Shown here piece after piece: positions 1 to 37,943 of a stretch of DNA of 37,943 nucleotides. Source of the DNA: Bacteroidota bacterium. Its GTDB lineage: Bacteria > Bacteroidota > Bacteroidia > Flavobacteriales_E > Vicingaceae. The position numbers were made by a program, and so were the translations under genes. The DNA lies in assembly GCA_016183805.1 (NCBI GenBank), contig JACPDX010000061.1, forward strand, positions 1-37,943, given 5' to 3'. The notes below the pieces were generated by a model, which worked only from the letters and a program-made list of their open reading frames with translations, was not told where the DNA came from and made no database searches. The first letter of the stretch is position 1. Each line of letters opens with the position of its first letter.

Positions 1-239
1 GTTTTAATCATTTCGAATTACAAAAATTTTTAGGAACAAAAGGAATTCCTTGTATGATTTATTATCCGGTTCCACTTCATACTCAGGTAGCCTATAAAAC
101 AGCAGGCATGAAACACGAGGATTTTGAAGTCACCAACGCTTTGTGCGAATCGGTATTTTCGTTACCTATGCACACCGAATTAACCGATGAACAATTAAAA
201 TACATTACCGAATCGGTGTTGGAATTTGTAACCAAATAA
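1..239 (+). CDS. DegT/DnrJ/EryC1-type sugar aminotransferase, C-terminal fragment (WbpE-like)
   Basis: The frame is open from base 3 and ends at the TAA at 237-239, so this is the last 78 residues of a gene that begins outside the window. The segment KGIPCMIYYPVPLH followed by Q-AYK is the characteristic C-terminal stretch of PLP-dependent nucleotide-sugar aminotransferases. These enzymes move an amino group from glutamate to a keto sugar. The PLP lysine is upstream and not visible. Because wbpA-, wbpB- and wbpD-like genes follow, the simplest reading is the WbpE step, which aminates C3 of UDP-2-acetamido-3-keto-glucuronate. That assignment rests on context; the family assignment rests on sequence. 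The next gene starts 10 bases downstream, so they are probably cotranscribed. An ATG at 54 is internal to the domain and is not the true start. Confidence 0.85.
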   Translation, partial: FNHFELQKFLGTKGIPCMIYYPVPLHTQVAYKTAGMKHEDFEVTNALCESVFSLPMHTELTDEQLKYITESVLEFVTK

Positions 240-249
240 ATTTTCAAGA

Positions 250-1563
250 ATGAATATTGCAGTAATAGGAACAGGTTATGTGGGTTTAGTTTCAGGAACA
301 TGTTTCGCTGAAACAGGAAATAACGTAGTTTGTGTTGATGTCAATGAAGCTAAAGTTAAAAAAATGAGAAATGGCGAAATCCCCATTTATGAACCTCATT
401 TAGATGTACTGTTTGAACGAAACATTAAACAAGGAAGATTAACCTTTACCACTGATATTAACGAAGCCATAAAAGATGCTAAAATCATTTTTTTAGCATT
501 GCCAACACCTCCGGGTGAGGATGGTTCTGCCGATTTATCGTACATTTTAGGAGTGGCTGATACCTTAGGTAAAATTATAAAAGATTACAAAGTTATTGTT
601 GATAAAAGTACCGTTCCGGTTGGCACTGCCGAAAAAGTGAGGTTAGCCATTGCAAAAAATGCAACGGTCGATTTTGATGTGGTTTCTAACCCTGAATTTT
701 TACGAGAAGGTTTTGCAGTTGATGATTTTTTAAAACCAGACAGAGTGGTTATTGGAACATCTTCTAATCGAGCCAAAGAAACGATGGAACACCTTTACAA
801 ACCTTATGTCCGACAAGGAAATCCAATTATTTTTATGGATGAAAAATCTGCTGAACTAACCAAATATGCCGCAAATTCGTTTTTGGCAACAAAAATTACC
901 TTTATGAACGAAATTGCCAATTTTTGCGAAAAAGTTGGAGCTGATGTTGACATGGTTCGTATTGGTATTGGTTCAGATTCAAGAATCGGCAAACGATTTT
1001 TGTTTCCGGGTATTGGTTATGGCGGAAGCTGTTTTCCAAAAGATGTGCAAGCTTTAGCAAAATCAGGAAAAGAGTACGGTTATAATTTTGGAATTTTAGA
1101 TGCGGTAATGCGTATCAATGAAGAACAAAAAACGATAATTGTTCCAAAAATCAAAGAATATTTTGCAACTAATTTAAAAGGAAAAAAAATTGCACTTTGG
1201 GGTTTGGCATTTAAACCCGATACCGACGATATTCGTGAAGCTCCTGCCTTGTATATTATTGATGAATTATTGCGTGAAGGAGCTGAAATTACAGCTTACG
1301 ACCCTGAAGCCATGGAAAATGTAAAAACATTGTATGGTAATAAAATAACTTATGCAACAAGTAGGGATGAAGCCATTAAAAATGCTGATGCCCTAGTAAT
1401 TGCAACCGAATGGCAATTGTTTAGAAATCCTGATTTTGAATTGTTGGCTAAAGAAATGAAACAAAAAGTAATTTTTGATGGAAGAAATCTTTATGAAACA
1501 AAAGAAATGCAAGAACTTGGGTTTTATTATGCTAGTATTGGTCGTATTTTGATAAAAGGATAA
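250..1563 (+). CDS. ugd: UDP-glucose 6-dehydrogenase
   Basis: This cytoplasmic enzyme oxidises UDP-glucose to UDP-glucuronate with two NAD+. The 437-residue product has the family's usual length. It begins with the Rossmann nucleotide-binding motif GTGYVGLVSGTCFAE, continues with the PTPPGEDGSADLSY and STVPVGT segments, and has the catalytic cysteine in GGSCFPKD (Cys261), followed by a C-terminal UDP-binding domain with FKPDTDDIREAP. The LVSG variant of the N-terminal motif separates it from the WbpA/WecC-type dehydrogenase at 4322, which reads GLPIALEF. The next gene, three bases downstream, is a UDP-glucuronate decarboxylase that would use the product directly. The ATG at 250 gives a normal N-terminus with no spare residues ahead of the Rossmann strand. 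Confidence 0.96.
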   Translation: MNIAVIGTGYVGLVSGTCFAETGNNVVCVDVNEAKVKKMRNGEIPIYEPHLDVLFERNIKQGRLTFTTDINEAIKDAKIIFLALPTPPGEDGSADLSYILGVADTLGKIIKDYKVIVDKSTVPVGTAEKVRLAIAKNATVDFDVVSNPEFLREGFAVDDFLKPDRVVIGTSSNRAKETMEHLYKPYVRQGNPIIFMDEKSAELTKYAANSFLATKITFMNEIANFCEKVGADVDMVRIGIGSDSRIGKRFLFPGIGYGGSCFPKDVQALAKSGKEYGYNFGILDAVMRINEEQKTIIVPKIKEYFATNLKGKKIALWGLAFKPDTDDIREAPALYIIDELLREGAEITAYDPEAMENVKTLYGNKITYATSRDEAIKNADALVIATEWQLFRNPDFELLAKEMKQKVIFDGRNLYETKEMQELGFYYASIGRILIKG

Positions 1564-1566
1564 AAA

Positions 1567-2550
1567 ATGAAAAGAGTATTAATTACTGGAGCTGCTGGAT
1601 TCTTGGGTTCACACCTTTGCGATAGATTTATAAAAGAAGGCTATTACGTTATTGCTATGGATAATCTCATTACCGGAGATTTAAAAAACATTGAACACCT
1701 TGCTGGTAATAAAAATTTTGAGTTTATAAACCATGATGTTTCTAAACATATAGAAATAGAAGGAGAACTTAATTATATTTTACATTTTGCGTCACCAGCA
1801 TCGCCAATTGATTATTTAAAAATTCCAATACAAACTTTAAAGGTAGGTTCATTAGGAACTCATAATTTGTTAGGGTTAGCCAAAGCAAAAAATGCTAGAA
1901 TGTTAATTGCATCTACATCTGAAGTATATGGCGACCCAAAAGTACACCCACAAACTGAAGAATATTGGGGAAATGTAAATCCAATTGGACCAAGAGGCGT
2001 TTACGACGAAGCTAAACGTTTTCAAGAAGCGATAACTATGGCGTATCATCGGTATCATGGTGTTGAAACTAGAATTGTTAGAATATTTAACACCTATGGA
2101 CCACGTATGCGGTTAAACGATGGCAGAGTTTTACCTGCTTTTATTGGACAAGCATTACGGGGCGAAGATTTAACCGTTTTTGGAAAAGGAAATCAAACCC
2201 GTTCGTTTTGTTATGTTGACGATTTAATTGAAGGAATTTATAGGTTATTATTAAGCGATTATGCAGAGCCTGTAAACATTGGAAATCCTGATGAAATAAC
2301 TATTTTACAATTTGCTGAAGAAATAATTAAACTGACAGGCACCAAACAAAAAATAATATTTAAAGAACTACCCGTTGATGATCCGATGCAACGACAACCA
2401 AATATTGATAAGGCACGTTCTATATTAGGATGGGAGCCCAAAGTGAATAGGGCAGAAGGTTTAAAAATAACGTACAATTATTTTAAAAGCCTTACAGCAG
2501 AAGATTTATACAAAGTAGATCATAAAAATTTTGAACAATATATAAAATAA
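1567..2550 (+). CDS. UDP-glucuronate decarboxylase (UDP-xylose synthase)
   Basis: An extended short-chain dehydrogenase/reductase of 327 residues. It decarboxylates UDP-glucuronate to UDP-xylose by transient oxidation at C4 on bound NAD+. The Rossmann motif [10 protein letters not shown] is at residues 8-17. Family signatures follow: [59 protein letters not shown] (catalytic Tyr and Lys of YxxxK) and NTYGPRM. These match UXS rather than a 4-epimerase or 4,6-dehydratase. A short tail after residue 300 ([15 protein letters not shown]) is lineage-specific. The start is three bases after ugd, and the pair forms a two-step pathway. Xylose or a xylose-derived residue in the surface polymer is an inference. 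Confidence 0.93.
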
Positions 2551-2578
2551 TTCAAATAATAAATCCTAAACTATAGAC

Positions 2579-3157
2579 ATGAAATCCGAAACTTTCTTCG
2601 CACATGAAACAGCCGTAATAGATGAAGGCTGTGAAATAGGAAATGGAACCAAAATTTGGCATTTTTCGCATATTATGTCCAATTGTAGTATTGGAGAAAA
2701 ATGTAACATTGGTCAGAATGTGGTAGTTTCTCCTGATGTTGTTTTAGGTAAAAATGTAAAAATTCAAAACAACGTTTCAATATATACAGGCGTATCTTGT
2801 GATGACGATGTTTTTTTAGGTCCATCAATGGTTTTTACCAACGTAATAAACCCTAGAAGTGCTGTAAACAGAAAAGAAGAGTACCTGAAAACACATGTGG
2901 GTAAAGGTGCATCAATTGGAGCAAATGCAACCATTGTATGTGGACACGATATTGGGGCTTACGCATTTATTGGAGCAGGAGCAGTAGTTACTAAAAATAT
3001 TCCGGCGTATTCGTTGTGGGTTGGTAATCCGGCAAAACAATTGGGTTGGGTAAGCGAATATGGTCATCGGTTAACTTTTGATAAAGATGGTTTGGCAACT
3101 TGCCCAGAAACGAAAGAAAAATACAAATTAGAAAATAATCAGGTAATTAAAATGTGA
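2579..3157 (+). CDS. wbpD: WbpD-type UDP-sugar N-acetyltransferase (left-handed beta-helix)
   Basis: The 192-residue product is built of hexapeptide repeats typical of the left-handed beta-helix acyltransferases (IGNGTKIWHFSHIM, IGEKCNIGQNVVVSPDVVLG, VKIQNNVSIYTGV). It has the signature block around FTNVINPRSAVNRKEEY and ends with PAYSLWVGNPAKQLGWVSEYG. WbpD/WlbB enzymes acetylate the 3-amino group of UDP-2-acetamido-3-amino-2,3-dideoxyglucuronate using acetyl-CoA. Its neighbours are the WbpE-like tail upstream and WbpB- and WbpA-like genes downstream, which supply the expected substrate route. Family confidence is high; exact substrate is inferred from context. The start is an ATG 28 bases after the UXS stop with no Shine-Dalgarno sequence. 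Confidence 0.92.
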   Translation: MKSETFFAHETAVIDEGCEIGNGTKIWHFSHIMSNCSIGEKCNIGQNVVVSPDVVLGKNVKIQNNVSIYTGVSCDDDVFLGPSMVFTNVINPRSAVNRKEEYLKTHVGKGASIGANATIVCGHDIGAYAFIGAGAVVTKNIPAYSLWVGNPAKQLGWVSEYGHRLTFDKDGLATCPETKEKYKLENNQVIKM

Positions 3158-3211
3158 TAATGTGTAAATTTTTAGTGACTAATCTCTAATTTCAAATCCA
3201 ATAACTTTAAA
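3158..3211 (+). repeat. Word-repetitive intergenic tract (wbpD-wbpB)
   Basis: Contains CTAATCTCTAATTTCAAATC followed by CAATAAC. It is poor in G on the coding strand and sits directly before the wbpB ATG. Member of the tract family described in the findings. Confidence 0.45.
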
Positions 3212-4249
3212 ATGATTGCTGAAAATAAAAAAATAAAATTTGCTGTAATAGGCTGTGGTCATATCGGAAAACGCCATGCAGAAATGATTCTCGGAAATAA
3301 AGAAGCCGAGTTAGTTGCTCTTTGCGATTTAGCCGAAAAAGATAAATTAGGTATAGAAAAATACAGTGTGCCTTTTTTTTCTTCTGTGGATGAATTATTG
3401 AACTCAAATTTAGGTATAGATGTAATAAATATTTGTACACCAAATGGTTTACATGCTGAACACTCCATAAAAGCTTTAGAAAAAAAATACCATGTGGTTT
3501 GCGAAAAACCAATGGGATTGACAAAATTGCAGTGTGAGGAGATTATTTTTAAAGCCTTACAAATGTCAAAAAACTTCTTCTGTGTAATGCAAAATAGGTA
3601 TTCGCCACCTTCGGTATGGATAAAAGATTTGATAGATCAAAAAATTTTAGGTGATATTTTTATGGTTCAGTTAAATTGTTATTGGAACAGAGATGATAGG
3701 TATTATAAAAAAGGTGGATGGAAAGGCACTCAGGAATTAGATGGTGGAACTCTTTTTACACAATTTTCACATTTTATTGATATCATGTATTGGCTTTTTG
3801 GTGATATCACTAATATACAAGCAAAATTTAAAGATTTTATCCACCAAAATTCAACCGATTTTGAAGATTCTGGTTTTGTAAGTTTCGATTTTATTAATGG
3901 CGGGATGGGTTCTTTAAACTATTCTACGGCTGTTGCTACTCAAAACTTAGAAAGTAGCATTACCATTATTGGCGAAAAAGGAAGTGTTAAAATTGGAGGT
4001 CAGTACATGAACGAAGTGGAAGTTTGTAATATTGATGGTTATAAAATGCCAAAATTGGCAGAAGCGAATCCTCCAAACGATTATGGCCCTTATAAAGGTT
4101 CTGCGGCAAATCACCATTTTATTATCGAGAATGTAATTGATACCTTAAAAGGACGAACAACTGCAACTACCAATGCTTTAGAAGGATTAAAAGTAGTTGA
4201 TATTATAGAAAGAATTTATGCCCTTAGAGATAAATCGGTATTAAAATAA
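3212..4249 (+). CDS. wbpB: WbpB-type Gfo/Idh/MocA oxidoreductase
   Basis: A 345-residue NAD-dependent sugar oxidoreductase. The N-terminal Rossmann motif AVIGCGHIGKRHAEM is followed by DVINICTPNGLHAEHSIKAL and the catalytic E98-K99-P100 motif in HVVCEKPMGL. The C-terminal half has the open beta-sheet substrate domain (GGWKGTQELDGGTLFTQFSHFIDIMYWLFGD). The combination of GTQELDGG and SHFID is characteristic of WbpB/WlbA, which oxidise C3 of UDP-GlcNAc-uronate. In the WbpB/WbpE pair, 2-oxoglutarate recycles the cofactor. The gene sits between the WbpD- and WbpA-like genes, consistent with a UDP-2,3-diacetamido-uronate pathway. The upstream gap of 54 bases is one of the word-repetitive tracts described in the findings. 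Confidence 0.92.
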   Translation: MIAENKKIKFAVIGCGHIGKRHAEMILGNKEAELVALCDLAEKDKLGIEKYSVPFFSSVDELLNSNLGIDVINICTPNGLHAEHSIKALEKKYHVVCEKPMGLTKLQCEEIIFKALQMSKNFFCVMQNRYSPPSVWIKDLIDQKILGDIFMVQLNCYWNRDDRYYKKGGWKGTQELDGGTLFTQFSHFIDIMYWLFGDITNIQAKFKDFIHQNSTDFEDSGFVSFDFINGGMGSLNYSTAVATQNLESSITIIGEKGSVKIGGQYMNEVEVCNIDGYKMPKLAEANPPNDYGPYKGSAANHHFIIENVIDTLKGRTTATTNALEGLKVVDIIERIYALRDKSVLK

Positions 4250-4321
4250 TTTGAAAATTTGAAGATGTGAAAGTTTGAGGAATATTAAACGCATAATCTT
4301 TAACCTTATAAACTAAAAAAC

Positions 4322-5617
4322 ATGAGTATTTATAACAAACTTAAAAACAAAGAAACTAAAATTGCAGTAATAGGCTTAGGTTACGTTGGGTTACCTATTG
4401 CTCTTGAATTTGCTAAAACCATGAAAGTGGTGGGCTTCGACATTAACCAAAAAAGGGTAGATATGATGCGAAACAACATCGACCCAAGTGAAGAACTTGA
4501 TGCTACTGCTTTTGAAAATTGCGACATTCTTTTTACTGCTGATTTAGAAGATTTAAAGGATGTTACCTTTTATATTGTAGCCGTTCCAACACCAATTGAT
4601 GGGCATAATTTACCTGATTTAACACCATTAATCGGAGCGTCAAAAACGGTTGCCAAAGTGCTAAAAAAAGGCGATTATGTAGTGTTTGAATCTACTGTTT
4701 ATCCGGGTTGCACCGAAGAAGATTGTATTCCAATATTAGAAAAAAAATCAGGATTAAAATTTAAAACCGATTTTAAAGTTGGCTATTCGCCAGAGCGAAT
4801 TAACCCAGGCGACACTACACACACACTAACCAATGTTATAAAAGTAGTTTCTGGCTGTTGTGATGAATCGTTAGAAGAAATTGCAAAAGTGTATGAAGAA
4901 GTTGTAAAAGTTGGTGTACATAGAGCGGCATCAATAAAAGTAGCCGAAGCTGCAAAAATTATTGAAAACACACAACGCGATTTAAACATAGCTTTAGTTA
5001 ATGAACTTTCCATCATTTTTAATAAAATGGGAATAAACACTTACGATGTGTTGGAAGCCGCCGGAACTAAATGGAATTTCTTAAAGTTTTTTCCTGGTCT
5101 AGTTGGCGGACATTGCATAGGCGTTGACCCTTATTACTTAACTTATAAAGCAAAAGAATTAGGATATCATGCTCAAATTATAAATGCTGGTCGTTTTGTA
5201 AACGATTCAATGGGTGGTTATGTAGCTAAACAAACCGTAAAAAAAATTATTGCCGCTGGAAAAAATATTTCCGAAGCTAAAGTGCTGGTGATGGGGGCTA
5301 CTTTTAAAGAAGATGTGAGCGATATAAGAAATTCAAAAGTTGCCGACGTGGTTAAAGAATTTACCTCTTTTGGTGTTCATGTGGAAGTAATAGATCCTCA
5401 CGCAAGTTCTGAACATTTAAAACATGAATATGGATTTGGATTGGTAGATAAAGTCGCCAATGACTATGATGCTGTTTTTATAGCAGTTAACCATGTAGAA
5501 TATAGCAATTTAAACGAAGATTATTTTAAATCCATCACTTCTGAAAATCCTGTAATTGTTGATATTAAAGGTATTTATAGAGGTAAAATTAATGAAATGA
5601 CTTATTGGAGTCTTTAA
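4322..5617 (+). CDS. wbpA: UDP-N-acetyl-D-glucosamine 6-dehydrogenase (WbpA/TviB type)
   Basis: A 431-residue member of the UDP-glucose/GDP-mannose dehydrogenase family. The Rossmann motif IGLGYVGLPIALEFA near the N-terminus, AVPTPIDGHNLPDL, STVYPGCTEEDC and the catalytic cysteine in GGHCIGVDPYYLTYKA (Cys265) identify the WbpA/TviB/WecC branch, not Ugd. TviB/WbpA oxidise the 6-hydroxyl of UDP-GlcNAc to the uronic acid, the entry step to the WbpB-WbpE-WbpD route encoded alongside. UDP-ManNAc dehydrogenase (WecC) is the main alternative; no UDP-GlcNAc 2-epimerase is visible in the window, which favours WbpA. The start is the ATG at 4322, after AAAAAAC and no Shine-Dalgarno sequence. Confidence 0.92.
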   Translation: MSIYNKLKNKETKIAVIGLGYVGLPIALEFAKTMKVVGFDINQKRVDMMRNNIDPSEELDATAFENCDILFTADLEDLKDVTFYIVAVPTPIDGHNLPDLTPLIGASKTVAKVLKKGDYVVFESTVYPGCTEEDCIPILEKKSGLKFKTDFKVGYSPERINPGDTTHTLTNVIKVVSGCCDESLEEIAKVYEEVVKVGVHRAASIKVAEAAKIIENTQRDLNIALVNELSIIFNKMGINTYDVLEAAGTKWNFLKFFPGLVGGHCIGVDPYYLTYKAKELGYHAQIINAGRFVNDSMGGYVAKQTVKKIIAAGKNISEAKVLVMGATFKEDVSDIRNSKVADVVKEFTSFGVHVEVIDPHASSEHLKHEYGFGLVDKVANDYDAVFIAVNHVEYSNLNEDYFKSITSENPVIVDIKGIYRGKINEMTYWSL

Positions 5618-5681
5618 ACTGGTTTAAGGTTTGAAGTTTAAGGTTAACCCTGCTTCAAACCTCAAATTCTAAACTGTAAAC
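5618..5681 (+). repeat. Word-repetitive tract with a GGTTTGAAG/CTTCAAACC inverted repeat (wbpA-rmlB)
   Basis: GGTTTGAAG (5628-5636) pairs perfectly with CTTCAAACC (5653-5661), enclosing AAGGTTAACC. The tract ends CAAATTCTAAACTGTAAAC immediately before the rmlB ATG, like the sequence before ssb. Confidence 0.55.
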
Positions 5682-6611
5682 ATGAAATCTCGAACAATAC
5701 TTATAACTGGTGGAGCCGGATTTATTGGCTCTCATTTAGTTCGATTGATGGTGAATAAATATCCAAACTACAAAATAATTAATTTGGATAAATTGACTTA
5801 TGCTGGTAACCTTGCAAACCTTACGGATATTGAAAATGCTCCGAATTATGAGTTTGTTAAAGGTGATATCGTTGATGCTGAATTTGTTCATGCTTTGTTT
5901 GATAAATACCAGTTCGATTCAGTCATTCATTTGGCTGCCGAATCGCATGTGGATAGATCTATCGCCACATTAGGAAATGAAGGAATGTTTGAAGAAACAA
6001 CACCTTACGACCCACGAAGCCCTTATTCGGCTTCTAAGGCAAGTTCCGACCACTTGGTTAGGGCTTATTACCACACTTTTGGGTTACCGATGGTTATTTC
6101 AAATTGCTCAAATAATTATGGTTCACATCAGTTTCCTGAAAAATTGATTCCTTTGTTTATTCATAATATAAAAAACAAGAAACCTTTACCGGTTTACGGC
6201 AAAGGCGAAAACATCAGAGATTGGTTGTGGGTAGAAGACCATGCTAGAGCTATTGATGTTATCTTTCACAAAGCAAAAGTAGGCGAAACTTACAACATTG
6301 GTGGACACAACGAATGGAAAAACATCGATTTGATAAAAGTGATTTGTAAAGTAATGGATAAAAAATTGGGAAGAACTGAAGGTGAGTCTGAAAAACTAAT
6401 CACTTATGTTACCGATAGAGCAGGACACGATTTACGGTACGCCATTGATTCAACAAAATTACAACATGATTTAGGCTGGACTCCATCTTTACAATTTGAA
6501 GAAGGTATTGAAAAAACCATAGATTGGTATCTGAATAACGAAGAATGGTTGAACAATGTAACCTCAGGGGCTTATCAACATTATTACGAAAAACAATACG
6601 AAAAGCGTTAA
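5682..6611 (+). CDS. rmlB: RmlB-like dTDP-glucose 4,6-dehydratase with an internal in-frame deletion
   Basis: An SDR protein of 309 residues; the family is usually about 345-350. The N-terminal half is normal (GGAGFIGSHLVRL, DKLTYAGNLANL, HLAAESHVDRSI at residues 83-94). The C-terminal half is also normal (PYDPRSPYSASKASSDHL with Tyr115 and Lys119 of YxxxK, NCSNNYGSHQFPEKLIPLF, YNIGGHNEWKN, YVTDRAGHDLRYAID). Between them the sequence jumps from DRSIAT to LGNEGMFEETTP around base 5965. Roughly 40-50 residues are missing, including the STDEVYG strand that carries the catalytic Thr-Asp-Glu of RmlB. The frame is intact and no stop is present. Dehydration activity is therefore doubtful. It may be a decaying gene, an assembly collapse or a protein with altered function. 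No rmlA, rmlC or rmlD is nearby. Confidence 0.88.
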   Translation: MKSRTILITGGAGFIGSHLVRLMVNKYPNYKIINLDKLTYAGNLANLTDIENAPNYEFVKGDIVDAEFVHALFDKYQFDSVIHLAAESHVDRSIATLGNEGMFEETTPYDPRSPYSASKASSDHLVRAYYHTFGLPMVISNCSNNYGSHQFPEKLIPLFIHNIKNKKPLPVYGKGENIRDWLWVEDHARAIDVIFHKAKVGETYNIGGHNEWKNIDLIKVICKVMDKKLGRTEGESEKLITYVTDRAGHDLRYAIDSTKLQHDLGWTPSLQFEEGIEKTIDWYLNNEEWLNNVTSGAYQHYYEKQYEKR

Positions 6612-6647
6612 CCTTAAACCCGAAACAAGAAATAAGAAACATCCAAC

Positions 6648-7637
6648 ATGTACAACAAACCTTTTCATACCAACGATATTTCTAAATTTACCTTTTTAGT
6701 AACTGGTGGAGCAGGATTTATTGGTTCAAACATTGTTGAGTATTTAATAAAATATAATGCAGGGAAAGTGATAGTGTTGGATAATCTTTCTAACGGCTAC
6801 AAAAAAAACATTGAAAAATTTATTGGCTTACCAAATTTTGAATTTATTGAAGGGGATATTACCAATTTTGAAACCTGTAAGAAAGTAGTTAATGGTGTAG
6901 ATTATATCTCGCATCAAGCAGCTTTAGGTTCAGTTCCAAGAAGTATAGAAAATCCTATTGCAACTCACTTAGCTAATGCGACTGGTTTTTTAAATATCCT
7001 TACGGCAGCAAAAGATGCTAAAGTAAAACGTGTTGTTTTTGCAAGCTCTTCATCCGTTTATGGAGATAGTAAAGAGTTGCCAAAAATTGAAGATAAAATA
7101 GGAAATCAATTGTCGCCTTATGCGGTAAGTAAAAGAACCAAAGAATTGTATGCCAATGTTTTTGCTTTAACATACAATTTAGATGTAGTTGGTTTGCGTT
7201 ATTTCAATGTTTTCGGTCCAAACCAAAGCCCAAATGGAGCTTATGCTGCGGCTATTCCATTATTTATGGATGCTGTTTTAAACAATAAATCGCCTTATAT
7301 TAATGGTGATGGTGAGCAAAGCAGGGATTTTACTTTTGTCGAAAATGTAGTTCAAGCTAATATTAAAGCCATGTTTACTGATAAAGGAGTTAAAGGTAAA
7401 GTAATGAACATTGCTTTTGGTGGACGAACTACGATAAATGATTTGTTTTACAACATTAGAAACATTGTTGGTAATAAAGTAGAACCGATTTATCGTGAAG
7501 AACGTAAAGGAGATGTTAGAGATTCGTTAGCGGATATTTCGTTGGCTAAAGAATTAATTGACTACAATCCTGATTTTTCTATTGAAGAAGGTTTGGAAAT
7601 TACGATAGATTGGTTTAAGAAAGAATTTGTAAATTAG
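6648..7637 (+). CDS. wbpP: WbpP-type UDP-GlcNAc/GlcNAc-uronate 4-epimerase
   Basis: An extended SDR epimerase of 329 residues. A short leader (MYNKPFHTNDISKF) precedes the Rossmann motif TGGAGFIGSNIVEYL. Then come DNLSNGYKKNIEKF, HQAALGSVPRSIENP, the serine-rich catalytic strand ASSSSVYGD, SPYAVSK (YxxxK) and RYFNVFGPNQSPNGAYAAAIP. HQAALGSVPRSI with SSSSVYGD is the pattern of WbpP/TviC-type enzymes acting on N-acetylated UDP-hexoses, rather than GalE. In this cluster it could interconvert UDP-GlcNAc and UDP-GalNAc, or the corresponding uronates. Which of these it uses cannot be read from sequence. It directly precedes cpsB. Confidence 0.9.
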   Translation: MYNKPFHTNDISKFTFLVTGGAGFIGSNIVEYLIKYNAGKVIVLDNLSNGYKKNIEKFIGLPNFEFIEGDITNFETCKKVVNGVDYISHQAALGSVPRSIENPIATHLANATGFLNILTAAKDAKVKRVVFASSSSVYGDSKELPKIEDKIGNQLSPYAVSKRTKELYANVFALTYNLDVVGLRYFNVFGPNQSPNGAYAAAIPLFMDAVLNNKSPYINGDGEQSRDFTFVENVVQANIKAMFTDKGVKGKVMNIAFGGRTTINDLFYNIRNIVGNKVEPIYREERKGDVRDSLADISLAKELIDYNPDFSIEEGLEITIDWFKKEFVN

Positions 7638-7671
7638 TAATCTCAAATTTCTAATAACTAATCCTCAAGCC
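7638..7671 (+). repeat. Word-repetitive intergenic tract (wbpP-cpsB)
   Basis: Reads TAATCTCAAATTTCTAATAA and then CTAATCCTCAAGCC up to the TTG start of cpsB. The TAATCTC/CTAAT words match the tract at 3158-3211. Confidence 0.45.
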
Positions 7672-8418
7672 TTGAACATCTTCAGCAATATATTTGGTAA
7701 AAAGGAAAAATTTTCCAATATCGACTTTTCGATTTTTAAAGTGGACATGCATTCTCATTTGATACCTGGAATTGATGATGGCTCACCAACCATGGAAACT
7801 TCTATTGAAATGATTCGGGAGTTTGTCGCCATGGGGTATAAAAAAATCATCACAACCCCTCACGTAATGAGTGATTATTATAAAAATACACCGGAAATTA
7901 TTTTAGGAGGTTTAAAGCAAGTAAAAGAAGAATTAATCAAACATAACATTTCTATTGAAATAGAAGCAGCAGCCGAATACAATTTAGATGATGGATTGGA
8001 GACATTGATTGACAATAAACAAATTTTGACTTTTGGTGATAATTATGTATTGTTTGAATTACCTTTTATGCAAGAGCCCCGAAATTTTCAGGAAATTGTT
8101 TTTAAGTTTCAAACCAATGGCTACAAACCTATTTTAGCTCATCCTGAGCGTTACAGTTTTTGGCATAAAAACTTTGAAAAATTTGAGGAATTAAAAGCAA
8201 AAGGAATTTTATTGCAATTAAACCTTATGTCGCTAACAGGACATTATAATTTAGATACCAAAAAAATTGCAGAAAAAATGGTGGATGCTAATTTAATTGA
8301 TTTGGTGGGAACCGATTGCCACAGAATGGATCATTTAAACATCATTAAATCGTTTGCTGACACCAAGTATTTTAATATGCTTGCAAACAACCCTATTTTA
8401 CAGAATAATAGATTGTAA
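7672..8418 (+). CDS. cpsB: CpsB/YwqE-type protein-tyrosine phosphatase (PHP domain)
   Basis: A 248-residue PHP-domain metal-dependent phosphatase. The metal ligands are in VDMHSHLIPGIDDG (about residues 24-37), TTPHVM, EAAAEYNLDD, AHPERY and GTDCHRMDH. Relatives dephosphorylate the BY-kinase (Wzc/CpsD type) that controls capsule or exopolysaccharide polymerisation and export. The kinase is not in this window. The proposed start is TTG at 7672, which gives MNIFSNIFGKKEKF ahead of the PHP core. That hydrophobic-then-basic leader is typical of Bacteroidota homologues. The first ATG would begin inside the DMHSHL metal motif and is too late. It is the last gene of the polysaccharide run and ends 7 bases from the stop of the opposing gene. 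Confidence 0.92.
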   Translation: MNIFSNIFGKKEKFSNIDFSIFKVDMHSHLIPGIDDGSPTMETSIEMIREFVAMGYKKIITTPHVMSDYYKNTPEIILGGLKQVKEELIKHNISIEIEAAAEYNLDDGLETLIDNKQILTFGDNYVLFELPFMQEPRNFQEIVFKFQTNGYKPILAHPERYSFWHKNFEKFEELKAKGILLQLNLMSLTGHYNLDTKKIAEKMVDANLIDLVGTDCHRMDHLNIIKSFADTKYFNMLANNPILQNNRL

Positions 8419-8425
8419 GTCCAGG

Positions 8426-10972
8426 TTAAAAATCAATTTTTCCTTTTGCTCTAATTGCCAATCCTTTTACGCCAAACAAAGAGCCAACATCTTGGTTATC
8501 TAAATAGGTGACACGCTGCATTAAGTCTATTCTGAATATTTTAAAAATATTTGAAATACCAATACTTGCTTCAACATAAGGAATACCATCTTTAAATTGA
8601 TAAGTAATAGATTCATTTTTTTCGTTTACAGGAAACAAGAACACATCTTTTTGAACATCAGGACCATAAAGTAATTTTAACGATGCAATTTCCCTAAGTT
8701 TAAGATGTTTTAATAAAGGAATTCGATTTAAAATAACACCATTAAAGCTGTGCGTAATTTTTAAGCTGGCATACTCGTCGCTCATGAATTCCATAAAATT
8801 CATTAGGTTAAATGAAGTTTCTTGTAAAAAAAATGATTGATTGGCTTGTGGCAAATTTAAAAGAGGAAAAGGTACTTTGCCAAATATTTTTCCTGTTTCT
8901 AACTCAACATCCGAATAACCCAGTAAACCTAAATAAAAACGTTTAAAAACATTTGCAGATAACCTAGAATAGTTTATTTCTCCATTAATAAACCCATTAA
9001 TACCTTGTGTAAATCGTAATTGAAATACAGGATACTTATTTGGGATAGGCATTCTGAAATTTTTACCCTGATAAAATTGTTCATTTGGTGCAAAACGTAA
9101 ATTAACACTAAAATTATCGGTTTTGATGTTGTTAAAATTTTGCTTTAGTAGAGTATCACTACTTACAAATTCTAAAATACCAAGAGGTCGCTGAAGTTTG
9201 TTTTCATAAATTAAATGGTAAGAAAAACCGCTTGAAGATTCTTTAATATAATCTAATTTATAAGAATCAAAGAAAAGCATTCGTTTAGAGTTTCCTCTTC
9301 TAAAAGATAGTAAAAAATTATCGTCGTTTAAAAACTGTAAATCTTGCCCTGGAAAATTAGTTTCATGTTGGTACGAAGCCGTTATTTTATGTTTTGGATT
9401 GGTTAAAAAGTTTTTATTAAACGAATAGGTATAACCTCCAAAATATTTATATTCCTTATCATCAAAACCATAGGCAACATAGGTATCAAAAATCATATTT
9501 TCAATAAATTGAGGTGTAGTTCTAAACCCTCCTCTCAATCTAAAGCCTTCTACTTCATTAAAACTATAAAAAGTGTTTATAGGACCTATTTCAATTTTTC
9601 CGATACTATGCCAACCGGTAATTAATAAAAATGCAACATCCATAAAGCGTTTGTATGCTTTAATGTGTTGAATGCTATCAATCATGGTATAAACACCTTT
9701 CTCATTTTTTGTTAAAGTGTCAGGTCGGGCAGTATTCCAGAATTCTTCATTTTGATGAGAATTATCTTCTACTTTAATTAATTTTTCAATCGGATTATAA
9801 ATACTATCGGGTTGCTCGTTATTAAAATTAAAATTGTTGTAAAAAACGGTTCTATTTCCAAAAAAACCCCGCCCTTTTTTTGTGATATTGTAATCGATAA
9901 TAAGTTTATCTTTACTCAACATCCATATACTATCATGGTATTGTGTAAATTCTTGTTCCAAACTTAAATCTTTAACAAAATTTACATTAATTTGTTTTGG
10001 AACACTCATACTAACTTTAGCAATATTAAAGGAGGAATCATTTAAAATATATAGATTACCTGTAAACGCATAGTCGGCTTTGTTTCTTGGCGTGAAGGCT
10101 AAATTGATACAACTTTTACCATTAACTTCGGTAGTATCAATAATAAAATATTTGTAAATTGTTGGTCCCAAAATGGAAATAGGACTGGTAAATTCGTGAG
10201 CCAATAAATAAATAGAGTTATCATAAATATCAACATCCTGATAAAGTTTATCCATCACGAATGATAAACCATCTTCATCAATATATCCATCAAATCCTGT
10301 TTGTCTAGTACCGGTACGATATTCTTTGTCGGTTTTTGGTTTTTTTCTAAAATATACTTTGCTTGCAGTTTCTCTTAAATAAATGGGTAAGAATGGTTTT
10401 CCGTTAATTTCAGAAGTATCAATATTATCAATAACGACCTGAAAATGTTTTTTTAACCACCCTTGATTTAAGAAATCCTCGGTGATGTTGTTTAAATCAA
10501 TTTCTATTTTTTCGTACTTGTTGTATTCATAAAACTCCATCGATTCTTTTCGGTTTTTATCTTTTCTTTCGATAACTTCTTTTATTAAATCGACAGCCGG
10601 ATTAGATTTGTTTTTATATTTTGTTTTTTCACCAACAATAGTAACCTCTTGCATGGTAATACTGGTTTCTTGCAGCGAAAAATTCAGCGTTTGGGTTTTT
10701 CCTTTTTGAACCTTCAAAGTATCGACTTTATATCCAACAAATGAAGCTAACAATTTTGATGTTGCCCATTGGGTTTCAATATAATAATTACCATCAAAGT
10801 CGGTGGTAGCACCAATATTTGCTCCTATAAAAGTAACATTAACAAAAGGCATGGGTTGTTTTGATTTTGCATCAATAACTTTACCTTTAATTTTTGTTAA
10901 TTCCTGAGCGTTAGTTGTTAATGAAAAAACAACCCATAAAAAAAATAGTACAAATTTTAAAAAGTTGTTCAT
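8426..10972 (-). CDS. DUF5686 outer-membrane protein with carboxypeptidase-regulatory-like N-terminal domain
   Basis: An 848-residue secreted protein. A signal peptide (MNNFLKFVLFFLWVVFSLTTNAQ) is followed by a CarboxypepD_reg-like beta-sandwich at about residues 28-110 (GKVIDAKSKQPMPFVNVTF, TDFDGNYYIET, ASFVGYKVDTL). The DUF5686 region covers most of the rest, with FYEYNKYEKIEIDLNN near its beginning, and the C-terminal part is rich in alternating beta-strand patterns suggesting a barrel. The architecture is common in Bacteroidota outer membranes but the function is unknown. Unlike SusC proteins there is no clear TonB-dependent plug. A promoter-like TATCTTTG lies at 11011-11018 on the coding strand, about 38 bases upstream of the ATG. 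Confidence 0.9.
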   Translation of the reverse strand: MNNFLKFVLFFLWVVFSLTTNAQELTKIKGKVIDAKSKQPMPFVNVTFIGANIGATTDFDGNYYIETQWATSKLLASFVGYKVDTLKVQKGKTQTLNFSLQETSITMQEVTIVGEKTKYKNKSNPAVDLIKEVIERKDKNRKESMEFYEYNKYEKIEIDLNNITEDFLNQGWLKKHFQVVIDNIDTSEINGKPFLPIYLRETASKVYFRKKPKTDKEYRTGTRQTGFDGYIDEDGLSFVMDKLYQDVDIYDNSIYLLAHEFTSPISILGPTIYKYFIIDTTEVNGKSCINLAFTPRNKADYAFTGNLYILNDSSFNIAKVSMSVPKQINVNFVKDLSLEQEFTQYHDSIWMLSKDKLIIDYNITKKGRGFFGNRTVFYNNFNFNNEQPDSIYNPIEKLIKVEDNSHQNEEFWNTARPDTLTKNEKGVYTMIDSIQHIKAYKRFMDVAFLLITGWHSIGKIEIGPINTFYSFNEVEGFRLRGGFRTTPQFIENMIFDTYVAYGFDDKEYKYFGGYTYSFNKNFLTNPKHKITASYQHETNFPGQDLQFLNDDNFLLSFRRGNSKRMLFFDSYKLDYIKESSSGFSYHLIYENKLQRPLGILEFVSSDTLLKQNFNNIKTDNFSVNLRFAPNEQFYQGKNFRMPIPNKYPVFQLRFTQGINGFINGEINYSRLSANVFKRFYLGLLGYSDVELETGKIFGKVPFPLLNLPQANQSFFLQETSFNLMNFMEFMSDEYASLKITHSFNGVILNRIPLLKHLKLREIASLKLLYGPDVQKDVFLFPVNEKNESITYQFKDGIPYVEASIGISNIFKIFRIDLMQRVTYLDNQDVGSLFGVKGLAIRAKGKIDF

Positions 10973-11169
10973 TAATTGTTTTCGGTGTACATTAGTTTTA
11001 TGAAAGGAGCCAAAGATAATTAAATCTACTTAAATATACCGCTACCATAAGAGTTTTCGGAAAATAGTAGACATTCTAGTTGTGGCATAACTCATACTAA
11101 CCATTACCGAGTACTTGGTGCTACTATAGTTTGAGTATAAAATACTCTAAATTAACGTGTGAAAATGTA
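10973..11169. other. Intergenic region between gldD and the DUF5686 gene
   Basis: About 200 bases with no open reading frame. It holds the DUF5686 promoter-like box near its left end and two palindromes: GAGTAT-AAA-ATACTC at 11133-11147, and the near-palindrome ACCGAGTACTTGGT at 11106-11119. The first lies 22 bases after the gldD stop on the coding strand and could act as a weak 3' end signal, but no U-tract follows. Confidence 0.4.
11011..11018 (-). promoter_or_regulatory. -7 box (TATCTTTG) of the DUF5686 gene
   Basis: The coding strand reads TATCTTTG, a full match to the Bacteroidota -7 consensus TAnnTTTG, placed 38 bases ahead of the ATG. No TTG was found at the usual distance upstream, so the call rests on the -7 box and its position. 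Confidence 0.5.
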
Positions 11170-11742
11170 TTATTTTTTCCACTCAAAAGTAGAAAATAAA
11201 TGTTCAATATCTTTTTTTACAAAGTCTAAAACAGGCTGAATAGAATCTTGGTTTGGAACAGTGTTAAAGTACAACGACGCTCTTAAAAAATGGTGAACAC
11301 TATCGGTTAAGTGAAACTGATACTCGGATGCGGCATCACCTTTAATATCGTAAATTAATCCGTAAACATTTTTTTCAGGGTTATTGATTACAATTTGTTC
11401 AATATCGGTTGCTTTTACCGAATGTTTAAAAGCTAATGTTCTAGAATCTTCTAAATAATTTTGAATATCATTGTTTAAAGGTTTATAACTAAAATATAAG
11501 CTGGCTTGTAGCGTATAGAAATCAAGATTAAAAAAACATAAATTGGGGTTGTTTGGGTCTAGTTTAATTTCAGTATAAATAGGTTTTTCGAAAATAAAAG
11601 GGCAATCAATTTCAACTTTTTCATATTTTTTTTCAGGTAAATCAATTCTGAAATAACCTTTTGGTTTAGGAGTGTACGATTCTCCTCCACAAGAGAATAA
11701 AATGATTAAAAATAGTAGAATTGATATTTTTTTAGGATTCAT
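11170..11742 (-). CDS. gldD: Gliding-motility lipoprotein GldD
   Basis: A 190-residue lipoprotein. A short signal peptide ends in the lipobox LFSC (Cys18), so the mature protein is lipid-anchored in the periplasm or outer membrane. The conserved GldD opening PKPKGYFRIDLPEKKYE follows directly, and the rest (DCPFIFEKP, NLCFFNLDFYTLQASLYFSYKPL, DIKGDAASEYQFHLTDS) fits the family. GldD is one of the lipoproteins required for Flavobacterium gliding and the linked type IX secretion system. It follows gldE, ssb and mutY on the same strand, the usual order in this phylum. The 39-base gap from gldE contains a perfect 20-bp palindrome. Confidence 0.95.
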   Translation of the reverse strand: MNPKKISILLFLIILFSCGGESYTPKPKGYFRIDLPEKKYEKVEIDCPFIFEKPIYTEIKLDPNNPNLCFFNLDFYTLQASLYFSYKPLNNDIQNYLEDSRTLAFKHSVKATDIEQIVINNPEKNVYGLIYDIKGDAASEYQFHLTDSVHHFLRASLYFNTVPNQDSIQPVLDFVKKDIEHLFSTFEWKK

Positions 11743-11773
11743 AAGTGTAGGTATTAGTTACTAGTGACAAGTA

Positions 11774-11793
11774 ATTAGTAACTAGTTACTAAT
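11774..11793. repeat. Perfect 20-bp palindrome overlapping the gldE stop
   Basis: The half-site ATTAGTAACT is followed at once by its exact reverse complement AGTTACTAAT. The same words recur imperfectly just to the left (ATTAGTTACTAGTGAC, 11753-11768). It overlaps the gldE stop codon at 11782-11784 and could form a cruciform or RNA hairpin between gldE and gldD. Confidence 0.75.
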
Positions 11794-13107
11794 AATCAGT
11801 TTAACTCTTTTTATTTTTCGTTTATCTGAAGCTTCAATAATAAAACTAAAATTATGGAAGTTCACTTTTTCGTTTTTCTGAGGAATTCTACCCGATATTT
11901 CGATGATTAAACCGGCTAATGTTTCAGCTTCTTTTTTCATCTCTGTAAAGATAGAATTATCTTCGAGAGTAATTATTTTGGCTAAATCGTTTATGGTTGT
12001 ATTACCGTCAAAAACATACGTAGAATCATCTAGTTTAGAGTAAATAATATCTTCAGTATCAAATTCATCACTAATTTCACCAACTATTTCTTCAATAATA
12101 TCCTCAAGAGTTATTATTCCTGATGTTCCACCGTATTCATCAACAATGATGGCCAAATGAATTTTTTTACTTTGAAATTCTTTTAATAAATCATCGAGTT
12201 TTTTATTTTCTGGAATAAAAAATGGAGTTCTTAATAGTGGTATCCAATCAAAATCATCTTCTTTATTAATGTGAGGTATAATATCTTTAATGTATAAAAT
12301 GCCAATTATTTTATCAAACGAATCTTCGTAAACGGGTATTCTGGAGTTACCACTATCAAGTATGACTTTTATAACGTTTTTAAAAGGAGTTTTTTTCTCA
12401 ATAGAAACAACATTTACACGAGCAGTCATAACTTCTTTAACACTGGTTTCTCCAAACTTTACAATGCCTTTCAGGAGTTGGTGTTCTTGTTGGTTCGAAT
12501 TAATATCATTAGTTAAATCAATGGCATGTGATAATTCTTCAACAGAAATATCGTGGGTCTTACGTTTTATTTTTTTATCAATAAAATTGGTTGATGAAAT
12601 AAGTAAAAAACTTATAGGACTAAAAATTTTGATTAATATTTTTAATGGCAAGGCCATTACTAGCGAAATCTTTAAAGCATTTTTTGTGGCGTAAACTTTT
12701 GGAATTATTTCACCAAAAAGTAATATTATAAAAGTAATTCCAATAACTTGAATAACAAAATCTAACCAATCAGGAAGAACTGACATATTAAACTGTAAAT
12801 GAATGGTAAGTGTGCTTAATATAATAATAGCAATATTTACAATGTTATTGGCAATTAAAATGGTTGCTAATAAATATTTGGGTTGGTTTAATATCAGGGT
12901 AATATTTGCAGAACCTTTATCTTCAGCTTCTTTAATTTTATCTATATCGTTAGGGTTTAATGAAAATAATGCCACTTCTGAACCAGATACTAAGGCTGAA
13001 CAAACTAACAAAACAATTATAATAATTAAATTAACCAATATTTCAATCGAAAATGGGTTAACAAAACTGTTTAATAAAAAAGTAGAATAAGGAAAGGGGT
13101 CGTCCAA
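11782..13107 (-). CDS. gldE: Gliding-motility protein GldE (CNNM/CorC-like, CBS domains)
   Basis: A 441-residue inner-membrane protein. It has an N-terminal CNNM (DUF21) region with about four membrane segments between residues 20 and 165 (ILVNLIIIIVLLVCSALVSGSE, FVIQVIGITFIILLFGEIIPK). A pair of CBS domains follows (VMTARVNVVSIE, VDEYGGTSGIITLEDIIEEIVGEI), then a CorC/HlyC C-terminal domain (GNTTINDLAKII, ETLAGLIIEISGRIPQ). GldE supports gliding and partly overlaps GldD in function in Flavobacterium. The start is the TTG at 13107, which gives MDDPFPYS; no ATG occurs before the first membrane segment. The gap to ssb is 20 bases, so they are probably cotranscribed. Confidence 0.95.
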   Translation of the reverse strand: MDDPFPYSTFLLNSFVNPFSIEILVNLIIIIVLLVCSALVSGSEVALFSLNPNDIDKIKEAEDKGSANITLILNQPKYLLATILIANNIVNIAIIILSTLTIHLQFNMSVLPDWLDFVIQVIGITFIILLFGEIIPKVYATKNALKISLVMALPLKILIKIFSPISFLLISSTNFIDKKIKRKTHDISVEELSHAIDLTNDINSNQQEHQLLKGIVKFGETSVKEVMTARVNVVSIEKKTPFKNVIKVILDSGNSRIPVYEDSFDKIIGILYIKDIIPHINKEDDFDWIPLLRTPFFIPENKKLDDLLKEFQSKKIHLAIIVDEYGGTSGIITLEDIIEEIVGEISDEFDTEDIIYSKLDDSTYVFDGNTTINDLAKIITLEDNSIFTEMKKEAETLAGLIIEISGRIPQKNEKVNFHNFSFIIEASDKRKIKRVKLIISN

Positions 13108-13127
13108 TGTTAAATTAATTTGTTAAA

Positions 13128-13556
13128 CTAAAAAGGTAAATCATCTTCAAAATTATTGTTTTGCTCAATATCCGGAGATGAGGTTGATGAAGATTGGTTT
13201 TGAACATTTCCTGCATTATCATCTCTTTTTCCAATCATTTGCATGGTATCAGCAACTATTTCAGTGGTATATCTATTGTTACCATCTTTATCTTGCCATT
13301 GACGAGAACGAAGTTTGCCTTCGATATAAATTTGACTGCCTTTTTTTAGGTATTTTTCAGCAATTTCAGCTAAACCTCTCCAAACCACAATGTTGTGCCA
13401 TTCGGTTAAAGTTTTACGTTCACCTGTGGTTTTGTCTTTATAATTTTCTGAGGTAGCTAATGTAAATTTTGCTACAGCCGTTCCTCCTTCTAAATACCTT
13501 ACTTCCGGGTCTTTCCCTAAGTTTCCAATTAATATTACTTTATTAACTCCTGCCAT
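13128..13556 (-). CDS. ssb: Single-stranded DNA-binding protein
   Basis: A 142-residue SSB. The OB fold covers about residues 1-105 ([70 protein letters not shown]). A Ser/Asn/Gln-rich linker leads to the acidic protein-interaction tip DDLPF. It binds single-stranded DNA as a tetramer in replication and repair. It lies between mutY and gldE on one strand. The 75 bases between mutY and ssb form one of the word-repetitive tracts, reading AACTGTAAACTGTGAAAC just before the ATG. Confidence 0.97.
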
Positions 13557-13631
13557 GTTTCACAGTTTACAGTTTATAGTTCCCAGTCTCCAAATTCTAA
13601 TTTCTAATTCGAAATCATTCAAAAATCAAAA
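13557..13631 (-). repeat. Word-repetitive intergenic tract (mutY-ssb)
   Basis: On the coding strand it contains GAATTAGAAATTAGAA and ends ACTATAAACTGTAAACTG before the ssb ATG. The repeated AAACTGT word is shared with the rmlB upstream tract. Confidence 0.45.
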
Positions 13632-14684
13632 CTACAAATTTTGCAGCAATGATTTTATATAATTTTCTACCAATTTAGGAACAGGGTAGCTTTCAAGGGT
13701 ATTTATTGAAGTAATAAAGTGTGTTGTTTCAATTTTTTTAAGTGGTGAAGTTTTTATTTTCCAAAAAACCGCATGAATTTTTTGATGGCTTAATTGATGT
13801 ATAAATTCATCGGATTTGGTTACTATATTTTCTTTTTTTAGTAGCCATAAATAATTTTTTGTAATCAATTGGTTAAAGTCATCAACAGATTGAGCTGTTT
13901 CTATTAAAGGAAAATCGAATAAACCCGTCCAAATATCTTTTTCTGTTCGTTTATTTAAAATAATTTCAATTTCATTAGTAATCACTAAATAATTAAAGAA
14001 ACGGTTTCGTTGTTTGGCCTGCTTTTCTTTTTTAGGTAAGTTGTTAATCTCATTGTTTTTTAAAGCATAACACTTGTATTGAAAACAACATTCTTCACAC
14101 AACGGTTGTTTTGGCTTACAATGTATGGCTCCAAATTCCATAATAGCTTGGTTATATATTGCTGGATTTTTTTTATCAATCAATTCTTCGGCTAAAGCTT
14201 TGAATATATTACGTCCTTTCGAGCTGTCAATAAAATCTTCAATCCCAAATATTCTCGATAAAACCCTATATACATTACCATCAACAACAGGGTAGGGTTT
14301 ATTATGTGAAAAAGATAGAATGGCAGCAGCAGTATAATCGCCAATGCCCTTTAAGTTTCTTATTTCATTTAATTCATCAGGAAATACAGCATTATATTTA
14401 TTTTTTATTTCAATTGCCGTACTGTGTAAATTTCTTGCTCTTGAATAATAACCCAGCCCTTGCCATAATTTTAATACTTCTTCTTCGTGGGCACTGGCTA
14501 AATCATTGACTGTAGGATAATGTTCTATAAATTTTAAGTAATAACTTAACCCTTGTTCAACCCTTGTTTGCTGTAAAATAATCTCTGAAAGCCAAATTTT
14601 GTAAGGGTCTTTTGTTGTTCGCCAAGGTAAATCTCGTTTATTTTGTTTGTACCATCTTATTAAATACACTGAAAAATCTATCAT
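13632..14684 (-). CDS. mutY: A/G-specific adenine glycosylase
   Basis: A 350-residue base-excision repair enzyme that removes adenine paired with 8-oxoguanine. The helix-hairpin-helix glycosylase domain carries catalytic Glu34 (WLSEIILQQTRVEQG) and Asp135 (VVDGNVYRVLSR), with the HhH loop LKGIGDYTAAAI. The 4Fe-4S cluster cysteines are present with canonical spacing: Cys189, Cys196, Cys199 and Cys205. A C-terminal NUDIX-like domain of about 130 residues recognises 8-oxoG (RNRFFNYLVITNEIEIILNKR). The bases before the ATG read CAAGTTTGTACAA, a seven-of-eight match to the -7 consensus ending five bases from the ATG, so the transcript may have almost no leader. It heads the ssb-gldE-gldD run. Confidence 0.97.
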   Translation of the reverse strand: MIDFSVYLIRWYKQNKRDLPWRTTKDPYKIWLSEIILQQTRVEQGLSYYLKFIEHYPTVNDLASAHEEEVLKLWQGLGYYSRARNLHSTAIEIKNKYNAVFPDELNEIRNLKGIGDYTAAAILSFSHNKPYPVVDGNVYRVLSRIFGIEDFIDSSKGRNIFKALAEELIDKKNPAIYNQAIMEFGAIHCKPKQPLCEECCFQYKCYALKNNEINNLPKKEKQAKQRNRFFNYLVITNEIEIILNKRTEKDIWTGLFDFPLIETAQSVDDFNQLITKNYLWLLKKENIVTKSDEFIHQLSHQKIHAVFWKIKTSPLKKIETTHFITSINTLESYPVPKLVENYIKSLLQNL

Positions 14685-14761
14685 TTGTACAAACTTGTCG
14701 AAAATATGTTGTTTTTAGGCTAAAATTAGTTATTGTTTTTTTTAGTGTTAATTAAAACTTG

Positions 14762-14769
14762 TATATTTG
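14762..14769 (+). promoter_or_regulatory. -7 box (TATATTTG) of the HU gene
   Basis: A full match to TAnnTTTG followed by CAACC, 54 bases ahead of the HU ATG. The nearest TTG upstream is at 14733-14735, 26 bases away, which is longer than usual, so only the -7 box is claimed. The leader of about 45 bases is AT-rich and lacks a Shine-Dalgarno sequence. Confidence 0.55.
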
Positions 14770-14823
14770 CAACCCTCAAAAAGATAATTAATTGGAATTT
14801 AAATAGTTAAAAGTATTTTAAAA

Positions 14824-15108
14824 ATGACAAAAGCAGACATAGTAACAAAGATTTCGGATAAAACAGGAATAGAAAAATTAGCTGTTCAAAGAACTGTTGA
14901 AGAATTCATGAAAGAAGTAAGAAAATCTCTAGAAAGTGGTAAAAACGTTTATCTTAGAGGGTTTGGAAGTTTTGTGGTTAAGAAGAGAGCACAAAAAACA
15001 GGTAGAAATATTTCTAAAAACACAACTATTATTATTCCGGCACATAACATTCCTTCTTTTAAACCGGCTAAATCTTTCGCTGAAAAAGTGAAAAAGAACG
15101 TAAAGTGA
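14824..15108 (+). CDS. hup: HU/IHF-family DNA-binding protein
   Basis: A 94-residue nucleoid protein with the classic fold. An N-terminal helical dimerisation part (MTKADIVTKISDKTGI, VQRTVEEFMKEVRKSL) is followed by the beta-arm start VYLRGFGSFVVKKRAQKTGRN. Then comes the DNA-contacting arm with a proline in IIIPAHNIPSFKPAKSF. It bends and packages DNA non-specifically or with mild specificity. The divergent neighbour is mutY and the next + gene is a tiny basic protein 47 bases downstream, then RNase G. That linkage suggests coordinated expression of nucleoid and RNA-processing genes, which is an inference. Confidence 0.95.
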   Translation: MTKADIVTKISDKTGIEKLAVQRTVEEFMKEVRKSLESGKNVYLRGFGSFVVKKRAQKTGRNISKNTTIIIPAHNIPSFKPAKSFAEKVKKNVK

Positions 15109-15155
15109 TTAATCCAGAAGTTAACGACATTTATATAACCTTAAATTAAGAAATT

Positions 15156-15248
15156 ATGCCAAGCGGTAAAAAAAGAAAAAGACATAAAATGGCTACGCAC
15201 AAGCGTAAAAAAAGACTAAGAAAAAATAGACACAAAAAGAAAAAATAA
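15156..15248 (+). CDS. AURKAIP1/COX24-domain (mS38-like) 30-residue basic protein
   Basis: A very short gene reading ATG to TAA. The product begins MPSGKKRKRHKMATHKRKKR and continues LRKNRHKKKK, 30 residues of which about two thirds are Lys, Arg or His. This matches a conserved Bacteroidota family annotated as AURKAIP1/COX24-domain, related to the mitochondrial small-subunit ribosomal protein mS38. A role on the ribosome or in RNA binding is inferred from that relationship and the composition. It sits 47 bases after HU and is followed by two strong hairpins. Automated callers often drop it because of its size. The identification rests on recall of the family, so an alignment would settle it. 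Confidence 0.85.
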   Translation: MPSGKKRKRHKMATHKRKKRLRKNRHKKKK

Positions 15249-15257
15249 TTTCTTTTG

Positions 15258-15296
15258 ATACATTTCCCCGATAGCTTCGGGGTTACCAAAATGTAT
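15258..15296 (+). terminator. Hairpin after the mS38-like gene (CCCCGA/TCGGGG with longer outer stem)
   Basis: An inner stem CCCCGA (15266-15271) pairs with TCGGGG (15277-15282) around a TAGCT loop. An outer stem ATACATTT (15258-15265) pairs with AAATGTAT (15289-15296). It starts 10 bases after the stop codon, as expected of a 3' end signal, although there is no long T-tract. The inner stem belongs to a palindrome family also seen near and inside rnpB. Confidence 0.65.
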
Positions 15297-15333
15297 ACGC
15301 ATAATATTCTAAAATTATTTCGGATAGCTTTTT

Positions 15334-15359
15334 AAGCCCACGGTTTAAACCGTGGGCTT
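15334..15359 (+). terminator. Perfect 26-bp palindrome, likely terminator or dispersed palindromic repeat
   Basis: AAGCCCACGGTTT (15334-15346) is followed immediately by its exact reverse complement (15347-15359). The GC-rich core GCCCACGG/CCGTGGGC stands out in AT-rich DNA. The run TTT sits on both sides, so it could terminate transcription in either direction. It lies 36 bases upstream of rng. It may also be a copy of an interspersed repeat; copy number cannot be judged from one window. Confidence 0.7.
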
Positions 15360-15395
15360 TGAGGTATTCGTGTTTATATACATAAATACATTCAA

Positions 15396-16955
15396 ATGAG
15401 TGTTGAACTAATCATAGATTCTGCACCTAATGAAGTTGTTATTGCAATTTTGGGTGACGGCAAACTGCTTGAACTACACAAAGAAAAAAACAATAATAAT
15501 TTTTCGGTAGGCGATATATATTTAGCTAAGGTAAAAAAAATTATGCCTGGCTTAAACGCTACATTTGTTAATGTAGGTTACGAAAAAGACGCTTTTTTGC
15601 ATTACCTGGATTTAGGTCCAAATTTCCATTCGTTTGTAAAATATACCAAAGGTGTTGTTGGCGGTGGCTTAAATAGCTCTACATTAGATTTTAAATTTGA
15701 ACCTGAAATTGAAAAAACAGGTAAAATTGAGCGAGTTTTAAAAACCAATGAACAAATTTTGGTTCAAATAGCCAAAGAACCTATTTCTACTAAAGGGCCA
15801 CGATTAAGTTCTGAAATCTCCATTGCCGGAAGGTATTTGGTATTGGTTCCTTTTTCTGATAAAGTTTCTGTTTCTCAAAAAATAAAAGATAGTGAAGAAC
15901 GCGATCGTTTAATAAAATTGATAAAAAGTATTAAACCAAAAGGCTTTGGTGTAATTATTAGAACGGTTGCTAAAAATAAAAAAGTAGCGGATTTGCATGC
16001 TGACATGTTGGATTTAAACAGTCGTTGGGAAATTTGTTACAATGCCATGAAAGATGCTCATGCTCCCAAAAAAGTGTTGGGTGAGTTAGACCGAACATCT
16101 GCTCTATTAAGAGACTTATTAAACAACGATTTTAATAGTATTACGGTAAACGACGAAACACTTTATAATGAACTTAAAACGTATTTACACACCATTGCTC
16201 CCGATAAAGAAAAGATAATAAAACATTATACGGGTAAAATGCCCATTTTTGACAATTTTGGTATTGAAAAACAAATTAAGTCGTTGTTTGGAAGAAATGT
16301 TACGCTAAAATCGGGTATTTATTTAATTATTGAACATACCGAAGCTTTACATGTTATTGATGTAAATAGCGGACAACGAGGAAAACGACAAGATAGCACA
16401 CAGGAACAAAATGCATTAGAAGTAAATTTAGAGGCTGCCGAAGAAATTGCTCGTCAATTACGATTACGTGATATGGGAGGAATAGTGGTGGTTGATTTTA
16501 TTGATATGAAAGAAGCTGAGAACAGACATCTTTTGTACGATAAAATGAAAGAATTTATGACAGACGACCGGGCTAAACACAATATTTTGCCTCCAAGCAA
16601 ATTTGGATTAGTTCAAATTACTCGTCAGCGAGTTCGTCCGGAGATGGAAATAAAAACTGCCGAAAAATGCCCGAGTTGCGGTGGTAGTGGTGAGGTTCAA
16701 TCTACGCTTTTATTGATCGAGGAAATTGAAAACAACATTAGATACATTGCTCAACAATTAAAAGTTAAAAAACTAACTATTCATTTACATCCTTTTATTG
16801 AAGCATACTTAAACAAACGTAAAGGATTGTTTTCGTCGGTTAGAAAAGAGTGGCAAAGCAAATATAAATGTAGTATAGACATTATGCCATCGGCATCATA
16901 CAGCTTTTTAGCTTACAAATTTTTTGATGCTAAAGGTGATGAGATTCATCTTTAA
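15396..16955 (+). CDS. rng: Ribonuclease G/E family endoribonuclease
   Basis: A 519-residue Rne/Rng-family endonuclease acting in rRNA maturation and mRNA decay. An S1-type domain spans about residues 37-130 (VGDIYLAKVKKIMPGLNATFVNVG), with an insertion (HSFVKYTKGVVGGGLNSS) often seen in Bacteroidota. The RNase H-like catalytic core has the metal-binding aspartates Asp322 (VIDVNSGQ) and Asp367 (VVDFIDMKEAENR). The zinc-link cysteines are Cys425 and Cys428 (CPSCGGSGE). There is no long RNase E-like C-terminal scaffold, so RNase G is the better name. Its stop overlaps that of the opposing ribH gene. Confidence 0.95.
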   Translation: MSVELIIDSAPNEVVIAILGDGKLLELHKEKNNNNFSVGDIYLAKVKKIMPGLNATFVNVGYEKDAFLHYLDLGPNFHSFVKYTKGVVGGGLNSSTLDFKFEPEIEKTGKIERVLKTNEQILVQIAKEPISTKGPRLSSEISIAGRYLVLVPFSDKVSVSQKIKDSEERDRLIKLIKSIKPKGFGVIIRTVAKNKKVADLHADMLDLNSRWEICYNAMKDAHAPKKVLGELDRTSALLRDLLNNDFNSITVNDETLYNELKTYLHTIAPDKEKIIKHYTGKMPIFDNFGIEKQIKSLFGRNVTLKSGIYLIIEHTEALHVIDVNSGQRGKRQDSTQEQNALEVNLEAAEEIARQLRLRDMGGIVVVDFIDMKEAENRHLLYDKMKEFMTDDRAKHNILPPSKFGLVQITRQRVRPEMEIKTAEKCPSCGGSGEVQSTLLLIEEIENNIRYIAQQLKVKKLTIHLHPFIEAYLNKRKGLFSSVRKEWQSKYKCSIDIMPSASYSFLAYKFFDAKGDEIHL

Positions 16956-17440
16956 ACCTCTTTCTGAAAATGAACCATTTTAATGGCAGTAATGGCAGCT
17001 TCATCCCCTTTGTTGCCATGTTTACCACCAGAACGGTCAATGGCTTGTTGTAAGGTGTTGTCGGTTAATACTCCAAAAATTACAGGAACATTATAACTTA
17101 AAGCAACATCTTTAATCCCTAAAGCAGTTGCTTGGCACACAAAATCAAAATGTTTGGTTTCGCCTTGTATCACGCTTCCTAAACAAATTACAGCATCAAC
17201 ATCGGTTTTTTCTATGATGGTTTGAGCACCAATAGGTAGTTCAAAACTACCGGGAACATATTTAACTGTAATGTTTTTCTTTTGAGCTCCGTGCTTCATT
17301 AACGTCTCGTAAGCACCTTTTAATAAGTTCGAAGTAATGTTGATGTTCCATTCGGCAACTACAATGGCAAAACGCATCTTTTTAGCATTTGGAACGCTAT
17401 TAATGTCGTATTCTGATAAGTTTTTGTTTGCTGTAGCCAT
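16952..17440 (-). CDS. ribH: 6,7-dimethyl-8-ribityllumazine synthase
   Basis: A 162-residue enzyme of riboflavin synthesis. It condenses 5-amino-6-ribitylamino-uracil with 3,4-dihydroxy-2-butanone 4-phosphate to give lumazine, usually as a 60-mer or pentamer. Signatures are VVAEWNINITSNLLKGAYETL, VPGSFELPIGAQTI, the phosphate-binding CLGSVIQGETKHFDFVC with its catalytic histidine, and GVLTDNTLQQAIDRSGGKHGNKG. Length is normal. Other rib genes are not in the window. Upstream of the ATG lies a repetitive tract (TAAACTCGAAA twice) shared in style with other intergenic gaps here. Confidence 0.96.
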   Translation of the reverse strand: MATANKNLSEYDINSVPNAKKMRFAIVVAEWNINITSNLLKGAYETLMKHGAQKKNITVKYVPGSFELPIGAQTIIEKTDVDAVICLGSVIQGETKHFDFVCQATALGIKDVALSYNVPVIFGVLTDNTLQQAIDRSGGKHGNKGDEAAITAIKMVHFQKEV

Positions 17441-17509
17441 GATAAAGTTTAAAGTTTCGAGTTTAGAATTTCGAGTTTAAAGCCAACGAGAAAACTCTTA
17501 AATCTAAAC
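17441..17509 (-). repeat. Word-repetitive intergenic tract (upstream of ribH)
   Basis: On the coding strand TTTAAACTCGAAATTCTAAA is followed by CTCGAAACTTTAAACTTTATC and then the ribH ATG. The word TAAACTCGAAA occurs twice. G is rare on this strand. Confidence 0.5.
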
Positions 17510-18196
17510 TTATTTAAGAGCTTCCGCTCTAGCCAAATATTTTTCGATGGTTCTACCTTCGCTCGATTCTATATAATCGTTTTTAATGGTAGTATATCTT
17601 TCAAACGCTTTGGCGTAATCACCTTTTTCTTCATAAACAATACCGGCTTTAAACAAATACATTGGAGTAGTTAACTCATTTTCATTATTTGCAGCGGCTT
17701 TTTCGTAATATTTAATAGCGTTATCTATTTCGCCAAGTTCCATATAAGCATCACCAATTGCTCCCATAGCAATTGAACTTATCATGATATCGTTTGAACT
17801 AAAATTTTCCAATTCATCAATGGCTTCTTGAAATTGACCTGTTTTTAAATACGATAACCCTAAATAATAATGAGCCAAGTTTGCAGTTTTAGTACCGCCG
17901 TAAGTGTCAATGATATCAATAAAACCATCGTTAATTCCATCGCCGTTAATTGCTTTGTCTAACGAATCTTTTTCAAAATATTTCTCCGCCATAAACATCG
18001 AAGATTGAGCTTCAATTTCCATGGGTGCAATATACATTTTGGTATAAGCTAGATAGAGTCCAATAACTACTACTATTCCACCAACCACCATTGAAAGTGT
18101 TTTTTTGTTGTTTTCAATAAAGTGTTCAGTTTTACTGTAAACTTCTTGAACATCAACAATTACTTCGCTATTCTCGTCTTGATTTTTTTTGCTCAT
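17510..18196 (-). CDS. Membrane-anchored tetratricopeptide-repeat protein (YfgM-like)
   Basis: A 228-residue protein. A cytoplasmic segment of about 35 residues precedes one membrane span (LSMVVGGIVVVIGLYLAYTKMY, about residues 34-55). TPR helices fill the rest (NLAHYYLGLSYLKTGQFQEAIDEL, SSIAMGAIGDAYMELGEIDNAIKYYEKAA, PMYLFKAGIVYEEKGDYAKAFERY). The layout resembles the TPR_21/YfgM family of periplasmic-facing scaffold proteins, which assist membrane protein assembly in other bacteria. Function here is unproven. It has its own promoter-like TATTTTTG and is divergent from recF. Ordering next to ribH and recF is common in this phylum. Confidence 0.85.
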   Translation of the reverse strand: MSKKNQDENSEVIVDVQEVYSKTEHFIENNKKTLSMVVGGIVVVIGLYLAYTKMYIAPMEIEAQSSMFMAEKYFEKDSLDKAINGDGINDGFIDIIDTYGGTKTANLAHYYLGLSYLKTGQFQEAIDELENFSSNDIMISSIAMGAIGDAYMELGEIDNAIKYYEKAAANNENELTTPMYLFKAGIVYEEKGDYAKAFERYTTIKNDYIESSEGRTIEKYLARAEALK

Positions 18197-18224
18197 CTTC
18201 TTTCTTCAAAATTATTTAAGATTG

Positions 18225-18232
18225 CAAAAATA
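18225..18232 (-). promoter_or_regulatory. -7 box (TATTTTTG) of the TPR gene
   Basis: The coding strand reads TATTTTTG, a full consensus match, 28 bases ahead of the ATG at 18196. It forms a divergent pair with the recF -7 box at 18284-18291. Confidence 0.55.
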
Positions 18233-18283
18233 GTTTTTTTTTAAAATCAATAACGATTTTATCAATAAATCTATTCATCTTAA

Positions 18284-18291
18284 TAAATTTG
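18284..18291 (+). promoter_or_regulatory. -7 box (TAAATTTG) abutting the recF start
   Basis: A full match to TAnnTTTG ends only four bases before the recF ATG at 18296. A transcript from this box would start at or within a few bases of the ATG, giving a leaderless or nearly leaderless mRNA. No clear TTG lies at the usual distance upstream. Confidence 0.55.
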
Positions 18292-18295
18292 TACC

Positions 18296-19399
18296 ATGTT
18301 ATTAAAACAACTCTCCATCTTAAACTTTAAAAATTGTGCTGAATTAAACATCGAATTTGTGGATGGAGTAAATTGTTTTTTGGGTAATAATGGCGAAGGA
18401 AAAACCAATTTATTGGATGCCATTTATTATCTTTCGTTCTGTAAAAGCTACTTTAATTCTATTGATAGTCAGAATATTAAACACGACGAACCATTTTTTG
18501 TATTGGAAGGTTTGTATCAACAAAACGAAAAGGAAGAGAAGGTGTATTGCGGAATGAAACGCAACCAGAAAAAGATTATAAAACTCAATAAAAAGCTCTA
18601 CGACAGATTAGCAGATCACATTGGAAAAATTCCGTTAGTGATGATTTCTCCGATAGATATTTTGCTAATTATTGAAGGAAGTGACATGAGAAGAAAATTT
18701 ATTGATGGAATTATTGCCCAATACGACAAAAATTATTTGAATAATTTATTGTTGTACAACAAAGCGTTGAATCATCGAAATTTATTGTTAAGGTCATTTT
18801 GGTTAAACCGAAATTATGATAAAGACTCTTTGGAGGTTTGGAACGAACAATTAGTAAAATACGGTATTCAAATTTACGAATCACGTAAAAAATTTGTCGA
18901 AGAGTTTACTCCAATCTTTCAAAAATATTATACTACATTAAGTAATGATTTTGAAAAAGTAACGTTAAACTACATTTCTCAACTTAATGACGATGGTTTT
19001 GAAAAACTGTTGATAGATAACATTGAAAAGGATAGAACTAATCATTACACTAATTTTGGAATACACAAAGACGATTTAGAGTTTTTAATTGGCGATTTAC
19101 CTTTAAAAAAGTTTGGTTCGCAAGGCCAACAAAAAACCTATTTATTAGCGTTAAAACTGGCACAGGCAGAATTAATTACAGCCATCAGTAAAAAGAAAGT
19201 GATTTTTTTATTGGACGATATTTTTGATAAATTAGACGAAAACCGAATGAAACAACTCTTAAATATAGTTGGGAATGGTAACTTTGGTCAGATATTTATT
19301 ACCGATACCAGTTTAAAACGAATACCGGAAATTTTAACCGAAGAAAAGATTACTTTTAAAGCGTTTAAAATACAAAAAGGAGAAGCATTAAATGTCTGA
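18296..19399 (+). CDS. recF: DNA replication and repair protein RecF
   Basis: A 367-residue SMC-like ATPase that helps load RecA at gaps via RecR/RecO. Walker A is GNNGEGKTNLLDAIYYLSF (about residues 31-49). The signature region is KKFGSQGQQKTYLLALKLAQ, and Walker B is IFLLDDIFDKLDENR near residue 310. The N-terminal segment LSILNFKNCAELNIEF is typical. The ATG at 18296 is four bases past a -7 box. The 3' end overlaps the next gene (DUF721) by 8 bases, implying translational coupling. The recF-DUF721 pairing is frequent in bacteria. Confidence 0.96.
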   Translation: MLLKQLSILNFKNCAELNIEFVDGVNCFLGNNGEGKTNLLDAIYYLSFCKSYFNSIDSQNIKHDEPFFVLEGLYQQNEKEEKVYCGMKRNQKKIIKLNKKLYDRLADHIGKIPLVMISPIDILLIIEGSDMRRKFIDGIIAQYDKNYLNNLLLYNKALNHRNLLLRSFWLNRNYDKDSLEVWNEQLVKYGIQIYESRKKFVEEFTPIFQKYYTTLSNDFEKVTLNYISQLNDDGFEKLLIDNIEKDRTNHYTNFGIHKDDLEFLIGDLPLKKFGSQGQQKTYLLALKLAQAELITAISKKKVIFLLDDIFDKLDENRMKQLLNIVGNGNFGQIFITDTSLKRIPEILTEEKITFKAFKIQKGEALNV

Positions 19400-19673
19400 A
19401 CAACCCTTAAAACCATTAATAGATAAATTGCTTAGAGCTTATGGCTACCAAGATCAATTAGACGAAATGGATTTGGTGGCTGCTTATGAAGAGTTGGTGG
19501 GAAAAATGTATTGCAAACACACCAAAAGCATAAATTTTAAAAATAAAATACTTTATGTAAAGCTTGATTCGGCTGCATTAAAACAAGAGCTGAGTTACAA
19601 ACGTGAAGAAATTATTACCAGACTAAATCAAAAGCTGGGGAGAAGAATTGTTGAACAATTAGACATTAAATAA
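19392..19673 (+). CDS. DUF721 (DciA-like) domain protein
   Basis: A 93-residue protein with the DUF721 pattern: LRAYGYQDQLDEMDLVAAYEELVG near the N-terminus, then KTKSINFKN-type core seen here as HTKSINFKNKILYVKLDSAALKQELSYKREEIITRLNQKLG. Longer DUF721 proteins include DciA, which helps recruit the replicative helicase in bacteria without DnaC. Whether this short version does the same is not known. It overlaps recF by 8 bases and is followed within one base by the next gene, so the three genes form an operon. Confidence 0.88.
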   Translation: MSEQPLKPLIDKLLRAYGYQDQLDEMDLVAAYEELVGKMYCKHTKSINFKNKILYVKLDSAALKQELSYKREEIITRLNQKLGRRIVEQLDIK

Positions 19674-19674
19674 C

Positions 19675-20220
19675 TTGAGTCCGGTTAAAAAAATACAATT
19701 AAAAGTAGGTAGGTTTAATCTTAAAAAAGAAAAGAAAAAACACCACAGAAAAACCATTGCCTGTAATTTAGAATTGGCAACTACGGTTGGTATATTGTAT
19801 AATGCCACTCAAAGGGAAGATTGCGAATTGGTAAAAAATTTAATTATCGATTTAAAACAACTCAAAAAAGAGGTGTTGGCATTGGGTTATGTAAATTTAA
19901 AAGACTCCTCAGATATTTTTAAACCACACATTAGTTATACATATTTCGATAATAAAAACTTAACAAAAGCCTTTATACCAAAAAGTTTAGATGTTACCAA
20001 CTTTATCGAAAAACGTTTTAGTTTGTTGATTGACTTAAATATTAATAATGATTTCCCTTTAGAATATATTGGAACGCTCTCAATGGCAACATTTAAAGTT
20101 GGGGCTACCGGTTCATACCGCGATGAAGAATTTGATTTAACCATAAATATTGGTGAAAATAAAAACACTAAGTATTTAGTTACTCAAATTAAACATTATT
20201 TGAGTATGATAAAACCCTAA
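19675..20220 (+). CDS. DUF6913-like conserved protein of unknown function
   Basis: A 181-residue product starting at a TTG one base after the DUF721 stop; no ATG lies near the N-terminus of the conserved part. It starts with a strongly basic stretch (KKIQLKVGRFNLKKEKKKHHRK). A fold with ATTVGILYNATQREDCELVKNL, PHISYTYFDNKNL and DFPLEYIGTLSMATFKVGATGSYRDEEFDLTIN follows. This resembles a Bacteroidota family listed as DUF6913, recognised with moderate certainty. No catalytic motif or membrane segment is visible. Its position in the recF operon suggests a housekeeping role, which is only an inference. Confidence 0.75.
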   Translation: MSPVKKIQLKVGRFNLKKEKKKHHRKTIACNLELATTVGILYNATQREDCELVKNLIIDLKQLKKEVLALGYVNLKDSSDIFKPHISYTYFDNKNLTKAFIPKSLDVTNFIEKRFSLLIDLNINNDFPLEYIGTLSMATFKVGATGSYRDEEFDLTINIGENKNTKYLVTQIKHYLSMIKP

Positions 20221-20283
20221 GAAGGTTAATTGAAATCCAAAATATCAGGAAAAGAATAGAGCGTACACTTTGCAAAATGTTTT

Positions 20284-20291
20284 TAACTTTG
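20284..20291 (+). promoter_or_regulatory. -7 box (TAACTTTG) of the DUF7935-like gene
   Basis: A full TAnnTTTG match that ends 18 bases before the ATG at 20310. It lies 64 bases beyond the upstream stop, suggesting this gene has its own promoter. No TTG lies at the expected -33 spacing. Confidence 0.5.
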
Positions 20292-20309
20292 TCAAACAAA
20301 AATTAAACG

Positions 20310-20831
20310 ATGGAAACTTTATTAGAAATATTAAAATATACAGTACCGGCTTTTATAGTGTTTGTTTCATGTTTTTTTATTCTTAAAAAATTTATGGATA
20401 ATGAATACCGTAAACAAATGTTGGAATTACGTAAAACCAACCAAAACTATACAACCCCACTAAGGTTACAAGCATACGAACGCATGATTTTATTTTTGGA
20501 ACGTGTTTCGTTAAACAATTTAGTTTCGAGGGTTTCAAAATCGGGTATGAGTGCAAAACAATTACAATCGGATTTAATTATTACCATACGTACCGAATTT
20601 GAGCATAATTTAAGTCAGCAAATTTATGTGTCTTCAAATGCTTGGGAAGCTGTTAAATTATCGAAAGAAGAAGTAATTAAGGTAATTAACATTGCTGCGA
20701 CTCAATTAAAGGATGAAGCAAAAGGAGTGGAATTGAACCAGAAAATTTTTGAAATATTATTAAAATTAGAAGTCTCCCCAACTCAATCTGCTATAAATCA
20801 AATTAAAAAAGAAGTTCGTCAACTTTTTTAG
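20310..20831 (+). CDS. DUF7935-like single-pass membrane protein
   Basis: A 173-residue protein with one N-terminal membrane span (ILKYTVPAFIVFVSCFFILKKF, about residues 6-27). A soluble, largely helical domain follows (PLRLQAYERMILFLERVSLNNLVSRV, LQSDLIITIRTEFEHNLSQQIYVSSNAWEAVK). The PLRLQAYERM-LFLER and HNLSQQIYVS-AW patterns are conserved in a Bacteroidota family that I recall as DUF7935. Function is unknown. It is convergent with the outer-membrane barrel gene at 20890, and the 58 bases between the stops form a word-repetitive tract. Confidence 0.75.
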   Translation: METLLEILKYTVPAFIVFVSCFFILKKFMDNEYRKQMLELRKTNQNYTTPLRLQAYERMILFLERVSLNNLVSRVSKSGMSAKQLQSDLIITIRTEFEHNLSQQIYVSSNAWEAVKLSKEEVIKVINIAATQLKDEAKGVELNQKIFEILLKLEVSPTQSAINQIKKEVRQLF

Positions 20832-20889
20832 TAATTAGAAACAATTCTCAGTCGTCAGTCAACAAAAACCATCAGCTAGTAACCAGCAA
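20832..20889. repeat. Word-repetitive tract between convergent genes
   Basis: Contains CAGTCGTCAGTCAAC, CATCAGCTAGTAACCAGC and AACTAATTA between two tail-to-tail genes. It has no start codon nearby, which differs from most other tracts. Confidence 0.4.
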
Positions 20890-21744
20890 CTAATTAAAAG
20901 GATTGTAAGTAAACCCAAAACAAAAGTTTACTTGCGAAAAGAAGAAATGTTGACTTGCGTTATCTTCTTTGCGTGGTGTGCTTCTTATGCTAGGCATATC
21001 AATAAAACCATTTTTAAACTCTCCTCTTAAAAAGAAATATTTGTACAAAATGATATCCAAACCTGCTTTTGCAGAAAAACCATAACCCGCTAAATGAAAT
21101 TCATCGTAACGCTCGCCATTTAGCAACCAAACATTTGAACGAGGTAACAAAAAACCACCACCAAAACCTAGCAAAGTGTTAACCATTATTTTGTTCGGAT
21201 TGTGATTCATTTTAAATAACTCAAGAAGATTATCGTTTCTGGTTAATTCAACATCAATATAGTTTAATCCATCAGTATGTTCAAACATTAAAAAATCTTC
21301 ATTTAAAACAATGTCGTCGTTTAAATAAGTACCATCGTATTTGTTATCTATATTTATTTTACCATTAATTTTTACTTCTTGAAAATTAGTCATAACGTAT
21401 TTCATGTGGTCGTAGCCAAATGAAATATCAAGTTTATCATTAATAAAGTAACCAGCTCTAACATTGGTTTGAGGAATGGTAATTTTCCCAATATTAAAAT
21501 AAGGGTCTAAATTGAAAGGTGTTTGACGGTCTTCAGCTTTAACATTACTCAATTTAAAATCATAATTATCGCCTGTAAAATGAATATCAGAATCGGTGTA
21601 CCAAGCTCTGTTCCAACCCCAAAATAGATAAAATCGTCCTTTATTACTTTTTCTTTGTGTTGTATCTTCAGATAATTTGGTTTGATTAAATCCAAAAAAA
21701 GGAAAAATCAAAAAAAATAATAAAATAATAAGGGGTTTAGACAT
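20890..21744 (-). CDS. Outer-membrane beta-barrel protein of unknown function
   Basis: A 284-residue secreted protein. A hydrophobic signal peptide (LIILLFFLIFPFFGFNQ) is followed by alternating polar and apolar strands with aromatic ends: GRFYLFWGWNRAWYTDSDI, VRAGYFINDKLDISFGYDHMKYV, FSAKAGLDIILYKYFFLRGEFKNGF and a terminal FFSQVNFCFGFTYNPF. The opening YLFWGWNRAWY is typical of small Bacteroidota outer-membrane barrels. No ligand-binding motif is visible. The -7 box TACTTTTG at 21769-21776 precedes it. Confidence 0.8.
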   Translation of the reverse strand: MSKPLIILLFFLIFPFFGFNQTKLSEDTTQRKSNKGRFYLFWGWNRAWYTDSDIHFTGDNYDFKLSNVKAEDRQTPFNLDPYFNIGKITIPQTNVRAGYFINDKLDISFGYDHMKYVMTNFQEVKINGKINIDNKYDGTYLNDDIVLNEDFLMFEHTDGLNYIDVELTRNDNLLELFKMNHNPNKIMVNTLLGFGGGFLLPRSNVWLLNGERYDEFHLAGYGFSAKAGLDIILYKYFFLRGEFKNGFIDMPSIRSTPRKEDNASQHFFFSQVNFCFGFTYNPFN

Positions 21745-21768
21745 TTTTTTAAGTGATTAAATTCGGCA

Positions 21769-21776
21769 CAAAAGTA
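21769..21776 (-). promoter_or_regulatory. -7 box (TACTTTTG) of the outer-membrane barrel gene
   Basis: The coding strand reads TACTTTTG, a full consensus match 24 bases upstream of the ATG at 21744. Confidence 0.5.
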
Positions 21777-21807
21777 GAAATTTTTAAACTCCATTTAATG
21801 AGATAAA

Positions 21808-22821
21808 TCATTTTTTATAGTGGTCTAATAAAATTTTAGCAGCTTTAAATGGACTTGTTTTTCCATCAACTACATCTTTTTCTATTTTTTGGAGTAACAA
21901 TTTTATAGTAGGATTGTTATAAAACATGGCTAATACTGAACTATTAATAGTTTCGCTGAGCCAATATTTTGCTTGTTGTTTTCGTTTTTTATCGAAACAA
22001 CCATTATTATAAGTTTGCTCTTTATATTGAGTAATAATTTTCCAAACAGCAGGAATACCACTGGTATTGATTGCTGAACAAGATTCTACTTTTGGTATCC
22101 ATCCATTTTCGTTGGCAGGAAAAAGATGTAAGGCGTTTATGTAATGTTGTTGAGCAAGTTTAACTCGATTAGCATTCTCTATGTCGGTTTTATTAATTAC
22201 AATGGCATCAGCCATTTCCATGATACCTCGTTTTATTCCTTGCAATTCATCACCAGCACCAGCTAGCATTAATAATAAAAAGAAATCGACCATAGAGTTT
22301 ACTTCTGTTTCCGATTGCCCTACACCAACTGTTTCAATAATTATGGTATCAAATCCAAAAGCTTCACAAAGGATAATACTTTCTCTTGTTGCTTTAGCTA
22401 CTCCGCCTAAAGTTCCGGCAGATGGTGAGGGACGTACAAAAGCATTTGGGCTGGTGGACAAAAAATTCATTCTTGTTTTATCACCCAAAATACTACCTTT
22501 ACTCTTAGTACTACTTGGGTCTATTGCTAATACAGCAATTTTTTTATGTTCCGTTTCAATTAAAAATTTTCCAAAAGCTTCAATAAAGGTACTTTTCCCT
22601 ACACCTGGAACACCAGTTGTACCGATACGTAATGAGTTTCCAGAGAAAGGTAAGCACAACTCAATCAGTTCTTCAGCAATAAGTTGATGTTCAGCTTTAA
22701 TGCTCTCCAGTAAAGTAATAGCTTTACTCAAAATGGTCAAGTCTTTATTTTGAATTCCATCAAAATAATACTTTACATCAAACTGTTGATTTTTTTTTAG
22801 AGGAAGATTGATTAAACTCAT
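21808..22821 (-). CDS. meaB: Methylmalonyl-CoA mutase-associated GTPase MeaB
   Basis: A G3E-type P-loop GTPase that protects and loads B12-dependent methylmalonyl-CoA mutase. Walker A is GTTGVPGVGKSTFIEAFG, followed by VLAIDPSSTKSKGSILGDKTRM, RPSPSAGTLGGVAKATRESI, ETVGVGQSE and the base-recognition INKTD. From the ATG at 22821 it has 337 residues, the normal family size. A TTG 45 bases further upstream would add 15 residues, but it lies inside the -33 element of the promoter (see below) and upstream of the predicted transcript start, so the ATG is preferred. The mutase genes are not in this window. Confidence 0.94.
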   Translation of the reverse strand: MSLINLPLKKNQQFDVKYYFDGIQNKDLTILSKAITLLESIKAEHQLIAEELIELCLPFSGNSLRIGTTGVPGVGKSTFIEAFGKFLIETEHKKIAVLAIDPSSTKSKGSILGDKTRMNFLSTSPNAFVRPSPSAGTLGGVAKATRESIILCEAFGFDTIIIETVGVGQSETEVNSMVDFFLLLMLAGAGDELQGIKRGIMEMADAIVINKTDIENANRVKLAQQHYINALHLFPANENGWIPKVESCSAINTSGIPAVWKIITQYKEQTYNNGCFDKKRKQQAKYWLSETINSSVLAMFYNNPTIKLLLQKIEKDVVDGKTSPFKAAKILLDHYKK

Positions 22822-22838
22822 AAAATTCTTTTCAGGGC

Positions 22839-22866
22839 TAAAGGTACTAAAAGAAAAAAAATGCAA
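22839..22866 (-). promoter_or_regulatory. meaB promoter (TTG, 17 bp, TACCTTTA)
   Basis: On the coding strand, TTG (22866-22864) is followed after 17 bases by TACCTTTA (22846-22839), a seven-of-eight match to TAnnTTTG. The predicted transcript start is around 22832, leaving a leader of about 12 bases before the ATG at 22821. This placement decides the gene's start codon. Confidence 0.55.
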
Positions 22867-22971
22867 CTAATTTATTCGTAGAAAAAATAAATGCTTTCGT
22901 CGAAGCAACCTTTTCGTTTATCTAACGTTTAGTATATTAAATCGCAGTACTAACCCTTTAAATTTAAAGTT

Positions 22972-23088
22972 ATGGATAGCGGATTAATAACTTTTCTAAT
23001 TACTCTAGGAGTTTTAGCAATAGTTTTTGCAATTATGTACAAAATGGGGAAAGATTATACTCACTCTCATAAAAAATTAAAAAAATAA
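22972..23088 (+). CDS. 38-residue single-span membrane peptide
   Basis: An ATG-to-TAA frame encoding MDSGLITFLITLGVLAIVFA and then IMYKMGKDYTHSHKKLKK. It is one membrane helix (about residues 4-23) followed by a Lys/His-rich tail, which by the positive-inside rule should be cytoplasmic. It resembles small membrane subunits or regulators in general form but I do not recognise the family. It stands alone between meaB (divergent) and the RND operon, 115 bases upstream of the latter. Being real is supported by its coherent hydrophobic-then-basic design and the free intergenic space around it. A GCAACC...TCTAAC pattern lies upstream. Confidence 0.6.
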   Translation: MDSGLITFLITLGVLAIVFAIMYKMGKDYTHSHKKLKK

Positions 23089-23152
23089 TTTTTTGAGAAA
23101 TAATTTTTAAAGCCATTCATCATTATACTTTTCCTTTTATGTAATTGTATAA

Positions 23153-23180
23153 TTTGTTTGTTTAACTAAACATAAATTTG
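23153..23180 (+). promoter_or_regulatory. RND operon promoter (TTTG, 16 bp, TAAATTTG)
   Basis: TTTG at 23153-23156 and a full -7 match TAAATTTG at 23173-23180 are separated by 16 bases. The -7 box ends 23 bases before the ATG of the fusion protein gene. No operator palindrome or regulator gene was seen nearby. Confidence 0.55.
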
Positions 23181-23203
23181 TTCGGTATTAAATTGGGCAT
23201 TTT

Positions 23204-24331
23204 ATGAAAAAAAGACAAACAATAATTTTAGCTATAACCTCCATTCTTTTATTATTAATTGTATGGCGACTTGCTACCGGAAAAGGCGAGGGTGAAAAAG
23301 CTAAAGAACATACCAACGAAAATAAAAAGTTTGTTAAAGTTCAACAAATTAAAAATGATACTGTTGCCATTGTTGTAAATGGTTTTGGAAGAGTTTCTTC
23401 ATCACGAAATATAACGCTCACAGCCGAAGTTCAAGGTGTATTATTAAGTTCAGGTTTTGAACTTAAATCTGGCGAAGCATTTTCTCAAGGACAGTTACTG
23501 TATAAAATAAACGATAAAGAAGCCCAATTAGCATTAAAAGCACGTAAAAGTGCTTACTTAAATATTGTAGCATCCAGTTTAGCCGATATTAAAGTCGATT
23601 TTTCGGACAACTTTTCTAAATGGGCCACCTTTTTAGATAATATCGACCTTGATGCAAATCTTCCAGAACTTCCCGAAATAAAATCATCAAAAGAAAAAAC
23701 ATTTTTAGCTTCCAGAAATGTTTTGGGAGAATATTTTAACATCAAAGGAGACGAAGAACGTTTGAAAAAATATAATGTTTATGCTCCTTTTAATGGTAGT
23801 ATTGTTGATGTAACTTCCGAAATTGGTGGAATTGTTAATCCAGGAACACCTATAGCAACCATAATTAAAACAGTTGGTCTTGAAGTAGCTATTCCAGTGA
23901 ACACATCTGATATTTCATTGATAAAAATTGGAAACAATGTAGAATTATTTAGTCAGGATAAAACCATTTCTTTTTCAGGAAAAGTAAGTAGAATAGCTCA
24001 AAATATTAATTCCAATACGCAGTCTATTGATGTTTTTATTAATATAGAATCAAACGATAAAGCCAAACTTTTTAATGGAATGTATTTGGAAGCTAGTATT
24101 TATTCAGGAAATGTTTATGATGCTGATGAAATTCCAAGAAGGGCATTGTTAAATGATGGAAGAGTGTTTATTGTTCAAGATAGCATTTTGCTTAAAAAAG
24201 AATTAAATATCATTAAGAAGAATAAAAACTCGGTAATCGTCAAAAGTTTGTTGGATAATGATTTGGTAGTCATTGAGCCCGTGCCTGGTGCAGTTGATAG
24301 TATGATAGTAACACCAATCAAAAACAAATAA
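23204..24331 (+). CDS. RND efflux periplasmic adaptor (membrane fusion protein)
   Basis: A 375-residue HlyD/AcrA-type adaptor. It has an N-terminal membrane anchor (TIILAITSILLLLIVWRLA), a first lipoyl half (VNGFGRVSSSRNITLTAEVQGVLLSSGFELKSGEAFSQGQLLYKIND) and a short helical hairpin. The second lipoyl half is YNVYAPFNGSIVDVTSEIGGIVNPGTPIATII, followed by a beta-barrel and a membrane-proximal domain (DEIPRRALLNDGRVFIVQD). It links the inner-membrane pump to the outer-membrane channel. There is no lipobox cysteine, so anchoring is by the N-terminal helix. The pump gene begins five bases after its stop. Confidence 0.93.
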   Translation: MKKRQTIILAITSILLLLIVWRLATGKGEGEKAKEHTNENKKFVKVQQIKNDTVAIVVNGFGRVSSSRNITLTAEVQGVLLSSGFELKSGEAFSQGQLLYKINDKEAQLALKARKSAYLNIVASSLADIKVDFSDNFSKWATFLDNIDLDANLPELPEIKSSKEKTFLASRNVLGEYFNIKGDEERLKKYNVYAPFNGSIVDVTSEIGGIVNPGTPIATIIKTVGLEVAIPVNTSDISLIKIGNNVELFSQDKTISFSGKVSRIAQNINSNTQSIDVFINIESNDKAKLFNGMYLEASIYSGNVYDADEIPRRALLNDGRVFIVQDSILLKKELNIIKKNKNSVIVKSLLDNDLVVIEPVPGAVDSMIVTPIKNK

Positions 24332-24336
24332 CTTTT

Positions 24337-27300
24337 ATGAGACAACTGATTTCATTTTTCGTACAGCATCCAATATGGGCAAATGCCATTATTATTGTAA
24401 CCGTTCTTTTTGGAACTATTTCAATAATTAATATGGACAGTTCTTTTTTTCCGGAACAAGATCCCAATCGAATTGGAATAAGTGTATTTTATAATGGTGC
24501 TTCTCCCATTGAAATGGAAGAAGGAGTTACCATTAAAATTGAGCAGGCACTTCAGGGTATTGCTGGAATTGATGAAATTTCATCATCATCAGCCGAAAAT
24601 GTTGCAACGGTGAACATTGTGGCTTATAAAGATGTCGATTTAGATGAAGTATTGAGGGATGTTGAAAATGCTGTAAATGGAATAAACAGTTTTCCTGATG
24701 GTGCGGAAAAACCAACAATAGTGAAGCAAAGAGGTTTTATGAATAGCCGAGCCTCCTTCATTTCATTATCTGGAAATGTTGAGATTATAAAACTAAAAGA
24801 AACAGCTGAAAAAATTGAAGATGATTTATTAAATTCTGATGCCATCAGCCAGGTACTAAAAGATGGCTACCCCGCAACCGAATTTTCTGTTGAAGTACAA
24901 GAAGAACAATTGTTGAGATACAATTTAAAGTTTGATGATGTTGCTAATGCTATTCGTTTTAACAACAGAGACATTTCTGCAGGTTCAGTAAAAACTGATG
25001 GAGAAGAATTTTTAATTCGTGCAAAAGCAAAACAAAATACCGAACTCGGTATTGAGGATTTGGTAGTTAGAACCTTGCCAAAAGGAGAAATTATTAAAAT
25101 TGGTGATATTGCTAAAGTAAAGTATCAATTTGCCGATTCTCCAATTAAGAGTTTTGTTAACGGTAAACGTAACATTACGCTTACCATTATGAAATTGGAA
25201 GATGAAGATTTAAGCAAGATATCTAAAGAAGTGGTGCGATATGTTGACGAGTTTAATACAACAAACGATGACATGAAGCTGACCATTATGTTTCAGTTTT
25301 ACGACATGCTAAAACAGCGAATGGATATGTTATTAAATAACGGATTTTTGGGACTAATTTTAGTTCTAATTATTTTAGGATTATTCTTAAATCTACGACT
25401 TTCAATATGGGTAGCAGCAGGTATTCCAATAGCATTTTTAGGGATGTTTATTTTTGGTTTCTTCTATGGCATGACCATAAACATGATTTCATTGTTTGGG
25501 ATGATATTGGTTGTGGGGATTGTAGTGGATGATGGAATTGTTATTGCTGAAAACATTTATGCTCACTACGAAAAAGGTAAGTCTCCATTAGAAGCTACTA
25601 TAGATGGAACAATGGAAGTTATGTCATCAGTGTTTACATCTGTTTTAACTACTGTAGTCGCCTTTAGTGTATTGATGTTTATTGAAGGCATGGAGCAAAT
25701 GAAAGAGATGGCCTTTGTGGTTATTGCTTCCTTATCTTTTTCTATGATTGAAGCTTTTTTGGTTTTACCTTCTCACCTTAAATCAAAAAGGTTACAACAA
25801 ACTGAAAAAAAATTAAACTGGTTTGGTCGTTTTAAATTAAAAATAGAGAAAGGAATTACATTTGTTAGAGACCGTTTTTATGGGGCAACTTTAAAGGCAA
25901 TAGTTCATAAAAAATGGTTAAGAAGAACTTTGGTATTTTTTCCATTGTTGTTTATGATAATTGTGGGAGTATTAATTGGTTCAGGAGTCATACAGTCAAC
26001 ATTTTTTCCGGCAATACCTTTCGATGATTTTAAAGTAGAATTTGCATATAAATCGGGTGAACCAAAAGAAAAAACAACCGAATACATGTGGTATTGTTAC
26101 GATAAGGTAATGGAAGTGAAATATGAATTAGAAAAAGAATATGGTGATACGTTAATCACTTATGTTTCAGCTGTAGTTGGTAATACTGAAGAATTGGGAG
26201 AAAGAGGTTCTCATGCTGGTATGGTTCGTGTAAATTTAGATGTAGAAGGAGCTGCAATTTCAAGTTTTGAAATTGCTAAAAGAGTTGAAAATAAGATTAA
26301 AAAAGATCCATCACTAGAAAAATTTATGGTAGGTGGAGGAAACAGGTGGGGAAAACCTGTTGAAATTGCCTTGAAAGGAGATGATTATCGGTTAATTAAA
26401 GAAGCAAAGGATTACCTGAAAAGAGAATTAACAAGAATGTCTGAATTAAAAGATGTTACCGATAATGGTGGACAGGGTAATCGTGAGATTTTATTAAAAT
26501 TAAACGAAAAAGCGAGGTTGTTAGGTTTAACCCATTTAGACATTACCAAACAAATTCGTCAAGGATTTTTTGGGGAAGAAGTTCAACGGCTAATTGTTGG
26601 CACGGAAGAGGTAAAGGTATGGGTTCGTTATCCTGAACAAGACAGAGTTTCTATGGGGCAATTGGATAATGTGAGGATAAAAACCATGACTGGTCAGTTA
26701 ATACCTTTGAAGGAATTGGTTGAGTATGAAATTGAAAGAGGTGAGGTAAGTATCAAACATTTTGATGGAGTTCGTGAAATTAGAGTAGAAGCGGCGTTAG
26801 TTGATGCTTATGCCTCTACATCAGATATTAACAATAAGATAAAGGAGGAGATTATACCAAAACTCTATGCAAATTTTCCTGATGTGAAGATGGAATTTAG
26901 AGGGCAAGTTGAGAGTGCTGAAAAATCAATGTGGTCAATGCTTATTGTATTTTGTGTGTTATTACTACTTATGTTAATCATTTTATCTTTGAATTTTAAT
27001 TCTGTCTGGCAAGGAATAATGTTTTTCCCATTGATATTGAGTGGACCATTTTATGCCATGTTAGGACATGGTGTAGAGCATCAACCTTTTTCACTTTTTA
27101 GTGTGTGGGGGGTAATAGCTTTGATAGGTGTTTTGGTTAATGATGCTATTGTATTTTTAGATAAATATAACAGAAATTTAAAAGAAGGAATGGATGTTGA
27201 ACATGCAGTGGTAGATGCCGGAACCTCTAGGTTTAGAGCAATTGTTTTAACCTCTATTACCACAATTGTAGGGTTATACCCATTAATTTTAGAAAAATCC

Positions 27301-27513
27301 TTTCAAGCAAAATTTTTAGTACCTATGGCAATATCTGTGGCTTACGGAGTGTTATTTGGAACGCTATTTATTTTGTTGTTTTTTCCGCTATTAATATTAC
27401 TTTTTAATGATGTCAGAAAAGCGTTCAAATGGTTATGGACAGGTGTAAAACCTTTGCCGGAAGACGTTGAGCCTACTATTATTGATTTTAAAATAAAACA
27501 AGAATTAGAGTAA
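24337..27513 (+). CDS. RND-family efflux pump, inner-membrane permease
   Basis: A 1058-residue pump with the internal duplication of the AcrB/MdtC superfamily. TM1 is followed by a porter domain (MDSSFFPEQDPNRIGISVFYNGASPIEMEEGV, in short segments). TM2-6 include the proton-relay pair of aspartates in VGIVVDDGIVIAENIYAHYEKG (near residue 400). The second half repeats this with GVIALIGVLVNDAIVFLDKYN and TSRFRAIVLTSITTIVGLYPL. The protein exports substrates using the proton gradient; the substrate is not readable. The SSFFPE opening and low similarity to classical AcrB suggest an HAE1-related subgroup common in Bacteroidota. It is the middle gene of a three-gene operon. Confidence 0.94.
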   Translation: MRQLISFFVQHPIWANAIIIVTVLFGTISIINMDSSFFPEQDPNRIGISVFYNGASPIEMEEGVTIKIEQALQGIAGIDEISSSSAENVATVNIVAYKDVDLDEVLRDVENAVNGINSFPDGAEKPTIVKQRGFMNSRASFISLSGNVEIIKLKETAEKIEDDLLNSDAISQVLKDGYPATEFSVEVQEEQLLRYNLKFDDVANAIRFNNRDISAGSVKTDGEEFLIRAKAKQNTELGIEDLVVRTLPKGEIIKIGDIAKVKYQFADSPIKSFVNGKRNITLTIMKLEDEDLSKISKEVVRYVDEFNTTNDDMKLTIMFQFYDMLKQRMDMLLNNGFLGLILVLIILGLFLNLRLSIWVAAGIPIAFLGMFIFGFFYGMTINMISLFGMILVVGIVVDDGIVIAENIYAHYEKGKSPLEATIDGTMEVMSSVFTSVLTTVVAFSVLMFIEGMEQMKEMAFVVIASLSFSMIEAFLVLPSHLKSKRLQQTEKKLNWFGRFKLKIEKGITFVRDRFYGATLKAIVHKKWLRRTLVFFPLLFMIIVGVLIGSGVIQSTFFPAIPFDDFKVEFAYKSGEPKEKTTEYMWYCYDKVMEVKYELEKEYGDTLITYVSAVVGNTEELGERGSHAGMVRVNLDVEGAAISSFEIAKRVENKIKKDPSLEKFMVGGGNRWGKPVEIALKGDDYRLIKEAKDYLKRELTRMSELKDVTDNGGQGNREILLKLNEKARLLGLTHLDITKQIRQGFFGEEVQRLIVGTEEVKVWVRYPEQDRVSMGQLDNVRIKTMTGQLIPLKELVEYEIERGEVSIKHFDGVREIRVEAALVDAYASTSDINNKIKEEIIPKLYANFPDVKMEFRGQVESAEKSMWSMLIVFCVLLLLMLIILSLNFNSVWQGIMFFPLILSGPFYAMLGHGVEHQPFSLFSVWGVIALIGVLVNDAIVFLDKYNRNLKEGMDVEHAVVDAGTSRFRAIVLTSITTIVGLYPLILEKSFQAKFLVPMAISVAYGVLFGTLFILLFFPLLILLFNDVRKAFKWLWTGVKPLPEDVEPTIIDFKIKQELE

Positions 27514-27539
27514 TTGATAATTATAATCAAAAAAAGAAA

Positions 27540-28868
27540 ATGAGATTTTTATTCATATTAATAATACTTATTACAAGTAATTCAATCGGATTTGCACAAG
27601 ATAATTTATCATTAAAAGATGCTATAGAAATAGGGTTGAAAAGCAATTATAAAATACAAATTGCCGGAAAAAATGTAGAGATAGCTGAACGTAACAATAA
27701 CTGGTTAGAGGCTGGAGCTTTACCATCAGTTAAAACCAATGCCACTCAATCTTTTAATTGGAGCGACAATAATAATCCTGCATCATTTATTCAAGGAACA
27801 TCACAATCAACAGGTTTAACTTATGGGGCTGACTTAAATTGGGTGTTGTTTAATGGATTTAAAGTAAAAATCAGCAAAGATAAATTACAGTATCTTCAAG
27901 AGCAAAGTGAAGGTAACGCAGCAGTTGTAGTGGAAAACACGATTCAATCAATAATTCTTGGATATTACAATGCATTATTGCAACAAGAAAAAATGAGTGC
28001 AATTGGTAAATTAGTTCAGGTATCTGCAGATAGATATAAGTATGTAGAAAATAAAAAAGATTTAGGTGTTGCCTCAACTTTTGATTTACTCCAAGTTAAA
28101 AATGCTTTATTAACTGACAGTACTAATTTTTTAATGCAGGAATTGGCTTTCAATAACGCCTTACGAAACTTAAATATGTTAATGGCAATTGATGTGGAGA
28201 AAAAATTTGTTTTATCAGACAAACTTGAACATAATCAACAAGTAATTAGTTTGGAAGGATTGAAAAACAGAATGTTATCCAATAATCAAACACTAAAAAA
28301 TCAATACGTCAACCAAAATATTCTTAAAAAAGACAAGGGACTAATGAAAGCAAATTTATTCCCCGTTTTATCATTTAATTCAGGATTAAATCAAACTATT
28401 AGTGGATTTAAAGGGACTAGTATTAGTGGGCAAGATATTAATACTAGTGGTAATGAATCGTTTGCTTATTATGCAAATTTTACCTTAACATTTAATCTGT
28501 TTAATGGACATAAAACACATCGAGCTTTTAATAATTTGAGAATACAAGAAGAAATTGCCGGGCTTACTTCAAATGAAATGGAATTAACATTAACCAACGA
28601 ATTGATTTCAACAGTTGAATTATATAAAGCCAGAATAACCATTTTAAACTTAACCAACGAAAGTTTAAAAACAGCAGAATTAAATCTTCAAATTGCAAAG
28701 GATAAATTTTCTAATGGAAGTATTACTTCGTTTGAATTTAGAGATATTCAAAACTCTTATTTAAACACAGTTGTTACACAATTAGAAGCTGTTTACAATG
28801 CTATTAGCACCAATACCGATGTTATTCGTTTAACTGGTGGTATAATCGAAGAGTTTAATAAAAACTAA
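27540..28868 (+). CDS. TolC-family outer-membrane efflux protein
   Basis: A 442-residue channel protein. A signal peptide (FLFILIILITSNSIGFAQ) leads into LSLKDAIEIGLKSNYKIQIAG, the standard opening of the outer-membrane efflux protein repeats. Two structurally similar halves follow, with coiled-coil stretches such as AVVVENTIQSIILGYYNALLQ and LTNELISTVELYKARITILNL. The LGVASTFDLLQVKNALL and NGSITSFEFRDIQNSYLN segments mark the equivalent positions in each half. It completes the tripartite efflux system, 26 bases after the pump stop. Confidence 0.93.
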   Translation: MRFLFILIILITSNSIGFAQDNLSLKDAIEIGLKSNYKIQIAGKNVEIAERNNNWLEAGALPSVKTNATQSFNWSDNNNPASFIQGTSQSTGLTYGADLNWVLFNGFKVKISKDKLQYLQEQSEGNAAVVVENTIQSIILGYYNALLQQEKMSAIGKLVQVSADRYKYVENKKDLGVASTFDLLQVKNALLTDSTNFLMQELAFNNALRNLNMLMAIDVEKKFVLSDKLEHNQQVISLEGLKNRMLSNNQTLKNQYVNQNILKKDKGLMKANLFPVLSFNSGLNQTISGFKGTSISGQDINTSGNESFAYYANFTLTFNLFNGHKTHRAFNNLRIQEEIAGLTSNEMELTLTNELISTVELYKARITILNLTNESLKTAELNLQIAKDKFSNGSITSFEFRDIQNSYLNTVVTQLEAVYNAISTNTDVIRLTGGIIEEFNKN

Positions 28869-28884
28869 TCTTCCTAAATTGTTG

Positions 28885-28892
28885 TACCTTTG
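28885..28892 (+). promoter_or_regulatory. -7 box (TACCTTTG) just upstream of the Smr gene
   Basis: A full TAnnTTTG match ending six bases before the ATG at 28899. Its last three bases are the TTG that could be mistaken for a start codon. The transcript would begin at about the ATG. Confidence 0.55.
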
Positions 28893-28898
28893 CTGCCC

Positions 28899-29456
28899 AT
28901 GAGCATTTTAGTAGGCAATAAGGTAAAATTTGTAAACGAAAATTTAGATGGAGTAGTTAAATCTATTCTAAAAGATAATTTATTGCTTATAGCAGCCAGC
29001 GATGGTTTTGAACATAAAGTAAGAGTTAATGAAGTGGTTGTTATTCATGAGGATAACTCGATTACTTACAACATGGATAAGCAATCCATAAAAGATAAAA
29101 TCAAAACACCATCTTCAGGAAAAATGTCTTCCGATATTTTAACTAGATATACCTCCAATACCAAATTTCAATTTGAAAAAGTTATTGAAATTGATTTGCA
29201 TTTAGAGGAATTAGTGGAGTTTCCTATGAAATTAGATGATAGACTGCGTTTATATACTCAAATGCAACACGTTAAAAAATGCTTAGAAGCAGCAGTAAAT
29301 CAACGTTATCGGAAATTGATTTTTATACATGGTGTTGGTGAAGGAGTATTAAAATCTGAACTCAGAAATTATTTAGCTCAATTTGAAAATATTTCAGTAA
29401 AAGATGCCGATTATCGTGAGTATGGTTCTGGAGCAACCGAAGTAATCATAAAATAA
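28899..29456 (+). CDS. Smr-domain protein with N-terminal DUF2027-like barrel
   Basis: A 185-residue protein. The N-terminal 50 residues (VGNKVKFVNENLDGVVKSILKDNLLLIAASDGFEHKVRVNEVVVI) resemble the small barrel at the start of Bacteroidota DUF2027 proteins. A polar linker then leads to an Smr domain (about residues 108-185) with EIDLHLEELVE, IFIHGVGEGVLKSELR and DADYREYGSGATEVII. Smr domains are often DNA or RNA nicking modules, with the HGxGxG loop central to activity. Full-length DUF2027 proteins carry an extra central domain that is absent here. The ATG at 28899 is chosen over TTG at 28890 because the latter lies in the -7 box. Confidence 0.85.
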   Translation: MSILVGNKVKFVNENLDGVVKSILKDNLLLIAASDGFEHKVRVNEVVVIHEDNSITYNMDKQSIKDKIKTPSSGKMSSDILTRYTSNTKFQFEKVIEIDLHLEELVEFPMKLDDRLRLYTQMQHVKKCLEAAVNQRYRKLIFIHGVGEGVLKSELRNYLAQFENISVKDADYREYGSGATEVIIK

Positions 29457-29468
29457 CAACAATACAAT

Positions 29469-29618
29469 TTAACCACATAGAAACATAGTTTTTTTTTTAG
29501 AACGATTAAAAAATGACTCCTAAAGAAAACATGAGTATTATCCCGATTTATCGGGATAACTATGATTTACTAATATTATCTTTTTTCAATGAAGTGTGCT
29601 ATGTACCTATGTGGTTAA
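29469..29618. mobile_element. 150-bp inverted-repeat element (possible MITE-like or palindromic repeat)
   Basis: TTAACCACATAGAAACATAG (29469-29488) returns as an inverted copy at 29599-29618, with 18 of 20 bases matching. Between them lies a 10-bp stem TTATCCCGAT/ATCGGGATAA at 29538-29559. There is no coding frame. The layout, long inverted ends around a non-coding core, resembles non-autonomous palindromic elements. The strand is undefined. No clear target-site duplication was found, so mobility is unproven and the whole unit could also be a large RNA hairpin at the 3' end of the Smr gene. Confidence 0.5.
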
Positions 29619-29627
29619 TTAGGGTAA

Positions 29628-29659
29628 TTGATTATTATGATTAAAATAACCTAATTTTA
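29628..29659 (+). promoter_or_regulatory. rnpB promoter (TTG, 21 bp, TAATTTTA)
   Basis: TTG at 29628-29630 and TAATTTTA at 29652-29659 (seven of eight to TAnnTTTG). The predicted start near 29666 coincides with the 5' strand of the RNase P P1 helix. Confidence 0.5.
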
Positions 29660-29665
29660 CATCAG

Positions 29666-30038
29666 AAAAAGCAAATCGTTCTATCGCCTTTCGTTTTATA
29701 TGAGGGGAGGAAAGTCCGGACAGCGTAGAGCATCCTACCTAGGGAAACCTAGGGTATTTGTATGTAATGTACGAGTAACAGAAAGTGCCACAGAGAATTA
29801 GACTACCCCGAACTTGTTCGGGGAAAAGGTGAAAAGGCGAGGTAAGAGCTCACCGTTAGTGCAGTAATGTATTATGCAAGGCAAACCTTTGGAGCTGAAA
29901 AATCAAATAAACCAAGGCTATAGGGCTGCTCGCCCAATCTTGGAGGGTAGATTGAATGAGGGTAGGTGTAAACCTACTCCCAGATAAATGATAGAAACCG
30001 CTTGCGGATACAGAACCCGGCTTATAGATTTGCTTTTT
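29666..30038 (+). ncRNA. rnpB: RNase P RNA (bacterial type A)
   Basis: The catalytic RNA of RNase P, which trims tRNA 5' leaders. The universally conserved 5' core GAGGGGAGGAAAGTCCGGAC is at 29702-29721, ACAGAA and GCC-A segments follow, and the 3' core ending CAGAACCCGGCTTATAG lies near 30011-30027. The P1 helix pairs AAAGCAAATC (29668-29677) with GATTTGCTTT (30027-30036), which fixes both ends. GGGCTGCTCGCCCAATC-type sequence near 29925 corresponds to the tRNA-binding region. The P12 arm is a CCCCGAAC/GTTCGGGG stem (29806-29823). A T-run after P1 serves as terminator. Length is about 373 bases, normal for type A. Confidence 0.95.
29806..29823 (+). repeat. CCCCGAAC/GTTCGGGG stem in RNase P RNA
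   Basis: A perfect eight-base-pair stem with a TT loop in the arm that should be P12. Its CCCCGA/TCGGGG ends equal the hairpin at 15266-15282, and the TCCCGAT/ATCGGGA hairpin at 29541-29556 is closely similar. Confidence 0.6.
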
Positions 30039-30042
30039 TTAT
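30033..30042 (+). terminator. T-tract after the rnpB P1 helix
   Basis: A run of T residues directly follows the closing strand of P1 (GATTTGC), so the P1 helix plus T-tract resembles an intrinsic terminator for rnpB. Confidence 0.5.
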
Positions 30043-30083
30043 TTCCTTCAAAAATTCCTTCATCTTTTGAGTAAATCATTTTT

Positions 30084-30111
30084 TTTGGTACTTGATTTAT
30101 AACTAATTTTG
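30084..30111 (+). promoter_or_regulatory. glyA promoter (TTTG, 16 bp, TAATTTTG)
   Basis: TTTG at 30084-30087 and a full -7 match TAATTTTG at 30104-30111, leaving a leader of about 20 bases to the ATG at 30138. No riboswitch-like structure was seen. Confidence 0.5.
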
Positions 30112-30137
30112 AAACTTAAATTTTATAAGCCATAAAA

Positions 30138-31430
30138 ATGAACAAAGACCAAGAAATTTTCGATTTAATTCAAGATGAGTACACTAGACAAAAAGAAGGT
30201 GTTGAACTAATAGCTTCTGAAAATTATGTTAGCGACAATGTATTAAAAGCCATGGGTAGCGTTTTAACCAATAAATATGCTGAAGGACTACCTTTTAAGC
30301 GTTATTATGGCGGTTGCGAAGTTGTTGATGTTATTGAGCAAATTGCTATTGATAGGGCTAAAGAATTATTTAATGCAGCTTGGGTAAATGTTCAGCCACA
30401 TTCTGGAGCTCAAGCAAATGCAGCGGTAATGTTGGGTGTTTTACAAGTTGGAGATAAAATTTTAGGTTTCGATTTATCTCATGGCGGACATTTAACACAT
30501 GGCTCACCGGTAAATTTTTCTGGAAAATTGTACAAAACCAGTTTTTATGGAGTTAATAAAGAAACCGGTAGGGTTGATTACGACGCTATGGAAAAAACTG
30601 CCATATCAGAACAACCAAAATTAATTATTGCAGGAGCATCTGCTTATAGCAGAGATTGGGATTACAAACGTATGCGGGCAATCGCTGATAAAGTGGGTGC
30701 ATTACTGTTAGCAGATATTTCTCACCCGGCAGGCTTAATAGCAAGAGGTTTGTTAAACGACCCCATGCCACATTGCCATATTGTAACCACTACCACTCAT
30801 AAAACTTTACGAGGACCAAGAGGTGGAATGATAATGATGGGTAAAGATTTTGAAAATCCATGGGGATTAAAAACTCCTAAAGGGGAAATTAAAATGATGT
30901 CGGCAATTTTAGATGGAGCTGTTTTTCCTGGAACTCAAGGTGGGCCTTTAGAGCATGTTATTGCTGGTAAAGCAGTAGCATTTAAAGAAGCCCTTTCTGA
31001 TGAATACATGGATTACTGTGTGCAGTTGATGAGAAATGCTAAAGTAATGGCAGAAGAATTAACCAAAAGAGGTTACGGAATAATTTCAGGAGACACTGAT
31101 AATCACTGTATGTTAATCGATTTGCGTTCAAAAAATATTACGGGTAAAGAAGCTGAAAATGTATTGGTTAAGGCTGATATTACGGTAAATAAAAACATGG
31201 TTCCGTTTGATGATAAATCTCCGTTTGTAACTTCTGGAATAAGAGTTGGAACAGCTGCAATTACTACAAGAGGTGTAAAAGAAGCTGAAATAGTTAAAAT
31301 TGTTGAGTTGTTAGATAGAGTAATTACCAATAGAAACAACGAAACCATTATTGAAGAAGTAAGAGATGAAGTAAACGAATTGATGGAGAAATACCCATTG
31401 TTCAATTTTGAAAATAAAGTAATTGCATAA
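30138..31430 (+). CDS. glyA: Serine hydroxymethyltransferase
   Basis: A 430-residue PLP enzyme that interconverts serine and glycine while loading one-carbon units on tetrahydrofolate. Signatures include [70 protein letters not shown] and the PLP-lysine segment [14 protein letters not shown] (Lys222). [21 protein letters not shown] is near the C-terminus. The length is normal. The gene has its own promoter and follows rnpB. The 32-base gap to fahA is a TAAACT/CATAA word tract. Confidence 0.97.
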
Positions 31431-31462
31431 ACACCTAAACTCATAACCTCATAAACTTTAGA

Positions 31463-32719
31463 ATGATAGAAGCCAACAACCCTAACTTAAAAAGCTGGAT
31501 TAACGTTCCTCAAAACTCAGATTTTTCTATTCAGAACATTCCGTTTGGAGTGGCTAAAACAAAAAATGGAGTACTGGTGGTTACTCGTATTGGCGATACG
31601 GTTATTAATATTCATCAATTGGCTTTAAATCAATTGGTTTCTTTCGATGCTTCGTTGTTTAAATCATCTTATTTAAATGATTTTATGTTGTTGGGTAAAC
31701 AAGCCACGCGTGAGTTGAGAAATCAACTTTCGTTATTGTTTAGAGATGCCAATACAACGGCTAAAAACAATCCAAAAGTACAAGCTGCATTGTTGAGTTT
31801 GAATGAAGTTGAAATGCAACTGCCAATAAACATTGGCGATTATACCGATTTTTATTCGAGCGAACAACATGCGTTTAACGTAGGTTGTTTGTTTAGAGAT
31901 CCAAAAAATGCACTGTTACCTAACTGGAAATACATTCCTGTTGGATATCATGGGCGTTCAAGTTCTATTTTGCCTTCGGGTGTAGATTTTCATCGACCAA
32001 AAGGGCAGAAAAAGCCAAACCCTGATGAAGCTCCCGTTTTTGGCAACTGTAATTTGTTGGATTTTGAATTGGAAACAGCATTTTTTACTTATCAAGGTAA
32101 ACCACTTGGTGACTCAATAACAACAGCCGAAGCAGATGATTATATTTTTGGAATGGCGTTGTTAAACGATTGGAGTGCAAGAGATATCCAAGCTTGGGAA
32201 TATGTTCCGCTCGGACCATTTTTAGCGAAAAACTTTGCTTCACACATTTCTTGTTGGATAGTTACTTTAGATGCCTTAGAACCCTTTAGAACTGAAGGAC
32301 CTATTCAAGATCCAAAAGTATTTCCATACCTGGAATATCAAGGAAACAAACATGTAGATATTAATTTAGAAGTAGCCATTCAACCAACAGGAAGTGGTGA
32401 AGTGGTGGTTAGTAAATCGAATTATAAATACATGTATTGGAACATGAACCAGCAATTGGCTCACCACACCGTTAATGGTTGTAATATTAGAGTGGGCGAC
32501 TGCATGGGTTCAGGAACCATTAGTGGACTTAATGAAGGTGAATTTGGCTCCATGTTGGAAATAACTTGGAAAGGAACAAAACCAGTTAAAATGCTTGATG
32601 GCACAGAACGCAAGTTTATTGCAGATAACGATACTGTAATTATTCGAGGCTATGCCGAAAAAAATGGTGTGAGAGTTGGTTTTGGTGAAGTTTCGGCAAA
32701 GGTATTGGCAGCAAAATAA
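31463..32719 (+). CDS. fahA: Fumarylacetoacetase
   Basis: A 418-residue FAH-family hydrolase that cleaves fumarylacetoacetate to fumarate and acetoacetate, the last step of tyrosine degradation. The N-terminal SH3-like part (QNIPFGVAKTKNGVLVVTRIGD) is followed by the catalytic domain with DYTDFYSSEQHAFNVG, PVGYHGRSSSILPSG, LDFELETAFFT, LLNDWSARDIQAWEYVPLGPF and GDCMGSGTISG. The metal ligands sit in DYTDFYSS, ELE and NDWSARD. Other tyrosine-catabolic genes are not in the window. The TAA abuts the opposing tsaD stop with no space. Confidence 0.96.
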   Translation: MIEANNPNLKSWINVPQNSDFSIQNIPFGVAKTKNGVLVVTRIGDTVINIHQLALNQLVSFDASLFKSSYLNDFMLLGKQATRELRNQLSLLFRDANTTAKNNPKVQAALLSLNEVEMQLPINIGDYTDFYSSEQHAFNVGCLFRDPKNALLPNWKYIPVGYHGRSSSILPSGVDFHRPKGQKKPNPDEAPVFGNCNLLDFELETAFFTYQGKPLGDSITTAEADDYIFGMALLNDWSARDIQAWEYVPLGPFLAKNFASHISCWIVTLDALEPFRTEGPIQDPKVFPYLEYQGNKHVDINLEVAIQPTGSGEVVVSKSNYKYMYWNMNQQLAHHTVNGCNIRVGDCMGSGTISGLNEGEFGSMLEITWKGTKPVKMLDGTERKFIADNDTVIIRGYAEKNGVRVGFGEVSAKVLAAK

Positions 32720-33745
32720 TTAAATCTTCATTCGAGCATTTGGAGTAACTTCTTGTGATGAGAATTCTCCTTTTAGGTATTTGTAGTAACCTGTAATAGC
32801 TATCATGGCAGCATTGTCGGTACAATATTCAAATTTTGGAATAAAAACTTCATAGTTTTCCTCTTGTAATGCTAACAATCGGTTTCGTAGTTCAGAGTTC
32901 GCAGAAACACCTCCAGCAATAGCTATTTGGTTAAGGTTTTCGTTTTTAAGAGCTTTTCTAACGTTTATCAATAAAATATCTACAATGGTTTTTTGTACCG
33001 AAGCACAAATGTCATTTAGGTTTTCCTCAATAAAGTTGGGGTTTGTTTTTTGTTCTTTTTGCAAAAAATAGAGTACCGATGTTTTTAGTCCACTAAAGCT
33101 AAAATTCAATCCATCTACTTTTGGGTGAGTAAAAGAAAACCGATTTGGGTTACCAAGTTTTGCGTATTTATCCACCAAAGGACCTCCAGGGTAGGGTAAT
33201 TTTAACATCTTTGCAACTTTATCGAAAGCTTCTCCCGCAGCATCATCAATGGTTTCTCCAATTACTTCCATTTTAAAATAGTCGCTAATTTTTACCAATT
33301 GAGTATGTCCGCCGCTCACGGTTAAACACAAAAAAGGAAAGGTTGGTTTATGGCTTATTCCGTCTTGTTCGGTAATAAAATGAACTAAAATATGTCCCTG
33401 CATGTGGTTAACTTCAATTAAAGGAATATTTAATGCCAACGAAAATGCTTTTGCAAACGAACTTCCAACCAACAAGGAACCCAATAACCCCGGTCCATTC
33501 GTAAAAGCAACAGCTCTCACCTCTTTTTTACTTATTCCAGCTTTTTTTAATGCGGCATCTACCACAGGAACAATGTTTTGCTGATGAGCCCTCGATGCCA
33601 ACTCAGGAACAACTCCACCGTATGCTTTATGGACATCTTGATTTGCAACAACATTGGCAAGAATTTTGCCATCACAGATAACCGCAGCAGCAGTGTCGTC
33701 ACACGACGATTCAATTCCTAAAATAATTGTTGGTGATTGCTGCAT
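32720..33745 (-). CDS. tsaD: tRNA threonylcarbamoyladenosine synthase subunit TsaD
   Basis: A 341-residue ASKHA-fold protein that transfers the threonylcarbamoyl group to A37 of ANN-decoding tRNAs, with TsaB and TsaE. The opening ILGIESSCDDTAAAVI, metal-binding His114 and His118 in NHMQGHILVH, LTVSGGHTQLV, GETIDDAAGEAFDK and the closing AGGVSANSELR and YCTDNAAMIA segments are all present. Length is normal. A -7 box TAGCTTTG lies 31 bases upstream of the ATG. The gene is divergent from the large tamB gene and the two promoter regions interleave. Confidence 0.97.
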   Translation of the reverse strand: MQQSPTIILGIESSCDDTAAAVICDGKILANVVANQDVHKAYGGVVPELASRAHQQNIVPVVDAALKKAGISKKEVRAVAFTNGPGLLGSLLVGSSFAKAFSLALNIPLIEVNHMQGHILVHFITEQDGISHKPTFPFLCLTVSGGHTQLVKISDYFKMEVIGETIDDAAGEAFDKVAKMLKLPYPGGPLVDKYAKLGNPNRFSFTHPKVDGLNFSFSGLKTSVLYFLQKEQKTNPNFIEENLNDICASVQKTIVDILLINVRKALKNENLNQIAIAGGVSANSELRNRLLALQEENYEVFIPKFEYCTDNAAMIAITGYYKYLKGEFSSQEVTPNARMKI

Positions 33746-33759
33746 TAAACGTATTTTTG
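33730..33759 (+). promoter_or_regulatory. tamB promoter (TTG, 19 bp, TATTTTTG)
   Basis: TTG at 33730-33732 and a full -7 match TATTTTTG at 33752-33759 are separated by the typical 19 bases. Transcription would start near 33765. The -33 element lies inside the tsaD coding region. Confidence 0.55.
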
Positions 33760-33775
33760 TTGGTTATATATACTG

Positions 33776-33783
33776 CAAAGCTA
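33776..33783 (-). promoter_or_regulatory. -7 box (TAGCTTTG) of tsaD
   Basis: The coding strand for tsaD reads TAGCTTTG, a full consensus match 31 bases ahead of its ATG. It overlaps the start of the tamB reading frame on the other strand. Confidence 0.5.
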
Positions 33784-36700
33784 TCAAAAAAAGAAGAATA
33801 ATAACGGTGCTACTTGTCGCAATTTTATTGCTTCTTTTGGTTTTTGGAATTGCCGTAACCAAAAATTCTCGTTTTCAAACTTATCTTATTCAAGCATATT
33901 TAGATAAACTATCCACTCAACTAAATACCCATATTTCAGTAAATAGTATCAGTCTAAATTTTTTTACGGGAGTTACTTTAAATCAATTGTTTGTTAAAGA
34001 TTTGCATAATGATACATTGGTTTATATCAATGATTTGAATGTGGATATTAAAACTTTTTCTATTCGGGATAAGCAGATAATTATTGACGATGTAGATATT
34101 ACTGACGGCTATTTTAACATAAAAAAGTATCGTGAAGATTCTACCTTAAACCTCCAATTTATCGTCAATCATTTTGCTTCGGAAGATACCACCTCCAGCA
34201 ACTGGTTATTTGCATTAAACAAAGTAAATTTTAAAAATTGTAAATTGGCATATAACGATGATGATTTTGCACCGGTTATAGGTATTGATTACGACCATGC
34301 TGTGCTTTCAAATTTTAACATGTCGTTATCCGAAATCGATTTTTTACCTTCCGGAATTGCATGCAATATCAAGAACCTTGCTTTTAAAGATAAAAGTGGT
34401 TTTGAGATAAATAAAATGAGTACTGAATTTAATATTACACCTACCGGAATCATTGCTCAAAACCTAAAAATAAAAACACCACATTCTGACATTAATGGAA
34501 ATGTTACTTTTTTAACCAAAGAGTATGGCGATATGTCTGATTTTATTAATAAAGTAGATATTCACTCTTATTTTGAATCGACAAAAGTTAGTTTTAAAGA
34601 CTTATGTTTTTTTTCTTCAACATTAGATTGTATAAATAAATATGTTGACTTTGAAGGAGAAATAAAAGGGAAAATAAATAATTTAAAAGCCCGTAAAGTA
34701 GTTTTTACATTAGACGATGGTACCCATTTTAAAGGAAACATAAATATTACGGGGATACCTGATGCCGAGAATATGTTTATGCACATCAAGGTAGATGAAC
34801 TGATAACTTCAAAATCTAAATTAGAACAATTCCCGTTGTATCCATTTGTCGATAAAAAATTTATAGAACTTCCCGATAACTTTAGTACGCTTGGTGAAAT
34901 TCGTTTTAAAGGAACTTTTACAGGATTTTATCATGATTTTGTTTCCTATGGTAATTTTTATACTGAAGCCGGTAGAGTGGCAACAGACCTTACCATGAAA
35001 ATGAAAGATAACCAAACCTCATACAACGGTATGTTAAAAACCACTCAATTTCAATTGGGTAAATTTTTAGGTATTCAAAATCAAATGGGAACCATTTCTA
35101 TGGATGCAACTATTGATGGAAAAGGTTTGGAGTTAAAAGACATTGTTGCCCGATTAAAAGGAAATATCAGTCAAGTTGTTATTGGCGAATACAATTATCA
35201 GAATATAAATGTTAAAGGATTGTTTTCAAACAAAATTTTTGAAGGATTTATGTCTGTTAAAGATGAAAACATTGACTTCGATTTCAATGGATTTGTCGAT
35301 TTTTCAAACACTATTCCTAAAATGAAATTTCATTCGAATGTAAATAAGGCAAAATTGGCAAAACTTAATCTAATAAAAGATAATGGATTAAACACCGATT
35401 TTTCGATGGAATTGAATGTTGATTTGGAAGGTAACTCCATTGATAATTTACTTGGCGATATTGAAGTTGTTGATTTTAGAATGAAAGATGACAAAGATGA
35501 CATCAGTGTAAATAACATTTTAATAAAATCACAAACCAATTTAGCTATTAAAAAATTAATCATTGAGTCTAGTGTAATAAATGGATACTTGGAAGGAGAC
35601 TATAATTTTAAAGAATTGATTGGCGCAAGTACAAACAATTTTGTTACCTATCTGCCTTCTTTTCAAAACAAAGATGGTGCAATGGTTAAAATAAAAAATG
35701 ACTTTAACTTTAATCTTACCATTTTAAATTCTGAGTTACTTTCAAAATTGTTTTTTAATGGAGTTTATTTTTCTCCAAATACAAAAGTATCGGGGTTTTA
35801 TCATTCAACAGAACAATCATTGTCCGTTAAAGGAAATTTTCCGGAGATTAAACTAAATGGGTTGATGGTAGAAAATGCAAATTTTGAAAGTAAGTCATTG
35901 GATGACAAACTTTTTATTGAGATAATTGCCGATAAAATTCAGCAAAGTGATAGTGTATTTATTGAAAATTTTATCACATCTACTGTAGTTAATAACGATT
36001 CTGTTTTAACAAAAATAAACTGGTTAAACAAAAATAAAACAGTTCGAACAGAAGCAAACCTTAATTTTGTTACGTTATTCTATTCGCCAAAACATTTTAC
36101 ATCACAACTTACTGATTCTTATGTTTATGTGTCTGATACGTTGTGGACAATAAATGAAAACAATTTGTTTGAATACAATAAGGCAACTGAAGTTTCAGAA
36201 ATATCAATTAGAAGCTTAGGCATTAAATCCGGAGATCAAACTATTCTGGTGGATGGTAAAATATCGGGAGAACCAACCGATCAGGTAGATATAGCATTAT
36301 CTAAATTTAATTTATTTAATATTCAAAAAATTATTCCTGAAAGTGTATTAAAAATTAACGGAACCATTGATGGTGTCGCATCAATAAAAAAAGAAGCCGG
36401 CGAAATTATATTTACTTCCGATTTGGATTTTGACAAACTAAATCTTAACCAAACGGCTATGGGTAATGGGAAAATAAAATCCATCTGGAGTCCTTCCGAA
36501 AAAAAATTATCAGTAGATGGTCACTTTTATAAAGGTCATTTGCCTTCTATTATTTTTAATGGCAATTATTTCCCTTTCAGAGAAGAAGAAAGCCTGGATT
36601 TAACATTAAAACTACAACGTACCGATATACAGTTGTTCAGTAGTTATATTGAAGGAGCCGTTTCTAATCTTAGAGGTATTGCCACAGCTGAAATTGAAGT

Positions 36701-37943
36701 GAAGGGAAATGTAGCAAAACCTCAGTTGAATGGGTTTGTAATGCTCCAAAAGACCAGTTTTTTAGTAAATTATTTGAATGTCAACTTTTCTACTCCTGTT
36801 TGTAAAATTGAAGTCAGACCAGACATGATAAGTTTTGATAATGTATCGTTTTTTGATGAGAAAGGAAATAAAGCCACCAGTAATGCTACCGTTTTTCATG
36901 ACAATTTTAAAGACGTAAGTTTAGATTTTGGGGTCAATACAACTAATTTTTATGCTTTAAATACTACGTTAAAAGACAATGAATTGTTTTATGGAAAAGC
37001 ATTTGTTACAGGGCTGGTAAACATTGGATTGTATAAAAATAAATTAAATATCGAATTAGATCTAACATCAGAGAAAGAAACGGTTATAAATATCCCGTTA
37101 AATAATGCAGAAGAAATTTCTGAAAATGATTTTATCGAATTTGTGTCAAAAGATATTAAAGAAAAAGTTGATGAAAAAGCAGTCGATTTATCAAATATAG
37201 AAATGAACTTTCTTTTACATGCAACACCCGACGCAGAGGTTCGTTTAATTTTTGACGATAGAATTGGTGATGTAATTCGTGCTCGGGGTGAGGGCGATAT
37301 TAGTATTAACATTAATCCTCAAGGCGAATTTAAAATGTATGGCGATTATATTGTAAAAGATGGAGATTATCTTTTTACCTTACAGAATATCATTAACAAA
37401 AAATTTAATTTAGAAGAAGGTGGTAAAATATCTTGGAACGGTAATCCACTTGAGGCACAATTAAATTTAACAGCAGTTTATCGTTTAAGAGCCCGATTAT
37501 ATGAACTTATTTCAAACACTGAAGACAGTGCAAGTGCAGAATTGTATAAACGACGAATCCCCATTAATTTAAAATTAAATATTACCAGTACCATGATGTC
37601 GCCCAACATTTCCTTTGATATAGAATTACCAACCGCCGACGAAACCACCAAAAATAAAGTTCGAAGTATATTGTATGTAAGCGACCAACAAGAAAATATA
37701 CAGGAATTAAACAAACAAGTGTTTTCTTTGTTGGTATTAAATCAATTTATCCCGCCCGATGGAGGAGGAACAACCACATACTCCAATGTAGGTTCTACTA
37801 CATCTATGGAAATGTTTTCCAATCAGGTAAGTAATTACCTTTCACAAATCAGTAACCGTTTTGATGTAGGATTTAACTATAGACCAGGCGATGAAATATC
37901 CAGCGATGAAGTGGAATTAGCGTTATCAACTCAGCTGTTTAAT
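33783..37943 (+). CDS. tamB: TamB-like translocation/assembly module protein (3' end beyond window)
   Basis: An open frame of at least 1387 codons with no stop, running off the end. An N-terminal segment (KKRRIITVLLVAILLLLVFG) is a basic-then-hydrophobic membrane anchor. An AsmA/TamB opening follows (LDKLSTQLNTHISVNSISL, LHNDTLVYINDLNVDIKT), then a very long beta-rich stretch expected to form a lipid-carrying groove across the periplasm. The C-terminal DUF490 region begins around 36900 (DRIGDVIRARGEGDISININPQG, DYIVKDGDYLFTL). The window ends at DEVELALSTQLFN, probably 100 or so residues short. TamB proteins help outer-membrane assembly or lipid transport. The start is uncertain: no ATG, GTG or TTG precedes the basic residues after the promoter. 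ATC at 33783 gives the expected N-terminus; GTG at 33807 is the first standard start. Confidence 0.88.
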   Translation, partial: MKKRRIITVLLVAILLLLLVFGIAVTKNSRFQTYLIQAYLDKLSTQLNTHISVNSISLNFFTGVTLNQLFVKDLHNDTLVYINDLNVDIKTFSIRDKQIIIDDVDITDGYFNIKKYREDSTLNLQFIVNHFASEDTTSSNWLFALNKVNFKNCKLAYNDDDFAPVIGIDYDHAVLSNFNMSLSEIDFLPSGIACNIKNLAFKDKSGFEINKMSTEFNITPTGIIAQNLKIKTPHSDINGNVTFLTKEYGDMSDFINKVDIHSYFESTKVSFKDLCFFSSTLDCINKYVDFEGEIKGKINNLKARKVVFTLDDGTHFKGNINITGIPDAENMFMHIKVDELITSKSKLEQFPLYPFVDKKFIELPDNFSTLGEIRFKGTFTGFYHDFVSYGNFYTEAGRVATDLTMKMKDNQTSYNGMLKTTQFQLGKFLGIQNQMGTISMDATIDGKGLELKDIVARLKGNISQVVIGEYNYQNINVKGLFSNKIFEGFMSVKDENIDFDFNGFVDFSNTIPKMKFHSNVNKAKLAKLNLIKDNGLNTDFSMELNVDLEGNSIDNLLGDIEVVDFRMKDDKDDISVNNILIKSQTNLAIKKLIIESSVINGYLEGDYNFKELIGASTNNFVTYLPSFQNKDGAMVKIKNDFNFNLTILNSELLSKLFFNGVYFSPNTKVSGFYHSTEQSLSVKGNFPEIKLNGLMVENANFESKSLDDKLFIEIIADKIQQSDSVFIENFITSTVVNNDSVLTKINWLNKNKTVRTEANLNFVTLFYSPKHFTSQLTDSYVYVSDTLWTINENNLFEYNKATEVSEISIRSLGIKSGDQTILVDGKISGEPTDQVDIALSKFNLFNIQKIIPESVLKINGTIDGVASIKKEAGEIIFTSDLDFDKLNLNQTAMGNGKIKSIWSPSEKKLSVDGHFYKGHLPSIIFNGNYFPFREEESLDLTLKLQRTDIQLFSSYIEGAVSNLRGIATAEIEVKGNVAKPQLNGFVMLQKTSFLVNYLNVNFSTPVCKIEVRPDMISFDNVSFFDEKGNKATSNATVFHDNFKDVSLDFGVNTTNFYALNTTLKDNELFYGKAFVTGLVNIGLYKNKLNIELDLTSEKETVINIPLNNAEEISENDFIEFVSKDIKEKVDEKAVDLSNIEMNFLLHATPDAEVRLIFDDRIGDVIRARGEGDISININPQGEFKMYGDYIVKDGDYLFTLQNIINKKFNLEEGGKISWNGNPLEAQLNLTAVYRLRARLYELISNTEDSASAELYKRRIPINLKLNITSTMMSPNISFDIELPTADETTKNKVRSILYVSDQQENIQELNKQVFSLLVLNQFIPPDGGGTTTYSNVGSTTSMEMFSNQVSNYLSQISNRFDVGFNYRPGDEISSDEVELALSTQLFN

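Follow-up and report, generated by a model that had tools for sequence, protein, structure and literature searches.

The window, by which we mean the whole stretch of 37,943 nucleotides that we analysed, contains a gene for a dTDP-glucose 4,6-dehydratase (RmlB) that has been assembled without the segment carrying its catalytic acid/base residues, and we conclude that this gap, though present in the sequence, is most likely not in the organism. It is very probably an assembly error rather than biology, a reading favoured by nine losses, that of rmlB included, in conserved genes of the same draft, six of which shift the reading frame and one of which falls in the only hisS that we found. The organism's own gene would then probably be a full member of the RmlB family.

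The gene has the following features, all on the plus strand:

5682 to 6611, plus strand: rmlB reading frame as assembled, 309 amino acids, without an internal segment of at least 42 codons (translation and TIGR01181)
5709 to 5729, plus strand: NAD-binding glycine motif GGAGFIG, intact (residues 10-16 of the translation)
5966 to 5969, plus strand: junction at which 126-192 bases of the relatives are absent (DNA alignments to L009, L010 and L011)
6024 to 6038, plus strand: YSASK, the YxxxK pair Y115/K119, intact (translation and alignment with PDB 8du1)

RmlB (TIGR01181; PDB 8du1, 1g1a and 1bxk) is the closest known system to this reading frame, which has both the glycine motif and the YxxxK pair of that family. 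The translation scores 407.3 bits against TIGR01181, the model for dTDP-glucose 4,6-dehydratase (curated cut-off 365.1), in two stretches. Absent from it are the [ST]DE acid/base residues that precede YxxxK in the RmlB signature, [ST]DExnYx3K, as given in Table 1 of PMC8987622. In PDB 8du1, the best PDB relative, STDEVYG occupies residues 149-155 (STDE 149-152); the two matched stretches skip its residues 102-148, and the assembled protein is without the STDEVYG segment. The lost piece would presumably also hold a core strand and a helix of the extended SDR enzymes. As in the four aligned relatives, the gene follows one ending in MTYWSL. The initial annotation had described an open RmlB-like frame that lacks STDEVYG but retains YxxxK, with AESHVDRSI at residues 86-94 and EETTPYDPRSPYSASK after residue 103; our translation agrees throughout, EETTPYDPRSPYSASK starting at residue 104.

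What is absent is the stretch between SIA, which ends at residue 95, and LGNEG, which begins at residue 97, with the join placed at positions 5966-5968. The gap amounts to 42 codons (126 nt) in comparison with G006 and G001, and to 141, 147 and 192 nt in comparison with L009, L010 and L011, respectively, which are longer in this loop; every one of these sizes is a multiple of three. Judged from the sequence of L009-L011, the join has no bases in common with either end of the relatives' extra sequence, which, as far as those relatives show, speaks against a repeat-mediated deletion. In the same loop, before STDEVYG, the three relatives carry in-frame repeat-like inserts that differ in kind: CCTCCAA units, AACTCGAA-type units and a GC-rich palindromic tract. 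Cores resembling the palindromic tract occur three times in a 1.1-Mb sample of the genome under study.

Alignment with related RmlB genes, a check that the initial annotation had proposed, revealed the segment with STDEVYG in all 29 aligned relative loci (L009-L037) and its absence here. STDE is also found in each of the 80 named loci among the matches listed in a GTDB search; 79 fit the pattern [ST][TS]DE[VI]Y[GA], and the remaining one reads STDEVFG. At E <= 1e-60 a match was obtained in 55 of the 60 genomes searched. Of 46 genomes of the order 43 have a match, the genome under study being counted in both cases, and among the 46 a contiguous match over residues 1-309 occurs in that genome alone. 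The other matches in the order lie in open frames of 338-409 amino acids, except for one of 171 at a contig start, which is not judgeable. On these comparisons, the gap is not chance variation.

Across the 309 codons in common, dN/dS is 0.051, 0.044 and 0.036 against the nearest relatives L009, L010 and L011, and it ranges from 0.041 to 0.063 among those three. By these estimates strong purifying selection acts on what remains of the gene, as in normal RmlB. Four residues depart from positions that are invariant in 10 other aligned sequences, one of them being the junction residue; each of those 10 sequences has between 0 and 7 comparable departures. Because dN/dS is not raised, pseudogene decay was rejected, and with so low a ratio neither a loss nor a change of role long ago is to be expected. 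Retention for another role was among the three readings offered by the initial annotation; the shortened RmlB might, for instance, act as a scaffold or as a regulatory subunit and have no dehydratase activity. Its nucleotide-binding and YxxxK motifs are indeed intact. However, the [ST]DE of the tabulated signature (PMC8987622, Table 1) falls within the lost piece, the form is shared by no relative that we checked, and the rates of change are those of normal RmlB, so that another role strikes us as extremely improbable.

Searches elsewhere in the genome did not recover the missing segment: the best DNA match covered 27 bases at 85% identity, and at the protein level there was only a weak match on C72 (38%, E 0.28). 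The initial annotation had also proposed a search for a full-length rmlB elsewhere; none was found in the genome, which is 95.9% complete. These results and the open frame would be compatible with a true, recent in-frame deletion that inactivated the gene in the population, the rest having not yet decayed, and purifying selection on the remaining codons would suit a very recent loss. On the other hand, a living cell could not truly carry all nine comparable losses, one of which hits its only hisS, and the compared relatives show no such losses. We consider a true deletion very unlikely. Of the three readings first offered, nothing that we found favours recent true loss, and selection and the lack of any relative with this form go against another role; assembly collapse, taken as assembly error in general, is the one supported, by the other unmarked losses and by hisS.

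Those losses came from a comparison of the open reading frames of G006, G001 and G002 with a 1.10-Mb sample of the genome under study (the window and about 1.06 Mb more), a convenience sample consisting of contigs from earlier searches and the starts of some others. In this final comparison, 408 query frames had a good match. In 247 distinct stretches (256,417 bases) we counted nine conserved genes with a clear loss of 46-182 nt that the assembly does not mark. The reverse comparison, in a 1.54-Mb sample from three related genomes, produced five rows, none of which was kept as a loss, in 246 stretches (257,524 bases); comparing the relatives with each other (131 and 132 queries) produced three rows, and again none was kept. 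Fisher's P for 9/247 against 0/246 is 0.0036, linker and antisense rows having first been removed by eye. The nine losses are:

rmlB: in frame, 126 nt
asnB-like gene: in frame, 90 nt (30 residues with RDRYGIKPL)
PadR gene: in frame, 129 nt (43 residues)
recA (L163): frame-shifting, 46 nt
hisS (L165): frame-shifting, 61 nt
dnaE (L239): frame-shifting, 61 nt
CHU_0125/PorE-like gene: frame-shifting, 121 nt
unnamed gene in L238: frame-shifting, 182 nt
PorG-like gene: frame-shifting, 113 nt

Gene names are taken from the relatives' proteins, the PorE-like and PorG-like genes lying below curated cut-offs. Three losses in frame and six out of frame is the ratio expected without selection. The asnB-like loss had surfaced in a first comparison (74 reciprocal pairs), and a larger one, before the final comparison, added the in-frame loss in PadR and the frame-shifting losses in recA and hisS. 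DNA alignment gave different sizes in L238 (207 rather than 182 nt) and in dnaE (93 rather than 61 nt), and these two losses are less certain. An in-frame loss of 34 residues in L151 was graded probable and stands outside the nine.

All rows were sorted by eye. The forward comparison had 18: 11 represent the nine losses (rmlB and the asnB-like gene appear twice each), one is L151, and six were dropped, namely a shift of a single base in L198, gaps taken for variable linkers (L203 and L252), and three rows in the window at 386-98, 137-1560 and 3555-2994, judged to be antisense or gene-start matches. Of the five reverse rows dropped, one was a gap of 18 residues with dissimilar edges in the G006 hisS, two were variable-protein gaps in L258 and two were small shifts in frames judged antisense. 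Among the rows between relatives, two had extra bases and one was antisense. Extrapolated from nine per 256 kb, with an assumed coding share of 90% and from a non-random sample, unmarked short losses within genes seem to number about a hundred in this assembly, which is yet rated 95.9% complete and 0.4% contaminated. For single-gene oddities of this draft, an enzyme without its catalytic motif for example, comparison with relatives should come before any proposal of function.

A loss of about 61 bases divides the only hisS found (L165 7186-8591; G000:C78 about 10186-11591) between two frames. Its profile matches comprise two main pieces, which lie in different frames and both score under the family cut-off, and three others that are weak (at most 34.8 bits), whereas hisS exceeds the cut-off in all 14 control genomes. 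The cell needs this gene, and if the loss were real, charging of histidine tRNA would not be expected. In the only recA found (L163 10560-11509; G000:C76 about 30560-31509), a 46-base loss shifts the frame near the C-terminus, at model position 283 of 321; the gene nonetheless scores above its family cut-off (512.6 versus 325.3 bits). The dnaE frame shift also lies near the C-terminus. That losses of 46-190 bases, including those in hisS, recA, dnaE and rmlB, are real in the cell and somehow made good is scarcely credible. Our confidence in an assembly error rests on hisS, on the ratio of frames and on the reverse comparison; counting against it is that rmlB stays in frame, a one-in-three chance.

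An assembly error could have arisen as follows. The organism most likely carries an ordinary full-length RmlB, converting dTDP-glucose to its 4-keto-6-deoxy form for surface polysaccharide. About 126-190 bases inside the gene would have been lost in drafting, probably where scaffolds were joined or a gap was wrongly closed, and the resulting junction, which is not marked, would be in frame by chance. Missing pieces elsewhere would likewise have been dropped in joins or gap closures, and the reads would contain the rmlB segment. The sample of the genome under study has nine N runs of 2-114 nt, with one contig set aside (L249, G000:C6; 2,391 bases, N throughout). These short runs are probably assembly gaps and suggest a scaffolded draft with estimated gap sizes; the unmarked losses fall in a similar size range. 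Counting against this account, N runs persist in the sample, so that Ns were not all stripped. Three N runs (2, 113 and 160 nt) also occur in the sample from the relatives, yet no silent losses do, implying that N runs alone do not predict losses.

For seven of the nine losses DNA alignment gave the same size again, and the junctions of these seven overlap by 0-2 bases. An overlap-free junction is not made by a de Bruijn graph alone, and a subsequent step has to be invoked. This bears on technical causes other than scaffold joins, such as graph collapse of repeats or strain variants. The repeat-like inserts at the rmlB loop in L009-L011 would be a plausible break point for short-read assembly and speak for such a collapse, but a longer overlap would be expected from it than the 0-2 bases seen; within the assembly-error reading we regard a cause of this kind as possible, though rather unlikely. 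The sequence AGAGA stands directly to the right of three junctions (recA, L163 11432; hisS, L165 7935; PorG-like gene, L162 19332), perhaps by chance.

Faults of the kind proposed for rmlB have a precedent. Chen et al. (2020; PMC7111523) state that public databases receive incomplete or incorrect genes when local assembly errors and scaffolding gaps are left as they are, and they count 13 local errors within a single genome of 1.13 Mb. As in the metagenome drafts treated there, faults at unsupported places of a scaffolded draft would here yield incomplete or wrong genes. The errors in that account were located by read mapping, in genomes from metagenomes, whereas ours were located by comparison with relatives, in a draft for which a metagenome origin is not indicated.

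Given an assembly error, the gene is most likely an ordinary RmlB, and the cluster around it one for surface polysaccharide. By Pfam, its neighbours include two genes of the UDP-glucose/GDP-mannose dehydrogenase family, two of the epimerase family, a hexapeptide transferase, a GFO/IDH/MocA oxidoreductase and CpsB/CapC. The initial annotation had remarked that no rmlA, rmlC or rmlD gene is nearby, and accordingly none is among the families of the nine genes scanned around rmlB. Elsewhere in the genome, rmlA on C56 and rmlC on C76 both exceed their model cut-offs, and the best RmlD match, an RmlD-like gene on C25, falls just under its own (217.8 versus 224.05 bits). Directly after rmlA on C56 is an SDR gene (L158 11905-12810) whose glycine motif and remainder are in different frames, the part between them being missing; this further loss, seen without any relative, is outside the nine.
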